This document shows positions 1 to 64,000 of a DNA stretch of 64,000 nt, one piece after another; position 1 is the first letter of the stretch; each line of letters starts with the position of its first letter. Made by a program: the position numbers and the translations under genes. The stretch is from Actinomycetes bacterium. GTDB taxonomy: Bacteria; Actinomycetota; Thermoleophilia; BMS3ABIN01. The stretch spans positions 62,001 through 126,000 of the forward strand of contig JAJYOG010000001.1 of assembly GCA_021785935.1 (NCBI GenBank). The letters are read 5' to 3'. The notes beneath the pieces are model-generated. The model saw only the letters and a list, made by a program, of their open reading frames with translations. It was not told the origin of the DNA and did not search any database.

Positions 1-1
1 C

Positions 2-1678
2 TTCAGCCTCAGAAAAATCACCGGCACCTTCCATTTCCCGTACAGCGAGTCTCTGGCGAACCTCGCCTTGCCGCTGGAAGTTACCGAACAGCTGAATGAG
101 CTTCTCAACCGCGAGCGCTTCGACATCCTGCACGTGCATGAGCCGTACCCGCCCAGCCTCTCCTTCACGGCTCTGAGGCTGGCGCACAGCCCTACGGTGG
201 CCACTTTCCATACCGCCGGCGAACGTTTCCTCAGCTATCAACTGATGCGCCCTGTTGTCGAACGGTTTTTTGCCCGCCTCGATGGGCGAATCTGTACTTC
301 GCACAACACACGGCGCATGGTCTCCAGCCATTTCCCGGGAGAATACCTGGTCGTCGGCGGCGGTGTCGACACCTCCCGGTTTTTTATTCCGGAAGGTCCC
401 TCGGCCGAGCTGCCTCTGATCGTCTACGCAGCCTGGAGCGAACCGCGCAAAAGCCTCGGCCTGCTGGCGAGAACCTTGCGCCTTTTGCCCGAGGACGTGC
501 CTCCATTCGAGCTGGCGATCGCCGGCGGGGAAGAGTTGGCCTGGCGGGGCCGTCTGCTGATTCCGCGCCGCCTGCGCGAACGCATCCAGTGGAGCGGAGT
601 TCTGGGTAAAAAAGAATTGGCGGCCGAATACCGCCGAGCTGAAATATTGTGTGCGCCTTATGCCGCCTCGAGCTTGGCAAGCGCCGTTTTAGAGGCCATG
701 GCTTCCGGGGTTGCCGTGATAGTTCCGGGGCAGGGCGGCCTTAAGGAGCTTGTAAGCGAGGGCGGAGAAGGCCTGCTGCTGGATCATCCATATTCGAACA
801 ACCTGGCGGCAAACCTCGTCGATCTGTTGCGCGATAACCGGGAGCGGCGTTCACTCGGAGCAGCCGCAGCACGCAGGGCGGCGCGATATTCATGGGAGAA
901 GATCATCCCGCAGATGGAGAAAACCTATCTCCGGGCACATGGCCGCACACGCCGCCCCCTGCCCCCGCACAGCGCTCTGGAAACAGTTCGATCCCAGGAC
1001 ACGATCCTCGCCGATCTGCACATGCATACCAATTTCTCGGCGGATTGCGCCACAACCGCGGCGGAGCTGCTGGCGGCATGTGAGGAGTCGGGACTGGAAG
1101 CAATAGCGATCACCGACCATAACACCATCGCCGGCGCTCTTGAGGTTTCGCGGCTGGCGCCCAAGGATATTTGTGTCATAGTCGGCTCAGAGATCAAGAC
1201 TCGGGAGGGCGAGATAATCGGCCTCTTCCTGACTGAGGAGATACCGAAGGGCCTTTCTGCTGAAGAAACGATCGCTATTATCAAACAGCAGGGTGGCCTC
1301 GTATATGTACCTCATCCCTTCGATCCCATGCATTTGACGCCCACCTATGAACTGCTCGCCCGCAACGCCGCCGATATCGACATTCTCGAGGTCTATAACC
1401 CGCGCATCACATTTACGACCTTCAACGAAAAGGCGCGGCGCCTGGCGCGCAAGTATGATATTCCCGGCGCAGCGGGCAGCGATTGCCACGTGATCCAGGG
1501 AATTGGGACGGCGATGATCTCTCTCAGGAAATTTTCAACACCTGCGGAGCTGCTGGCCAGCCTGCGGGAAGCTGACATCATCCGCAGCAGCAAGAGCCCC
1601 CTCTATCTGCATTCGCTGAAGCTGCTAAAAAACAGCCGTGGCGCCAAGGGGATTGGAGGGTCCGGGCGAATCGGTTAG
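2..1678 (+). CDS. Glycosyltransferase family 4 – PHP phosphoesterase fusion (5' partial)
   Basis: The reading frame is open to the left edge, so the N-terminus lies outside the window; the TTG at 68 is only the first visible start codon. The first part resembles the GT-B C-terminal domain of GT4 glycosyltransferases, with VVGGGVDTSRF and then SAVLEAMASG, the sugar-nucleotide region. The first Glu of the usual EX7E motif appears to be replaced (ASSLASAVLEAMA). The last ~210 residues form a PHP metal-dependent phosphoesterase domain with its ligand motifs: DLHMHTNFSAD, AITDHNT, GSEIKT, HPFD and SDCH. A transferase joined to a phosphoesterase suggests that a phosphorylated glycan or lipid is made and then trimmed; this is inference. 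The stop overlaps the stop of the convergent HD-GYP gene by three bases. Confidence 0.85.
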   Translation, partial: FSLRKITGTFHFPYSESLANLALPLEVTEQLNELLNRERFDILHVHEPYPPSLSFTALRLAHSPTVATFHTAGERFLSYQLMRPVVERFFARLDGRICTSHNTRRMVSSHFPGEYLVVGGGVDTSRFFIPEGPSAELPLIVYAAWSEPRKSLGLLARTLRLLPEDVPPFELAIAGGEELAWRGRLLIPRRLRERIQWSGVLGKKELAAEYRRAEILCAPYAASSLASAVLEAMASGVAVIVPGQGGLKELVSEGGEGLLLDHPYSNNLAANLVDLLRDNRERRSLGAAAARRAARYSWEKIIPQMEKTYLRAHGRTRRPLPPHSALETVRSQDTILADLHMHTNFSADCATTAAELLAACEESGLEAIAITDHNTIAGALEVSRLAPKDICVIVGSEIKTREGEIIGLFLTEEIPKGLSAEETIAIIKQQGGLVYVPHPFDPMHLTPTYELLARNAADIDILEVYNPRITFTTFNEKARRLARKYDIPGAAGSDCHVIQGIGTAMISLRKFSTPAELLASLREADIIRSSKSPLYLHSLKLLKNSRGAKGIGGSGRIG

Positions 1679-3300
1679 CTGGCTACGGATTCGACATCCG
1701 CTGACCCAGCCGAGGCCGATCTGCCCAGAGCCGCCAAAAAGGCCTCCACGACTCCGGGGTCGAACTGGGTGCCGGAGCAGCGCACCAGCTCATCTACGGC
1801 CTGTTCGTCTGAGAGCGCCTTGCGGTAGGGCCTGTCCGAGGTCATGGCTTCGAAGGAATCGGCCACAGCCAGGACTCTCGCGGCCAGCGGAATCGTCTCT
1901 CCCGCCAGGCCATACGGATAACCCTTGCCGTCGAAGCGTTCGTGATGATGTCTTATGGCCGACTTGATTACGGAAGTGATCGGCACAGGATCCAGTATCC
2001 GGGCGCTTACGATCGGGTGTTTCTTCATCAGCTTCCACTCCTCCGCGGAGAGCTGACTGGGCTTGCCGAGGATTTCATCGGGTATGCCAATTTTACCGAC
2101 GTCGTGCAGGTAACCGGCATATTTCAGTTCATCCAGACCGCTGTTTTCAAAGCCCAGCTCGCGGCCGATCATGAGCGCGTACTTCGAAACCCAGTCGGAA
2201 TGACCGCGGGTCGAGGGGTCTTTGGCGTCGATGGCCTCAGCCAGCGAACGGATGGTCCCGACAAATGCCTCTTCCAGTGCCTGGTGGCTGAGGGCGTGGC
2301 CGACCGCCACTGCGCCCTGATTGACAATTGTCTGGCAGAGGGCGGCCTTCTCGGCGCTCATCGGGCTTCGCTTCCAGCTGCGATGTTCGCCGATGCAAAC
2401 TACGCCGACCGCCTTGTCACCAACCACAAGCGGATAGAGAAGCAATGATTTGGCGTTTTGCCGCAGTTGTTTTTCCCGGGCCGGAACGGAATCGATGGGC
2501 TCGTGGCGCCTGCCGCCAACAATTACAGCCGACCTGGTTTCGATCGCTTTACGGTATTCCGGCATCTCCGAAAGCGCCAAGGTCATCCCGATGGCAGGCT
2601 CCATTTCCAGCTCCCTGACTGGATGAGCCGCGACAACTCGCAGGTGTTCGTTGCTTTCGTCAAGCAGGTAAACCCGGCAGAAGGTAGCGCCAACAGTTTC
2701 AACCACACGCGCAGCTAAGACCTGAAGAACCTGATCGATCTTCAGTGATGAAGTTACGGTCGTCGAAATATCCAGCATCAACTTGAGGCGTTCCGCCCGA
2801 TCCCTCTCTGCCTGGAGGGCCCGGTCCTTTTCTTTCATGGTTCCCGACCGGAAACTACTGAGAATTACCCCGGCAACCATGAACATCAGCGTGCGGTCAA
2901 GAAGCTCGATAATAATCTCGCCGTGTTCGGCTTCGAGCATTAAAAGGTTGGGAAAAAAGGCGACAAGATAGACGGTGGTTGCGATCGCAGCCCCGAGAAT
3001 GGCACGGAACCGGGAAAAATACCTCGCAGCAATGGCGACCGGCACGAAGTAACCAAGAAAGAGAAACTCCTGCACTTCATGCTTGCCGGTTGCCAGAAGT
3101 TCTGCCGTAGCCAAAAACAGCAGGATTAAAACAAAAACTGCTACAGGAGACCGAAGAGTTCGCTTTATACGGTTTGCATCCCATGGCCCCTGGGGGAAGA
3201 CGCCGGTATTGAGGTTGTTGGCTTCATTCATAGCGACTGTTCCGCCCGGCTCTCCGGGGGAAGGGTTGTGCTCGGTTTTTTCAACGAGGGGCTGAAACAA
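1675..3300 (-). CDS. Membrane GAF/HD-GYP domain protein, probable cyclic-di-GMP phosphodiesterase
   Basis: About 541 residues. The N-terminus has several hydrophobic segments (roughly residues 50–150), followed by a short coiled linker (KEKDRALQAERDRAERLK), a GAF domain (about 185–330) and a C-terminal HD-GYP domain. HD-GYP signatures visible are HDVGKIGIPD and RHHHERFDGKGYPYGL, so the metal and GYP residues are present. The family hydrolyses cyclic-di-GMP at the inner face of the membrane; the GAF and membrane parts would supply sensing. The longest frame begins at a TTG (3300) with GAGGGGAG three bases upstream. An ATG at 3231 (MNEANNLNT) is an alternative start. The gene is monocistronic and convergent with the preceding fusion gene. 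Confidence 0.88.
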   Translation of the reverse strand: MFQPLVEKTEHNPSPGEPGGTVAMNEANNLNTGVFPQGPWDANRIKRTLRSPVAVFVLILLFLATAELLATGKHEVQEFLFLGYFVPVAIAARYFSRFRAILGAAIATTVYLVAFFPNLLMLEAEHGEIIIELLDRTLMFMVAGVILSSFRSGTMKEKDRALQAERDRAERLKLMLDISTTVTSSLKIDQVLQVLAARVVETVGATFCRVYLLDESNEHLRVVAAHPVRELEMEPAIGMTLALSEMPEYRKAIETRSAVIVGGRRHEPIDSVPAREKQLRQNAKSLLLYPLVVGDKAVGVVCIGEHRSWKRSPMSAEKAALCQTIVNQGAVAVGHALSHQALEEAFVGTIRSLAEAIDAKDPSTRGHSDWVSKYALMIGRELGFENSGLDELKYAGYLHDVGKIGIPDEILGKPSQLSAEEWKLMKKHPIVSARILDPVPITSVIKSAIRHHHERFDGKGYPYGLAGETIPLAARVLAVADSFEAMTSDRPYRKALSDEQAVDELVRCSGTQFDPGVVEAFLAALGRSASAGSADVESVAS

Positions 3301-3521
3301 AAGCTCCCCTCGTGGAAAACCATCGGCGTTGTCGGTTTTTTGCTTGAATTGTCCCGATCATGACCCGATGGAGCTCCTGCGTACGCCTTGTCCACGGAAA
3401 TATGGCCCTGCAAACTTTTGCTACAGTTAGAAGGAATGCATATGAGGGTAATTATCATTAAAGTCCCTGCCCGCTTCATCAACGCTCCGATCCGGGAGAA
3501 TCCGGCCGACGCTCTTCAATA

Positions 3522-4868
3522 ATGCGCCCCCCCAATAAGAAAAGGTTTCTTCTGCTAGCAGCCCTGTTGACAGTAATTCTGGTGGCGATGCTCGCGACTT
3601 TATCCATATCTGGCGAGACTCCCGAAGACGACGCTGTGATCCAGGTGTATTCACCTTTCGGACTCTTTAGTCCGGGCACGATCGGCGCCCTTCCCGGTAG
3701 TGCCGGCACAACGATGCTGGAAGCGCTGGGCTTTAACTCCACAGCAGAGTACCAGCAATATACTCTGGGATTGGTAAACGATCTGGGAGTGAGTTGGGTG
3801 CGGATGGATTTCATCTATGACGGCTGGAACTTCAACGAGCCGGCGGCATACCTGAGCGAATTACACAATAACGGCATCGAGGTAGTAGGTTGCGTGCTAC
3901 CGATGAACCGCTTCGCCCCTGCTGATTTGACATCCTTTAACGAGAGCTTCCGCCAACTAGTGCATAAGTATCCCTGGATCAAGGTGTGGCAGATCGGCAA
4001 TGAGCCTGACCTTGCTTGGGACAATCCTGAGGACTATCCCCGCTTCTTCCGCGCCGGACAACAGGTTGTGCGCCAGAATTGTCCGGATTGCAGGGTAGCG
4101 CTTGCGGGCGCGGGGGCACGTTGGCCGGGACAGGATTTTGAGGGATGGAGCAAATCTCTGGAACTATACGATCGCTTTATCGAAGATATCGTCAGCCAGG
4201 ATCCGGGGGACCCGGCGCCATTCGATATCATCGATATGCACTTTTATGATTTCTACAGAACCGATTCGGGAATGCTCGTCACTTTGCGGCAATATGCGGC
4301 GCTGCCGCGCAAGCACGGCCTCGGCAGCAACATAGAGTTCTGGATTACCGAAAGCGCCACGCCTACCGGACCGGTTAGCTGGCCCGCTGGTTCTCCGACC
4401 CAGACCGAGGAGCAACAGGCAACCGAACTGGTCACCCGTTTTGTTACCATGTTAGGCGCCCAGGTCAAGCGCGTTTCCTGGGCCCGCTTCTTCGAAAATT
4501 ATCGCTACCTGGAAACGGAAGGCGGCTTCTTCGACCATACCGGGCTAATTTACAACGGTATCGGCGCGGAGGCTGCCGAAGGCATCCAGCCGGGCACGAA
4601 GAAGCAGGGATTCTATGCTTACAAGCTGCTGATCGACAAGCTGAACGGCTGTTCTCAAGTCAATCGCCTCGGCGACGGCAAATATCTTTTCTATTTCACC
4701 GATGAAGATCGCCAACCTATTTACGTCCTCTGGGATGCGGGTGGCACCGATCCACCCGATAACCTCCAGGGGCCGGTAAATGTAACTGACCTGGCAGGTA
4801 ACGTAATCGAGACTCATGGCGAGAGTTTGACCTTGGGGCCATCGCCAATTTTTGTCGAGCAACAATAG
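3522..4868 (+). CDS. Secreted glycoside hydrolase-like TIM-barrel protein (clan GH-A type)
   Basis: 448 residues. A basic start plus hydrophobic stretch (KKRFLLLAALLTVILVAML) indicates a signal peptide or membrane anchor. The body reads as a (beta/alpha)8 glycosidase: VSWVRMDF near the barrel start, WQIGNEPDLAW with the candidate acid/base Glu of clan A, and FWITESATP with a candidate nucleophile Glu near strand 7. The substrate cannot be told from sequence. It faces rightward and is followed at 58 nt by a beta-propeller lipoprotein, so the two may be coexpressed at the cell surface. No clear ribosome binding site precedes the ATG at 3522, and no other start is available nearby. Confidence 0.75.
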   Translation: MRPPNKKRFLLLAALLTVILVAMLATLSISGETPEDDAVIQVYSPFGLFSPGTIGALPGSAGTTMLEALGFNSTAEYQQYTLGLVNDLGVSWVRMDFIYDGWNFNEPAAYLSELHNNGIEVVGCVLPMNRFAPADLTSFNESFRQLVHKYPWIKVWQIGNEPDLAWDNPEDYPRFFRAGQQVVRQNCPDCRVALAGAGARWPGQDFEGWSKSLELYDRFIEDIVSQDPGDPAPFDIIDMHFYDFYRTDSGMLVTLRQYAALPRKHGLGSNIEFWITESATPTGPVSWPAGSPTQTEEQQATELVTRFVTMLGAQVKRVSWARFFENYRYLETEGGFFDHTGLIYNGIGAEAAEGIQPGTKKQGFYAYKLLIDKLNGCSQVNRLGDGKYLFYFTDEDRQPIYVLWDAGGTDPPDNLQGPVNVTDLAGNVIETHGESLTLGPSPIFVEQQ

Positions 4869-4926
4869 GCTATTGTAGAATCTGTCTAGCTCCGTCTTTT
4901 TTCGACTTTCTTTCAGGAGGTGCCTG

Positions 4927-5961
4927 GTGCGCCATAAACTCACTCCGCTGTTAATGTTCCTGGCTCTGTCGCCGGCGCTGATCGCGATGGCCTGCGTTCC
5001 CGGAGAGCCCCCGGCGCCGACCGTTCCCGCTAGCGTTCTCGAGCCATCCAGGCCGCCCTGGTTGCGAATTTACACAGATATCGATTTCAGGGGGCCGTCC
5101 CTGGGGCTTATCTCCGGCTGGCATGGAACTATCCTGCGTTCTACGAACGCCGGGCAGGCCTGGTCCGAAGTTCAGACTCCCAGCGACGCGGACCTTAATT
5201 CAGTGGCTATCCTTGACGCTAATAACGCCGTCGCGGTCGGCTCCAGTGGTAACATCCTGCGCTCATCCGATGGCGGCCAGTCCTGGGCCAAGGTGGAGTC
5301 GCCAACGAGCGAGACGCTTAACTCCGTCGCGGCGGTCAACATCAATAGCGCCGTGGCTGTTGGTGTGCACGGCACGATCATCGGGACCAATGATGGGGGC
5401 AAGACCTGGACATCACGATATTCGAGCACCGATCCGTCTTTAAACTTCGAAGCGGTTGCCTTCACTCCCACCGGCGCCGGCATGGCCGTTAGCTCAGGCG
5501 GAGTATGTCTGAGAACCGCGGATACGATCTCGTGGCGGCCCGTAACGCTGCCCGATGGCGGTCAGAAGCTGTTCGCGGTGGATTTGTTTGATGATAATAA
5601 CATTATGCTGGCAGGAAGCGTCCGGGCTGACGCGACCACGGTCGCGGGCGGAAAAACTGTCATCCTCAAAACAGAGAGTGGCGGTAAGAATTGGGGGCAT
5701 GCGTCCAGTAACCTTAATGTCGATCTTCTCACGATTAAATACATTGACCGGCAGAGCGTCCTCGCCGCTGGCTGGGACGGTATTATCCTTCGGACTCAGG
5801 ACGGCGGCGGCAGCTGGACCTCGGTGGTCTCACAGACCAATGAGGCGATCAGAGCATTGGCGGTTTTGGATAGTAATACGATCTTCGCAGTCGGTGATGG
5901 GCAGACGATCGTCGAAAGTCGCAATGGCGGGCTTACCTGGGAGAAGATCAGGGGATCATAG
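4927..5961 (+). CDS. Ycf48/BNR-repeat-like beta-propeller protein, probable lipoprotein
   Basis: 344 residues starting at GTG 4927, with AGGAGG at 4915–4920, six bases upstream. The N-terminus is a hydrophobic signal ending in LIAMACVPG, a weak lipobox with the Cys at about residue 23. The rest is a series of ~40-residue repeats of the type GxxGTILRSTNAGQAW, SSDGGQSWAKV, TNDGGKTWTS and TQDGGGSWTSV, typical of Ycf48/photosystem II assembly factor-like and BNR sialidase-type propellers. The repeats include AVG[S/V].G, so at least six blades are likely. No enzyme activity can be inferred; such proteins are usually binding or scaffold proteins outside the membrane. Confidence 0.75.
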   Translation: MRHKLTPLLMFLALSPALIAMACVPGEPPAPTVPASVLEPSRPPWLRIYTDIDFRGPSLGLISGWHGTILRSTNAGQAWSEVQTPSDADLNSVAILDANNAVAVGSSGNILRSSDGGQSWAKVESPTSETLNSVAAVNINSAVAVGVHGTIIGTNDGGKTWTSRYSSTDPSLNFEAVAFTPTGAGMAVSSGGVCLRTADTISWRPVTLPDGGQKLFAVDLFDDNNIMLAGSVRADATTVAGGKTVILKTESGGKNWGHASSNLNVDLLTIKYIDRQSVLAAGWDGIILRTQDGGGSWTSVVSQTNEAIRALAVLDSNTIFAVGDGQTIVESRNGGLTWEKIRGS

Positions 5962-6509
5962 AAAAATGGTGGACTTTGCTGAACTTTACGCGAACTCCGG
6001 CCACGGACCTATTTTAGCCCAGCTTGCGGAATTTGTGAATAAGATTCTGGAATGACACCGATTCGCACCGCTCTCGGCCGGAAAAGTCGGGGGATTTTGG
6101 GCAGCTACGGCGAATTGTTTGACATGGGCCATAGCGTCTGATTGAATGCATCCATCCTTTTACCCGTTATAGGAAGGTTAACAACTTAGCATGTATGTGT
6201 TGGGTACCTTTCTGTGTCTTTCAAACTCCGGGCCAGCGGAGACGCCATGTTTTTCTCAAAATGAGCCAGGCTTTCGAACATTGAATAAGACGGTAGGCTC
6301 GGGTTCCCCAATTCTCCCCCCTGTTCTTTATCTGCATACTCAAAGTGGCTTAATGCAGCAGAAAAACCTTTACATAAAAGCTTGTGGCCTTCATAATCAA
6401 AACTAAGGTTGTTTGATTTGATGACTTTCTTATCGTTCGAACGTCTCAGTCCAGCAATGTTCCTTGTCAGGCTGAAATTTTCCATAAGGAGCAGGAGGCG
6501 ATGACTTAA
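5962..6509. other. 548-base interval at the left part of the A+T-rich island; no supported gene
   Basis: The first ~100 bases keep the base composition of the upstream gene. From about 6180 the sequence becomes A+T-rich (19 of 60 bases are G or C in 6361–6420). A 99-codon frame on the minus strand (6485–6186) lacks a ribosome binding site and resembles nothing I recognise, so it is not called as a gene. The right end carries AGGAGCAGGAGG (6487–6498), the translation signal of the next gene. No repeat of the tRNA-Ile 3' end, which would mark the left attachment site, was seen here. Confidence 0.5.
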
Positions 6510-6512
6510 ATG
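6493..6512 (+). promoter_or_regulatory. Ribosome binding site followed by an in-frame start-stop element
   Basis: AGGAGG at 6493–6498 is followed by ATG ACT TAA (6501–6509), and the next three bases are the ATG (6510) of the cassette gene in the same frame. The SD is two bases from the first ATG and 11 from the second. A ribosome could start at either, and a two-codon ORF in this position could lower or modulate expression. That the arrangement has a function is inference. Confidence 0.4.
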
Positions 6513-7826
6513 CCACCAAAACGAATCCTCGTTCTTGGCATTACCGGTGTTGATAAAGAAAGGGCCATCGATAACTTACTGGATTTTTACGCAGAAGACC
6601 CGCACGGTAAGCCTCAACCAGTAGCCATCGATTTCGAGAAACAGTATATACCGAGGATTGCTGACCTTCATGAGTATCTGGATGAGAAAGAGCGAAACCA
6701 AAGTCGAATTTGGGAAGAGGCATGGAGCGATTTTTCCAAGGACTATGGAGGTTATGAAGGAGATATCATTCTCTCCTTACACGGTGTGATCGTCAGAAAA
6801 TTGTACGGATTCCGGAGTCCATTGAATCTGAAGCTTCTGGAAGAATGGGCCCCAACGGACATTGTAACGTTGATAGATGACATCTATATGTGTTGGTTTA
6901 GAACGGAATATCGAGCAGGTGGCTTGGATTGGAAAGGAAGACCGACCTTAGAACAATTACTGACAGCGCGTCGAGTCGAAACTCATACTGGCGACTTGAT
7001 TGCAGGCCATTGTACTGCGCGAAAGTACACAAAAAATTATATTTTGGCGGTCAGGCACCCCGTACGCGTTCTATATCGCCTTCTGTACGGCCCGCAACCG
7101 CAAACAAAGCCGGTTTACTTATCATTTCCCATTACGGGTCCTCGCGATATGCGTGAGAAAGGGAGCAATCAGGGTATCGATGAAGTAAACGGGTTTATAA
7201 AAGAAGCTTCGGGATTCGAGGTGCGAAATCCAAATGTTGCATGCTTTTGTCCATTGGCAATAGATGAATTACCAATAGAAAGCTTATTTAAAATGATGGA
7301 CGGGGGGAGTGGCAGAGAAGCCGCAAAAGATTCGTCCGGTGCTGTCGCTAAAATGGATATTGAGACGGTTTTAAAGCAACGATGGGAAGTCGATGATTTT
7401 TGGGATGGCGAAATTTTGTTAACCGACGATTCCGTTGTGCCCGAGATCGCTAAGACCGCTATCGAGCTCGACATCGATCAGGTCAGGGATGCCCTAGGCC
7501 TAATAAGAACTGATGTTGCCCATCGCGATTTTCGTTTGGTTTTGCAGTCGAAGTGCCTCGTCGTGTTTAATCCCTGGTTCGACAATCAACAATCGTACGG
7601 CGTCGATAATGAAATTGCCTGTGCCTACCAGCATCAAATCCCTACATTCATCTACCAAGACCCGGAGCATGGTGATTTAACCTTTGTTGAACAAGAGTTG
7701 AAAAGGCAAGTCGGTGCTCTGGGTGGCAGACCAGGACAAGAGTACATCAAGTTCTACGGCTCGTTAGAAGATTTGTTTGGAGACGTGGAGCGAAGAATTC
7801 TTTCGAAACGACTTAAAAAATCTTAG
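6510..7826 (+). CDS. Uncharacterised protein: degenerate P-loop kinase-like domain plus nucleoside 2-deoxyribosyltransferase-like domain
   Basis: 438 residues. The N-terminal ~190 residues look like a nucleotide-kinase fold: a beta strand plus LGITGVDKE at the place of the P-loop, but with Asp for the second Gly and Glu for Ser/Thr, so phosphate binding may be weak or lost; SLHGVI and a following P..D...L region resemble AdkA-type kinases. From about residue 205 a second domain begins with KPVYLSFPITGPRD and ends with CLVVFNPWF, SYGVDNEIACAY and IPTFIY. This matches the layout of nucleoside 2-deoxyribosyltransferases and related hydrolases, where a Glu in the GxxxEI segment is catalytic. The gene is A+T-rich, lies in a tRNA-associated island and is followed at 16 nt by a small gene. 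Nucleotide metabolism or a defence effector are both possible; function is unknown. Confidence 0.72.
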   Translation: MPPKRILVLGITGVDKERAIDNLLDFYAEDPHGKPQPVAIDFEKQYIPRIADLHEYLDEKERNQSRIWEEAWSDFSKDYGGYEGDIILSLHGVIVRKLYGFRSPLNLKLLEEWAPTDIVTLIDDIYMCWFRTEYRAGGLDWKGRPTLEQLLTARRVETHTGDLIAGHCTARKYTKNYILAVRHPVRVLYRLLYGPQPQTKPVYLSFPITGPRDMREKGSNQGIDEVNGFIKEASGFEVRNPNVACFCPLAIDELPIESLFKMMDGGSGREAAKDSSGAVAKMDIETVLKQRWEVDDFWDGEILLTDDSVVPEIAKTAIELDIDQVRDALGLIRTDVAHRDFRLVLQSKCLVVFNPWFDNQQSYGVDNEIACAYQHQIPTFIYQDPEHGDLTFVEQELKRQVGALGGRPGQEYIKFYGSLEDLFGDVERRILSKRLKKS

Positions 7827-7842
7827 ACAGGAGGAACCAAAA

Positions 7843-8121
7843 ATGCCAACTGCGACAAAAACAAGAATTGTTCTTTACCAAAGCGGTGTTGAGTCTGAAA
7901 ATCAGAGAGCTCTTGATATTCTTCAGGAACTAGAGGAGAAGAAAGGATTTGAAGTCGCAGTAGCGCCTTATGCAAAAATGCTGGACAAATTCTTTGTTTT
8001 CCCCGCTATTGACACCCCTGAAGGCTTTAAGCATTCTGGCTTAGCTTCGATTGAAAAATACGTAAGAAAGGTCCTAGAAGGATCAAACGGAAATGGCGGG
8101 AACGGCAACGGGAAAAAATGA
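7843..8121 (+). CDS. Small Cys-less protein, partner of the preceding gene; function unknown
   Basis: 92 residues from ATG 7843, which has AGGAGG about nine bases upstream; longer in-frame extensions overlap the preceding gene and are unlikely. Predicted pattern is beta (TRIVLYQSG), helix (SENQRALDILQELEEK), beta (FEVAVAPYA), then FFVFPAIDTPEG and a last helix (GLASIEKYVRKVL). This order resembles a thioredoxin/glutaredoxin-like fold, but there is no cysteine at all, so a redox role is excluded. The C-terminus is a low-complexity Gly/Asn tail ending in two Lys. Its position 16 nt downstream and a shared terminator imply that the two genes form one operon. I do not recognise the family. Confidence 0.65.
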   Translation: MPTATKTRIVLYQSGVESENQRALDILQELEEKKGFEVAVAPYAKMLDKFFVFPAIDTPEGFKHSGLASIEKYVRKVLEGSNGNGGNGNGKK

Positions 8122-8174
8122 TCTTGCCCACCACTTGGACACGCCCGGTTGCGTGGACTATTTGAGCAAGGTAA

Positions 8175-8207
8175 AAAAGCGGCAATGCTTTTCGCATAGC
8201 CGCTTTT
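8175..8207 (+). terminator. Intrinsic terminator of the two-gene cassette
   Basis: AAAAGCGGC (8175–8183) pairs with GCCGCTTTT (8199–8207), and ATGC/GCAT pair inside the loop with one A–A mismatch between. The stem ends in TTTT followed by CTT, as expected for a rho-independent terminator 50 nt after the small gene. The A tract on the other side would let it work in both directions. Confidence 0.75.
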
Positions 8208-8340
8208 CTTATGGTCGGGAAATGATTCTCAGATTTCTGAAGGCACACTTTCTCTATTAAGTAACTATCTCAAAACAGGAATGTCCTCCTCATTCTCGAA
8301 CTGATGGCTGACGCTGTCAATAATCGAGGAGGTAGTTGCC

Positions 8341-8520
8341 ATGACTGTGGCGGTGAGATGTGCCAGGAAGCCATTGCCAACAATCTGGGAGATCCCAGAC
8401 GAGTTGTGGGCGCGGATCGAACCGATTTTGGCAGCGCATTATCCCCCGGCAAAAACAGGCCGGCCTCACGCCGACCTCAGGCAGGTGCTAAATGGGGTCA
8501 TTTACCGCCTGCGCTCGGGG
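8341..8520 (+). pseudogene. 5' fragment of an IS5-type transposase gene
   Basis: Starts at ATG 8341 behind GAGGAGGT. The translation contains WEIPDELWARIEPIL, then GRPHADLRQVLNG and IYRLRSG, the usual beginning of IS5-family transposases of the DUF4096 type. Similarity stops at a run of Gs (about 8515–8522), where the frame of a serine recombinase takes over. The rest of the transposase, including the DDE residues, and the right IS end are missing. The IS left end should lie somewhere in 8260–8340; I could not pair it with a right inverted repeat. Confidence 0.7.
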
Positions 8521-9530
8521 GGGCTACAAAAACGTCAAGGAAGTCGTCCACGGCAAGACTATTTCCCGGGCGGTTATCGATGAAGACGTTGCTCCCCTGA
8601 TTAAAGAAGCCTTCAATCTTTATGCTACCGGTGATTATTCACTGATGGAGTTGAGCGGCGTCTTGGCCAAAAAAGGACTCAGACCGCAAAACAGCAGAAA
8701 GAAAGAGATGGGCAGATCATCCCTCGCAACAATGCTCCAAAACAAATTCTATGTAGGTGTCGTCACCTATATGGGTGTTGAGTATCCTGGCCTGCACAAG
8801 CCAATCGTCACGCCGAAGCTTTTTGAACGAGTTCAGCAGACCTTGAAAACGAGAGATCAGGCCGGAGAGCGAAAAAGGAAGTATCCTCATTATCTGAAGG
8901 GTACTATCTTTTGCGGCGAGTGTGGCTCTCGGCTCTCCTACCTCTTGGCTAAGGGAAAATATCCCTATTTTTATTGTCTCGGACAGAAACGGCATAACGG
9001 CTGCACCCAAAAATATCTGGATGTTTCTGAAGTTGAACAGGCGGTGGAAAATCTCTACAAGGATATCGAGATATCCGACGAGCTGGCAGAAATGCTCAAA
9101 GATGGCTTTGAAAAAGAGGTCGCCGAAATAACTGCCTCTTCATCACGGCAAAGGAAGCTGCTCGTTAGAAAAATAGCCCGATTGGAGAATAAGAGAAGAA
9201 AGCTGCTTGAGGCTTTCTTCGGCGGGGCTATCGCCATTGATCTGCTCAAGGAACAGCAGGAGGGTTTGGTTTCAGAAATAACGATCGCTCAAGAAAAGCT
9301 GAAAGGCTCGGACGTTGAGGTTGGCGAAACAAAAGAGCTGCTCGAAATGGCGTTATCTCTGGCTTCCAACTGCTATGAGGGATACAAACTCGGCGGTCCA
9401 AAAGAAAGAAGGCTCTTTAATCAAGCCTTCTTCGAGAAGATATATATAAAAGATGATGGGGTAGATCGAACTACCCATGACAAACTGTTTGGAACTCTTT
9501 TTTTAGGCCCTGGTTCGCATAAGGGCAATT
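8516..9530 (+). pseudogene. Truncated serine recombinase/integrase (recombinase and zinc-ribbon domains only)
   Basis: The open frame 8492–9706 contains a recombinase domain (GYKNVKEVVHGK, then VIDEDVAPLIKEAFNLYA and YVGVVTYMGVEYPGLH), a zinc ribbon (CGECGSRLSYL then YFYCLGQKRHNGC) and a long coiled coil (about residues 180–270), as in large serine recombinases. The N-terminal resolvase catalytic domain with the nucleophilic Ser is absent: the left end is joined to an IS5-type transposase fragment. The open frame runs on through the antisense of the tRNA-Ile gene, so its last ~65 residues are not real protein. The relic probably integrated the island at the tRNA 3' end; it cannot catalyse recombination now. 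Confidence 0.8.
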
Positions 9531-9607
9531 TGGTGGGCGTACCTGGATTCGAACCAGGGACCTCATCCTTATCAGAGATGCGCTCTAACCAACTGAGCTA
9601 TACGCCC
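9531..9607 (-). tRNA. tRNA-Ile (anticodon GAT), CCA encoded
   Basis: Reading leftward: acceptor GGGCGTA pairs with TACGCCC; D arm GCTC AGTTGGTTA GAGC; anticodon arm CATCT CTGATAA GGATG with GAT at the centre; variable loop AGGTC; T arm CCTGG TTCGAAT CCAGG; discriminator A and encoded CCA at 9533–9531. All stems close, with one T·G pair in the anticodon stem. Its 3' end faces the recombinase relic, the usual attachment position for integrating elements. Confidence 0.97.
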
Positions 9608-9720
9608 TCGCAAAAAGAAGATGGCGACAGTGCCATCCGGATTGTTAGTTTAGCCAATCCGGGGGCAGGCTGGCAAGCGTATATGCTTCGCTCTATAATA
9701 GTTTGACGGGAGTGAATGTG

Positions 9721-10206
9721 ATGAAAGAGATGGTTCTTTACGGCATTAGTTTTGATGTTGTCGGCAAACAGCCGATCATTCTGCTCAAGACTGCCGACGC
9801 CAACAAGTTCCTGCCTATCTGGATAGGCCACCAGGAAGCCGCAGCCATCCTGATGAAGCTTCAAGGCACCGAATTGCCCCGGCCGATGACCCACGACCTC
9901 TTGACTTCTATCCTTGATGAACTGCATGCAGAGGTATTGAAGGTAACCGTCACCGAGCTTAAGGAAAATACCTTTTACGCGTTACTGACGCTAAAGCTCG
10001 ACGCGGGTGAGATCGAGGTGGATTCGCGTCCCAGCGATGCCCTGGCCCTGGCGGTGCGGACGAACGCCCCCATTTTCGCCTCCGACAGGCTGATCGAGGA
10101 TAACGCCATTGAATTCGACCACGAAGTTGAGGATGCGGAACAGGTGGTCGAGCGATTCCGCGACTTTCTGGATAACGTTACGCCCGAAGACTTCCTCAAC
10201 GACTGA
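9721..10206 (+). CDS. Bifunctional nuclease family protein (DUF151)
   Basis: 161 residues from ATG 9721, with CGGGAG eight bases upstream; earlier in-frame GTG/TTG codons (9703, 9712, 9718) are less well placed. The family core is visible: LPIWIGHQEAAAI near residue 35, RPMTHDLLTSIL, then LKLDAGEIEVDSRPSDALAL and an acidic C-terminus. Related plant and bacterial proteins have been described as DNase/RNase; the Asp and Glu residues of the SRPSDALAL region are conserved here. Tail-to-tail with the phosphatase gene (14 nt between stops). It lies just outside the island and has the composition of the chromosome backbone. Confidence 0.9.
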   Translation: MKEMVLYGISFDVVGKQPIILLKTADANKFLPIWIGHQEAAAILMKLQGTELPRPMTHDLLTSILDELHAEVLKVTVTELKENTFYALLTLKLDAGEIEVDSRPSDALALAVRTNAPIFASDRLIEDNAIEFDHEVEDAEQVVERFRDFLDNVTPEDFLND

Positions 10207-10220
10207 TCCGGTTGCCGGCG

Positions 10221-11057
10221 CTATTCCAGCTCGCGCCGGACGGCCTCGCTGAACCCCTCCACCATCGCCGCCTTCAACAGCACGACATTGTCGTAAGCCT
10301 TAAGCATCTCCGGGAGGCCTGAGTGATTTTCCGCAGCGTTGGCCATGAGGTAAAGGCTTCGAACAGCGCCTGCCATTTCCAGATCCTGTGCCGAGTCTCC
10401 GCAGGCAATCGCATCCTCGCGAGCGAGCCCGGACAGCTTAAGGTCGAGTTCAATGGCGCTTCCCTTGCCTGACCGCCGCGGAATGATGTGATAGGCGTGC
10501 AGGTTTTCCACGGGCATGTTGTATCCTCGGTCTTCGATGACTCCGTTATCTACGAGCTTGAACTCTCCCAGGCCCCGTTCTACCAATAGCTCGTTGGCTC
10601 CGCCAATGTCGATTTGGCCTCGCAGCAGGTGAGAATAGCTGTGTTCCCGATACCACGGTTCATGATATGCAAGCGCTTTGCCAAAGTGGTCGAGGAGAAG
10701 CTCCGGCGCCCCGGTTGCTCCAATCTCCTCGAAAACGGTTATCCCATCCCTGTGGCCGAAAGGTTCGCAGTTATTAATCACCGATGAGCCGTTGTCGCGC
10801 ACGAGGACACAGCCCGCCTCGGCAATATACCTGTTTATGCCCAGGATCCTGGCGTCCTCTCTGAGCAGCTTCTCGCTTCGCCCGGAACAAAAACAGACTT
10901 GCGCTCCGCGAGTGCGGCAGCGGCGAAGGGCATCTGCCCCCACCATGGTGAAATCTCCCGCCGCTGTATGGAAAATGGAGCCACCCCTGCCAAGCAAGGT
11001 GCCGTCGAGGTCCGTATAGATAATTTGTGGGGGAGTTCGCGGCGGGGTTCCGGTCAT
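10221..11057 (-). CDS. HAD-family hydrolase, probable glucosyl-/mannosyl-3-phosphoglycerate phosphatase
   Basis: 278 residues. HAD motif I is YTDLDGTLLG (about residue 14), motif II is CFCSGRS, the conserved Lys is in SGKGSAIE, and motif IV is IACGDSAQDLEM; the cap between motifs II and III places it in the Cof/MpgP-like subclass. It starts with an ATGA overlap with the upstream gpgS stop, so the two are translationally coupled. The neighbour makes glucosyl-3-phosphoglycerate, and this enzyme would remove the phosphate to give glucosylglycerate, a compatible solute or a precursor of methylglucose polysaccharide. The substrate assignment rests mainly on context. Confidence 0.85.
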   Translation of the reverse strand: MTGTPPRTPPQIIYTDLDGTLLGRGGSIFHTAAGDFTMVGADALRRCRTRGAQVCFCSGRSEKLLREDARILGINRYIAEAGCVLVRDNGSSVINNCEPFGHRDGITVFEEIGATGAPELLLDHFGKALAYHEPWYREHSYSHLLRGQIDIGGANELLVERGLGEFKLVDNGVIEDRGYNMPVENLHAYHIIPRRSGKGSAIELDLKLSGLAREDAIACGDSAQDLEMAGAVRSLYLMANAAENHSGLPEMLKAYDNVVLLKAAMVEGFSEAVRRELE

Positions 11058-12046
11058 CGCGAGGTAGTCCTCCTGCGCACCGGGTGCAGACGCCGGTATT
11101 CTTCAATCGTGGACAGCGGCGGCCGCTCCACCACCCTAACCTCGTGCGACTCGAGCCCGTACTGCTCGTGACGGTAAATTATGCTGCGATAATCGGTGCC
11201 GGGTTCATCCTTAAGCTCCAGCCGGCCCTCGTCGTGCAAACGTTTGAAGACGGCCTGCATGATGCCGAACGCCATCTGCCCTAGCGCCTTTGTGCCCTGG
11301 TTGTGGTGAACCCTGCGTTTGAGGTCGGTCTGAGCCATCGCCGCCAGGCCGTACTTGCGATAGATGTCTATGTCGAGTCCGATCTCAACCCCATAGCCGG
11401 TGAAGAAGGGAACGCTTTCCAATACCCGCCTGCGTCCGGCATATTCGCCCGAGAGAGGCTGGATCAGCCGGGCGAGGTCCGGGTAGAACATGTTGATGAG
11501 CGGGCGCGCGCAGATCTCGGTGACGCGGCCGCCGCCTGTTTCCCGCTGCATCTCGCCCAGGTAAAGCGGCCGGCGATAGTAGCCTTTGACATATCCGATC
11601 TTTCTGTTGGCCAGGATCGGGCCCACCAGTCCGTAGATGAAATGGGGCGAAAAGTTCTTGATGTCTGAGTCAACCCAGACCACTATATCCCCGGTGAGCG
11701 GGACCAGGCTCTTCCAAAGCGCCTCCCCCTTGCCGTACGCGGGCGGTTGGCCGGCAAGGTATTCATCGTCGTAAAAAACTTCCGCTCCGTGTTCGGCTGC
11801 GACCTCGGCGGTGTTGTCTGTTGACCGGGAATCGATAATCGCCAGCTGATCCACCAGCCGGTGTCTTTTCATCAGCGAACGGCGAATGACGGGCAGGATG
11901 TTGGGGATTGTGTCGGCCTCGTTGCGAGTCGGAAGGCAGACGCTGATGGTCAGACCCTGCTCTTCCTTAAGTCTGACTAGCCCCTCTACGTCCGAAAAAT
12001 CGGAGTAGTGGTAGGTGCGCCGCTTGAACCAATCATCCGGCCTCAT
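11054..12046 (-). CDS. gpgS: Glucosyl-3-phosphoglycerate synthase (GT81)
   Basis: 330 residues. A GT-A fold opens with ISVCLPTRNEADTI; the nucleotide-sugar/metal site is VVWVDSDIKNFSPHF, and GYVKGYYRRPL and FFTGYGVEIGLDIDI follow as in GpgS/MpgS enzymes. The reaction is transfer of glucose from NDP-glucose to 3-phosphoglycerate in the cytoplasm. Ends ATGA-coupled to the phosphatase gene and starts inside the end of the YdjC-like gene (14-nt overlap), so the three form one leftward operon. Mannosyl transfer (MpgS) is an alternative that sequence alone does not rule out. Confidence 0.9.
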   Translation of the reverse strand: MRPDDWFKRRTYHYSDFSDVEGLVRLKEEQGLTISVCLPTRNEADTIPNILPVIRRSLMKRHRLVDQLAIIDSRSTDNTAEVAAEHGAEVFYDDEYLAGQPPAYGKGEALWKSLVPLTGDIVVWVDSDIKNFSPHFIYGLVGPILANRKIGYVKGYYRRPLYLGEMQRETGGGRVTEICARPLINMFYPDLARLIQPLSGEYAGRRRVLESVPFFTGYGVEIGLDIDIYRKYGLAAMAQTDLKRRVHHNQGTKALGQMAFGIMQAVFKRLHDEGRLELKDEPGTDYRSIIYRHEQYGLESHEVRVVERPPLSTIEEYRRLHPVRRRTTSR

Positions 12047-12860
12047 TCGACTTCCCTTCCCGGAGCGCCGCGAAAGAGATCTTCTGTACGCCCGACCTCT
12101 CGATGGCAGCTAGAAAATCGTCGGCAAGGAGCTGCTTCAGCTCCGCTTCCCTGGCGCTGTTATAACTGGTCACACTTGCCAGCCGGTCATCGGTGTAACC
12201 GGGGTGACACATGAACTCGAGCGCATCCCCTGACGCCATTAGATCATGGCTGAGAGCCGCCGTCATTTCTTTATTGCCCATGACCTCTATTCCAGAAAAC
12301 CGGTCCGGGGTTTTCAGGGATGGCCCCGATGAGGGCATCCGCGCAGCCAGAGCCACAGCAACGGCCTTGGGGTTTCGGAATGGCATGCGAAAGCCTCTCA
12401 TGCTGGTGATGCCCATCCGGGGGCAAACGCGTTTGATTATCGAGCGCAGGCGCGGATGGGCGTGCAGGTGGTGATGACTGTCTATGTGCGTGGGACGAAG
12501 ACCCAACTGCACCATCCTTTCGACTTGCGCCCGGATCTCCTCTTCAATTTCATGAGTCCGGGCCCCGCCGGACGTAAGACGCCAGAGCGCCTGCCCCATT
12601 CCCGGAAACAATCCATCCGGTCCTGTGAGCGAAGACACGCTGCCGGAAGACGACGTCGGTGCTCCGGCCGTGAGATTCAAGTGCAGGCCCACACCCAGGC
12701 CTTGATTGTCGGCTGCCAGCAGGGCGGCCTCGACGGCGGCCTCGCCATTCACCAGAAGCGTCGTGCTCGTGACCGTGCCTCGCTGATAGCACTCCACGAC
12801 AGCCCTGTTGACCCCGGAGGTCATGCCGAAGTCGTCAGCATTGACAATCAACCTTTTCAT
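12033..12860 (-). CDS. ChbG/HpnK (YdjC-like) family carbohydrate deacetylase
   Basis: 275 residues from ATG 12860 (MKRLIVNADDFGMTSGVN). The metal ligands of the YdjC family are visible: Asp in NADDFG, THIDSHHHLHAHP (His pair) and the C-terminal EFMCHPGYTDD. These enzymes hydrolyse N-acetyl groups on sugars, for example chitooligosaccharides or hopanoid glycosides. A longer frame from TTG 12887 adds nine residues but leaves GGAGG inside the coding sequence, so the ATG is preferred. It is first in the operon with gpgS and its phosphatase. The substrate is unknown. Confidence 0.88.
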   Translation of the reverse strand: MKRLIVNADDFGMTSGVNRAVVECYQRGTVTSTTLLVNGEAAVEAALLAADNQGLGVGLHLNLTAGAPTSSSGSVSSLTGPDGLFPGMGQALWRLTSGGARTHEIEEEIRAQVERMVQLGLRPTHIDSHHHLHAHPRLRSIIKRVCPRMGITSMRGFRMPFRNPKAVAVALAARMPSSGPSLKTPDRFSGIEVMGNKEMTAALSHDLMASGDALEFMCHPGYTDDRLASVTSYNSAREAELKQLLADDFLAAIERSGVQKISFAALREGKSNEAG

Positions 12861-12919
12861 ATTGTTTTCCGCCAGCCTCCCATTCAATCCGGTTTAGAAA
12901 ATAACGGACGCCCGCATAA

Positions 12920-12977
12920 TTGACACAGGCGGCTTGGGCAAATTTACATTGACTCGTGTCTGCCGCGCAGCATATGT
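12920..12977 (+). promoter_or_regulatory. Candidate sigma-70-type promoters for the Lrp-like gene
   Basis: TTGACA (12920–12925) is followed after 17 bases by TTTACA (12943–12948). TTGACT (12949–12954) is followed after 17 bases by ATATGT (12972–12977). Both point to the gene at 13022. The -35 boxes are good and the -10 boxes weak; which is used cannot be decided by eye. Confidence 0.4.
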
Positions 12978-13021
12978 TTGTAACCGGATCATTTTATACT
13001 TTTCCCAAGGAGGTGGGACAG

Positions 13022-13258
13022 ATGGCAGCAGCCTATGTTCTCGCAAACACGGCGCCCGGCAAGGCCGGAGATGCCCGCAAACAAATCGCCGGCATTCCCG
13101 GGGTCAAGAGCGCCCACGCCGTTACTGGCGCCTATGACCTGATCGCCTATATCGAGGGAGGGGATATCAGCGAGTTGGGCAATACCATCGTTTCGCAGAT
13201 CCAGTCCATTGACGGAATTACACAAACTATGACCAGCGTCGTGGTCGAACTGCCCTGA
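13022..13258 (+). CDS. Stand-alone Lrp/AsnC ligand-binding (RAM) domain protein
   Basis: 78 residues from ATG 13022, with AAGGAGGT seven bases upstream; a 22-residue upstream extension has no such signal. The sequence MAAAYVLANTAPG, IPGVKSAHAVTGAYDLIAYI and a closing TSVVVELP is the alpha-beta sandwich of the AsnC/Lrp ligand domain, without the DNA-binding helix-turn-helix. Such small proteins form octamers or mix with full-length regulators and sense amino acids. The gene is alone between the leftward gpgS operon and the flavoprotein 183 bases downstream. Confidence 0.88.
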   Translation: MAAAYVLANTAPGKAGDARKQIAGIPGVKSAHAVTGAYDLIAYIEGGDISELGNTIVSQIQSIDGITQTMTSVVVELP

Positions 13259-13441
13259 GCGGGCGGAAACCTCAATAAGCGCGAAACCTTTTGCCTTCAA
13301 GCCTGTCTAAAAGGGTGTTGAGAATACCCTGGCAGGTATGGCGACGTTTGTAGGCTGAAGGACGCCCCCCCCCCGGGGGCTTCCCAACATTCTTGAACAA
13401 GCCAAGCGGTGAAGGGAGATAGACCCCGGGAGGGGCATGTC

Positions 13442-14647
13442 ATGTCGAAGATAGTTGTTATAGGTGGAAGTTTTGCCGGGATTACCGGCGCTCTTGAGGC
13501 CCGGCGCAAGCTGGGATCGCAGCACGAAGTAACTCTTATATCGAGGAGTGATAGTTTCGTTTATATCCCGTCGCTGATCTGGGTCCCGTTCGGATGGCGA
13601 AACGTCAAGGATATCAGCGTGCCTCTAAGGCCGGTTCTCGAAAAACACGGCGTAAAGTTCGTACAGACTGAGGTTACGAAGGTCGACCCTGAGCAGAATC
13701 GCGTGATCACGAAGGGTGGGGATCTCGACTACGATTACCTGTTGGTCGCATCGGGGGTGAGCACGCGCTTCGATTTAATTGAGGGGCTGGGGCCGGATAA
13801 AAACACGTATTCTGTTTGCACGCCGGGCCACGCCGAGCACGCAAGGGAGGGCTGGCAGAAGCTGATCGATGATCCGGGGCCTGTGGTTGTCGGCGCCAGT
13901 CAGGGCGCCAGCTGTATGGGAGCTGGCTATGAGTTTCTCTTCAACCTGGAATATGCCGCGCGACAGGCGGGCATCCGTGACCGCGTCGACATTACCTGGA
14001 TTACTCCGGAGCCTTTTCTGGCGCACTTCGGAATTGGCGGCATGGCCGGCGGTGAGGCGATGCTTAAGTCATTCATGAAAATGTTCAATATCAACTTTGT
14101 TGTCAACTCAGAGATCGACAATGTTACCGAGGATGCGGTTATTCTCAAGAATGGCCGCAGGCTCCCGTACAAATACTCAATGATCATACCGCCGTTCAAC
14201 GGCGCCCGCTTCGTCAAGGAGTCCGGCGGCCTCGGCGACGAGAAGGGATTTATCCCGGTCGATGACACCTACCGGCATAAAAAGTATCCCAATGTCTTCG
14301 CCGCCGGCCTGGCCGTGGCCGTGCCGCCGCCATTCGCGACGCCGGTTGCTCTCGGAGTTCCCAAGACAGGCTTTCCTTCCGAGGAGAGCGCCAAGATAGC
14401 TTCTCACAATATTGCCCACCTGATACATGGCGAGGCGGAGAAGCTAAAGACGAAGCCGTGGGGCAAGATACCCGGCCTCTGCGTCATGGACGCAGGTCAC
14501 AAGGAGGTTGTGATCGTCAGCAACCACCTGTTGAAGCCGCGCCAGTTCGCCATCATGGTTCCAAACCCGCTGGTGAACATCGGCAAGCGTCTTCTGGAGA
14601 AATATTTTCTCTGGAAAACGCGCCGGGGCCTCTCGTATTTATTGTGA
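13442..14647 (+). CDS. FAD-dependent pyridine nucleotide-disulfide type oxidoreductase, sulfide:quinone reductase-like
   Basis: 401 residues from ATG 13442, with GGGAGGGG at 13428–13435. N-terminal dinucleotide site IVVIGGSFAGITGALEAR, a second site PVVVGASQGASCMG near residue 145, and the C-terminal FAD motif YPNVFAAGLAVAV. The length, IPSLIWVPFG and IPPFNG follow the SQR/FCC-like branch, membrane-associated enzymes that move electrons from sulfide or another reductant to quinone. The exact substrate is not settled: NDH-2-like and SQR-like members share this fold. A poly-C run (13365–13375) lies in the leader. The stop is 26 nt from the convergent ftsZ stop. Confidence 0.85.
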   Translation: MSKIVVIGGSFAGITGALEARRKLGSQHEVTLISRSDSFVYIPSLIWVPFGWRNVKDISVPLRPVLEKHGVKFVQTEVTKVDPEQNRVITKGGDLDYDYLLVASGVSTRFDLIEGLGPDKNTYSVCTPGHAEHAREGWQKLIDDPGPVVVGASQGASCMGAGYEFLFNLEYAARQAGIRDRVDITWITPEPFLAHFGIGGMAGGEAMLKSFMKMFNINFVVNSEIDNVTEDAVILKNGRRLPYKYSMIIPPFNGARFVKESGGLGDEKGFIPVDDTYRHKKYPNVFAAGLAVAVPPPFATPVALGVPKTGFPSEESAKIASHNIAHLIHGEAEKLKTKPWGKIPGLCVMDAGHKEVVIVSNHLLKPRQFAIMVPNPLVNIGKRLLEKYFLWKTRRGLSYLL

Positions 14648-14673
14648 GCGGATATCCGGGTATCTAATGAGCT

Positions 14674-15807
14674 CTAACCGTTAAGGAAATCCGGTGTGTC
14701 CAGCGGTGCTTCCCGCCTGCCGGCGCGGCGCGGAGAATCGGCGCTCCGGTCGAAACCGGTTGCGATTACAGTCACCTGAATGCTACCGGCGAGCTTTTCG
14801 TCGACGACGGTGCCGAAGATAATGTTGGCGTCCTCGGAGACAACCCGAGCGATCACCTGCGCCGCCTCATTGGCCTCATGCAGGGCGACGTCGCTGCCGC
14901 CCTTGACATTGAGCAGGATGCCGCGGGCGCCGTTAATGGAGGTCTCCAGGAGCGGCGAGCCGATTGCCTGCCGCGCAGCCTCAGTGGCTCGGTTTTCGCC
15001 CGACGCGGTTCCGATGCCCATAAGAGCACTGCCGGCGCCGCTGATGATAGTGCGCACGTCAGCGAAATCCACATTAATGATTCCGGGCGTATTGATTAAA
15101 TCGCAAATGCTCTGGACGCCCTGGCGTAAAACGTCATCCGCTACCGCGAAAGCTTCCAGCAGGCTGGTGCCCTTATCGACAACCTGGAGCAGTCGATCGT
15201 TGGGAACAATAATGACCGTGTCGGCTGCTTCCCTTAGCCGGCGAATGCCTTCCTCCGCCTGGATATTGCGATTGGTGCCCTCAAAACTGAAAGGCCTGGT
15301 GACAATACCGATGGTCAGGGCGCCGGTTTCGCGCGCCACCTCAGCAATAACGGGCGCAGCGCCGGTACCGGTGCCTCCGCCCTCTCCGGCGGTGATGAAT
15401 ACCAGGTCTGCCCCTCTGAGCACCTTTTTCACTTCATCGCGGCTGCGTTCCATGGCCTCGGTGCCCACGCTCGGATCCGCGCCGCCGCCCAGCCCGCGCG
15501 TGAGTTCGCCGCCGACATGGATCTTGACGTCGGCTTCGGACATTTGCAGCGCCTGAGCGTCGGTGTTCAGGGCTATGAACTCAACACCGCGGATGCCAGC
15601 CGCAATCATGCGGTTGATGGCATTGGTGCCGCCGCCGCCGACTCCAACTACCTTGATCGCGGCGATGTAAGCGGCCTCTTCCCTCGGCCTCGCGTTTTCA
15701 CGCGGCGCCGGCCGCCGTTCCTCTATGGTAGTGTCTTCAGATATGTGCTCCGTAGGCTGGAAGAGGTTCGCTAAGGCCCCTTCCCTCATGCTCGCTCGAA
15801 TTTGCAT
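14674..15807 (-). CDS. ftsZ: Cell division protein FtsZ
   Basis: 377 residues. Tubulin-type GTPase with VVGVGGGGTNAINRM (from residue 53), the signature GGGTGTG (143–149), the T7 loop NVDFADVRTI with catalytic Asp residues and the C-terminal peptide LDTPDFL. The start at ATG 15807 has AAGGAG seven bases upstream; no later ATG/GTG/TTG gives a sensible protein except ATG 15789. It therefore overlaps the end of parA by 71 bases and carries about 50 residues before the GTPase domain. ftsZ usually sits in the dcw cluster; here it follows parA next to the origin, so it may be a moved or second copy. Confidence 0.96.
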   Translation of the reverse strand: MQIRASMREGALANLFQPTEHISEDTTIEERRPAPRENARPREEAAYIAAIKVVGVGGGGTNAINRMIAAGIRGVEFIALNTDAQALQMSEADVKIHVGGELTRGLGGGADPSVGTEAMERSRDEVKKVLRGADLVFITAGEGGGTGTGAAPVIAEVARETGALTIGIVTRPFSFEGTNRNIQAEEGIRRLREAADTVIIVPNDRLLQVVDKGTSLLEAFAVADDVLRQGVQSICDLINTPGIINVDFADVRTIISGAGSALMGIGTASGENRATEAARQAIGSPLLETSINGARGILLNVKGGSDVALHEANEAAQVIARVVSEDANIIFGTVVDEKLAGSIQVTVIATGFDRSADSPRRAGRREAPLDTPDFLNG

Positions 15808-16549
15808 TGAGCAACTCCTTTGCCAGATTGCGGTAGGTGTCCGCGGCGCCGCCCTCCGGTTCGTAAGCCATGATCGATCGGCCCTGGACCGGAGCTTCCG
15901 CGAACTTTATGGTTTTCCTCACCACGGTCGAGAAGACGGTTTCGCCAAAACTTTCCTTGAGAATCTCGATCGCCTCACGGCCGTGAATAGTCCGGGCATC
16001 GAACATCGTGGGCAGGATGCCCCGAATGTGGACGTCCGGGTTGAGGTTCTCTCTTATCATCTCCAAAGTCTTTTCCAGTTGGGCGAGTCCCCTGAGCGAC
16101 AGATACTCGCACTGCACTGGCACTATGACGCCATCAGCCGCCGTGAGGGCGTTGATGGTAAGCAGCCCCAGTGACGGCGGCGTATCGATCAGGATGTAAT
16201 CGTAGCGGTGCTTTACCTGCATGAGCGCTTTTTCCAGCGAGCGCTCCCTGCCAATGGCCGATGACAGGGCCAGCTCCGCGCCAGCCAGGTCGATGCTGGC
16301 TGGGGCAATGTCGACTTCGCAGCGCTGGATGACGTCGTCAAGCGGCGTCCTGTGAACCAGGACGTTAAACATACTCCTTGTCAGGAAGTCGGGATTGATT
16401 CCCTGGCTCATCGACAGGTTTCCCTGAGGATCCATGTCTATCACCAGAACCCGGTAATGCATTTCGCGCAGGGCGACGCCAGTGTTGAGCGTTGAGGTCG
16501 TCTTGGCCACTCCGCCCTTCTGGTTGGCAAAGGCTAGTACTGTAGTCAC
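15737..16549 (-). CDS. parA: ParA/Soj-type chromosome partitioning ATPase
   Basis: 270 residues from GTG 16549, with GGGAG nine bases upstream. The deviant Walker A motif is KGGVAKTT (residues 11–18), followed by VIDMDPQGNLS and ILIDTPPSLG, the Soj/ParA pattern. ParA dimers bind DNA and ATP and move ParB–parS complexes; the family also includes MinD-like positioning proteins. No parB follows: the next gene is ftsZ, starting 71 bases before this gene ends. The pair is divergent from dnaA across the origin. The last ~35 residues, past KEFL-like helix NLAKELL, are encoded within or near the overlap. Confidence 0.93.
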   Translation of the reverse strand: MTTVLAFANQKGGVAKTTSTLNTGVALREMHYRVLVIDMDPQGNLSMSQGINPDFLTRSMFNVLVHRTPLDDVIQRCEVDIAPASIDLAGAELALSSAIGRERSLEKALMQVKHRYDYILIDTPPSLGLLTINALTAADGVIVPVQCEYLSLRGLAQLEKTLEMIRENLNPDVHIRGILPTMFDARTIHGREAIEILKESFGETVFSTVVRKTIKFAEAPVQGRSIMAYEPEGGAADTYRNLAKELLNANSSEHEGRGLSEPLPAYGAHI

Positions 16550-17012
16550 GTGATCTATCTCCCGATGGTTTGCGGGATTTTCGTTCTAATTTGTTCTATC
16601 CCGGCCAGGGAATTCCTTTATTGCCCGTTCGGCGGCTTAAAAGCGTCGCCAATTCTGGATACCGCGCCACGTGGATAGCTCATTTTATCCACAGGCTGTT
16701 CACAGTTGTGGATATCGTCAAAGATCCCGATGTTTGCAGGTGTTTTCACTACCGCGACCACCTTTGTGCCCTCAGCGCTGGACCCTGCGTTTTGCAGCGG
16801 TTTTTTCACCACGTTATCCACATGCGTTGTGGATAACTTTGGCCGTCAGGGAGTTCGCGGACATCTTGTTTTAGGGGGGCGCCGGCTATAAACTCATCGC
16901 CACATCTCCCCAGAGTCATCCGCATTGCGGCAGGCTACCAGTTCATCCAGTTTGTGAGCCGCGTTCTGTTTCATTGTTTGGGGAGCGTCCCGCGAGCTTA
17001 CAGGAGCCTTCC
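16550..17012. other. Probable chromosomal replication origin (oriC) with DnaA boxes
   Basis: The interval between parA and dnaA holds four DnaA-box matches. TTATCCACA (16685–16693) faces TGTGGATAT (16707–16715, one mismatch). TTATCCACA (16814–16822) faces TGTGGATAA (16828–16836); this second pair extends to a 10-bp perfect inverted repeat around TGCGT. No other gene fits the interval. The position next to dnaA and parA, and divergent transcription, agree with an origin. Confidence 0.8.
16865..16892 (+). promoter_or_regulatory. dnaA: Candidate dnaA promoter
   Basis: CTTGTT (16865–16870), a 16-base spacer and TATAAA (16887–16892) upstream of dnaA. It begins 29 bases after the last DnaA box, so DnaA binding could repress its own promoter. 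The -35 is weak. Confidence 0.35.
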
Positions 17013-18383
17013 ATGGGAGACCGAGCAGAAACGATCTGGCTGCGCGCCAGAGAGTCAATTCGGGAGTCATTGAGCACTTCCGCTTATGAAATATGGTTTG
17101 AGAATGCCGGAGCCAAGGGCATGGAGGAAGACAATACCTTTCTCCTCTCGGTACCAAATGATTTTGCCAAGACACGCATAGAGGCCCGCTTCCTGCCTCT
17201 AATCGAAGAATCGTTGCAGGAGGTCGTGGGCGAAGAAGTGCCTGTTAGGGTGGTCGTTGCTCCCGCCTCCGAAAAAGAAGGAGGCAGTTATACGCAGACA
17301 CCAGCCCCATCTAGAGCCGAAATTGCCGGGCCAACGGTGTTGGGAGACCTGAACCCCAAATATACCTTTGACAGCTTTGTCATTGGCTCGAGCAACCGTT
17401 TCGCGCATGCCGCCTCTCTGGCGGTTGCCGAAGCGCCTGCCCAGGCATACAACCCGTTCTTCATATATGGCGGCGTGGGCCTCGGCAAGACGCACCTGCT
17501 CCAGGCGGTCGGCCACTATGTCGCCACCAACAATCCCGAGCTTTCGGTTAAATACATGACCGTTGAGTCATTCACAAACGACTTCATCAATTCGGTCCGC
17601 GACGGCAAAATGGAAGCATTCAAGAGAAAGTACCGTAACAATGATGTTCTCTTGATCGATGACATCCAGTTCCTGGAAAACAAGGAAGGAACCCAGGAAG
17701 AGTTCTTTCATACGTTCAACACCCTTTATGAGGCGGGTAAACAGATCGCCATTTCCAGCGACCGGCCACCCCGGGAGATAGCGACTCTGGAGGAGCGTCT
17801 CAAGAGCCGCTTCGAGTCGGGCCTTATCACCGACATCCAGCCGCCGGACGTGGAGACCAGAACCGCCATCCTCCGCAAACAGGTTGATTCAAGAGGCATT
17901 TTTATCGCTCCAAGCTCGATTGATGAGGTGCTCGGATTTATCGCTCGCGGCATCCCGACCAACATCCGGGAACTGGAGGGAGCGCTTATCCGGGTCGCGG
18001 CGCAGGCAAAGTTCACCAACTCGCCGATTACCTTGCCACTGGCCAAGGAGGCGCTCAAGGATATCCTGCCGTCAAATCTTGACACCAGGATAACCATTGA
18101 CATGATTCAAAATGAGATATGCCGCTTCTTCTCGCTCTCAATGAGCGATCTGAAGGGCAGTAAGAGAAGCCAGAGTATTGTCTTTCCGCGGCAGATCGCA
18201 ATGTACCTTTGCCGGGAGCTCACCGATTCTTCGCAACCGCGCATAGGTGAGAAGTTTGGCGGCCGCGACCACACGACGGTTATCCATGCCATCAACAAGA
18301 TCTCCAGGCTGATCAAGGAGGAGCGCGAGGTTTTTACGATGGTTCAGCAGATCACGGGCAAGATAAAACACTCACAGAGATAG
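17013..18383 (+). CDS. dnaA: Chromosomal replication initiator protein DnaA
   Basis: 456 residues from ATG 17013, with AGGAG six bases upstream; a longer frame starts at 16974 without a ribosome binding site. Domain I (about 1–80) is followed by a short linker, the AAA+ domain with FIYGGVGLGKTHLLQ (near residue 155) and VLLIDDIQFLENKEGTQEEFF, and domain IV with the DNA-binding signature GGRDHTTVIHA (about 416–426). It opens the origin at DnaA boxes, four of which lie just upstream. The short domain II is normal for many Gram-positive lineages. It is the first gene of the rightward replication cluster. Confidence 0.98.
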   Translation: MGDRAETIWLRARESIRESLSTSAYEIWFENAGAKGMEEDNTFLLSVPNDFAKTRIEARFLPLIEESLQEVVGEEVPVRVVVAPASEKEGGSYTQTPAPSRAEIAGPTVLGDLNPKYTFDSFVIGSSNRFAHAASLAVAEAPAQAYNPFFIYGGVGLGKTHLLQAVGHYVATNNPELSVKYMTVESFTNDFINSVRDGKMEAFKRKYRNNDVLLIDDIQFLENKEGTQEEFFHTFNTLYEAGKQIAISSDRPPREIATLEERLKSRFESGLITDIQPPDVETRTAILRKQVDSRGIFIAPSSIDEVLGFIARGIPTNIRELEGALIRVAAQAKFTNSPITLPLAKEALKDILPSNLDTRITIDMIQNEICRFFSLSMSDLKGSKRSQSIVFPRQIAMYLCRELTDSSQPRIGEKFGGRDHTTVIHAINKISRLIKEEREVFTMVQQITGKIKHSQR

Positions 18384-18641
18384 GGTCTTGCGTCAAGTGG
18401 AAAAGCTGTTGGCCGGCCGGGGAGAAAATTCTATTTATTCCACCCTTTGCGACTCTGGCTCCAGTCGGATAAAGTTGTTCTATCCGGACGGCCTGTTATC
18501 CTCGTGCTTATCAACAATTCTATTCCGTGCGGAAACGCTGATTTTGGAGGGTCTTTGTCGATTCTCCCCGTTATACCGGCGCTTACTACTAAAAATACTA
18601 TTTTCTATAAATTCTCATAATAAACATTCGGAGGTCTGCTC
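18384..18641. other. dnaA–dnaN intergenic region with A+T-rich stretch and a DnaA-box-like site
   Basis: 258 bases without a supported gene. TTATCAACA (18508–18516) differs by one base from the DnaA-box consensus. From about 18580 to 18630 the sequence is strongly A+T-rich (ACTACTAAAAATACTATTTT and on), which could be an unwinding element or the dnaN promoter (TATAAA at about 18606). The dnaN ribosome binding site CGGAGG ends the region. Confidence 0.5.
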
Positions 18642-19751
18642 ATGCGGATAACCTGTTCCAAAGATCTCTTGCTCGAGAACCTGCAATCGGTCCTTAAGAC
18701 CGTTTCCACGAAAAGCACCATGCCGGTTCTCTCCGGCATCAGGATCGAAACAAAAGGCAATGAAACGATAGAGCTTGCCAGCACCGACATGGAACTCTCA
18801 CTCAGAATCTCCTTAAAGGCAGGCGTCGAAGGAGAGGGGGCCCTGGTGGCTCCTGGCAGGCTCATGACCGATGTGGTCAAAAGCCTTCCGGGAGGAGAAA
18901 TAACTCTCGATATGGATGAAAAAGAACAGGTGCTCGAAATTAGTTGTGGCCCCGCCGATTTTCATCTCAACTGTCTGCCGGCATCTGATTTTCCCAATCT
19001 TCCAGAGATGCCGGAAGACGGATCGTTTGAGATTTCTTCCAACCCGCTGGTTTCGACTATTGGTACCGTTGCGCGCGCCGCCTCCAGGGATGAGACCAGG
19101 CCGGTTCTCACCGGAATCCTGATTAAATTCACCAAGGATAAAATAAAGATGGTGGCCACAGACAGCTACCGTCTGAGTGTTCGCGAGACGGCGTCAGACA
19201 GTTCACTTAAAGACAAAAAGGAAGTTATTGTACCGAGGGCATCCCTGGAAGAGCTTGCCAGGATCTGTGGCCAGACCGGCGCGGAAAATGTCGTTGTCGG
19301 GGTAATGGACGGACAGATTATTTTCACCGTCGATAGCGTTGTGTTGACGTCGCGGCTGATCGAGGGGCAATTTCCCAACTACCAGCAATTGTTGCCCGAC
19401 GAGTTTACGCACGAGATTCTCATCGACAAGGAAGAGCTGATCGAAACAGTCGGGCGCATCAGCCTGATGGCGCAAAAAAATGCTCCGCTGAGAATGAAGT
19501 TTGCGCCGGGCGAACTGACGATATCAGCTCAAACTCCCCAGGTGGGCGAGGCCCAGGAAAAAATGGCGATCGCCTTCCAGGGCGAAGAGATAGAAATCGG
19601 ATTTAACCCTGACTTCCTGCGCGAAGGGGTCGATAGTGTCGCCGCCGAGCAGGCGGCGCTCCGCATCATCAGCCCGCTGAGACCGGGCCTGCTTAAGGGA
19701 GAAGGAGACGACTTCCTCTACCTGATTATGCCCGTACGTCTGACCGGCTGA
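18642..19751 (+). CDS. dnaN: DNA polymerase III sliding clamp (beta subunit)
   Basis: 369 residues, the usual length. It begins MRITCSKDLLLENLQ; the three repeated clamp domains are recognisable by TMPVLSGIRIET, RDETRPVLTGIL and the C-terminal YLIMPVRL, which forms part of the peptide-binding pocket. The ring holds polymerase III on DNA and recruits other replication and repair proteins. ATG 18642 follows CGGAGG. It precedes recF by 36 nt in the cluster. Confidence 0.97.
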   Translation: MRITCSKDLLLENLQSVLKTVSTKSTMPVLSGIRIETKGNETIELASTDMELSLRISLKAGVEGEGALVAPGRLMTDVVKSLPGGEITLDMDEKEQVLEISCGPADFHLNCLPASDFPNLPEMPEDGSFEISSNPLVSTIGTVARAASRDETRPVLTGILIKFTKDKIKMVATDSYRLSVRETASDSSLKDKKEVIVPRASLEELARICGQTGAENVVVGVMDGQIIFTVDSVVLTSRLIEGQFPNYQQLLPDEFTHEILIDKEELIETVGRISLMAQKNAPLRMKFAPGELTISAQTPQVGEAQEKMAIAFQGEEIEIGFNPDFLREGVDSVAAEQAALRIISPLRPGLLKGEGDDFLYLIMPVRLTG

Positions 19752-19787
19752 TCCGGCCGGGTAACAGGTCACAGGGATGTTTACGCG

Positions 19788-20927
19788 GTGCACCTAAAGC
19801 GGCTAAAGCTTAACAACTTCAGGAACCTGCAAGCAGGCTACGCCGATTTCCCCTCAGGGGTGGCAATAATCATTGGTGAAAACGGCGCCGGCAAGACAAA
19901 TCTCCTCGAAGCCGCCCAGTACGCCTGTTGCGGCCGCTCGTTTCGTACCAGCCGTGAGCACGAAATGGTTAGGGAGGGATCAGAATTTTTTCGGGTTGAG
20001 GCAGAGCTGGAAAGAAACGGGAACACACTCCTGCGGGCGGTGGCTTTCGAGCCCGGCCAGGGAGCCAGAGTCGCTTCGGGCGGAGGGCCGCAGTGGATGC
20101 CGCCCGGTTCCGTGCTCTGCTTTTCCCCGGACGACCTGCAACTGATCAAGGGCGCTCCCGCAAGCAGACGCCGATTCCTTGACGACGCCATTTCACGGAG
20201 AATTCCTTCATACCGCCGCATCCTGCTCGATTATCAAAAAGTCCTTTCCCAGCGCAACAGCTTCTTGCACAGGGCCCGCGCGGGCATCGTTCAGCTCAGC
20301 GACATTTCTGTGTGGGACAGGCAGTTGGCGGCGCTGGCCGTCAAGATACACTCGGCCAGGGGCGAACATTGCCGGCTTCTCGAGCCATACTTTGAAAAAG
20401 CTTACTGCGAAATAGCCGGTGAACAGGCGGAGCTGGGGATTGTGTACATTTCCCAGCTGGAAGGAGCGGGGTCTGAGGAGGAGGCCGAGAGGCGTCTGGT
20501 CCTGGCTCTGGCTGAAGGGTGGTCCGAAGACCTCGACCGCCTTTCTACCTCAATTGGAACGCACCGCGACGATATCGAATTCACATTGAGCAGCCGCAGC
20601 CTCAAACCATATGGCTCCCAAGGGGAACAGCGGGCCGCGGTGCTGTCCCTGCTGCTCGCCGACCGGCGCCAGGGTGGGAGGCTGGAAGAAGCGCCGCTTT
20701 TACTGCTCGACGATGTTATGAGCGAATTGGACCAGGATCGGCGCCGGAGGTTGATGGCTGCGCTTTCTGGCGAGCGTGAAACCAGCGGACGCGGAACAGT
20801 GCAGACGATAATTACGGCCGCGGACGCCGGCCTTTTTACCGGCGAAGAGCTGGATGCCGCCCATGTGCTCGAGGTTGATGGCGGCAGCATTTGGGGGGCG
20901 AGGGCCGGTCATGAAGCCCAGGCTTAA
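19788..20927 (+). CDS. recF: DNA replication and repair protein RecF
   Basis: 379 residues from GTG 19788. An SMC/ABC-type ATPase: LKLNNFRNL opens the protein, Walker A is GENGAGKTNLLEA (about residues 31–43), the signature region reads PYGSQGEQRAAVLSLLLA, and Walker B is LLLLDDVMSELDQDRR. RecF helps load RecA at gapped DNA with RecO and RecR. The start follows a weak ACAGGG signal. Its end overlaps the start of the DUF721 gene by 17 bases, so the two are translationally coupled. Confidence 0.96.
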   Translation: MHLKRLKLNNFRNLQAGYADFPSGVAIIIGENGAGKTNLLEAAQYACCGRSFRTSREHEMVREGSEFFRVEAELERNGNTLLRAVAFEPGQGARVASGGGPQWMPPGSVLCFSPDDLQLIKGAPASRRRFLDDAISRRIPSYRRILLDYQKVLSQRNSFLHRARAGIVQLSDISVWDRQLAALAVKIHSARGEHCRLLEPYFEKAYCEIAGEQAELGIVYISQLEGAGSEEEAERRLVLALAEGWSEDLDRLSTSIGTHRDDIEFTLSSRSLKPYGSQGEQRAAVLSLLLADRRQGGRLEEAPLLLLDDVMSELDQDRRRRLMAALSGERETSGRGTVQTIITAADAGLFTGEELDAAHVLEVDGGSIWGARAGHEAQA

Positions 20928-21225
20928 AAGTATTGGCTCGATTGTTCGGGGCGAGCAAAAACGGCTTTGGCGCACAAGCCCCGGGCTGGGGCTGCAGAGC
21001 CTCTGGGAGCGGGCCGCCGGGGCCGAAATCGCGGCCAACACAGAAGTGCGCTCGTTTCATAACGGCGTCATGACCGTCAGCTGTAAATCCGGCGGCTGGG
21101 CTTGCGAGCTCGGGCTCAACGCCATGGAGTTGACGGCCGAATTAAACGCGCTCAATCCCCCTGAGGCCGTAACGGAAATCCGTTTTGTACACGAGGCTCG
21201 CGGGAGAGGAAAATCCAGCAAATAG
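20911..21225 (+). CDS. DUF721/DciA-like protein
   Basis: 104 residues from ATG 20911, inside the end of recF. The sequence has the DUF721 layout: LKSIGSIVRG, LWERAAGAEIAANTEVRSFHNGVMTVSC and a middle segment WACELGLNAMELTAELN. DciA proteins recruit the replicative helicase in bacteria without DnaC/DnaI-type loaders. recF–DUF721–gyrB–gyrA is the order typical of Actinobacteriota. The basic tail RGRGKSSK is usual. Confidence 0.88.
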   Translation: MKPRLKSIGSIVRGEQKRLWRTSPGLGLQSLWERAAGAEIAANTEVRSFHNGVMTVSCKSGGWACELGLNAMELTAELNALNPPEAVTEIRFVHEARGRGKSSK

Positions 21226-21247
21226 CGGGAAAGTTATCGGCCGCGAT

Positions 21248-21320
21248 TTGCGAAAAAGCTACAGCTTTTGTGATATACTCCGGGGAGTAATTCACAGGTT
21301 CCAATACTCCACACCCGGAG
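21248..21320 (+). promoter_or_regulatory. Candidate gyrBA promoter overlapping nested inverted repeats
   Basis: An extended -10 TGATATACT has its TATACT at 21274–21279; TTGCGA at 21248–21253 is a -35 candidate but at 20 bases. AAAAGCT-AC-AGCTTTT (21254–21269) is a small palindrome between them. Starting at the -10, CTCCGGG (21278–21284) and GAGTA (21285–21289) can pair with TACTC (21305–21309) and CCCGGAG (21314–21320). This nested structure could be an operator or, on read-through transcripts, a leader hairpin. Confidence 0.4.
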
Positions 21321-21413
21321 GCCGAAATTTGAAGGAGCGCAGCCCTGTCTGAAGTGCTGTTTGCCCGCCTCCAAATGCCGACCGCGCGTGCGGCGCCCCC
21401 GCTCTCACATTGA

Positions 21414-23855
<2,442 letters not shown>

Positions 23856-23869
23856 TAAGGAGACAATAG

Positions 23870-26338
23870 TTGGCCATTTCGGATCTTGACGGACGTATAG
23901 AACCACGGGAACTCGAAGAGGAGATGCGCACCTCTTACCTCGATTACTCCATGAGTGTAATCGTAGGCAGAGCGCTCCCGGATGTGCGCGACGGCCTCAA
24001 GCCCGTTCATCGCCGCGTCCTCTACGCCATGCAGCAGCTTGGCCTGGCTCACAATAAGCCTTACAAGAAGAGCGCCCGCATCGTCGGCGATGTCATTGGA
24101 AAGTACCACCCCCACGGCGATTCGGCCGTTTACGATACGATGGTGCGCCTTGTCCAGGATTTCTCCATGCGCTATCCGCTCATCGACGGACAGGGCAACT
24201 TCGGCAGCGTCGACGGCGACAGCGCCGCCGCCTACAGGTACACCGAAGCACGTCTTTCAAAGCTTGCCGCGGAGATGCTTCGCGACATCGACGAAGACAC
24301 CGTCGACTTCATACCCAACTTTGACGAGAGCACCGAAGAGCCGGCGGTCATGCCTTCGCGTTATCCCAACCTGTTGGTCAACGGCTCCAGTGGCATCGCC
24401 GTGGGCATGGCCACAAATATTCCACCGCATAATCTCGGCGAGACCATCGATGCCTGTGTCGCCATGATCGACAATCCGGATATCTCGGTTGAAGGGCTGA
24501 TGGAACATATTCCAGGGCCAGACTTTCCCACGGGTGGAATTATCATGGGCAGGCGCGGCATTCGCGACGCCTATGCTTCCGGCCGCGGCCTGGTGAGGGT
24601 CAGGGCCAAGGCTCACTCTGAGCCGATCAAGGGCAAGCGCGACGCCATCATCATCACGGAGTTGCCCTACCAGGTAAACAAGGCGAGCCTGATCGAGAAG
24701 ATCGCCGAGCTGGTGCGCGAGCACAAGATCCACGAGATCTCCGACCTGCGCGACGAATCTGACCGCAGTGGCATGCGCGTGGTTATCGAGCTGAAACGCG
24801 AAACCATTCCCAAAGTCGTTCTTAACAAGCTCTACAAGCATACAGCCATGCAATCCACCTTCGGTATCATCAACCTGGCGCTGGTGGACGGGGTGCCGAG
24901 GACAATGTCGCTAAGGGAGATGATTCGCTGTTACATCGCCCACCAGCGCGAAGTTATCGTCCGGCGTACCCGCTTTGAACTCAACAAGGCCCAAGCGCGG
25001 GCACATATTTTAGAGGGTCTGCTAACAGCGCTTGAGAATCTCGATGCGGTGGTCAAGCTTATCCGCGGATCCAGGGATGCGGAGGAGGCCCGCAACGGTC
25101 TGATAAAGAAGTTCAAGCTGACGCTCGTGCAGGCGCAGGCGATCCTCGACCTGAGGCTGCAAAAGCTTACGGGCCTCGAGCGCAACAAGATCAAGGATGA
25201 ACACAAGGATTTAATGGAGCGCATCGCCTGGCTCAAGGGCATTCTCGCCGAGGAGGGCGAAGTCTACAGGCTCATCAAGGAAGAGCTGCTCGAGATCAAG
25301 CGGATGTATAACGACGAACGCCGCACGCAGATCGCGCCCGGTGAGGATGAATTCGACATCGAGGACCTCATCGCCGAGGAGGACATGGTCATCTCCATCA
25401 CCAACTCCGGCTACATCAAGAGCCTGCCGCTTAATACTTACCGCAAGCAGCGCCGGGGAGGCGTGGGCGTGGCAGGAATGGGCGTCAAGGAAGAGGACTT
25501 TCTCGAGCATCTGTTCATCACTACAACGCACCACTACCTGCTTTTTTTCACTAGCGTCGGCAAGGTCTATCGCCTCAAGGTGCATGAGATACCCACGGGG
25601 GGAAGGACCTCGAAAGGGCGTGCGGTCGTTAACCTGCTGCCGCTCAGGAGTGGCGAGCGCATCAAGGCGGTTGTGGCCACCAAAGATTATAAGGACGCCA
25701 AATATCTGGTTATGGCCACCCGCGGGGGATTGGTTAAAAAGACGGAGTTCGAAGCCTATAACACCGTCCTGAAGGCGGATGGCATTATCGCCATCAACAT
25801 TCGCGATGACGACGAGCTTATCGCGGTGCGCCATTCCAACGGCAACGATGACATCCTGCTGGTCAGCGAGAGCGGCCAGGCGATCCGGTTCAATGAGTCG
25901 AATGTGCGCCCGATGGGCCGCGCCACAAGCGGAGTCAAGGGAATGACCCTGACAAAGGGCGACAAGGTGTTATCCATGAATGTGGCCAAGGACGATGCCG
26001 ACCTCTTTGTTGTCACCGACGGCGGCTTTGGCAAACGCACCCATATTAGTGATTATCCCCGTCACGGCAGGGGCGGCAAGGGCGTCAGAACGATTAAGCA
26101 CACCGAAGCCAAGGGAACACTGATTGCCGCGCGCGTCGTCCGCGACAACCACGAACTGGTGCTGATCTCCGCCGACGGCACGGTCATACGGATTCCCGTC
26201 AAGGATGTCTCCTGCATGGGACGCTCCACCCAGGGAGTTCGTGTCATGAACCTGCGCAAGGGTGACAGGGTCAGCGCAGTGGCGCGTGTCGTCGCCAGTC
26301 AGGCTGGCGGCGCAGAAGAGGAGATCGAGGCGGAATGA
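23870..26338 (+). CDS. gyrA: DNA gyrase subunit A
   Basis: 822 residues from TTG 23870, with AAGGAG seven bases upstream and only 14 nt from the gyrB stop. The breakage-reunion domain has the quinolone region [12 protein letters not shown] with Ser and Asp at the usual resistance positions, so it looks wild type. The catalytic Tyr is in YRYTEARL (about residue 124). The C-terminal propeller starts with the GyrA box KQRRGGVGV, which separates gyrase from topoisomerase IV ParC. The gene ends ATGA-overlapped with a 29-codon membrane ORF. Confidence 0.97.
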
Positions 26339-26424
26339 CCGTTCTGACCATCCTGCTTCTGGGTGCTGTTTTTATCGGAGGGGCCTTGCTGGGAAAATTC
26401 GTAACGCGTTACTTCAAGCGCTAG
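26335..26424 (+). CDS. Possible 29-residue single-pass membrane peptide downstream of gyrA
   Basis: ATG at 26335 overlaps the gyrA stop as ATGA and the frame ends with TAG at 26424. The peptide is one hydrophobic helix ([17 protein letters not shown]) followed by a basic end (KFVTRYFKR), which would leave the tail in the cytoplasm. Stop-start coupling and the terminator 40 nt later support a coding role; the small size leaves doubt. Confidence 0.4.
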
Positions 26425-26463
26425 CAAAAAACGGGCAACAACCGCCCAGATATGATAATCTTT

Positions 26464-26483
26464 TGGGCGCCCCAGGGCGCCCA
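26464..26483 (+). terminator. Intrinsic terminator after gyrA/small ORF
   Basis: TGGGCGCC (26464–26471) pairs with GGCGCCCA (26476–26483) around CCAG, followed by TTTTCTT. An eight-pair G+C-rich stem with a T tract, 40 nt after the small ORF, ends the replication cluster before fabZ. Confidence 0.75.
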
Positions 26484-26514
26484 TTTTCTTGGCGCAAATC
26501 GGGCAGCTATCAAG

Positions 26515-26955
26515 ATGTCAACACTTTCCCGCGAACAAATCAAGGAGATCATACCCCATCGCGACCCGTTCCTGTTTCTGGACGAGGTCGTAGAGCTTGT
26601 GCCCGGCGTTAGCGCCGTCGCCCTGAAACTGGTCAAGCCGGATGAGCCCCATTTTCAGGGTCATTTCCCCGGGCAGCCGATTATGCCGGGAGTTCTCATT
26701 GTCGAGGCCCTGGCTCAGACGGGTGCCGTGGCGGCGCTGTCCCTTCCCGAAAACAAGGGAAAACTGGTTCTTTTCGGCGGCATCGATAACGTTCGCTTCA
26801 AGCGGCAAGTAGTGCCCGGCGACACGCTCCGGCTCGAAGTCGAGATGACGAAGTCGCGCGGCGCCGTTGGCAAGGCTGTCGCAAAGGCCACGGTTGACGG
26901 AAAACTAGCTTGCAGGGCCGAGCTGACCTTCGCGATTGGGGAGCGGGAATCATGA
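26515..26955 (+). CDS. fabZ: 3-hydroxyacyl-ACP dehydratase FabZ
   Basis: 146 residues from ATG 26515 ([19 protein letters not shown]). The hot-dog fold signature is [23 protein letters not shown] split over residues ~48–70, with the catalytic His in GHFPG and Glu in VEALAQ. It dehydrates 3-hydroxyacyl-ACP in fatty acid elongation. A longer frame from 26452 would start inside the terminator and is rejected. First gene of a rightward eight-gene type II fatty acid cluster. Confidence 0.95.
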
Positions 26956-27010
26956 GCCACCAAAAGGAATTTGCCGCCGTTACGAACGCCGGGCCGAGAC
27001 GCTGAACAAA

Positions 27011-28024
27011 GTGAAACACAGGCCGGTAAAAATATCCGCCGTGGGTACACATATACCCGCGCGAGTAGTGACCAACGATGATCTATCCCTCACCCTGGAC
27101 ACCTCGGATGAGTGGATCTCGACCCGCAGCGGTATCCGTGAACGGCGAATCGTCGAAAATGGCGAGGCCGCATCCGATCTCGGCGCCGTAGCCGCCTCCC
27201 GGGCACTGGAGGCGGCCGGGATAGATGCGGCCGACCTCGATCTGATAATTGTCGCCAGTCTGTCACCAGACATGCTCTTTCCCTCGACGGCCTCGTTCAT
27301 TTCAGCAAAGATTGGAGCCGACGGCACGCCGGCTTTTGACTTGTCGGCTGCATGCACCGGATTTATCTATGCACTGGCTACAGGGAATGCTTTTGTAGCC
27401 TCTGGTCAGGCGGACAGGGTTCTCGTTGTTGGCGCCGAGGCAGTCTCCAAAATGATAGACTGGACCGACCGCGGTACCGCTGTGCTGTTTGGAGACGGCG
27501 CCGGCGCCGTGCTGCTCGAGCCAGCGGATTCCAGAGACGAAGGCATTATAGGCTTCGATCTGGGAAACGATCCGTCCGGAACAGAAATGTTACAGCTTCC
27601 GGCGGGGGGCTCGCGTAATCCGGCCACCGAGGAAACCGTCTCGGCAAGGCAACATTTCATCAAGATGAATGGGCGAGAGGTCTTCAAGTTTGCCGCGAGG
27701 GTCATCGAGTCGTCGGCACGGAAGGTGCTGGACCGAAGCGGATGCAAGATCGGGGATGTGGATCTATTCGTGCCACACCAGGCGAACATCCGTATAATCG
27801 ACGCGGCAGCCCGCAAGCTGGGCATTCCGCCGGAACGGGTTTTCTCCAATCTGGAGCGTTACGGCAACACGTCCTGCGCTTCAATCCCGCTCTGTCTGGA
27901 AGAGGCGGCCGCAGGCGGCCGTATCACCTCCGGCGACCTGGTTTTAATGGTGGGATTCGGGGCCGGCCTTGCCTGGGGTTCATGCCTGGTGCGTTTCGGC
28001 GACCTTCAAAGGATTCAGGAGTAG
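27011..28024 (+). CDS. fabH: 3-oxoacyl-ACP synthase III
   Basis: 337 residues from GTG 27011 (VKHRPVKISAVGTHIP); a TTG at 26936 would overlap fabZ and adds residues not usual for the family. The catalytic triad is visible: Cys in LSAACTGF (about residue 115), His in PHQANIRI and Asn in YGNTSCASIP. It condenses acetyl-CoA or a branched acyl-CoA with malonyl-ACP to start fatty acids. The 3-nt gap to fabK implies coupled translation. No plsX neighbour is present, unlike in many Gram-positive clusters. Confidence 0.95.
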   Translation: MKHRPVKISAVGTHIPARVVTNDDLSLTLDTSDEWISTRSGIRERRIVENGEAASDLGAVAASRALEAAGIDAADLDLIIVASLSPDMLFPSTASFISAKIGADGTPAFDLSAACTGFIYALATGNAFVASGQADRVLVVGAEAVSKMIDWTDRGTAVLFGDGAGAVLLEPADSRDEGIIGFDLGNDPSGTEMLQLPAGGSRNPATEETVSARQHFIKMNGREVFKFAARVIESSARKVLDRSGCKIGDVDLFVPHQANIRIIDAAARKLGIPPERVFSNLERYGNTSCASIPLCLEEAAAGGRITSGDLVLMVGFGAGLAWGSCLVRFGDLQRIQE

Positions 28025-28027
28025 AAC

Positions 28028-28990
28028 ATGTCCAATAGAATTTGTGACCTGCTCGAGATCGAGCATCCGATAATCCAGGGCGGGATGACCTGGGTAAGCG
28101 ATGCCAACCTGGCGGCGGCCGTTTCCAACGGCGGCGGCCTTGGCATAATCGGCGCCGGGGCGATGCCGCCGGAGATGCTGCGCGAAGAAATCATCAAGGC
28201 CAGGGAACTCACCAGCAAACCTTTCGGCGTTAACATGATCATGATCACCCTCGAGTTCGAACAGCAACTCGAGGTGATAATGGCAGAGAAGCCCCCGGTT
28301 GTAACTCTGGGCGCGGTTCAAAATACGGCGGTTATCCCGGCGCTTAAGGAAAAAGGCATCAAGGTATTGCCTGTGGCTGCCGCCGTGGCGATCGCGCGGC
28401 GGGCGGAGCAGCATGGAGCTGACGCCATTATCGCCGAGGGCTCCGAATCGGGAGGGCACATAGGCGAAACGACGACCATGGTACTGACGCCGCTGATAAC
28501 AAAAGCTGTAGACGCACCGGTCATTGCCGCCGGCGGCATCGTCAATGGAGCCGCTTTGGTAGCTGCTTTTGCCCTGGGGGCCGAGGGCGTGCAGATGGGC
28601 ACCCGCTTTGTCTGTGCCTCTGAATGCACGGTCCACGAGGACGTCAAGCAAAAATTTATTAAATCCGGCGATCGCGCCACGGTTGTAACCGCGCGCGCCG
28701 TTGGCTACCCCGTACGCGCCATCAAGAACAAACTGGCGGGCATCTACGCCGAGCGGGAAAAAGAGTTTCTCCTGGGCAAGTGCACGGCTGAGGATATCGA
28801 GAGCATGGGTCTCGGCAAGTTGCGCGAAGCCATGAGGGAAGGCAATATCAGGGACGGGTCGATGATGGCCGGCCAGTGCGTCGCTATGGTAGACAGGGTG
28901 CAGCCGGCCGCGGAGATCATTTCCGAGATTGTTGCCGAAGCCGAAGCGGTGGCCGCCGAACTGCCTTCGAGGCTGATCCTGAGGCGGTGA
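28028..28990 (+). CDS. fabK: Enoyl-ACP reductase II (FMN-dependent FabK type)
   Basis: 320 residues. A nitronate monooxygenase-like TIM barrel: HPIIQGGMTWVSD at the N-terminus, AEGSESGGHIGETTTM with the FabK GGHIGE signature, VIAAGGI, and GVQMGTRFV at the phosphate-binding end of FMN. It reduces enoyl-ACP with NAD(P)H in the last step of each elongation cycle. Its place between fabH and fabD supports the reductase role. No FabI is seen in the window, so FabK may be the only enoyl reductase, which would give triclosan insensitivity (family knowledge). Confidence 0.94.
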   Translation: MSNRICDLLEIEHPIIQGGMTWVSDANLAAAVSNGGGLGIIGAGAMPPEMLREEIIKARELTSKPFGVNMIMITLEFEQQLEVIMAEKPPVVTLGAVQNTAVIPALKEKGIKVLPVAAAVAIARRAEQHGADAIIAEGSESGGHIGETTTMVLTPLITKAVDAPVIAAGGIVNGAALVAAFALGAEGVQMGTRFVCASECTVHEDVKQKFIKSGDRATVVTARAVGYPVRAIKNKLAGIYAEREKEFLLGKCTAEDIESMGLGKLREAMREGNIRDGSMMAGQCVAMVDRVQPAAEIISEIVAEAEAVAAELPSRLILRR

Positions 28991-29934
28991 CATTCCCGGT
29001 GGTTAAGCTAGTCTTTGTTTTTCCTGGGCAAGGATCTCAATCGGTTGGCATGGGCAAGGAGCTTGTGTCCAAATACAGCGCCGCCGCAGGAATCTACGAC
29101 CAGGCCGGTGAGGCGCTTGGCAGGGATATCGCCAGACTTTGTTTTGAGGGGCCCGAGGAAGAACTCGCCCGTACCGAAAACGCCCAGGTAGCCCTTTTTG
29201 TCCATAGCATGGCGGTTGCGGCGGTGTTGCATGAAATGGATGTCTCCGCGGACGTGGTTACCGGCCACAGCCTGGGCGAGTACAGCGCCCTATGCTCCGC
29301 GGGATCGATAAGTTTTGTAGAATGCCTTAACCTTGTTGCGAAACGGGGAGAGGCAATGGGCAAGGCGGCGGCTGAACGGCCCGGCGCCATGGCGGCGATC
29401 CTTGGGCTCGAAGATGAAAAAGTCGAGCAGATTTGCTCTGAATCAGGTGAAGTCTGGCCCGTTAATTACAATAGCCCCGGGCAGTTGGTCGTCAGCGGCG
29501 AGACGTCGTCGGTCGAGAGGGCGATGCTGCGCGCAGACGAGGCCGGCGCGAAAAAAACCGTCAGGCTGGCTGTTTCCGGCTCATTTCATAGTCCTTTGAT
29601 GAGGCCGGCGGCGGGCGTAATGAAAAAGGAGCTGGCAACGGTTCGGTTCAGCGATCCCAGCCCTCCTTTTCTTTCGTCGATCAGCTGCGGCTACGAAGAA
29701 GCCGGCAGCCTCGCGGACCTGCTGGTTCGCCAGGTTGTTTCGCCGGTAAGGTGGAGACAGGCAGTGGAGGAGCTTATCCAGGACGGAGCCGAAATGTTTG
29801 TCGAGGCCGGGAACGGGAAAGCCTTATGCGGCCTGATTCGCAGGATAAACCGGAGTGTGGCCACAGCCGCTGTCTCCGATCCCGAGAGCATCGATAAACT
29901 GATAGCCTCGCTACAGGCCGGCAGAAAAGCATAA
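28987..29934 (+). CDS. fabD: Malonyl-CoA:ACP transacylase
   Basis: 315 residues from GTG 28987, which overlaps the fabK stop as GTGA; GTG 28999 is an alternative start four codons in. Motifs: FVFPGQGSQSVGMG at the start, the nucleophilic Ser in VTGHSLGEYSAL (about residue 95), and the catalytic His in VSGSFHSPLM. It transfers malonate from CoA to ACP. The remaining residues and length are normal. Coupling to fabK and 30-nt spacing to fabG support one transcript. Confidence 0.94.
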   Translation: MTFPVVKLVFVFPGQGSQSVGMGKELVSKYSAAAGIYDQAGEALGRDIARLCFEGPEEELARTENAQVALFVHSMAVAAVLHEMDVSADVVTGHSLGEYSALCSAGSISFVECLNLVAKRGEAMGKAAAERPGAMAAILGLEDEKVEQICSESGEVWPVNYNSPGQLVVSGETSSVERAMLRADEAGAKKTVRLAVSGSFHSPLMRPAAGVMKKELATVRFSDPSPPFLSSISCGYEEAGSLADLLVRQVVSPVRWRQAVEELIQDGAEMFVEAGNGKALCGLIRRINRSVATAAVSDPESIDKLIASLQAGRKA

Positions 29935-29964
29935 AATAATTCACCACCAACTGTATATCGAGAT

Positions 29965-30726
29965 ATGGACGAAGAAAAAATTTACAGCCTGAGCGGCCGC
30001 ACAGCCTTGGTCACCGGCGCCGCCCGCGGGATCGGCCGCGCAACGGCCATTGCCCTGGCCAAGGCTGGGGCAAACGTGGCAATCAACTTTCAACACAGCC
30101 TCGATGCAGCGCAGGAGCTGTCAGACCAGATCGGCGCGCTGGGGCCGAAAAGTGTGCTTTTGCAGGGTGATGTGGCCGATTCCGGTCAGGTGCGAGCCAT
30201 GATCGAAAAGGCGGAAACAGAGCTGGGCTCCATCAGCATCCTGGTCAATAACGCCGGCATTACCCGTGACGGCCTACTCATGCGCATGAGCGAAGAAGAT
30301 TTTGACGCAGTTATCGCCACCAGCCTGAAGGGCGCTTTTCTTTGCAGCAAGGCTGTGGCTCGTGGCATGATAAAAGCCCGCGAAGGCTCGATCATCAATG
30401 TGTCGAGTGTTATCGCACTTCGGGGGAATGCCGGCCAGGTCAACTATTCATCCGCGAAAGCGGGGCTCATCGGCATGACCAAATCACTAGCCCGCGAGTT
30501 GGGCGCCCGGGGCGTCAGGGTCAATGCGGTCGCACCCGGCTACGTAATGACCGACATGACCGCGGAGTTCCCGGATAATATGAAACAGCAAATTTTAGAT
30601 AATACACCACTGGGAAGGTTGGCAACGCCAGAGGAGATTGCCTCGGTGATCGTTTTTCTCGCGTCGCCGGCGGCCGGTTATATAACCGGCGCCTTAATTC
30701 CGGTGGATGGAGGACTGGGAATATGA
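29965..30726 (+). CDS. fabG: 3-oxoacyl-ACP reductase
   Basis: 253 residues, a short-chain dehydrogenase. Cofactor site TGAARGIGRA (about residues 18–27), LVNNAGITRDGLL, catalytic Ser in INVSSVI and Tyr161/Lys165 in YSSAKAG, and a C-terminal GYITGALIPVDGGLGI. NADPH-dependent reduction of 3-oxoacyl-ACP is expected. It follows fabD directly. The 62 bases after it do not contain acpP, which often lies between fabG and fabF. Confidence 0.95.
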   Translation: MDEEKIYSLSGRTALVTGAARGIGRATAIALAKAGANVAINFQHSLDAAQELSDQIGALGPKSVLLQGDVADSGQVRAMIEKAETELGSISILVNNAGITRDGLLMRMSEEDFDAVIATSLKGAFLCSKAVARGMIKAREGSIINVSSVIALRGNAGQVNYSSAKAGLIGMTKSLARELGARGVRVNAVAPGYVMTDMTAEFPDNMKQQILDNTPLGRLATPEEIASVIVFLASPAAGYITGALIPVDGGLGI

Positions 30727-30788
30727 GCCTGTCTAACTGCCAATCGGGTCAAATCATCCGGTATCAGAACAAGAGGGGGTGCTGAGAG

Positions 30789-32024
30789 TTGGAGCCCCGC
30801 CGTGTAGCTGTTACCGGTATCGGTGTCGTTTCGCCGATTGGTTCTGGCATCGAAAATTACTGGCAGGCTCTTCTCGCCGGCAAGTCGGGCGTTGGTCCAA
30901 TAACGCATTTCGACGCCACGGATTACCGCGTCCGGATCGCCGCCGAGGTACAGGACTTTGACCCCGCTGAATATATAGACAAGAAAAGTTTGCGCCGCAT
31001 GGACCGCTTCGCCCAGTTCTCAGTTGCTGCAGCCAAGCTGGCGGTTCAGGACGCGGAGCTGGATATTGCGGCAGACCCTGAAAACATTGGAGCCGTAGTG
31101 GCCAGCGGCATTGGCGGCCTGGGTACATTTGAAAAAGAGCACGAAGTGCTGCTCACCAAAGGACCGGATCGCATCAGCCCCTTGTTCATTCCCATGGAGA
31201 TTGCCAACATGGGAGCGGCTCAGGTTTCCATCACACTAGGCACCAAGGGACCACTTAGCACCACCAGCACCGCCTGTTCGGCGGCCGGAAACGCTATTGG
31301 CGACGCCTTTGAGATTATCAAGCGCGGTGTGGCTGACGTCATGCTGGCCGGTGGCAGCGAGGCGACGATAACACCCGTGGGCATAGCCTCATTTGCTTCT
31401 CTGCGGGCGCTTTCCGTCAGAAACGATGAGCCCGAGCGGGCCAGCCGGCCTTTCGACCGCGACCGGGACGGCTTCGTCATGGGCGAGGGTTCGGCTATTC
31501 TTATCCTCGAAGAGATGGAGCGGGCGAAGGCGCGAGGCGCCAAGATCTGCGCAGAGATCTGTGGTTACGGCATGAGTTCTGACGCTTATCACATGACTGC
31601 CCCCGAGCCGTCTGGCAAGAACCAGGCCCGGGCCATGGCCATGGCCATGGCTGAGGCAGAGGTCGAACCGTCTGAGATTGACTATATCAATGCCCACGGC
31701 ACCTCGACTCCCCTGGGGGACGAGATGGAGACCCTGGCTATGAAGATCGTACTTGGAGATAATGCAGGCAATGTGGCCATAAGTTCCACCAAGTCGATGA
31801 TCGGACATTGCCTCGGCGCCTCAGGCGCCCTAGAGGCCGCTGCGAGCATCATGGCGATTGACCGCGGCATCATCCATCCCACGATCAATCTGGAAAATCC
31901 CTGCCCTGAATGCGACCTGGATTATGTGCCCAATCAGGCTCGCGAGCGGCAGGTTAAGGTAGCCGCATCGAACTCTTTTGGCTTCGGCGGCCACAACGTA
32001 ACGCTCGTTTTCCGGGCGCTTTAA
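30789..32024 (+). CDS. fabF: 3-oxoacyl-ACP synthase II
   Basis: 411 residues from TTG 30789, with GAGGGGG upstream. The Cys-His-His triad is in STACSAAG (Cys about 163), NAHGTSTPLGD and IGHCLGASGALEA; the C-terminus NSFGFGGHN is typical. It elongates acyl-ACP with malonyl-ACP. The leucine-rich loop of the E. coli enzyme (GHLLGAAG) here reads GHCLGASG. Next gene, accD, begins 13 nt later. Confidence 0.95.
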   Translation: MEPRRVAVTGIGVVSPIGSGIENYWQALLAGKSGVGPITHFDATDYRVRIAAEVQDFDPAEYIDKKSLRRMDRFAQFSVAAAKLAVQDAELDIAADPENIGAVVASGIGGLGTFEKEHEVLLTKGPDRISPLFIPMEIANMGAAQVSITLGTKGPLSTTSTACSAAGNAIGDAFEIIKRGVADVMLAGGSEATITPVGIASFASLRALSVRNDEPERASRPFDRDRDGFVMGEGSAILILEEMERAKARGAKICAEICGYGMSSDAYHMTAPEPSGKNQARAMAMAMAEAEVEPSEIDYINAHGTSTPLGDEMETLAMKIVLGDNAGNVAISSTKSMIGHCLGASGALEAAASIMAIDRGIIHPTINLENPCPECDLDYVPNQARERQVKVAASNSFGFGGHNVTLVFRAL

Positions 32025-32037
32025 AGCGGAGGCAGCC

Positions 32038-32994
32038 TTGGCCCGCAAAGTCTCGGTAGATATAAGCCGCCGCGGCGGAAATACCCAAAACGGCGCCCAG
32101 AGCTGCCCCGGGTGCAAGGAACTCCTGAGCCCAGAAGAACTACGCCGCAACTCAATGATCTGCCCTCATTGCGGACACCATTTTCGCATGACCGCAAGAC
32201 AAAGGATCGAGCTTCTGTCGGATCCCGACAGCTGGAATGAAATCGCCGCCAATCTGCGCTCCGCGGATCCTCTCGAATTTTTTGACCTGCGTCCTTATCC
32301 GGACCGCATAGAAGAGGCCGAATACGATACCGGCCTTTCCGAAGCAATGCTCACGGGTACGGCCAAAATGAACAAGATGGATGTTGTTCTGGCCGCGATG
32401 GATTTCAGCTTTATGGGTGGAAGCATGGGTAGCGTCGTCGGCGAGCGCTTCTGGCGCGCCGCTGAGGAGGCGATCGAGACCCGTTTCCCGCTGGTGGTCG
32501 TCTGCGCCTCGGGAGGCGCCCGTATGCAAGAAGGCATCCTCTCACTCCTGCAGATGGCCAAAACCACCTGCGCCGTGGAGCTCATGGGTGAAATACCCGT
32601 TCCCTTCATTACGGTCCTCACTCATCCGACGACCGGTGGTGTCCTGGCCAGTTTTGCTACTCTGGCGGATGTAATCATCGCCGAACCGGCAGCCTTTCTT
32701 TCCTTTACCGGCCCGAGGATCATCGAGCAAACCATCAAGGAAAAACTGCCAGAGGGATTCGGCTTGGCCGAATCCCATGTCAGGCATGGTCAGGTTGATC
32801 TGATTGTTCCGAGGCTTGAACTCAAAGAGCGTCTGGTACAGATTCTGGGAATGCTGGAGGGAGGTGTCGCCTGTGCCCTCCAACCCCTTTGGGAGGAAGA
32901 AGCGCGCCGTTCAGGACGAGGAGGGGCGTTTGCACAAGCGTTTGACAGAATTAAAGCGCTTGCCCACTCTCCCCGGCGTCCACCTCAAGGATGA
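32038..32994 (+). CDS. accD: Acetyl-CoA carboxylase carboxyltransferase subunit beta
   Basis: 318 residues from TTG 32038. The N-terminal zinc ribbon has Cys23, Cys26, Cys42 and Cys45 (CPGC … CPHC); the crotonase-like domain has SFMGGSMGSVVGERF, VCASGGARMQEG and FAGPR-like FTGPRIIEQT. It forms the carboxyltransferase with AccA. The C-terminal ~30 residues are basic and their coding sequence overlaps accA in another frame. accB and accC, the biotin carrier and carboxylase, are not in the window. Confidence 0.95.
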   Translation: MARKVSVDISRRGGNTQNGAQSCPGCKELLSPEELRRNSMICPHCGHHFRMTARQRIELLSDPDSWNEIAANLRSADPLEFFDLRPYPDRIEEAEYDTGLSEAMLTGTAKMNKMDVVLAAMDFSFMGGSMGSVVGERFWRAAEEAIETRFPLVVVCASGGARMQEGILSLLQMAKTTCAVELMGEIPVPFITVLTHPTTGGVLASFATLADVIIAEPAAFLSFTGPRIIEQTIKEKLPEGFGLAESHVRHGQVDLIVPRLELKERLVQILGMLEGGVACALQPLWEEEARRSGRGGAFAQAFDRIKALAHSPRRPPQG

Positions 32995-33862
32995 AATAGC
33001 AAAAATAAGTCAGCGTCTCAAAGAGCTGGGTCACGGCCGGCATCTCGACAGGGCTGTCTGGGACAAGGTCGAACTGGCCCGGCATCCCAAGAGGCCGTAC
33101 ACGCTGGACTACATCGAACACATGTTTGCCGGATTTATCGAATTGCGCGGCGACCGTTGTTACGGAGACGATCCCGCTATCGTCGGCGGCCTGGCCGCCT
33201 ATCAGGGGCGAACGCTGATGGTCATCGGCCACCAGAAAGGCCGGGACATTGCCTCGCGCACGGAACGAAATTTCGGCATGCCTCGCCCGGAGGGTTATCG
33301 CAAGGCACAAAGGCTCATGCTCCTGGCCGACAAGTTTGGGATTCCGGTGTTGACGCTGATCGATACTCCGGGCGCCCATCCGGGCATTGCCGCCGAAGAG
33401 CGAGGCCAGGGCGGCGCGATCGCAACGACGCTTATGTGCATGGCAAAACTCAGTGTGCCAACAGTCGCGGTAATCATAGGCGAAGGCGGAAGCGGCGGCG
33501 CGCTGGCGCTGGCGCTTAGTGACAGGGTAATGATGCTGGAAAACTCGGTCTATTCCGTAATTACTCCAGAGGCGTGCGCGTCAATTCTCTGGAAAGACGC
33601 GGGTGAAGCCCAACTGGCCGCTCAAACGCTAAGAATGTCTTCAGACGATCTTTCTCAACTTGAGGTCGTGGACGAGGTCTTGCCCGAACCACGCGGCGGG
33701 GCTCACCGCGATCATGTGGCCGCCGCCAAAGTCATAAAGGATGCGCTCGAGGAAAAGTTGCGGGAACTGGAAACCATAAGTCCGCGGCTGAGAAAAAAAG
33801 AAAGATTCGAGAAGTTCAGAAGGATGGGAGTCTGGAAAGAAAACGGCCTGACTTTATTCTAG
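32873..33862 (+). CDS. accA: Acetyl-CoA carboxylase carboxyltransferase subunit alpha
   Basis: 329 residues from GTG 32873, with GGGAGGTG six bases upstream, overlapping accD by 122 bases. A TTG at 32930 behind GAGGAGG is an equally good start and would reduce the overlap to 65 bases. Motifs: RPYTLDYIEHMF, GDRCYGDDPAIVGG, FGMPRPEGYRKA, IDTPGAHPGIAAEERGQGGAIA and IGEGGSGGALALAL. It binds malonyl-/acetyl-CoA and transfers the carboxyl group from biotin. It ends the fatty acid operon, 10 nt from a convergent gene. Confidence 0.94.
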   Translation: MPSNPFGRKKRAVQDEEGRLHKRLTELKRLPTLPGVHLKDEIAKISQRLKELGHGRHLDRAVWDKVELARHPKRPYTLDYIEHMFAGFIELRGDRCYGDDPAIVGGLAAYQGRTLMVIGHQKGRDIASRTERNFGMPRPEGYRKAQRLMLLADKFGIPVLTLIDTPGAHPGIAAEERGQGGAIATTLMCMAKLSVPTVAVIIGEGGSGGALALALSDRVMMLENSVYSVITPEACASILWKDAGEAQLAAQTLRMSSDDLSQLEVVDEVLPEPRGGAHRDHVAAAKVIKDALEEKLRELETISPRLRKKERFEKFRRMGVWKENGLTLF

Positions 33863-33872
33863 GCCCGCGGCT

Positions 33873-34349
33873 TCAAGCAACGCCTTCCTCATTTTCACGA
33901 AAATCATTGAAAGCGAAGAAACCGGCAATCTCTCCCGACACAAGTATATCGCCGAGTTCATTCAACGCCATCATGCCCTCGATGATAACGCGCTCGTCTT
34001 CGATGCTGCCGTGAAGGGCGTGACACAGAATCGTTCCTTCCAGAGCATGCCGGAAGGCCAGCGCGGTCTCCACGATATCAGGGAGACCAAAGCCAACGGC
34101 GGTGCGCCGAAAGGCCGCGTCACTGGCGATGTCCCGAATCTTGTGAGCAACCTCTGCCTTTTGATAGTCCTCCGCCTGCAGATATTCAATCGCGCAGTTG
34201 AGCAGTTTGTTGGAAACACCGCTACCCATCGGCGTCTTCAACATCTGTTCAAAGTCTTCAGCAATGTGGCCATGCAGATTTTCGAGCCAGCGTTGCATGA
34301 CCTCATCCCGGTTTTCTCGAAGGTAACCCGCCAGTTTTATTGAGATCAA
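33873..34349 (-). CDS. RsbRD N-terminal domain-like protein
   Basis: 158 residues from TTG 34349, with GGAG six bases upstream. LAGYLRENRDEVMQRWLENL begins a helical domain like the N-terminal (non-STAS) domain of RsbR-type stress regulators and related sensor kinases; later helices read VETALAFRHALEGTIL and IEGMMALNELGDIL. No STAS or kinase domain follows, so it stands alone. It may bind a ligand or act as a partner of another regulator; this is inference. The gene is monocistronic, tail-to-tail with accA. Confidence 0.6.
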   Translation of the reverse strand: MISIKLAGYLRENRDEVMQRWLENLHGHIAEDFEQMLKTPMGSGVSNKLLNCAIEYLQAEDYQKAEVAHKIRDIASDAAFRRTAVGFGLPDIVETALAFRHALEGTILCHALHGSIEDERVIIEGMMALNELGDILVSGEIAGFFAFNDFRENEEGVA

Positions 34350-34462
34350 GGCAAACTCCAGTCAGTATTTGCAGGCCTTTTTGTTGTATCGGAGGGGGAA
34401 AATGATACTTAAAGAGGGAATCAGGTGGTCGTACGAAAACCGGAGCGCGAAACCGGCCCAGA

Positions 34463-35236
34463 TTAACCGTTGCAAGCGGCGCGGTTGGCGATGAGAGCGC
34501 CGGTGGCGCCAGCTCCAATACCATTGTCGATATTGACCACAACCAGGCCGGGGCAGCAGCTTTGTAACATGGTCATGAGAGCGCCGATACCTCCACCGCC
34601 GAGGCCGTAGCCTGTGGACGTAGGCAGGCCGATAACCGGAAACGGAACCAGCCCCGAGACGACTGACGGCAGGGCGCCCTCCATGCCAGCGGCAACAATA
34701 ATGACAGCGACGGCGTCGTCGATCATGTTCGTCAGCGGCTCGACGAGCCTGTGAACGCCGGCGACACCGACATCGTAGGCCGTCATCACTTTGCAACCCA
34801 TCTCCTCGGCGATGAGTCGCGCTTGCTCCGCGGCGTAGATGTCGGCGGTTCCAGCCGAAAGGATGCCGATCTTGCCTCCTGTGGAAACGGGATCGTTGCC
34901 AGGCTCCCTGATTACAGCCATTTTTGCGTCCCTGTTGGCGATGCTCAGAAGCTTGCCAAAAGCATCTTCCAATGCGACCCACCGTTCGTCATCCAAACCG
35001 CTGGCGATTGCCCGTCCGGAGTGTTTGAACATGGCGCCGCAGATTTTCACGAGCTGCTCCGGAGATTTCCCCGGCGCGTAAACGACTTCGGGAACGCCCT
35101 TGCGAGCATGACGGTCCGTATCGATCCGGGCAAAGCCTTCGATCGCGGTTATGCCTGCCAGGGACAGGCGAGTCTGAGCTTCCTCCACGGTGAGTTCACC
35201 TGCCGCCAGCCGCTTCAGTATTTCGCGTGGATTCAT
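34463..35236 (-). CDS. larB: Nickel pincer cofactor biosynthesis protein LarB (PurE-like)
   Basis: 257 residues. After a helical N-terminus, the PurE-like core reads KIGILSAGTADIYAAEQARL, YDVGVAGVHRL, VAAGMEGALPSVVSGL and FPVIGLPTSTGYGLGGGG, all as in LarB. LarB carboxylates and hydrolyses nicotinic acid adenine dinucleotide to the biscarboxylate intermediate of the nickel pincer nucleotide used by lactate racemase and related racemases. larC and larE are not in the window, so it works with genes elsewhere. It may be cotranscribed with the amidohydrolase gene 31 nt upstream. Confidence 0.92.
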   Translation of the reverse strand: MNPREILKRLAAGELTVEEAQTRLSLAGITAIEGFARIDTDRHARKGVPEVVYAPGKSPEQLVKICGAMFKHSGRAIASGLDDERWVALEDAFGKLLSIANRDAKMAVIREPGNDPVSTGGKIGILSAGTADIYAAEQARLIAEEMGCKVMTAYDVGVAGVHRLVEPLTNMIDDAVAVIIVAAGMEGALPSVVSGLVPFPVIGLPTSTGYGLGGGGIGALMTMLQSCCPGLVVVNIDNGIGAGATGALIANRAACNG

Positions 35237-35267
35237 GAATTATCCAGGATTAAGTGGGCGCGAGGGC

Positions 35268-36113
35268 TCATGCCTTCTCCAATCCCAACAAAGCGATGGC
35301 ATTATCACCCAGAATGGCGTTGCGTTCTTCCTCCCGCAGACCAAGGGAGTCGAGCTCCTGAATATAGCGCTCGGGTGAGATCAGCGGGTAGTCACTGCCA
35401 AAGAGTATCTTGTCACGCCCCAGAACATCGATCGCCACTCGGTAAATATCGGGACGGTAGAGGTAGGGGCTGGCCGAGCAATCATACCAGACGTTACTCA
35501 AGGCTTCGCGAACATCGGGCATTAGCTCGTAAAAAGGCAAGCCCCCACCCCAGTGCGCATAAATAAGCCTGATGCCAGGATGTTTTGAAGCGAATTCAAA
35601 ACCCTTGCGTGGACTTGTGCCACCCTTGCCTGGGTAAAGATGGCCGACGGGCTCGCTCAGATGGACTAGCATCGGCAGGCCGTTTTCAGCCGCCATGCCG
35701 GCCAGTGGTTTTAATGACGCGCCGTCGGCAAGATCAAAACCCTGTCCTTCCGGCTTAAGCTCGCCGATCCCCCTGAAACCCAGATCCAGGCAGCGCTCGA
35801 GTTCCGCCAAAGCCTTCGGGTGCAATGGGGGAACGTTAGCGAACCCGATCAGACGGTCGGGAAAACGCGAAACCGCGTTGGCTATGTAGGAATTGGTTTC
35901 GACGTAAAGATCAAAACTGTTCCAGGCAAAACCACAGACGACGGCGCGGTCGATGCCGCAGCGGTCCATCTCAGCGACAAGCTCCCGCGCACTCGCCATG
36001 CGGGCGTTGGGAGCACCGTAAAGATGGGAGAACCAGGCCTCCCGCTGTACGTGTTCTTCCCGACCGGAGATTATTTCCGGCGAAAAAATATGGGTGTGGC
36101 AGTCAACGATCAC
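35268..36113 (-). CDS. Amidohydrolase-2 family metal-dependent hydrolase
   Basis: 281 residues. The metal site starts with VDCHTHIFSP; later ligands are His in VHLSEP and YAHWGGG and Asp in LFGSDYPLISP. The family includes decarboxylases (ACMSD-like) and lactonases as well as hydrolases; the substrate cannot be told. The TIM barrel is of normal length. ATG 36113 lies 34 nt after the aldolase stop, so aldolase, amidohydrolase and larB could share a leftward transcript. Confidence 0.85.
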   Translation of the reverse strand: MIVDCHTHIFSPEIISGREEHVQREAWFSHLYGAPNARMASARELVAEMDRCGIDRAVVCGFAWNSFDLYVETNSYIANAVSRFPDRLIGFANVPPLHPKALAELERCLDLGFRGIGELKPEGQGFDLADGASLKPLAGMAAENGLPMLVHLSEPVGHLYPGKGGTSPRKGFEFASKHPGIRLIYAHWGGGLPFYELMPDVREALSNVWYDCSASPYLYRPDIYRVAIDVLGRDKILFGSDYPLISPERYIQELDSLGLREEERNAILGDNAIALLGLEKA

Positions 36114-36146
36114 AGGCCCGAGTATAGAGGGTATGGTTTGTTGCCG

Positions 36147-37106
36147 CTATGCCCCCAGCTTGGAGAAGTCACAGACCTGATTGCCTTCGTAGATCTGCAC
36201 GGCTTCGTCCACGGACATGCCTGCAAGGGTGATCGCCGAGATGGCGTCGCACATTCTCACTGCCTCATCAAGCGGTTTCTGGTGAATGTTCCGGCCGGTA
36301 GCGTTACCAATGGCGCCGCTCACGTGGATCTGATCGTGCAGGCGCTGCAGGAAAGTTGTGGCATCGGTGGAAGAGCCGCCGGCGGCGACGACGTGGGTAC
36401 GCCCAGCCGCCGCGACGGCCTCTTTGAAGATCTCGCTGGATTCCTGGCCCTCTGCTTTGGGGTAATTAACCTTGACGAAATCCGAGCCCAATGTAAGCGC
36501 CACTCCAGTAGCACCGGCGATCAGATGCGGATCGGACTCATCGGCAACATCCTTGCCGCGAGGATAAATCCAGAGAACAGTCAGAAGACCGTGCTGATGG
36601 GCGTCGTTGACGAGCTGTGACGCCTGCTGCAACATCTGCGGCTCGTAGGTGCTGCCAAGATAAATGGTGTAACCCACAGCAGGAATTTTCAGACCCGAGT
36701 CCTTCCGGAACTTGGCAACACGGTCAACGTCAAGCCAGAGATTGCTGAACGGGTCCATGGTTGCGGTTTTAACCAGGTTGGTCTTGGAGTTGAGCTTCAC
36801 CAGATAGGCGACGTTGGCATAATCGGCCCCATAGCGGGCGAGCATGCCGATCTGGGTGGCAAAAACACCGATAGTCCCTTGGCTGGCGATACGAAACAAG
36901 TGTTCCGGGTCGGCGTCATCCTGGGGGATCTGCCCAAGCTCGTATTTGCCAACGAAATCCTTGTTCAGGTGTTCCACTTTCTGGTCGCCGGCGAAAAGCA
37001 TCAGCCTGCCGGTGCCCTTGGTCATGAGATTAAAATTATCGAGGTATTCGTCTTTCATCTCGGGGGGGACGTCGAGTGGAATCTGGACGTTGTTTGTGTC
37101 AGCCAT
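36147..37106 (-). CDS. Class I (DeoC/LacD/FbaB-type) aldolase
   Basis: 319 residues. The segment MLFAGDQKVEHLN near residue 37, GVFATQIGM, VKLNSKTNL, LTVLWIYPRGKDV and SDFVKVNYPK follow the archaeal-type class I fructose-bisphosphate aldolase family. A Schiff-base Lys is expected in the VKVNYP region. Fructose 1,6-bisphosphate cleavage or condensation is the most likely reaction, but related proteins act on other phosphosugars. It heads a leftward group of three and is divergent from proA over 189 bases. Confidence 0.85.
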   Translation of the reverse strand: MADTNNVQIPLDVPPEMKDEYLDNFNLMTKGTGRLMLFAGDQKVEHLNKDFVGKYELGQIPQDDADPEHLFRIASQGTIGVFATQIGMLARYGADYANVAYLVKLNSKTNLVKTATMDPFSNLWLDVDRVAKFRKDSGLKIPAVGYTIYLGSTYEPQMLQQASQLVNDAHQHGLLTVLWIYPRGKDVADESDPHLIAGATGVALTLGSDFVKVNYPKAEGQESSEIFKEAVAAAGRTHVVAAGGSSTDATTFLQRLHDQIHVSGAIGNATGRNIHQKPLDEAVRMCDAISAITLAGMSVDEAVQIYEGNQVCDFSKLGA

Positions 37107-37200
37107 GGCTTCTCCTCTTTCTCGATTTTACGGGAACGCCTCGCGGGCGTCTTCCTTTCAGTGGGCGGCCGCATAGCGACAAAGCATGCTAGCCAGGGTC

Positions 37201-37228
37201 TTGCCGCCGCCGTAATCGTATATAATAT
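37201..37228 (+). promoter_or_regulatory. proA: Candidate proA promoter
   Basis: TTGCCG (37201–37206) is followed after 16 bases by TAATAT (37223–37228); TATAAT lies two bases earlier (37221–37226) at a short spacing of 14. The site is 68 bases before the proA start in the divergent aldolase–proA interval. Confidence 0.4.
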
Positions 37229-37295
37229 GCGGGTTCGCGGGGAATTTAAACTCCATGAACAGATAGCCGGGCATGAAACGCCGATTGGTAACAAT

Positions 37296-38543
37296 ATGAA
37301 TACTGTCAGGGAAAAAACCGAAGCCGCCAGGATCGCGTCGCATGAGCTGGCGGTGCTGGACACACAAACCAAGAACGCCGCGCTTCTGGCGATGGCGGAT
37401 GCCCTCGTAGATGGCCTCGCGGAGATTGAAGAAGCAAACGCCAAGGACCTCGGAGCTGGCAAAGCCAAGGGCCTCAGTTCGGCAATGCTGGACCGCCTGT
37501 TGCTCGACCGGGGCCGGGTAGAACTCATGGCCAGCAATCTCCGCGACGTTGCCGCACTGGACGATCCGGTAGGCACCGCAATCAAGGAATGGACGGCCGC
37601 GAACGGCATGCAAATGTCCCGGGTGCGCACGCCGATCGGCGTTATCGGCATTGTTTACGAGGCCAGGCCGAATGTGACGACAGACACAGCGGCTTTGTGC
37701 ATTAAAGCTGGAAACTGCATCGTTATGCGTGGAGGCTCCGAGGCGATCCATTCCAACCGCGTGCTTGCCAGGCTTATGTCTGAAGCTGGCGTAAGGGCCG
37801 GTTTGCCCGTGGGGGCCATACAGTTTATTGAGACAACCGACCGTAGTGCCGTAGACGAGCTTCTGGGTCTGGCCGAACTCATAGACCTTATAATTGCCCG
37901 CGGCAGTCATCGGCTGATCAAGGCCGTGACGGAGAAGTCGCGCATTCCCGTGATGAAGCATTACCGCGGCTTGTGTCATATATATGTGGAGCAGAACGCG
38001 GATATCGAAATGGCTGTGAATGTTGTCGAAAACGCCAAGGCCAACCGGCCCAGCACCTGTAATTCTGCCGAAACCGCATTAGTAGACGAAGCGATCGCCG
38101 CCAAACTGCTGCCGTTGCTGGCGGTGCGCCTGGCAGCGGCAGGCGTTGAAGTTCGCGCTGATGAAAAAGCGCGCGCCATTGTGCCCGAATGGGCGGCGGC
38201 AAACGAAGTGGACTGGGACACGGAATACCTGGATCTGATAATTTCACTCAAGGTCGTCAGCAGCTTTGATGAGGCTATAGAACACATCAGGCGCCATCAT
38301 TCCGGCCTCGCCGACGCTATTATCACCGAAAATGAGGCGGCTGCTGAGCGCTTTCTTGCTCTCATCGACAGCGCCGCAACCTACTGGAACGCTTCTACCC
38401 GTCTTACTGACGGCCTTCCATTCGGCATCGGCCCAGCAAGTGGCATCAACACCGACCGGGTCTATCCCCGGGGCCCAATGGGCATTGAAGAGATGACAGG
38501 CTCGAAGTTTGTTATCAGGGGCTCGGGCCAGCTCCGGCAGTAA
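37296..38543 (+). CDS. proA: Glutamate-5-semialdehyde dehydrogenase (gamma-glutamyl phosphate reductase)
   Basis: 415 residues from ATG 37296 (MNTVREKTEAARIASHEL); in-frame extensions upstream run into the aldolase promoter region and are not family-like. An aldehyde dehydrogenase fold: VIGIVYEARPNVTTD, IVMRGGSEAIHSN, and the catalytic Cys255 in RPSTCNSAETALV; GPMGIEEMTGSKFVI closes it. It reduces gamma-glutamyl phosphate with NADPH in proline synthesis. proB, its usual partner, is not adjacent. Confidence 0.95.
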   Translation: MNTVREKTEAARIASHELAVLDTQTKNAALLAMADALVDGLAEIEEANAKDLGAGKAKGLSSAMLDRLLLDRGRVELMASNLRDVAALDDPVGTAIKEWTAANGMQMSRVRTPIGVIGIVYEARPNVTTDTAALCIKAGNCIVMRGGSEAIHSNRVLARLMSEAGVRAGLPVGAIQFIETTDRSAVDELLGLAELIDLIIARGSHRLIKAVTEKSRIPVMKHYRGLCHIYVEQNADIEMAVNVVENAKANRPSTCNSAETALVDEAIAAKLLPLLAVRLAAAGVEVRADEKARAIVPEWAAANEVDWDTEYLDLIISLKVVSSFDEAIEHIRRHHSGLADAIITENEAAAERFLALIDSAATYWNASTRLTDGLPFGIGPASGINTDRVYPRGPMGIEEMTGSKFVIRGSGQLRQ

Positions 38544-38682
38544 TCCTCAAGATTAAGGCCTGTTGCCAGCGCGTCGATAGCACTTCTATATGGCTTCGAC
38601 TAGAGGGCGGTCGGGCAGGGTGTTTGTAGAATCTTTGATTTAACCTCCAACCCACGCCGCGTTTCAGCGAAAGCATTCTTTT
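38544..38682. other. 139-base proA–sensor kinase interval; no clear element
   Basis: I see no hairpin followed by a T tract and no convincing -35/-10 pair; the kinase gene either has a promoter not recognisable here or is read from proA. Confidence 0.3.
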
Positions 38683-41600
38683 ATGCAAAGGCTTAAAGAA
38701 ACAATGGCGATTTTCCGTACCAGGTTGGGCTGGAAATTACTGACGCCGGTAATTTTGGTGCTGGCGTTATTTAGCTTCCCGATCTATTTGATTCATTACA
38801 ACAATCAGGTTGTCGATCGCACCAGCGACTTGGTTTCAAGCAGAGATGAAGCCATCGATCGTCTCAACCAGATGGAATCTTCCCTCAAGGCAGAACAGCT
38901 AGTAGCTTACGAAATTGTCTTTGATCACCGGTCCGATTTGGTCGCAAACTTCCAGGCGGCAGCAGCCAATGTACAGTTTTGGCACGACCAAGTTATGGAA
39001 CACGTCGATTACCCCAGCGAAGCAGCGGCATTGGAAGAATGCCAGACGCTTCACAATCGCGTGCAGTCGATCGTCATGAATCAGATTGTACCGATGGTGC
39101 AAACGCCGAATCCTGATCATACACAAATGGTGCCACTGGAAACCGAGATGAACGCAGACTTCCAGCGCATATCAGATTTGTGGCAACAGCTGTCGGATAA
39201 ATTTACCGCCGACAAAACGTCCGCAATGCGGGACGGAGTCAGCTCACGCGCATTTGCCTCTGAAATGATATGGGCCAGTATAGCTGGCGCCCTGCTCCTG
39301 GGGCTTATCATCGCGGGAGCTTTCGCCAAGCGCCTGATCGTACCGATTAAAAGGCTTGCCGAGGCCTCGGTTCAGGTAGCGCGCGGCGACCTTTCTCAAA
39401 GGATAGATGTTACTGGCCACGATGAACTGGCGAGCGCCGCCAGAAGCTTCAATGGTATGGCTGACTCACTGGAACGGCGGACCCTTCAGCTGGAGCGTGA
39501 AAAGGCGCGAATTCGATCAATCCATCAGAGCATAGGTGATGGCATCGTCGTCGTCGATCGGGGCGGTATCATCATTTCCGTCAATCCAGCGGCTGAAAGG
39601 ATTCTCGGGCATCCGGTAACGCAATTGGAGAGAACCACCGACACCGGTGTGCCCAAGCTTCAGGAAGCCATTACCCGGAAGATTAAACCGGACGCAATGG
39701 TTAAATGCTGGGAGGCAAAAGATTGCAAGAAAGAAGAATGTCCTGCCCACGGCAGTATCGACCGGCGCTGCTGGCTGCAGCGCGGCACTTATTGCTACAA
39801 CCAGATCCAGGGCACCTTCAAGCAGAAACGTGATGCCTGCGAGCGTTGCGATGTCTTTTTGAGAAATGCTGCCCAGGAACTGACCCTGGAGATCGGCCAT
39901 CACCAGTACAGCACCTCGATCATTCCGATTCTCGACGATGAAGGCCAGGAAGAAGGACGAACCGTCGTCATGCACGATGTTACTGAAGTGCTCGAGGCAA
40001 AGGATGCGGTCGAGCGGCACAGTGCGGAGCTTGCAGCCATTAATAGCATCAGCGAGGCGGTATCCGAATCGCTTGACCTGGAAACAACGATATCGCGAGC
40101 GCTCGATAAAATTACAGAATTTGAAAAGGTGGAGAGCGCCGCCATTCATATGGTCGACCCGACCGGCAAATTCCTGGAGCTAAAGGCGTCGCGCGGGCTC
40201 GGCATGCATTTGAAGCAAGCCATCGAACGAATTCCCATCGGAGAAGCGATCGTTGGCAAAGTGGCCCAGACCGGATCTCCGGCCATAGTCGGGGATCGTC
40301 GGGGCGACGAGGACGAGAATATCGCTGAAGGAACAGCAATAGAAAAATATCTTTCGATCCTTTGCGTGCCCCTTAAATCGGAAGGTCGGAACATAGGCAC
40401 TATTTCCTTCGGCGCGGTCGCGACCGACTCCTACACCGAGGCTGACAGTCGTACGATGACCCTCGTCGGCAATCAGCTGGCGGCGGCGATTGAGAACTCG
40501 ATCATGTACGAGGAATCTCTCAGACTTTCGCGTTACCTGGAGGCAAGAAATAACATTACCACTGCGCTGGCGGCGAACATGGAGATCGACAAGGCGTTCA
40601 AGGATTTCTCCCGGGAGACCGGCCGGCTCGTCGATTTCGACCATCTCAGCATCATTGCGGTAGACGAAAAAACCATGGGTATCAAACAGGTATTAACGGA
40701 CACCGCCGACTCCGACTTTCCTTCTCTTCTGGGGAACGAGCCATCGGTCAAGGGTTCGACTCTGGAGGCAGTCATTCGAACCCAGCAGCCTTATATGACG
40801 GGTATGATTGCCGAGGAGCCCCCGTTCAGGGGTCAGGAAGACCTGAAGAAGCTCGGGTTGAAATCGAAGCTGAACCTGCCGCTGATAACGCGTGGCCGAT
40901 GCCTGGGCACAATGAATCTTGGGAGCCGCAAAGTCAATGCTTACGATGAGGAAACAATCGACCAGCTTCAGCCTGTTGCTAAGCAGGTCGCCCTGGCGCT
41001 CGCCAACCAGGAACTCTTTGAGGACATTGCCCGCGCCAAGAATGAGTGGGAAAAAACTTTTGACTCCGCCAGTGAGGGTATTGTCATGATCCGCGAAGAT
41101 CATCACATTCTTCGTCTGAACAAGTCGGCAGCCCGGATGATGGGCGGTTCGGTTGAGGAATTTGTAGGCAGGCTCTGCTACGAAGTTATTCACGACAGCG
41201 GTGAGATGCCGCAGGAATGCCTGATGAAACAGTCTTTCTCCGGGTCTTCATCAATTCGTGGCGAGCAGGAAATGGATGATGGACGCACAATCGAGTTGGT
41301 CGTCGACCCGGTTTATGGTAACGCCGGCCACCCGATAGGGGCGATTCATTTCATGCGAGACATCACCGAAGCCAAGAGGCTCCGGAAACAACTTCTTCAG
41401 TCGGAAAAAATGATAGCTGTGGGGCAGCTGGTCGCGGGTGTGGCTCATGAAATTAATAATCCATTGACCGGAGTTATTGGTTATGCCCAGCTGCTAATGG
41501 CGCGGGACATCGACGATCAGACCAAGAAGGACGCGGAGGGCATCTGCCATGAGGCGGAAAGGGCAACCAGAATTGTTAGGCACCTCCTTTCATTTGCGCG

Positions 41601-42597
41601 CAAATATCAGCCAGAAAGAAAAACCGTTGACATCAATGCGGTTCTGCGTGAGACCATCGAGCTTAAGGAGTACGAGCTGAGGGTAAATAACATCCACGTT
41701 GAGGCCGCCCTGGATGACGGGCTTCCGCTTACCGCCGCCGACCCGCATCAGTTGCAACAGGTTTTCCTCAATCTGATTAATAATGCCGAACAGGCAATGC
41801 GGGAGGACCGGGGAACTGGTTTATTGAAAGTATCTACCCAGGCCATCGACGGAAAAATCCGTATCTCATTTGTCGACAACGGCCCCGGTGTGCCGGAGGA
41901 CATTCGCGGCCGCATCTTTGACCCGTTCTTTACAACCAAGGAAGTAGGCAAGGGAACAGGCCTGGGTCTTAGCGTCTGCTACGGGGTTGCTCAGGATCAC
42001 GGCGGCCGTATCTGGGTTGAACCGTCTCCCGACCGCGGTGCGACCATAATCATGGAGCTGCCTGTGGAAACGGCGGTCTTCGCGGAGAGACCAGAAGGGG
42101 AGCCCGATCGCACGAAAGTTGTAAGGCGGTCGGGCAAGGTGCTTCTGGTTGATGATGAGGCCGCTATCCGAAAAGTGCTGTCAGAAACACTGAAGCAGGC
42201 CGGGCATGAGGTTGATACCGCGGTTAACGGCGAAGTAGCTCTGCGCATGCTTAAGCAAAAACACTACGATTGTGTTGTCAGCGACGTCAAGATGCCAAGT
42301 ATGGATGGACCCTCGCTGCACCGGGCTATTCTGGGTACAGACCCGGCCCTTGCTGGAAGCTTCATCTTTATCTCCGGAGACACGATCAGTCCGGATACGA
42401 AATCATATCTTGACCGCGTCGATAATCCCCGCCTGGCAAAACCATTCGACAGATTGACCTTGAAATCCTGCTGCAAAAGGTGCTCGCATCCGGAGCCGAA
42501 AAGGGCCTGGAGCAGAAGTAACGGGTCTAGGGCACCACGTCAATTCTGCCGGTATCATCCTCGGCTTCCATTGTTCCTATACGCGCGGCGATTATAG
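38683..42597 (+). CDS. Large membrane hybrid sensor histidine kinase (HAMP, PAS, GAF, PAS, HisKA, HATPase, REC), probable 3' frameshift
   Basis: Order: TM about residues 17–37, extracytoplasmic helices, a second TM near 190–215, HAMP ([20 protein letters not shown]), a PAS domain interrupted by a Cys-rich two-CW-like insert ([16 protein letters not shown], then DACERCDVF), two GAF domains, a second PAS, HisKA with phospho-acceptor His near 922 ([12 protein letters not shown]), HATPase ([19 protein letters not shown]) and a receiver domain with Asp near 1201 ([13 protein letters not shown]). At 42448–42453 the receiver leaves frame after LAKPFD: the frame one base over continues [14 protein letters not shown] and ends at TAA 42521, as a normal receiver does. 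The open frame instead runs to 42597 and overlaps selD. An assembly error or a real mutation are both possible. The Cys cluster suggests redox or metal sensing. Confidence 0.88.
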
Positions 42598-43588
42598 TGC
42601 CCGCGTCCTTGAGAGCCGCTTCCAGGCCATCGGCCTTTTTAGCCGGGCAGGAGATCAGCAGGCCGCCCGAAGTCTGGGCATCCGCCAGCATCAGCCGTTC
42701 GGCCTCAGTGATTCCGGGGTCAAAGTTCACGAACGATGACACGAATTTTAAATTGTTCTTGCTACCGCTAGGTACAGCATCCAAATCCGCGTCAATCAGA
42801 TCGCGGGAGGCCTGCATTACCGGGACGGCGCGGGCATGAATTCTGGCGCCGACGCCACTTCCCTGAGTCATCTCACCAAGATGTCCCAGGAGGCCATAGC
42901 CGGTTATATCCGTACAGGCATTGATGCCGACTTCGATCATGGCCAGCGACGCGTCACGGTTAAGCGTAGCCATGACTTCTACGCCCCGGGCTATGGCCGC
43001 TTTGGAGACTGTTCTTCTTTTGATGCCAGTGGTCAGTATGCCGACTCCCAATGGTTTGGTCAGAAAAAGAACGTCTCCAACCTGTGCCGTCGAATTATAA
43101 ACAATATCCGCTGGGTCGATGATACCGGTTACCGAGAGGCCATACTTGGGCTCCTTGTCGTCGATGGTGTGGCCACCAATGATGGAGACTCCGGCCTCGC
43201 GGGCCTTGTCGCCGCCTCCCTTCATCATCCTGATCAGGATCTCCAAAGGCAGGCCGCGGCTGTGAAAGCCAACCACATTGAGGGCGATCAGCGGCTTGGC
43301 GCCCATGGCGTAGACGTCGCTTAGGGCGTTGGCTACCGCGATAGCTCCATAATCGTATGGGTCATCAACAATCGGGGTGAAATAGTCAACTGTCTGGATA
43401 ATGGCGAGGCCATCAGCTATCTGATAGACGGCGCAATCGTCACCGGAATTGATTCCGACAAGCACATTGGGGTCGGTGATCGGAGGCAGCTCTTTTAGTA
43501 CTGTTTGCAAGTCCGACGGACTTATCTTGCAGGCTCAGCCGGCGCCGTGGGCCAATTGGGTCAGGCGGATCTCTTCATTGGCTCCCAT
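42527..43588 (-). CDS. selD: Selenide, water dikinase SelD, selenocysteine-containing (UGA at 43535–43537)
   Basis: 353 residues from ATG 43588, with AGAGGTGAT about five bases upstream. Codon 18 is TGA (43537–43535) within IRLTQLAHGAG-U-ACKISPSDLQT; other SelD proteins have Cys or Sec at exactly this catalytic position next to the conserved Lys. Downstream the ATP-dependent kinase continues without a break: GINSGDDCAVYQ, DYFTPIVDDPYDYG, GGHTIDDKEPKYG, DITGYGLLGH and ADAQTSGGLL. The reaction makes selenophosphate for selenocysteine and selenouridine. Conventional calling starts at 43510 and loses the active site. A SECIS-like hairpin follows the UGA. It is the last gene of a leftward run after the permease (80-nt gap). 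Confidence 0.93.
43509..43523 (-). promoter_or_regulatory. SECIS-like hairpin in selD
   Basis: On the transcribed strand AAGUCC-GUC-GGACUU forms a six-pair stem that starts 11 nt after the UGA, with a G in the three-base apical loop. Bacterial SECIS elements lie inside the coding sequence at this distance and are bound by SelB. Confidence 0.65.
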
Positions 43589-43668
43589 TCATCACCTCTT
43601 TAAGAGTATGGAGAACTTTCAGCTTGTTAAGTGATTGTATCACCGTTGCCGCAGTTGCAATCATCTGC

Positions 43669-44457
43669 TTAAGGGGTCACGAGGTCCCACACCATGCGCA
43701 GAGCGGTGGCGGCGATGAGGATGGCGAGTGCCCGGCGCAACAGGCGCCGCTGGGTCCGGGTCGATAGGCGGCCGCCGGCCTGCGCTCCGACCAGGGCGCC
43801 GCTGACGCAGAAAAAAGCCATGGCGTAATCAATCTGACCCGCAATCAGTTTCCCCAAAGAGCCGGCAAAGGCCGCCAGAAAGACTACGCCCAGCGAACTG
43901 CCGATGGCGACGCGCGTGGGGATTTTGAGGACGTAAAGCATAAGGGGAATGATGATGAAGGCGCCGGATTGCCCGACGAGTCCGCCAACGAGTCCTACCA
44001 CTATGGCAAGGACCAGGGCGAGCGTGTGGTTGAATTCGATCTTTTCGGCAATCGGCTCTCTGGCCTCCTCGTGGTGCGGGACAAGCATCATTGCGGCCGC
44101 GGCGAGGGCGAGAACAGCGAAGACTCCCAGGAGGACATCAGCCGAAACATTTTTTGAATACAGAGCCCCGGCGAGTGAGGCAACTGTTATGCCTGAGCCC
44201 ATCCATAGTACGATCGGACGGCTGACAAGGCGGGCCTTGCGGTGGACCAGGACGCCCGAGCCGGTGGCGAAAAGACTCTGGACCATGGTGAGCCCGGCGA
44301 TAACCTTCATGTCGAGAGCGCCGGCTCCAATCAGGGGAGGAACATAGAGCAGGAGCGGCGCCATGAGGATACCGCCGCCGATTCCAAGCCATCCTGAGAA
44401 GAAGCCGCCGACCAGGCCCAGGACGGCCAGGGTTATCGCCAGGAGTATTGTCATCAA
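43669..44457 (-). CDS. TauE/SafE-type sulfite/anion permease
   Basis: 262 residues and about eight hydrophobic segments arranged in two repeats: LGLVGGFFSGWLGIGGGILMAP at the start and LVGGLVGQSGAFIIIPLML in the second half, both the DUF81 signature (split here by the central linker HHEEAREPIAEKIEF). The family exports sulfite, sulfoacetate or related anions and takes part in sulfur metabolism. It is 19 nt after the class II aldolase and 80 nt before selD. The transported ion is unknown. Confidence 0.88.
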   Translation of the reverse strand: MMTILLAITLAVLGLVGGFFSGWLGIGGGILMAPLLLYVPPLIGAGALDMKVIAGLTMVQSLFATGSGVLVHRKARLVSRPIVLWMGSGITVASLAGALYSKNVSADVLLGVFAVLALAAAAMMLVPHHEEAREPIAEKIEFNHTLALVLAIVVGLVGGLVGQSGAFIIIPLMLYVLKIPTRVAIGSSLGVVFLAAFAGSLGKLIAGQIDYAMAFFCVSGALVGAQAGGRLSTRTQRRLLRRALAILIAATALRMVWDLVTP

Positions 44458-44476
44458 ACCCTAACTGGTAGCAGGG

Positions 44477-45040
44477 TCAGTCTGCCGCCTCTTCTTCTCC
44501 GGCTTGCCGTGTCAGGTACGCAACTTCACAGGAAAGTCCCAGTGCCGAGGTGTAAGCCAGTGCTTCATTCAGAGTGCGGCCGACTGCGTAAGAACCGTGT
44601 CCTCTAACGACGACGGCAACATGCGTTTGCAGGATCTGGGGAATGCGAACTGAAGCCTCCGCAGCTGCCACGACGGGAATTTCCCGCAGAAAGACGGTCC
44701 CCTCCAGATCTTGCGGTGCAATTATATCGGTCGTGAGGGACATTGCAACGGCATGCGCTGGATGGGCGTGAATGACTGCTCCGGCGGGAGTGAATTTGTA
44801 GATCAACTGGTGAAGGGCGACGTCCTTGGATGCGTCGGAAGTGATGTTGTCTGGTTCTTCGCGCAAAGGCACTTCAACCAGATCGTCAGGCTGCAGACGA
44901 GCCAGCATGGCGAAATGGGCAGTGACCAGCATTTTCCCCTGGTGGCGCACGCTCACGTTGCCGCCGTGAGATGTTGTCAGCTTCAGGCGCAGAAGGTCTT
45001 CGCCCACTCGCTGAAACTGGTCCAGAATCCGGTCTTGCAT
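44477..45040 (-). CDS. Class II aldolase/adducin family protein
   Basis: 187 residues from ATG 45040, with GGGAGG four to five bases upstream; a longer frame from 45091 is not supported. The zinc ligands of the family are seen in VIHAHPAHAVAM and VVRGHGSYAVG, and the phosphate-binding start in TTSHGGNVSVRH. Fuculose-/ribulose-phosphate aldolases and epimerases belong here. The genes on either side (Fe-S oxidoreductase and permease) do not fix the substrate. Confidence 0.87.
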   Translation of the reverse strand: MQDRILDQFQRVGEDLLRLKLTTSHGGNVSVRHQGKMLVTAHFAMLARLQPDDLVEVPLREEPDNITSDASKDVALHQLIYKFTPAGAVIHAHPAHAVAMSLTTDIIAPQDLEGTVFLREIPVVAAAEASVRIPQILQTHVAVVVRGHGSYAVGRTLNEALAYTSALGLSCEVAYLTRQAGEEEAAD

Positions 45041-45097
45041 TGATCCTCCCGATGTTTGTGTTTCAGGCGTTCGTCCCTGCATCGAGAGCAATATTCA

Positions 45098-46411
45098 CTA
45101 TGCCCCCCGGGCGGACGCATGTACTTCCCCTTCAAGCAAGTCGATTGCATGAACTATGCGCACCGGCGCCCCGAGCCGCGCCATCATGTCGTCCAGCTGT
45201 ATTCTGCAACCAGGGCAGCCGGTGGCGATGATGCCGGCCCCGGTCGCCGCTAATTTTTCGGCCCGGGCCAAGCCAATCTTGAGAGACAGGCCGTAATGCA
45301 ACAGACTGAAAACACCGGCGCCGCCACAACAGGAAGGTTCCCCGGACTCCACGAATTCAACCTCTGCCAGACCGGCTATTACCTCACGGGGTTGGAGGGT
45401 CGCGCCCGGCGCTCGCCTGAGGTGGCAGGGATCGTGCCAGGCGACCCTGACTGGCGGCGGTGAGCCTGATGGAGTCGCGGGAATGCCGATCTCCGCCAGC
45501 AACTCGTGAATGTCCATCACGGGCGCTGTTCGCGCGCGCCTTGTTTCCGGGCTGGCATTGGATGCGCCATCAATCGTCGATGCGGCATTTACTTCTGTGT
45601 GTTTCAGAGCAACGGTGCACGTAGAGCAGGCCGTCACTATGGCATCCACACGGGTCAGGTTCAAAGAGCGCAGGTTTCTTTCCCGCATCGCATCGGCTTT
45701 TTCCACATCCCCCAACGAACGGTAGGGGGCACCGCAACAACTCAGTCTTCGAGGCAAAACCACCTCAGCGCCGGCGCGGTTGAGAACGCGGACGGCGGCC
45801 CGGGCGGTCTCCTGAAAGTAGAGGCTGGTCGTACACCCGGGGAAGAGCGCTACGCGAATCCTGGCTCCAGACACCGGGGAAATTTCGGGGATTAATGATT
45901 CAAGCTGACCGCGACCTGGAGTTGGCAGGGCGCGACGGGTCTGCAATTCATACCAGGGAAGAAATCTTGAGCCGGGAAGTTTGCGATAAACGGCGGCCCC
46001 AAGGCCGATCAAACGCCGGGCGGCAGGCGCCTGGGAGCCAATGAGTCTCCGCACGGCGAGTTCGCTTAGTCCCTGCCCGCTATCCCTGGCCATGGTAGCT
46101 CGCATAGCTGCTATAACCGCCGGAACGTCGGCGCCCGCGGGACAGGAGGAAACGCAAGCGCCGCACTCGAGACACTTTGAAAGCCGCTCGGCCAATCCTG
46201 GCGTCAAGCTCAACCTTCCTTCCAGGGCGGCATCAATTAGATTGATCCTTCCTCTTGGCGATAATGCCTCCTCGCCCGTTGCCTTGTAACTGGGGCAGGC
46301 CGGCAGGCAGGCTCCGCACCGGGTACAGTTTTGAACTTGCCGGCTGAATGTCGCCGGGAGATCGGACGGCGACATCGGTTTAGGGAACAGTTTTCTGAAT
46401 ACAGAGGCCAT
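45098..46411 (-). CDS. GlcF/LutA-like Fe-S oxidoreductase (two 4Fe-4S, two CCG domains)
   Basis: 437 residues from ATG 46411; a GTG at 46438 adds nine residues without a ribosome binding site. Two ferredoxin sites, CTRCGACLPACPSY and CLECGACVSSCP, are followed by two cysteine-rich CCG domains (LSCCGAPYRSLG; SCCGGAGVFSLL). This is the layout of the glycolate oxidase iron-sulfur subunit. The flavoprotein GlcD partner is not adjacent. It would pass electrons from a hydroxy-acid dehydrogenase to the quinone pool. First gene of the leftward run that ends with selD. Confidence 0.88.
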   Translation of the reverse strand: MASVFRKLFPKPMSPSDLPATFSRQVQNCTRCGACLPACPSYKATGEEALSPRGRINLIDAALEGRLSLTPGLAERLSKCLECGACVSSCPAGADVPAVIAAMRATMARDSGQGLSELAVRRLIGSQAPAARRLIGLGAAVYRKLPGSRFLPWYELQTRRALPTPGRGQLESLIPEISPVSGARIRVALFPGCTTSLYFQETARAAVRVLNRAGAEVVLPRRLSCCGAPYRSLGDVEKADAMRERNLRSLNLTRVDAIVTACSTCTVALKHTEVNAASTIDGASNASPETRRARTAPVMDIHELLAEIGIPATPSGSPPPVRVAWHDPCHLRRAPGATLQPREVIAGLAEVEFVESGEPSCCGGAGVFSLLHYGLSLKIGLARAEKLAATGAGIIATGCPGCRIQLDDMMARLGAPVRIVHAIDLLEGEVHASARGA

Positions 46412-46466
46412 GTTACTTGAGTTTAGCAAGATTGCCACTTGCCGGGGGCGTCGCTATGATGGTTTC

Positions 46467-48092
46467 ATGGCGATCGATCAAACCAAACCTCAAGCAACAG
46501 GCAATGCAACGGAACCGGCTCTCAAACAGGAATGGCTCCTGCCCGCCATCCTGATACTCGGGGTGGCGATTCGCTTCATTGGAATCGGCCGTGAAAGCCT
46601 CTGGTTTGACGAACTGTACAATATATGGGCGAACAAGCTCCCCTTTGGAGATATGCTGCGTGAGCAAATAGCAGCCGGGCACCCGCCGCTGTATTACCTG
46701 GCCGTTCGTGCCTGGTATGCTTTCGGAACAGGGGAAGAATGGGTTCGCTCTTTTTCCGCGGTTGCGGGCATCTTTACGCTGGTTTTCGTTTTCCTGGCGG
46801 GCAGGGACCTGTTTTCCCGCCGCATCGGCCTCTGGGCCGCCGCCTTTGCCGCCGTCTCGCCGCTACTGGTCTGGTACTCGCGCGCCAATACGTTTTACGC
46901 GTTCATGATCGCGCTGACGGCTCTATCATTTTGGCTGTTGATCAGGGCATCCCTTCAGGGAGGGTGGGGCAACTGGGCGCTTTACACTATCGCCGCTTCC
47001 GGTGTGCTTTTCTCATACTTCTATGGAGCGGTGCTAGTCGGTGCGGGGTGGTTATTTTTCCTCCTGATCGGACAGCGCGACCGGAGGGCGATCACCCCCT
47101 GGCTTGTCAGCCAGGCTGTCTTGCTGGGTGTTACCGCAACGACCTATATCATGAGCAAGAGTGCAATCACGGAAGCACCAAGCTTTCGCATCCTCTCTTT
47201 GGGGCAACTGCGCTTCCTTCTATATGACATCATTATTTCTCCCGCGGTTCTGATCGCGGGAAAAGCTGACGCTGCCATCAATTACACAGGCGCCCAGGGG
47301 TTTCCTGTTGCGCATGTGATGCTTTTCGCCCTGGCAGTTTTAGTACTTGCCGCTGCCGCTTTCTTTTCAAAAACGATCAGGGATACTTTATTTAATCGTA
47401 AAACCGTGGCGATTTATTGCTATGTAATCCCACTTGTCGCGGGACCGATGATTCTGCAGCTGATTCACGGGGGCACCCTGTCGGGACGTTTTTACGTCTG
47501 GGCCGCGCCTGCATTTCTGCTGCTTGTGGCCGTCATTATCGCGGCCATGCCACGACGCATAGGTTTCCTGGCCGGGGTCGCCGCCCTTGCCGCCCTGCTG
47601 GTTTTAAGCTTCTGGATCGTGCGGGACTCATCCAGCGGCGACAGCGACTGGAGATCGTTAATGGGCACCATTTCCGAGGACCAAATGGATGGAGATATGC
47701 TGGTGAGCTTCCCGCTTCATAACGGAGCCATCGCCGCCGATTACTATTTGCCAAAAGCGATCCCAATCGCGGGGGGCATGCCATCGCTGAGCGAGGACGC
47801 GATCTATTTTCTGCCGCCGGGCAACGTCTGGGGTGGATATATAAGTGGCTACTGGGCGGGGTCCGGAGCTACGCCACCGCTTGCCGGAGCGAAACTGGAG
47901 GACCGATTTTCAGCCGACATCTCGGGAGCGAAGCGGCTTTGGGTGGTGACGGCCGACGATACTTTCACCAGGTATCCCGAGGTAAACAATGTTTTGGATG
48001 CCGGCTGGCACAAAAAACAAAGCTGGGACTATCCGCCGGTTACCCTAATTCTTTTCGATGCTAAGGGTTCGGCCGCCAACCCGGCGCCATGA
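46467..48092 (+). CDS. GT39/ArnT-like membrane glycosyltransferase family protein
   Basis: 541 residues from ATG 46467. An N-terminal loop ESLWFDELYNIWANK holds the acidic pair expected in the first extracytoplasmic loop of GT-C transferases, followed by AGHPPLYYL; about ten membrane segments and a C-terminal extracytoplasmic domain follow. Members transfer sugars from polyprenyl phosphates to proteins or lipids outside the membrane. The next gene is a paralogue, ATGA-coupled to this one, suggesting a pair acting on the same substrate. Confidence 0.78.
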   Translation: MAIDQTKPQATGNATEPALKQEWLLPAILILGVAIRFIGIGRESLWFDELYNIWANKLPFGDMLREQIAAGHPPLYYLAVRAWYAFGTGEEWVRSFSAVAGIFTLVFVFLAGRDLFSRRIGLWAAAFAAVSPLLVWYSRANTFYAFMIALTALSFWLLIRASLQGGWGNWALYTIAASGVLFSYFYGAVLVGAGWLFFLLIGQRDRRAITPWLVSQAVLLGVTATTYIMSKSAITEAPSFRILSLGQLRFLLYDIIISPAVLIAGKADAAINYTGAQGFPVAHVMLFALAVLVLAAAAFFSKTIRDTLFNRKTVAIYCYVIPLVAGPMILQLIHGGTLSGRFYVWAAPAFLLLVAVIIAAMPRRIGFLAGVAALAALLVLSFWIVRDSSSGDSDWRSLMGTISEDQMDGDMLVSFPLHNGAIAADYYLPKAIPIAGGMPSLSEDAIYFLPPGNVWGGYISGYWAGSGATPPLAGAKLEDRFSADISGAKRLWVVTADDTFTRYPEVNNVLDAGWHKKQSWDYPPVTLILFDAKGSAANPAP

Positions 48093-49687
48093 AAAACAAA
48101 AAAGGGAAAATGGCGCTGCCGCTTATTCTTGCAGCGGCGACAGTGATTCGCTTTGGCGATCTTGGCCGCGAAAGCTTTTGGTACGATGAGCTTTACAGCG
48201 CCTGGGCAAGGAAGTTGCCGCTTGGCAAACTCGTGCCCGAGGTCATGGCTGCCGGGCATCCGCCCCTGTTTAACGCCATTGGCCATTATTGGAATTATCT
48301 GGGCGAAAGCGATTTCTTGGTGCGTTCACTGTCGGCGCTTTGCGGAGTAATTACGGTCTGGCTCGTTTACCTCGCCGCCAGAGAGCTGTTCGACACTCGA
48401 ACCGGCCTCTGGGCCGCTGCCCTGGCCGCGTTCTCCCCCTTTCTAATCTGGTACTCGCGAGAGGCGACATCCTATTCCTGGCTGGTCATGGTTACCACCC
48501 TGTCTTTTTTCACGCTGGTGAGATGCTCCAGGAGGGACGGCTGGAAAAACTGGGCCGGATATATCGCCGCGACCACGGTGGCCTTCTTCACCCACTTTTT
48601 TGCGGCGGTTTTTTTGGTGCCGGGCTTTACAATCTACTGGCTATTGCGAGAACGGAAAAAGAGCAGCATCAAGGCGTGGTCTATCAGTCAGGCGGTGCTT
48701 GTGTTCATGCTGGGGCTCTCCCTTTACGCCAAGGCTATTGTGGATGGATCCGTCTCCTATCATTTTCCGAATCTCAAGGAGCTTGGCTATGGACTGATAG
48801 CCTCGCCCTTCGTTTTGATAGGGGGAAAGGAAGGCAATGATTTCGCGGGGGGCTGGGTTGTCTCAGGTGTCTCCAGGCGCGGGTTGCTGGCGCTGGCTCT
48901 TGCAGCCCTGATAGTAATATCGCTGGCCGTCGCAGGGGTGCAATTATTCAAACAGCTTCGGACCAGGCAATCGCTGGCGCTGACGCTTTATATGGCGATT
49001 CTGGTTGCCGGTCCGGCCCTCATGATTACTTCTATTGAAGGCCCGCCCTTTGCCTGCAGGTATTACCTTTGGGCTGCCCCCATTTTCGTGATGCTGCTGG
49101 CAGTGCCGCTTGCGGCTCTGCCCTCTAAAGCCGTCTTAATTGCGGGCCCGATGATTATCCTGGTTTTTATCACCCTGACGCTGGCGGGATTTGGTATTGA
49201 AAACTATGATTGGCGTGGTCCCATGCAAAAAGTCGCCGCCGACCGCCAGCCTGGCGACAGGGTTCTCTGCTTTCCCGTTCATCATTGCGTGGTGGCGGCC
49301 AGCCATTATATCCCTGAAGGCATCGACCTCACTGGAGGGGCCCTCGATGGCCAGAGGCCCGATGGCGCCTATTTTACAACCCAGCCGGGCGCGGTCTGGA
49401 CCGGTTACAAAAATTGGGCTGAGTATACATTCATGACTGGCTCTGATTTTGAAAACCGGCTAAAGAGTGAGACGGATGGCGCCGGACGAATTTGGCTAAT
49501 AGCCGGCGATGGGCTGGCGATGGATTATCCTGGCGGGCAGGTAGTGGAAGAAACTCTGGAGAAAGAAAATTGGCGGAAAGCGGGCAGATGGAATTATCCA
49601 CCACTGGCTGTAACGTTGTTTGTGTCTCAGCCTGGGAGCGGCGCCGGGGGATCCCTGGCTATTTCGCCGGGCCTGGCTCCTCTCTGA
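48089..49687 (+). CDS. Second GT39/ArnT-like membrane glycosyltransferase, paralogue of the preceding gene
   Basis: 532 residues; ATG 48089 overlaps the preceding stop (ATGA). Same layout: RESFWYDELYSAWARKLP, then AGHPPLFNAIGHYW, multiple membrane helices and a C-terminal domain with DWRGPMQKVAADRQPGD matching DWRSLMGTISEDQ in the first copy. The two differ enough to be an old duplication. Its end overlaps the convergent galT by 29 bases. Substrates are unknown. Confidence 0.78.
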   Translation: MKNKKGKMALPLILAAATVIRFGDLGRESFWYDELYSAWARKLPLGKLVPEVMAAGHPPLFNAIGHYWNYLGESDFLVRSLSALCGVITVWLVYLAARELFDTRTGLWAAALAAFSPFLIWYSREATSYSWLVMVTTLSFFTLVRCSRRDGWKNWAGYIAATTVAFFTHFFAAVFLVPGFTIYWLLRERKKSSIKAWSISQAVLVFMLGLSLYAKAIVDGSVSYHFPNLKELGYGLIASPFVLIGGKEGNDFAGGWVVSGVSRRGLLALALAALIVISLAVAGVQLFKQLRTRQSLALTLYMAILVAGPALMITSIEGPPFACRYYLWAAPIFVMLLAVPLAALPSKAVLIAGPMIILVFITLTLAGFGIENYDWRGPMQKVAADRQPGDRVLCFPVHHCVVAASHYIPEGIDLTGGALDGQRPDGAYFTTQPGAVWTGYKNWAEYTFMTGSDFENRLKSETDGAGRIWLIAGDGLAMDYPGGQVVEETLEKENWRKAGRWNYPPLAVTLFVSQPGSGAGGSLAISPGLAPL

Positions 49688-50723
49688 GGGTCGCCGCCGC
49701 CTCCTCGGGAGCCACGGTGTTCACCCAGACGCCGGCTCCCAGCTCCAGACCGCCGGCCAGAGTCATCCGCGGCAGGATTTCTATATGCCAGTGATAGGGG
49801 CGCGATTCACCATGAAGAGGATAGGTGTGCACCCAGTAATTGAAGGGCGGGTCGCCAAGGTTTTCGCGGTAGCGGCCCAGCAATGCCGTCATCAGCTCTG
49901 CCAGCTCAGGTAACTCTTCACATTTTTCAAAACGAACGGCATGGCTCCGGGGAACGATCCAGGTCTCGAACGGAAGCCTTGAGGCAAAGGGGCAATAAGC
50001 TATGAAATTCTCCGTGACCATGACCACGCGGTCCATGGTCTTTTCCTCCTCCTTGATGATGTCACACAGAACGCAGCCCGCCGCGCCGGGATAGGCAAAA
50101 ACGAAACCATCCAGCTCGACATCGATCGTGGGCGGAATAAACGGGAGGCCGAAAAGCTGAGAGTGGGGATGCTCCAGAGAGGAGGCCGCGGCAGCGCCAT
50201 AATTGCGGATTATGTGTACACAGGTGGCGCGTCCCTCATCCTTGATGGCATTGATGCGGTCCCTGTACATCTCCAGCATGGCCAGCGTCTGATGGGAGCC
50301 GACAACCCATGGCGGCTGGTTGTGCACGGGCGTATCGACAATTACCTCACTGGTGCCAAGAGCCGGGCGCCTGTCGGGAGAAACTGCATGTTCAACGCCT
50401 CCTCGGCGAACGCCGCTGACGAGGATGGGAAAACGGTTGGGAATCACCCTGATATTCCATCCTGGCTTGTCGCATACGCCTTCTTTACGCATGGCGCAGA
50501 TCTCGGGTGGCGTACGATCCTCGTGCCCGGGACAGAACGGACAGTCCTCATCGGGCTGATCGACGGCCTGTGCCGGGCCGGGTGCGTGCGGCCTTTTACC
50601 CCGGCCCGTAGCCAGAATCACCCACTCGGCGGTGATTGGATCACGTCTGAGTTCAGGTTGAGGCGCGTCCGCGGGAGGAATCGGGGGCGGAGTATCTCCC
50701 CCTGGAGGAATCTTGTCTGTCAT
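49659..50723 (-). CDS. galT: Galactose-1-phosphate uridylyltransferase
   Basis: 354 residues. Zinc ligands CPFCPGHEDRTPPE (Cys61, Cys64), active-site SLEHPHSQ with catalytic His187, and a second HIT-like half with PFETWIVPRSH and YHWHIEILPR. It transfers UMP between UDP-glucose and galactose-1-phosphate. The N-terminus carries a Pro-rich stretch (PPIPPADAPQP). ATG 50723 directly follows the stop of the small upstream gene (TAA ATG), so they are coexpressed. galK and galE are not nearby; a general UDP-sugar role is possible. Confidence 0.93.
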   Translation of the reverse strand: MTDKIPPGGDTPPPIPPADAPQPELRRDPITAEWVILATGRGKRPHAPGPAQAVDQPDEDCPFCPGHEDRTPPEICAMRKEGVCDKPGWNIRVIPNRFPILVSGVRRGGVEHAVSPDRRPALGTSEVIVDTPVHNQPPWVVGSHQTLAMLEMYRDRINAIKDEGRATCVHIIRNYGAAAASSLEHPHSQLFGLPFIPPTIDVELDGFVFAYPGAAGCVLCDIIKEEEKTMDRVVMVTENFIAYCPFASRLPFETWIVPRSHAVRFEKCEELPELAELMTALLGRYRENLGDPPFNYWVHTYPLHGESRPYHWHIEILPRMTLAGGLELGAGVWVNTVAPEEAAATLREEPGPAK

Positions 50724-51047
50724 TTATTTTCGCGCAGGGCCGGGTTCGAGCGTCCACTCGCCGGTGCCGGGGTCAAGAGCGATGTCGTACGTACGGCCGT
50801 TGTGCGCATGCACGCGGAAAAAAGTCTTGCGATGCCGCCCCTTTTCAGACTCCTCCTGCCAGGTCTTTTTGACAGAAAGAACGGTTAGCCGGTTGCCGTC
50901 CAGCTCGAAAGCGCGAGGCTTTTCATCCTTTTTAAAACCAGAGTAGGAGTGGACGGTGATCGGCTTGCCTGTGGTTTCTTCCGGCTTATCCGTACTTTCG
51001 GCGGTCTTGCCCGCCTGGTCCGGTTCTTTTTTCTTTTCAATTGCCAT
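50724..51047 (-). CDS. Small conserved protein of DUF6504 type
   Basis: 107 residues. A hydrophilic, Lys/Glu-rich start is followed by YSGFKKDEKPRAFELDGNRL, VKKTWQEE and a beta-rich end RTYDIALDPGTGEWTLE. The pattern of a small beta domain after a charged linker matches actinobacterial DUF6504-like proteins, as far as I can tell by eye. No catalytic residues stand out. It abuts galT with no gap, so the two are translated together. Function unknown. Confidence 0.65.
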   Translation of the reverse strand: MAIEKKKEPDQAGKTAESTDKPEETTGKPITVHSYSGFKKDEKPRAFELDGNRLTVLSVKKTWQEESEKGRHRKTFFRVHAHNGRTYDIALDPGTGEWTLEPGPARK

Positions 51048-51134
51048 AATTCTCCGAATTGTCTTTTCAGGCTAGCGAACATTCAGACGTGCGAACATTA
51101 TATACGCGGCTGAATGCAGATAGAAGGTGCGCAG

Positions 51135-52370
51135 TTATCTTTCGCTGAAGGCAAACAGAAGCACAATGGTAGCAATTAAACCAGTGGCCGCGCCGAAGTA
51201 AAACGGAGCCTGGGGACTTATGGAGTCCCACAAAATTCCTGCGATGAGGCTGGCGAAGAACGCCAGCAGGCCGGTCACGGTGTAGTAGGTTCCAAGGGCG
51301 GTTCCTCGAGCCCTGACTGGAGCCATGTCGGCAGCGAAGGCTTTTCCTACACCCTCGGTCATGGCCATGTAAAGGCCGTAGAAAGCAAACAGAGGCCAGA
51401 CCGAGGAGCTTCCCGGGGCCAGCGCAAAGCCGAGGTAAACCAGGGAGAAGAAGACGAAACCCGTGGCAATGATACGCCGCCGGCCGATGCGATCGGAAAG
51501 CGATCCCGCGGGCATTGAAAGGACCGCGTAGACAACGTTGTAGACGACGTAGGCAAAGACCGCGGCAAAGGCGGACAGGCCCAGATCCTTGGCCCGGAGG
51601 ATGATAAAGGCATCGCTCGAATTGCCCAGCGCGAATATCGCGCTCGCGAGCAGGAAGAGTTTGAATTTGCGGTCGTACCGTGAAAGGGAGAGCCGTGGCA
51701 GCCCGGCTCGGGCATGAGGGCGCACGCGCTCGTGAATCAAGAAGAGGCTGGCGACGCCCAGGAAACCCGGAATGGCGGAGATGAGGAAAATTGTGCGATA
51801 GCGTTCGCCGATGAGACCTAACGCCGCCAACGCCAGAAGAGCTCCCAGGGCGGCCCCGGCGGTGTCGGCAGCGCGGTGAAAACCAAAGACACGCCCCCGG
51901 TTCGCGGGCTCGGTGGAGTCAGCTATGAGGGCATCGCGTGGAGCCAAGCGGATGCCCTTTCCGAGACGGTCGCCAAAGCGTAGCGCCAGCACCATCGGCC
52001 ATGCCATTGCCGCTGCCAGCATGGGCTTGGCCAGGGAGGAGATTCCATACCCCAGGATGGTCAGCGGACGGCGGCGCTGCATGCGATCGGAAATCCATCC
52101 CGAAAACACCTTGAGAGTGCTGGCCGTGCTTTCGGCGATACCCTCGATGAGGCCGACGATTGCCACCGGCGCCCCGAGCACGGTAGTCAGGAATAATGGC
52201 ACCAGTGGGTAGATGATCTCGCTGGAGAGGTCGGTCAGGAAGCTGGTAATGCTCAGGATGAAAACATTGTGGCTGATTCCGGGGATGGGAGAGCCGGGAT
52301 CGGGGGGCTTAAGGGGATCAGGATCTGGCGATCCGGGCGAGTCCTGCGATCCGGGATTGTGTGACTTCAT
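51135..52370 (-). CDS. Major facilitator superfamily transporter
   Basis: 411 residues from ATG 52370, two nt after the phosphoesterase stop; longer frames run back into that gene. Twelve hydrophobic segments are expected; motif A-like loops are GWISDRMQRRRPL and GSLSDRIGRRR, and DRLGKGIRLAPRDALIADS is typical of a subfamily often called MFS_1 exporters. The first ~35 residues are an unusual Pro/Asp/Ser/Gly-rich cytoplasmic tract (SPGSPDPDPLKPPDPGSP), encoded by GATCCGGG-like repeats. Substrate unknown. Confidence 0.88.
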   Translation of the reverse strand: MKSHNPGSQDSPGSPDPDPLKPPDPGSPIPGISHNVFILSITSFLTDLSSEIIYPLVPLFLTTVLGAPVAIVGLIEGIAESTASTLKVFSGWISDRMQRRRPLTILGYGISSLAKPMLAAAMAWPMVLALRFGDRLGKGIRLAPRDALIADSTEPANRGRVFGFHRAADTAGAALGALLALAALGLIGERYRTIFLISAIPGFLGVASLFLIHERVRPHARAGLPRLSLSRYDRKFKLFLLASAIFALGNSSDAFIILRAKDLGLSAFAAVFAYVVYNVVYAVLSMPAGSLSDRIGRRRIIATGFVFFSLVYLGFALAPGSSSVWPLFAFYGLYMAMTEGVGKAFAADMAPVRARGTALGTYYTVTGLLAFFASLIAGILWDSISPQAPFYFGAATGLIATIVLLFAFSER

Positions 52371-52371
52371 T

Positions 52372-53079
52372 TTATTGCGGCGGCTGGCCGGCATGCCTAA
52401 GAATATGGATAAGCTGTTCCCGGGTGAGAGCGTCGAGCGGCAATTCTCTGACGCGCGCCGCCGCCCTCTCAACATCGTAATCCACCCGCTTAAGTTCGAC
52501 GCGGCCGTCCTCGATAACGGCGTAGCTGGCCTTCGGTATGCCGTCCCTCGGCTGGCCGACACTGCCGACGTTGACCATCAGCTTTCCTCCAACTTCGCGC
52601 ATGAAGGGCATGTGTGTATGGCCCATCAGGATTATTTCCGCGTCAGCCAGGGCAGCCTCGCCGGCCAGCTCCTCGCTTGTGGACTCTGGCGGCACATATT
52701 TAAAGAGGGGATCGCTGGGAGCCGCGTGGACGGCATAAATACGCTTACCGTCGATCCGGGTTTCCAACAGGGGTTCCACCTCACCCAACCAAGCGGTTTG
52801 CACATCGCTGAGAACTTCCCACATATATTCGCGTGTCTCAACCGACAGATGGCGAAATGCCTCACCGCAGCCGCAGTCAATCCTGAAGGCGACAGCGTTA
52901 TCGTGATTGCCCCTGACCCTCATCATCGGTTGCTGTAACCATTCGATGCAGGCAATGGGCTCCGGGCCGTAGTCGACGATATCACCCAGGCAGATGATTT
53001 GGTCACACTTCTCATCGATGGCATCGAGTGCGTCGATGTTGGCGTGAATATCGGAGATAACCAGAGTCCGCAAGAACAT
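52372..53079 (-). CDS. Calcineurin-like metallophosphoesterase (YfcE/DR1281-like)
   Basis: 235 residues. The dinuclear metal site is complete: VISDIHANIDAL, CLGDIVDYGPEP, RVRGNHDNAVAF, AVHAAPSD and LMGHTHMPF. Such proteins hydrolyse phosphodiesters or phosphomonoesters, or process dinucleotides; the substrate is open. The ATG at 53079 is only two bases from AGGAG; TTG 53073 would have a better eight-base spacing. It precedes the MFS gene by two nt. Confidence 0.88.
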   Translation of the reverse strand: MFLRTLVISDIHANIDALDAIDEKCDQIICLGDIVDYGPEPIACIEWLQQPMMRVRGNHDNAVAFRIDCGCGEAFRHLSVETREYMWEVLSDVQTAWLGEVEPLLETRIDGKRIYAVHAAPSDPLFKYVPPESTSEELAGEAALADAEIILMGHTHMPFMREVGGKLMVNVGSVGQPRDGIPKASYAVIEDGRVELKRVDYDVERAAARVRELPLDALTREQLIHILRHAGQPPQ

Positions 53080-53107
53080 CTCTCCTAAGTGCGATTATCC
53101 GAAGAGT

Positions 53108-53443
53108 TTATTTACGCTCCCGGCATCTGAGCACCATGGTATTACCGACGGTCACAAGGCCTTTTTCCACGACATTGCAAATTTCAGAAAGAACCGCGTC
53201 GATCTTCTCCTCAGAATCCACCGCTTCGATCTTGATGGGCAGATCGGAGGAAAGTTCCAGCATCTTGGCTGAATGCATGACGCCATCAGCGCCAAAGCCT
53301 CCGGCGCCGCGAAAGATACTGGCTCCAGCGATATTGTTTTCATGGAGGATGTCGAGCACCGCCTCGTAAACGGGCTTGTGGTGGAATTTGTCCTTCTCGT
53401 CCAAGTAGACGGAAAGTGTCTTCACATTTTCACCTATGTACAT
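53108..53443 (-). CDS. DUF190 protein, partner of the fluoride channel
   Basis: 111 residues. VKTLSVYLDEKDKFHHKPVYE opens a ferredoxin-like PII-related fold, with IAGASIFRGAGGFGADGVMH and IKIEAVDSEEKIDAVL characteristic of DUF190. Its ribosome binding site AGGAGGGG overlaps the crcB stop, so translation is coupled. DUF190 genes are commonly found next to crcB under fluoride riboswitches; a regulatory or sensing role for channel activity is inferred from that link. Confidence 0.88.
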   Translation of the reverse strand: MYIGENVKTLSVYLDEKDKFHHKPVYEAVLDILHENNIAGASIFRGAGGFGADGVMHSAKMLELSSDLPIKIEAVDSEEKIDAVLSEICNVVEKGLVTVGNTMVLRCRERK

Positions 53444-53451
53444 GACCCCTC

Positions 53452-53826
53452 CTATAAATACCGGGCGGCGATTTCGCCAAGTTTTAGCGCCGCGAAACCA
53501 ACCGCTACGCTCAGAATCAGATTGAGCGCCGCGTAGAGCAGCTCTCCGTCTTTGACCAGGCCGCCGGTTTCGTATTCAAAGGTGGAAAAAGTTGTATAGG
53601 CTCCCAGAAAACCTACGACCAGAAACAGCCGCCACTCGGGATTCACCATATATCTTTCCAGGGATAAAGTCATGAGAAACCCGATGAAAAAACAGCCGCT
53701 GACATTGACGGCCATGGTGCCAAGGGGGAAGCTTCGCCCCCAGCGTTCGCCAATCCAGAGGGCGACGGCATAGCGGCTGACCGCTCCCGCGAACCCACCT
53801 ACCCCAATGACGAGATAATCCATCAT
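53452..53826 (-). CDS. crcB: Fluoride ion channel CrcB/Fluc
   Basis: 124 residues from ATG 53826 (MMDYLVIGVGG), with AAGGAAGGT about seven bases upstream. A longer frame from 53961 would start inside the riboswitch and is rejected. Four membrane helices with the family motifs GAVSRYAVALW, GTMAVNVSGCFFIGF and GAYTTFSTFEYE; the Asn and Phe residues of these line the pore. The protein exports fluoride as a dual-topology dimer. A fluoride riboswitch with terminator precedes it. Confidence 0.94.
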   Translation of the reverse strand: MMDYLVIGVGGFAGAVSRYAVALWIGERWGRSFPLGTMAVNVSGCFFIGFLMTLSLERYMVNPEWRLFLVVGFLGAYTTFSTFEYETGGLVKDGELLYAALNLILSVAVGFAALKLGEIAARYL

Positions 53827-53875
53827 TCGACGTACCTTCCTTGCGACATCAATAACGCCAAGCGAAAAAGCGCAT

Positions 53876-53950
53876 AACAAAAGCTTCCACGGATATACCG
53901 TAGAAGCCATTAGCCCCAAGGGGCGCTTAAAGGCGAGCCTCATCGCCTGC
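53876..53950 (-). promoter_or_regulatory. Fluoride (crcB-motif) riboswitch with overlapping intrinsic terminator
   Basis: On the minus strand GGCGATGAGGCTCGCC (from 53947) is followed by TTTAAGCGCCCC, TTGG, GGCTAATGGCTTCTACGG, which matches the crcB-motif fold: P1/P2 stems, GGCGAUG start and the conserved AAUGGCU-CUAC 3' part. The 3' part also forms a ten-pair hairpin, GCTTCTACGG (53907–53898) with CCGTGGAAGC (53892–53883), followed by TTTTGTT. Fluoride binding would hold this segment and prevent the terminator, turning on crcB. Confidence 0.9.
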
Positions 53951-53979
53951 CCCGGGATCATAATCCCAGAGCGGTAATA

Positions 53980-54008
53980 AATATAGCAGGAGCAGGCGAG
54001 ACGGGCAA
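53980..54008 (-). promoter_or_regulatory. Candidate promoter of the crcB operon
   Basis: Reading leftward: TTGCCC (54008–54003), a 17-base spacer, TATATT (53985–53980). Transcription would start about 25 bases before the riboswitch, with the previous gene ending at 54020. Confidence 0.5.
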
Positions 54009-54019
54009 TTCAGCAGTCT

Positions 54020-55501
54020 TTACCCGCCGGTCGCGTAATGGACGATCATCTGGTCGGTAAGCCATTCCACTGGCGCCTTATCGTCAGTGAGGATGGCGCC
54101 GCCGGGCTGAATCTCCGTCAGTTTTGGCGCCACCTCACGCGCGAGCCCTGCCAGGGCAGCTGGCATGACGTTCGTGCGGGAGAGCAGATCGCCTGACGCA
54201 GTCGGCTGCCTGGTCGCCACGACCAGCTTGTTGAACTGACCGACGTTGAAAGCATATACCGAGGGATAGACTTCTTTCATGGTGGCGGCTATGGCGTCAG
54301 CAACGGCGCTGTCCCCCGGAGTCTTGCCGACGTTGATCATGACAACGCCGTTATCTGTCAGGTGATCCCGTGTTTCCTCAAAGAACTCGCGGGTGGTCAG
54401 GTAAAAGGGAATGTAGGGCTGGCGGAAGGCGTCGACGGCGATGAAGTCCCAGTTTTTGTCGCTGGTCTTGAGGAAGGGGCGGCCGTCGGCGACATGCACA
54501 GTCAGATTAGGTTCATTCATATCGAAAAAGCGGCGGCCGGCATCGACTATGTCCGGATCGATTTCAACACCGTCAATTTTGATATCAGGGTAGAAAGATG
54601 TTAGCTCGCGGGGAATGGTGCCGGCGGCGTTGCCGAGGACCAAGGCTTCCGCGGGCGGCCTGTCTCCGGCAAACCAGGGGGCCAGGTTGAAGTAATCCCA
54701 GTAGGCGCCGGTGAGGACGCGGTCAGGGTTGTAGGAAGAGTGCACCGCCCAGCCCTCATTCAGTTTGAGATAGATGGCGCCACCCTCTTTGACGACCTGG
54801 ATGTAATGATAGGGAGATTCGGTTTCGTAGATGGCGTTGGCGTCCGGCTTAATAACACCCTGGGGGATGGCGATGCCGGCGAGGATGATCAGGGGCGCTC
54901 CGGCCCAGAGGCCGCGCCCAAGGCCCGCCGCCGAGATAGCAGCCAGTGCTCCGGCGAAGATAAGCATGGTATCGCGGGTGCCGACCCAGGGGATGAGGAC
55001 GAGCACGGGCAAAAAAGTGCCGGCTATGCTGCCCGCGGTGGAGAGGGCATAGAGGCTGCCGGACACGTTTCCGGCGGACTCGACACCGGTCATGCGCAGA
55101 CGGATGGCGAACGGCGGCACCATGCCGAGAATGGTCACGGGTATGGCGAAAAGCAATACGGTTATGGCGAAGGAACCGAGGAAGGCGCCGGCCGATACGG
55201 ATTCGAGTCCCCTGATGGCAAGGCCCATGATCGGCCTGGCGACGAACGGCAGCACTGCGATTGCGGCGGCGGCGGCCAGGGTTAATAGGCAGAGCAGCCG
55301 TGGCTCCGGCTGGCGGTCGGCCAGGCGCCCGCCCAGCCAGTAGCCCAGGGTCAAGTAAATGAGAATGAGGCCGATGAGGTTCGCCCAGATGAACAGCGAG
55401 TTGCCGAAGTAGGGTGCGATCAGGCGGGAGCCGCTCATTTCGGTAGCCATGGTGGTCATGCCCGAGGTTGCCACCAGGAGATAAAGCACGGTCCTGGGCA
55501 T
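54020..55501 (-). CDS. Membrane-fused spermidine synthase-like protein
   Basis: 493 residues. The N-terminal half has about seven membrane segments with MSGSRLIAPYFGNSLFIWANLIG split into family motifs (AxEMxGSRLxxPYFG) and LGYWLGGRLADR; the C-terminal half is a Rossmann methyltransferase-like domain with EALVLGNAAGTIPREL, VEIDPDIVDAG and FIAVDAF. Members are called fused MFS/spermidine synthases; the polyamine-binding Asp residues are only partly evident, so aminopropyl transfer is uncertain. Its ATG overlaps the fxsA stop by one base (TAATG). Confidence 0.85.
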   Translation of the reverse strand: MPRTVLYLLVATSGMTTMATEMSGSRLIAPYFGNSLFIWANLIGLILIYLTLGYWLGGRLADRQPEPRLLCLLTLAAAAAIAVLPFVARPIMGLAIRGLESVSAGAFLGSFAITVLLFAIPVTILGMVPPFAIRLRMTGVESAGNVSGSLYALSTAGSIAGTFLPVLVLIPWVGTRDTMLIFAGALAAISAAGLGRGLWAGAPLIILAGIAIPQGVIKPDANAIYETESPYHYIQVVKEGGAIYLKLNEGWAVHSSYNPDRVLTGAYWDYFNLAPWFAGDRPPAEALVLGNAAGTIPRELTSFYPDIKIDGVEIDPDIVDAGRRFFDMNEPNLTVHVADGRPFLKTSDKNWDFIAVDAFRQPYIPFYLTTREFFEETRDHLTDNGVVMINVGKTPGDSAVADAIAATMKEVYPSVYAFNVGQFNKLVVATRQPTASGDLLSRTNVMPAALAGLAREVAPKLTEIQPGGAILTDDKAPVEWLTDQMIVHYATGG

Positions 55502-55959
55502 TAATCTTCCAGCTCCTTGCGGCGCTGCTCCGGCTCTTGGGGCTGACCGTGGCCTTCGCCGGGGCCGCCCGGGGTGTAAACACGAACCGTCCGGCGCTCG
55601 ATGGCGCTTTGCAGGCGGCGGCGGACATAGGTGCGCACGAGTTTCCGTACGGGTGGTATCAGGAGAAACAGGCCAAACACGTCCGTGATGTAACCCGGCG
55701 TCAGCAAGAGCAGGGAGGCCGCCAGGATCAGGGCGCCGTCAATGAGCGAGTCGCCCGGCATTTTTCCCAGGCGGAAGTCTTCCTGAATGCGCGCGACTGC
55801 TGCATAACCCTGTCGTTTGGCAAGGGCGGCACCCGTCACGCTGATGAGCACGAGAATCAGGATTGTGTAGAGGTAGCCTATTCGTGAACCGATCTCGACG
55901 ATGACGAGAAGCTCCGACAGCGGCACGAAAATGAAGATTACCAACAAGAGCATGAACAT
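55501..55959 (-). CDS. FxsA family membrane protein
   Basis: 152 residues. FIFVPLSELLVIVEIGSRIG, GAALAKRQGY and LLLTPGYITDVFGLFLLIPPVR are the FxsA signature, with three or four membrane segments and a hydrophilic tail rich in Pro, Gly and Glu. In E. coli FxsA affects phage T7 exclusion by F plasmids; its general function is unknown. It is translationally coupled to the spermidine synthase-like gene. Confidence 0.88.
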   Translation of the reverse strand: MFMLLLVIFIFVPLSELLVIVEIGSRIGYLYTILILVLISVTGAALAKRQGYAAVARIQEDFRLGKMPGDSLIDGALILAASLLLLTPGYITDVFGLFLLIPPVRKLVRTYVRRRLQSAIERRTVRVYTPGGPGEGHGQPQEPEQRRKELED

Positions 55960-56120
55960 GGCATCAATTCTCTACCCGTTGCAGGGGGAAATACAAACCG
56001 GTTTGATGGCGGGTTGTTAAGGGCGGGAGTATAATTATCATTCTTGTGTTAGACAGAATTGAAGAAAATTGATCAAAAAGATCCAAAAGACAGCGAATGC
56101 TAGATTATCACAAGCGGTTG
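55960..56120. other. Intergenic region upstream of the decayed GT-C copy
   Basis: Divergent boundary between the leftward fxsA group and the rightward A+T-rich block. The composition drops to A+T-rich from about 56040. I see no clear promoter for fxsA; nothing else is supported. Confidence 0.3.
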
Positions 56121-56545
56121 CGGCTTTATTTGGCGGCGTTGGTACTGATGCCGCCTTTTTATTTTTGGGGATTGCAGAGGAACCGCCGACTCGGAATTCC
56201 AGGTAAATATGGCGGTCTACATTCTTGGTGATGTGACGAGCGTGCTACCGGATCCGGCCAACGGCGCAAAAATTTACCTTTTGATCCAGGGATAGCAGGT
56301 AGTAACTAATAAATTCATGCGTGTTCGCCTTTTTAGAACCGGCAGTTCGCAATCGACATGGACTATATGATCTGGAAGTGGTCCAGGGAACAACGAATGA
56401 ATATAAAGATACATTTCGTGAAACGAACGACGGGTACCTTTTTATCTACGATGATATAAATCTTCATCTAACCTTTTTTCACGTGCCCAAGACTGATCTT
56501 GGGCTCCCCTTCCGGAATTCATCCGCGATCAAGGGGAAATCGTAA
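56121..56545 (+). pseudogene. Decayed 3' fragment of a GT-C-like membrane protein gene (third paralogue)
   Basis: Three short pieces in three frames match the C-terminal domain of the two intact genes downstream. MPPFYFWGLQ at about 56148–56180 matches LLPFYFWGLQ; SVLPDPANGAKIYLLIQG at about 56238–56295 matches RVLPDPPAGSKIYLLIQ; LEPAVRNRHGLYDLEVVQ and NDGYLFIYDD in the last piece (ending near 56490) match LEPAVRVSFDRYDLQVIQ and DDGYLFLYDD. The membrane part is missing and at least two frameshifts and a stop interrupt it. Confidence 0.8.
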
Positions 56546-56634
56546 TTCTCGATTATGCTGGAATTAGTCATGGCGGTGTCCGCTGGCGTTGCGGTATAAT
56601 CAATTCTCAATTAGAGGAATCAAAATTAAATTAA

Positions 56635-58203
56635 TTGTTTTTGCATAAAATGCATACATTTAATATAAAAAATTGGGTCGTCACCAGATTCTTCTTATCT
56701 CATCGCACGCTATCAGCAGCCTCATTCTTTCTTTTGTTACTGATAATGGGCCTTGGGGCATATCGGCCTGTATTAAATTCTCCCCTTGCCTGCGACGATT
56801 ATTATCTGCTGGGCATCGATAAATTACACCTGTTTGGATCGGGTGATTTGGGTAACCTCAGCAGCTTGCAATGGCCATTTTATGCCGAATACCCGGTATT
56901 TCTAAGGCCCACACTTCTGTCCGTCTGGATGCTCTTTTCTCATTTTTTTGGAATGACGCCGTGGCCTTATCACGTACTCAATGTCTTTCTGCACACGGCC
57001 AACGCTTGGCTACTGTTCCTGTTGTTGCGAAAGCTTAGGGCCTCAACTATCACGGCAATAATCCCGGCTCTGCTTTTTGTTTTATCTCCGGTCGCGCCGG
57101 AGGCGGTTTCGTGGCCCGCGGGAAATTCCGACCTGTTTCCCCTGTTCTTCTTGTTTTTGGGTCTGTGTTTTTACGCTTACTTTCTCGAGCGGGGGAAAAA
57201 ACGTTTTTATATAGGATCACTGGTGGCGATCACCCTGGGATTGTTTAGTAAAGAGATGATGCTGGTTGCGATTTTTATTGTTCCGTTAGCAGAGCTTCTA
57301 TTCGGGAACACAATCTTGAAAAATTGCAGCGACGAGTCAGGCCGATGGCAAAGAAACCCCAGGGCTTTTATTTTTAGGGTCTTACCTTTCTTTGTCATCT
57401 ATATAATATATTTATCATTACGTTTCGCCATTCTCGGAACAATCATCCCAACGGGACAGCTTCCTTCGGTGGGTTCAGACACCAACCCCATATTTTCTAT
57501 TACTACATTTCTTTCACCAGTCAGCATCAATTTTTTTAGTATCTGGATTATCATAATTGCCTATGTGTTTATGGTCGCAATACTGACATTTGCGCTGTTT
57601 AATATTCAAAACTATTGGGGGAGAGAGTTAACCAAAAACAGGCGCCTTTTGATTTTTCTCATTGCTGCATTTGTTGCTTCATTTATGCCGGTGAGCTCAT
57701 ATCTGGTTTCAGGTCTTGGTGTCGACATGGCCCGCAGTCATTTTCTTTATATGCCGACCGCATTTTTCCTAGCTTTTCTCGCAGTCGCAATAATCGAAAT
57801 CGGACAGCAAGGCAACAAGTGGAAAAAGGGAATCGCCGTTTTTGCCCTAGCCGCGTTACTACCTTTTTATTTTTGGGGCTTGCAGAAGAATAATTACAGC
57901 TGGGAAAATGACGAAGCGGTAGACGGGTACATTCTGAAAGAGATTGAAAGAGTGTTGCCGGATCCGCCGGCGGGCTCGAAGATATATCTTTTGATTCAGG
58001 AAGGTTCAAACTTGTCCAGAGTAACCTGGTGTTCGCCCATGCTCCAACCGGGTGTCCGGTCAGCCCTCAATCGTTTTGACATACAGGTAATTCAAGGGAG
58101 CACGAACGAATATCGACCCGGGTTACACGAAACAGACGACGGCTATCTCTTTATCTATGATGAGAAAAACGTGCATCTTACATATGTACATACACCGAAA
58201 TAG
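56635..58203 (+). CDS. GT-C-like multipass membrane protein (paralogue 1)
   Basis: 522 residues in the longest frame from TTG 56635; TTG 56641 and ATG 56650 are alternatives and none has a good ribosome binding site (GAGGAAT at 56614 is distant). A first membrane segment is followed by the extracytoplasmic loop LACDDYYLLGIDKLHLFG with an Asp pair, as in GT-C glycosyltransferases, then about ten membrane segments (PWPYHVLNVFLHTANAWL between them) and a C-terminal ~110-residue soluble domain. The block is A+T-rich (15 of 60 bases G or C at 57361–57420), suggesting transfer. Substrate unknown. Confidence 0.72.
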   Translation: MFLHKMHTFNIKNWVVTRFFLSHRTLSAASFFLLLLIMGLGAYRPVLNSPLACDDYYLLGIDKLHLFGSGDLGNLSSLQWPFYAEYPVFLRPTLLSVWMLFSHFFGMTPWPYHVLNVFLHTANAWLLFLLLRKLRASTITAIIPALLFVLSPVAPEAVSWPAGNSDLFPLFFLFLGLCFYAYFLERGKKRFYIGSLVAITLGLFSKEMMLVAIFIVPLAELLFGNTILKNCSDESGRWQRNPRAFIFRVLPFFVIYIIYLSLRFAILGTIIPTGQLPSVGSDTNPIFSITTFLSPVSINFFSIWIIIIAYVFMVAILTFALFNIQNYWGRELTKNRRLLIFLIAAFVASFMPVSSYLVSGLGVDMARSHFLYMPTAFFLAFLAVAIIEIGQQGNKWKKGIAVFALAALLPFYFWGLQKNNYSWENDEAVDGYILKEIERVLPDPPAGSKIYLLIQEGSNLSRVTWCSPMLQPGVRSALNRFDIQVIQGSTNEYRPGLHETDDGYLFIYDEKNVHLTYVHTPK

Positions 58204-58208
58204 CGAAC

Positions 58209-59759
58209 ATGCGCAAATTACTGAAAAAAGATTCCTGGAGTCGTTTGTCCGCCCGATTATTTCCGCATCGGACCCAGTTCTACGCCCCAATTTGCTCATT
58301 GCTTTTTATTACAAGCCTGGCTGCATATTGGCCGATCATAAACACCACTCTTTTATCCTGCGACGATTATTATCTTCTAGGATTTGACCGCATACATTTG
58401 TTTGGACCTGGGAACCTGGGTAGCCTGACTGTCATACAATGGATATTTCAGGCGCTGCATCCACTCTTCCTGAGACCTTTTGTCATATCGGTGTGGCTGG
58501 TCCTTTCACATTTTTTCGCCACAACGCCCTGGCCCTATCACTTGCTGAACATATTTCTGCATGCGATGAACGCATCGCTAATATTCTGGTTGATAGTCAG
58601 GATGAAAGGGAAAAAGACAACCGCCGCTCTTGCCGCTTTCCTGTTTGTGTTAACTCCAGCTGCGACCGGAGCGGTCACCTGGGCTTCAGCCTCATTCGAT
58701 CTTTTCTCATGCTTTTTTATCCTTTTGAGCATATGCCTTTACACCATCTTTCTGGAAAATGAAAATAAACGATTCTATCTCGGCTCCTTGGCAGCTGCCG
58801 CCTTTGCGCTCCTAAGCAAGGAGATGGCATATATCGTTATCATTGTCATACCGGTGATGGAGCTCCTTTTTGGCAGGGTGCGGCCGGCGGCCCTGAAAGA
58901 TCGCGGACCTTTCAAAAGGATGGCACTCCGATCGGCCCCATTTCTGGGTCTATTTCTTGCGTATCTTGTTCTACGCTATGTGAGCCTGGGGACAGTCTTG
59001 ACCGGTGGAGAAATCTATTTCACCGAACTGGACTCAAATCCATTAGATTCGATCACTGTATTCCTGGCACCATTTGACAATAATTATTTCAGTTTCGGGA
59101 TCATTGTCGCTGCTTATATATACATGACCGGACTCGTCACCGTCGGTCTTGCTCTGGTTGAAAGAAACTGGAGCAAAGCCCCATCGATAAGGAAGCGGTT
59201 GCTGATTTTCTTTTTTTCCATGTTCATTATTTCACTGGTTCCAGTTGGATCAAGGTTGATCGTGGGGATAAAAATACAAGATCTGGGACTAGTACGCTTT
59301 TTGTACATGGCTACCGCCTTTTTCCTTGCCACGATCGCAATAGCTTTGCTCGAGTTCAGGCCGAAGACGAAAATATGGCTTTTGATCAGCGCAACCGCCT
59401 TGGCTGCACTCCTTCCTTTTTATTTTTGGGGTCTCCAGATAAACAATCATGGATGGGAGCATGCTTCACAAATAGACGGTTTTATCCTGAGCGAGATCCA
59501 AAAAAATGTTCCGGACCCTCCCCGCGGGGCAAAAGTATATATATTAATGCAAGGAGGTCCGGCAGTAACGGAAGTATCGTGGTGTAGGCCGATGCTGGAA
59601 CCGGCAGTGCGAGTAAGCTTCGACCGATACGATCTGCAGGTTATACAGAGCAGCACAAACGCATATACTGGTCGAATGTCGCAGACTGACGATGGGTATC
59701 TCTTCCTCTACGATGACAAATCAATGCGCCTGGTGCTTCAGCACAACCCCAGGGTTTGA
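58209..59759 (+). CDS. GT-C-like multipass membrane protein (paralogue 2)
   Basis: 516 residues from ATG 58209, five nt after the previous stop. The same loop LSCDDYYLLGFDRIHLFGPG and PWPYHLLNIFLHAMNASL, the same membrane pattern and a C-terminal domain with FYFWGLQINNHGWEHASQ and TDDGYLFLYDDKSM. The tandem paralogues and the decayed fragment upstream arose by duplication. The end overlaps the convergent hydrogenase protease gene by 22 bases, so the block sits tight against the hydrogenase operon. Confidence 0.72.
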   Translation: MRKLLKKDSWSRLSARLFPHRTQFYAPICSLLFITSLAAYWPIINTTLLSCDDYYLLGFDRIHLFGPGNLGSLTVIQWIFQALHPLFLRPFVISVWLVLSHFFATTPWPYHLLNIFLHAMNASLIFWLIVRMKGKKTTAALAAFLFVLTPAATGAVTWASASFDLFSCFFILLSICLYTIFLENENKRFYLGSLAAAAFALLSKEMAYIVIIVIPVMELLFGRVRPAALKDRGPFKRMALRSAPFLGLFLAYLVLRYVSLGTVLTGGEIYFTELDSNPLDSITVFLAPFDNNYFSFGIIVAAYIYMTGLVTVGLALVERNWSKAPSIRKRLLIFFFSMFIISLVPVGSRLIVGIKIQDLGLVRFLYMATAFFLATIAIALLEFRPKTKIWLLISATALAALLPFYFWGLQINNHGWEHASQIDGFILSEIQKNVPDPPRGAKVYILMQGGPAVTEVSWCRPMLEPAVRVSFDRYDLQVIQSSTNAYTGRMSQTDDGYLFLYDDKSMRLVLQHNPRV

Positions 59760-60292
59760 TCTGAATTGATACGTCTTATTTCCTTGGTTACCAGCATTCG
59801 CACGCGCCCAACTGTGGCGGCTACTGCAGGTGAGAGCTCGCAGTCGCGGGGATTGACGCTTTCGACCTGGACGGCAAAGACGATGACGTCGGGGTCGGCT
59901 CCCTTGAGACGGGCGTTGGTTATGAGGTGGGGAACGCCCATGCCGTGGATGTTGTTGGAACGCAGGTTCATCACCCCGGCCTCGTCGGGGCGAAAGCGGA
60001 AAATGGATCCGGTCTTGGCCTCGGCAAAATCGAGAGCGTCAACGACTATAACCACGTCGGACTGAAGGAAGTATTCGAGAAGGGCCATGCCGGCGGTCCC
60101 GCCGGATATCACCTCAACGTTCGCGCCGAGAGTTTCAGCATCAAGGCCCTTGACCACCAAAACGCCAAAGCCATCGTCGCCCATGAGGGTATTGCCGACG
60201 CCGAGGACTGTAATAGCAGGGGTTTTAGATGGATTGGGGGGGCGGGCGCCTGCGGCGCCCGCCCCCCCATCAGCTTTATTCATTTGCGTCAA
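59738..60292 (-). CDS. Hydrogenase maturation protease (HyaD/HybD family)
   Basis: 184 residues from TTG 60292 (ATG 60283 is possible). ITVLGVGNTLMGDDGFGVLV holds the first nickel-sensing acid (Glu replaced by Asp, as in some relatives), VIVVDALDFAEAKTGSI the second, and NNIHGMGVPHLI the His. It removes the C-terminal extension of the large subunit after nickel insertion; the recoded large subunit in this operon has such an extension. The first 25 residues, Gly/Ala/Pro-rich, are encoded by a perfect 15-bp inverted repeat. Last gene of the hydrogenase operon. Confidence 0.92.
   Translation of the reverse strand: MTQMNKADGGAGAAGARPPNPSKTPAITVLGVGNTLMGDDGFGVLVVKGLDAETLGANVEVISGGTAGMALLEYFLQSDVVIVVDALDFAEAKTGSIFRFRPDEAGVMNLRSNNIHGMGVPHLITNARLKGADPDVIVFAVQVESVNPRDCELSPAVAATVGRVRMLVTKEIRRINSDQTLGLC
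60236..60268. repeat. Perfect 15-bp G+C inverted repeat in the 5' part of the protease gene
   Basis: GGGGGGGCGGGCGCC (60236–60250), loop TGC, GGCGCCCGCCCCCCC (60254–60268). All 30 arm bases are G or C. It begins about 25 bases inside the protease reading frame and would form a very stable hairpin near its start codon. Confidence 0.85.
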
Positions 60293-60366
60293 TCTCTACT
60301 TCGCCCCGCTTATGTATCATTTATCACGATGTGTTTTTCAATCATTTGTCGGGGCGCGCCTGGTGG

Positions 60367-61026
60367 CTAGGACTCAGGCAGTTTCGGCGGCGCGTTCTTG
60401 CCTTCGCGCCAGGCGAACATCAGCGGCAGCTCCCGGGCGACTTCGGCGACGACCAGGTAGAGATGGATGCTGGCGGTGATGATAAAAGCCCACATCAGCA
60501 GATAATGATAACTGCGCATGGCAGCAAGCCCGCCGGCCCAATAGGTGAAGGGCTCGAAGAACGACTGTGTCGGCGTCCAGAGGCAGAGGCCGGTGAGCAG
60601 CGTCAGCGGTATGAGCACGAAAGCCCAGATCAGATACATGCTCTTTTGCAGCGGGTTGAACTTATAGACCGATGGATAGGTCTTGCGCATGAACAGATAG
60701 TACTTGATCGTATCACGCGCACTGCCCTCCCCCTCATGCCTCAACGGGCTGAACCAGTGGTAATCGCCCCGCCGGTGCCGGCTTCCCGGGGGCGCCGAGC
60801 CGGCGCCAAAAAACGACCAGTAGATCCGCAGGACGGTTGTGAACACAAAGGTCCACATCGTCACCTGGTGGATAGAGCGGGCGTATCCCATGAAGCCGCC
60901 GAAGAACGGGCTATGAATGTAAAAGCCAGTGAATATGAGCAGCACCAGCGACAACAGATGCACGGCATGCATGAAAACCGCCGGCAGCGGATGCTCTTCT
61001 CTTGTTGGCGGTATTCTTCCTCCCAT
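60367..61026 (-). CDS. Ni/Fe-hydrogenase b-type cytochrome subunit (HyaC/HupC-like)
   Basis: 219 residues, four membrane segments. PAVFMHAVHLLSLVLLIFTGF, RSIHQVTMWTFVFTTVLRIYW and SYHYLLMWAFIITASIHLYL carry His residues that should bind two hemes b. It passes electrons from the hydrogenase small subunit to quinone in the membrane. Its ATG lies six bases after the real end of the large subunit gene (TAG 61033), with AGGTAGG as translation signal; this spacing supports the UGA read-through of the upstream gene. Confidence 0.92.
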   Translation of the reverse strand: MGGRIPPTREEHPLPAVFMHAVHLLSLVLLIFTGFYIHSPFFGGFMGYARSIHQVTMWTFVFTTVLRIYWSFFGAGSAPPGSRHRRGDYHWFSPLRHEGEGSARDTIKYYLFMRKTYPSVYKFNPLQKSMYLIWAFVLIPLTLLTGLCLWTPTQSFFEPFTYWAGGLAAMRSYHYLLMWAFIITASIHLYLVVAEVARELPLMFAWREGKNAPPKLPES

Positions 61027-61032
61027 GACCGC

Positions 61033-62661
61033 CTACCTAACCTGGAACTTGAGGACTTTGTTGGACTTGGGTTCAATCACGTGAACCGCGCAAGCCATTC
61101 ATGGATCGAATGTGTGAACGGTTCGCAAGATCTCAAGCGGTTTGGTTGGATCGACAACCGGTGTTCCCACCAGCGCCTCTTCGACCGGGCCGCGCTTGCC
61201 GCTATCGTCGCGAGGCGACAGGTTCCAGTTGGATGGCGGTACGGCGGCATATGTGTCAATCTTGCCATTCTTGATCTTGGCGTAATGGCAGAGCGCTCCG
61301 CGGGGAGCGTCCCAACCGCTGAAACCGGTGCCATCCTTGCTGTAATCAAGCTCTTGATAGACCTGGGTGTTACCGCTGCCGATATTGGCCAGCAACTCGT
61401 CGGCCCATCTCAGCGCGTTGTCGGCGTTGATCTTGGCCTTGAGCACGCGCGCGGCAACGCGGCCGAGGTTTGAGAGCAGCACTGTGGGGTCTCCCGCGTG
61501 TCCGATCGCAGCCAAAGTGGTATCCACGAGCTGCTTGGCTTCCGGTCTTCCCGCGAGATAGGCGACCAGCATCTGCGCCAGCGGGCCGACTTCCATGGGG
61601 CGATTCACGTTGCCATACCGCACCGCCTGGGTCCAGTCGTACTTGCCTTCCGGCAGAGCCTCGCCATCAATTGGCGGCAGCTTGGTAAATTGCTGGGGTT
61701 CCTGGCCGACGTCCAGGGGATGTTTGCCGGCGCCTACGCCGTCGTCATACCAGGAGTACTTGGTAAATTGATGCGTCTCGTTGGGGTCTACTTTCTGCAA
61801 TGCCAGCTGGCCGTCGAAAATTCCCCCGCGAGGGAATAACCGGTCATAAGGATCCTGACTCTTTTCCTCCAGGACTCCCCAGGTGAGGAAATTGCCGACG
61901 CCTTTGCCGAACGCCGCAAGATCGAGATAATAAGGCGCGATCGCCAGCAGGTCCGGCACCATTACCGTGTCGATGAAATCCTTAACCTCGCCCATTTTGG
62001 ACTTGTAATACTCGATGTCCTCGATGCTGGGCATCTGGGTGACACCGCCCGGCACGTAGTTGTTGATCATGGGGTAACGTCCGCCCAGCACGGCGCTGCA
62101 GTCGCAGGCCTTCTGTTGTACTTCTAGCGCCTGCAGATAGTGAGCGGTAACCTCGAGGTCCAGGTCGGCCGGCAGCTTGTAGCCCGGATGATCCCAATAC
62201 ATGTTGGCAAACGGGCCCAGCTGGCCGGAGTCCACCACAGCCTTGACCTGATCCTGTACAGCCTTGAGGCCGGGCGTTCCCGGCTTTGCGTTCAGTGTGT
62301 TCGGCACGTTGACGTAGTCGAACCCGTTGAGGTGGTAGAACCAGAGGATGTGGTCGTATCCAAGCTGCGCTGCCTCCATCATGTTACGGATCAGGCGGGT
62401 GCTGTCAGGAACTTTATCCATTCCCAGCGCCGTCTCGACGGCCCTCACCGAGTTAAATGCATGTGGAGTCGGGCAGACGCCGCAGATCCGTTGAGCGAAT
62501 TGCCAGATGCTCTTGGGGTCCCGGCCCTTCATGAAGATCTCAAAACCACGGAAGAGCGTCGCCGTATTCCAGGCGTCCGTTACCTTCCCGTTTTCCACCA
62601 CGCAGGTGATGCGCAGGTGGCCTTCAATGCGTGTAATTGGATCGATGACAACCTTGGTCAT
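61033..62661 (-). CDS. [NiFeSe] hydrogenase large subunit, selenocysteine at UGA 61099–61101
   Basis: 542 residues when UGA is read as Sec. N-terminal metal pair RICGVCPTPH (Cys60, Cys63) after RIEGHLRI; the body is continuous to HTFDP (residue 520). There TGA (61101–61099) takes the place of the Cys codon of the C-terminal pair, and the frame continues MACAVHV, giving DP-U-MAC-AVH, then VIEPKSNKVLKFQVR and TAG (61035–61033). This gives the second metal pair (Sec521, Cys524) and a 15-residue extension after His527 for the maturation protease. Stopping at the UGA would delete two ligands of the active site. The exported enzyme oxidises H2 together with the small subunit. ATG 62661 abuts the small-subunit stop. 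Confidence 0.95.
61070..61087 (-). promoter_or_regulatory. SECIS-like hairpin after the hydrogenase UGA
   Basis: On the transcribed strand GGUUCA (61087–61082), loop CGUGAU, UGAACC (61075–61070): a perfect six-pair stem starting 11 nt after the UGA, the same distance as in selD in this window. It lies in the coding sequence of the C-terminal extension. Confidence 0.65.
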
Positions 62662-63783
62662 CTACTTACCTCCTTCTTTGGGGCCCATTTCATCTTCCTT
62701 GCCTTCCACGGGCGCTCCCTTGAACAGCCGGCCGGTAGCGGCCTGGCCGATGAAGTGGGCTCCTATCCCCACCGCCGTCAGGGCGCCGAGTCCGACGCCG
62801 ATCTGCGTGGGTGTTATATCTCCGGGCAACCTGATTCCCGGCGTTTTTTCATAGAAGGGCGACTGCTTATCCCAGAAGTCAGGCTCGGAGCAGCCGATGC
62901 AAGGCCCGCCAGCTGCAACCGGCCAGCTGTTGTTACCATTCCAGCGGGTCTTGGGGCAGGGAGCGTAGGCAATCGGTCCCTTGCAGCCGACCTTATAGAG
63001 GCACCAGCCGTTGTCAGAACCGGCATCCCCGAAAACCTCAACAAATTCGCCGGCGTCGAAATGGCCGCGCCGCTCACAGTTGTCGTGGACCAGCTGGCCG
63101 AAGAGGAACTTGGGCCGGCCGACGCTGTCCAGCTCGGGAAGCTTCTTGTTGACGATGGCATAGAGCAGGATGGCGACGGTGTCGTCGGCATTCCCCGGGC
63201 AACGAGGAGAGTTTATGACTACGGCATCGCTGATGCCGCCCTCGTTTCGCAGGTAGTCACCGACGCCCTTGGCCCCCGTGGGATTGGGCGCGGCCGCCTG
63301 AATGCCGCCATAGGTAGCGCAGGTGCCGATGGCGATGGTCGCCTTCGCTTTCTGGTACGTATCCTTGCAGATATCCATGGAGGTCTTGCCGCCGATGGTA
63401 ATGGCCTCGGGGATCTTGGTGGCGACAGCGCCTTCGACTACATAATAAAAATCCTTGGAGTCGACGGTATCGCGGAAGCTCTTCTCCGCCTGCGAGCCGG
63501 CGGGAGCCATGACGGCCTCATGGTAGTTGAGAGAGATCTGCTGGAGGATCAGGTTGGCGGGGCCCGGCTTGCGCGATTGCAGGAGATTAACTGAACAGCC
63601 GAGGCATTCCTGGAAACACGACCAGACGATTGCCGGGCGTTTGGCCAGTTGCTCGAGAGCGTTCGCGACCTTTGGAACCGCCATGGGGCCGCTAAGTCCG
63701 ATCAACCCGGCCAGGGCGCCGCAGGTCTTCAGGAAATCTCTTCGCGATAGCCCGGGAAACAGGGACATCTCTTCGTGTGCCAA
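62662..63783 (-). CDS. [NiFe]-type hydrogenase small subunit with Tat signal and C-terminal anchor
   Basis: 373 residues. LSRRDFLKTCGALAGLIG is a twin-arginine signal near residue 13. Cluster ligands follow: SCFQECLGCSV (proximal), IGTCATYGG, INSPRCPGN, VHDNCERRGHFDAGEF and GWCLYKVGCKGP (distal), APCPKTRWNGNNSWPVAAGG and PCIGCSEPDFWD (medial/proximal-end). A hydrophobic helix (IGVGLGALTAVGIGAHFIG) near residue 335 anchors it. TTG 63783 is preceded by GAGGAACC; ATG 63768 has no signal. First gene of the operon small–large–cytochrome b–protease. Confidence 0.95.
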   Translation of the reverse strand: MAHEEMSLFPGLSRRDFLKTCGALAGLIGLSGPMAVPKVANALEQLAKRPAIVWSCFQECLGCSVNLLQSRKPGPANLILQQISLNYHEAVMAPAGSQAEKSFRDTVDSKDFYYVVEGAVATKIPEAITIGGKTSMDICKDTYQKAKATIAIGTCATYGGIQAAAPNPTGAKGVGDYLRNEGGISDAVVINSPRCPGNADDTVAILLYAIVNKKLPELDSVGRPKFLFGQLVHDNCERRGHFDAGEFVEVFGDAGSDNGWCLYKVGCKGPIAYAPCPKTRWNGNNSWPVAAGGPCIGCSEPDFWDKQSPFYEKTPGIRLPGDITPTQIGVGLGALTAVGIGAHFIGQAATGRLFKGAPVEGKEDEMGPKEGGK

Positions 63784-64000
63784 GGTTCCTCGACCTCCCT
63801 CATTTCGCGCCGCCGGAGGCTCCGGGCGGCTATGTAATTGTACCTCTACAGGTGGAGCCGGTTAGAACTCTATAACACTATTTCGAGCATGTCATTTTTT
63901 TCCTTCTCCCCGGTGCAAGAAAGAATGAAACCGTCGTGTACGAGTTCCCCTAAGCTTGATAAAAAAAGCCATTTTAATGACCAAACAAAGTCTGTCCGGA
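63784..64000 (-). promoter_or_regulatory. Upstream region of the hydrogenase operon
   Basis: 217 bases to the right edge without a gene. Reading leftward, TGACAT followed by TATAGA (about 63869–63864) is a weak candidate promoter with short spacing. GGGAGG and GAGGAACC precede the start codon. No operator repeat was recognised. Confidence 0.3.

Follow-up and report, generated by a model that had tools for sequence, protein, structure and literature searches.

Selenocysteine-containing SelD proteins

The SelD protein of Aquifex aeolicus (PDB 2yye, 2zod) is a selenocysteine (Sec)-containing selenophosphate synthetase (SPS-Sec). SelD is the second most widespread family of prokaryotic selenoproteins, Sec being a catalytic residue in the N-terminal loop (PMC13188914). 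It is often a selenoprotein itself, and the recoded UGA usually leads to misannotation of selenoprotein genes (PMC4561486). Actinobacterial Sec-SelD proteins were listed already in 2006, e.g. SelD of Rubrobacter xylanophilus (PMC1794560). The arrangement is thus long known, in Actinobacteria as well, and the finding reported here is true and ordinary in kind. In the lineage considered below, Sec-SelD is not described in the papers found.

The window is a stretch of 64,000 nucleotides from an assembly assigned to Thermoleophilia (GCA_021785935.1). The reading frame 43588..42527 on its minus strand is almost certainly selD, in which Sec would be inserted at the UGA codon 18 with the aid of a hairpin; the activity, the insertion of Sec and the contact of SelB with the hairpin are predicted from the family. 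Similarly to SPS-Sec of A. aeolicus and R. xylanophilus, the N-terminal loop has a UGA-encoded catalytic residue and, after it, a conserved lysine, the SelD domain is complete, the Sec machinery is present in the same genome, and the UGA codon leads to misannotation. The differences are the lineage (Thermoleophilia MAGs) and the position of the candidate SECIS element, which most UGA-containing SelD genes recovered have at a greater distance from the UGA. The Cys-type SelD proteins (loci L045 and L071; PDB 3u0o) have the same fold, can be aligned, and carry cysteine at the site of the UGA. However, their genes contain no UGA codon and therefore do not need an insertion hairpin.

The selD gene

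The following features were identified at the locus:
42527..43588, minus strand: selD, selenide, water dikinase, full length, 353 codons including one Sec-UGA
43535..43537, minus strand: in-frame UGA for selenocysteine at codon 18, within the catalytic loop HGAG-U-ACK
43592..43599, minus strand: ribosome binding site AGAGGTGA, read directly, preceding the selD start codon ATG 43588..43586
43508..43524, minus strand: proposed bacterial SECIS hairpin UAAGUCC-GUC-GGACUUG, with a 7 bp stem and a 3-nt loop that begins with G and lies 17 nt after the UGA

Read with TGA as U, the region is open throughout its 353 codons, and U occurs once, at codon 18. Plain ORF calling with translation table 11 yields only a 327-codon ORF starting from TTG at 43510. 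With its N-terminal part included, the product matches TIGR00476 at 375.6 bits (cut-off 125), from position 1 to 310 of the 311 in the model, and PRK00943 at 356 bits (cut-off 299). Its match to PDB 3u0o (1.4e-82) places the loop HGAGC(G)CK opposite HGAG-U-ACK, and 2yye is aligned likewise. Nine aligned SelD proteins all have Lys21, and all have either Sec or Cys in column 18.

An earlier note, made from the sequence alone, had claimed that SelD uses a UGA-encoded Sec and is mis-started by ORF calling, the frame continuing upstream of 43510 through the TGA at codon 18 to an ATG with a ribosome binding site. The coordinates and the sequence of this extension are right, and the claim is confirmed by the frame, the ATG, AGAGGTGA and conservation of the UGA in all 17 related genes (below). 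The same note assigned HGAG-U-ACK to the catalytic loop of SelD, where either Cys or Sec occurs, which agrees with the loop of 3u0o. The alignment with SelD families that it suggested for the 353-residue product also supports the identification, by TIGR00476, by 3u0o and by the nine-protein alignment.

The gene was compared across 19 genomes of the window's family, its own genome included. A SelD match was found in 17 of them (68-100% identity), and each of the 17 genes contains one in-frame TGA. No match was found in G006 and G011, both of which are fragmented or incomplete. Both carry SelA and the UGA-containing hydrogenase described below, and the missing SelD is likely an assembly gap.

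The candidate SECIS hairpin

Codons 21-26 of selD fold into the hairpin AAGUCC-GUC-GGACUU, and a U-G pair brings its stem to 7 bp. This is the six-codon stretch with the strongest codon conservation in the gene: among the 17 family genes the fraction of identical codons is 0.985, the gene mean being 0.524, and this was exceeded in none of 5000 permutations. Hence the hairpin is constrained at the nucleotide level.

The loop size, stem length, loop G and spacing are within the published limits for bacterial SECIS elements (bSECIS); for the distance between the loop and the UGA these are 16-37 nt (PMC13188914). Like the consensus, the selD hairpin has a 3-nt loop with G followed by U, a 7-bp stem, and a distance of 17 nt from the UGA. 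Unlike it, the hairpin is almost as close to the UGA as the limits permit, and the energy limit is reached by the local fold (-8.4 kcal/mol) with the surrounding pairs and not by the isolated stem (-6.0 kcal/mol). The SECIS folding check suggested together with the alignment thus had a positive outcome, both in the limits of the model and in the codon-conservation peak on the stem. Folding energy fails to single out the hairpin (z = -0.83, rank 39th of 347 codon positions in selD). As single-sequence folding is not significant, we relied on codon conservation as the evidence for the SECIS element. No Rfam family, SECIS families included, matches the hairpin.

A hairpin with the same spacing was found in a second selenoprotein gene of the window:
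61033..62661, minus strand: [NiFeSe] hydrogenase large subunit, 542 codons, with UGA codon 521 (61101..61099) in DPUMACAVH
61070..61087, minus strand: SECIS hairpin GGUUCA-CGUGAU-UGAACC of the hydrogenase gene, loop 17 nt after its UGA

The hydrogenase UGA and a near-invariant hairpin with the same 17-nt spacing are retained in all 20 related genes of the class (49-100% identity). A limited literature search yielded nothing on UGA-encoded Sec in [NiFeSe] hydrogenases of Actinobacteria.

The hairpin at 43508..43524 is unlikely to be something other than a SECIS element, with the codon conservation caused by another constraint and SelB using a different or looser signal. Such a reading would agree with the weak single-sequence fold, with a stem of only 4 bp in G017 and G015, both related genomes (loci L028 and L031; L055 is apparently the same gene as L031), and with the proximal stem hardly varying in the window's family, which leaves almost no room for covariation there. 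However, the position and the loop G are as expected of bSECIS, the conservation peak coincides with the stem, and the unrelated hydrogenase sequences form a hairpin at the same spacing. Moreover, in SelD genes of the proximal class outside the family the stem is kept with changed bases: 75% of it is paired, the maximum after shuffling being 67%. We thus consider the hairpin as the candidate SECIS element of selD.

Hairpin register across SelD genes

The SelD genes were scanned with one hairpin model, and the best hairpin of each gene defined its register class. The loop is situated about 17, 20 or 32-33 nt after the UGA. The spacing of 17 nt (proximal) is that of the window's family, about 20 nt is found in SelD of a sister family, and 32-33 nt (distal) in most other UGA-containing SelD genes recovered. 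In the window's family the distal stem is absent (19% of cells paired) and the proximal stem is present (98%). In the distal class 99.5% of the stem is paired, a value that is partly circular since these genes were chosen for having the hairpin, unlike the compensatory changes (21 pair types, 15.2 expected after shuffling).

Mapping the register onto the SelD tree requires a minimum of 12 changes among the three classes, the number being only indicative, given the weakness of many deep branches and the assignment of the classes by best hairpin. This suggests several register switches, and the insertion element seems to have shifted relative to a UGA that kept its position. It is rather probable that the register changed repeatedly in SelD, that SelB tolerates two or three discrete spacings within this one gene family, and that the element was rebuilt from different codons. 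This is a small point on what SelB accepts, and a modest addition to the finding itself.

Conservation of the UGA codon and of the upstream frame

In the 17 family genes the residues R8, L9, T10, A13, H14, G15 and G17 preceding the UGA are invariant, and all of them except G17 are encoded by two or three different codons. Fixed amino acids with varying synonymous codons mean that the stretch upstream of the UGA is translated. The remainder of the gene is intact and constrained as well, so that coding constraint acts on both sides of the UGA. A decayed or truncated gene would be expected to have an unconserved UGA and upstream part, whereas both are kept in 17 of 17 genes. It is therefore extremely improbable that the 5' part has decayed, with the UGA a true stop and the gene either a pseudogene or the source of a truncated SelD from TTG 43510, as the 327-residue ORF of the caller might indicate. 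Indeed, this TTG (43510..43508) has no ribosome binding site and lies within the proposed SECIS hairpin, and the product starting from it would have neither the catalytic residue nor Lys21.

Beyond the family, the closest SelD loci among named genomes are those of Thermoleophilia and Actinomycetes MAGs. The other families of the class include SelD genes both with and without UGA. Of the distant SelD genes recovered, the majority have UGA at the position of codon 18, and about 15 are scored as having cysteine there. One of the latter, L088, is an alignment slip, its UGA being located three codons further on, so that the count of four U/C changes for SelD is slightly inflated. In selD there is accordingly an in-frame UGA at a site where homologues have Cys, the classic Sec/Cys pair by which bacterial selenoproteins are recognized.

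Selenocysteine machinery and other selenoproteins

The genes selA (590 bits), selB (352 bits) and selC (tRNA-Sec, 67.8 bits, anticodon UCA) are located in a row on one contig of the same assembly, which comprises 1.86 Mb and is 78.6% complete. No second SelD scores above the cut-off in this genome, although at such completeness a second copy may have been missed, and none was found in congeners of 98-100% completeness. The next matches have at most 77 bits, below the cut-off, and do not span the whole model, which is what the wider ATP-binding superfamily would give. The selenouridine synthase gene ybbB, whose presence would have pointed to SelD serving selenouridine instead, was not found in the genome.

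The earlier note would have ascribed the 5' part to decay, had there been a second, Cys-type selD and no Sec machinery; what was found is one SelD together with selA, selB and tRNA-Sec. It had also proposed that the window encodes a selenoprotein along with a Sec-type SelD, and this stands, the other selenoprotein being the large subunit of the [NiFeSe] hydrogenase with U521 in DPUxxCxxH. In the same genome, the gene for the formate dehydrogenase alpha subunit contains one in-frame TGA (HCART-U-H) and a hairpin of the model 18-19 nt downstream. Other TGA-extended ORFs of the window were considered as possible selenoprotein genes; those searched against Pfam, the hydrogenase excepted, look like run-through past ordinary gene ends.

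Reassignment or general readthrough, with Trp or Cys inserted in place of Sec at the selD UGA, is hardly credible. The frame would stay open whatever amino acid UGA encoded, but this codon is an ordinary stop in the window (e.g. dnaN and recF would fuse at a UGA under readthrough), the identified UGA genes are textbook selenoproteins with the UGA at their Sec positions, and a tRNA-Sec with anticodon UCA is present.

With the UGA read as Sec, the following route may be proposed. SelD would make selenophosphate from selenide and ATP using Sec at loop residue 18, and SelA would convert Ser-tRNA-Sec into Sec-tRNA-Sec. SelB with Sec-tRNA-Sec, recruited by the hairpin with its loop beginning 17 nt downstream of the UGA, would decode the UGA in competition with the release factor. 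SelD would then provide the selenium donor on which its own synthesis relies, as well as that of at least two further selenoproteins, the hydrogenase and formate dehydrogenase. If Sec at residue 18 is inserted by the SelB/Sec-tRNA-Sec route, SelD depends on its own product. The biochemical steps of the SelD/SelA/SelB route are well established for these families; their assignment to this genome is based on sequence evidence. The uncultured Thermoleophilia are thereby added to the lineages in which the sole detected SelD is itself a selenoprotein and donor synthesis would depend on the pathway that it feeds, as known elsewhere. The point matters for annotation: with a standard gene caller, SelD of this lineage is left without its catalytic N-terminus and the hydrogenase without its C-terminal metal-binding motif.

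Neighbouring genes and other features of the window

Several further features were found in the window, the first three of them around selD:
43669..44457, minus strand: TauE/SafE-type permease gene
44477..45091, minus strand: class II aldolase/adducin gene
38683..42597, plus strand: large histidine kinase/response regulator gene
53894..53956, minus strand: fluoride riboswitch (RF01734, 47.8 bits)

The permease gene immediately precedes selD, the two being on the same strand. About half of the family share this order, as do loci L062, L063 and L100 of the Planctomycetota MAG MB_PLM_2 (47-49% identity). The permease is a candidate selenium-related transporter; alternatively, it may form a co-transferred pair with selD. 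Nothing relevant to a link between selD and TauE was found in the literature. Most genomes of the family have the class II aldolase/adducin gene near selD, either adjoining it or one gene away. The kinase/regulator gene has an apparent frameshift near its end, at about 42450, with a plausible tail of 23 residues after LAKPF in another frame. The listed ORF of this gene overlaps selD only because of this apparent frameshift.
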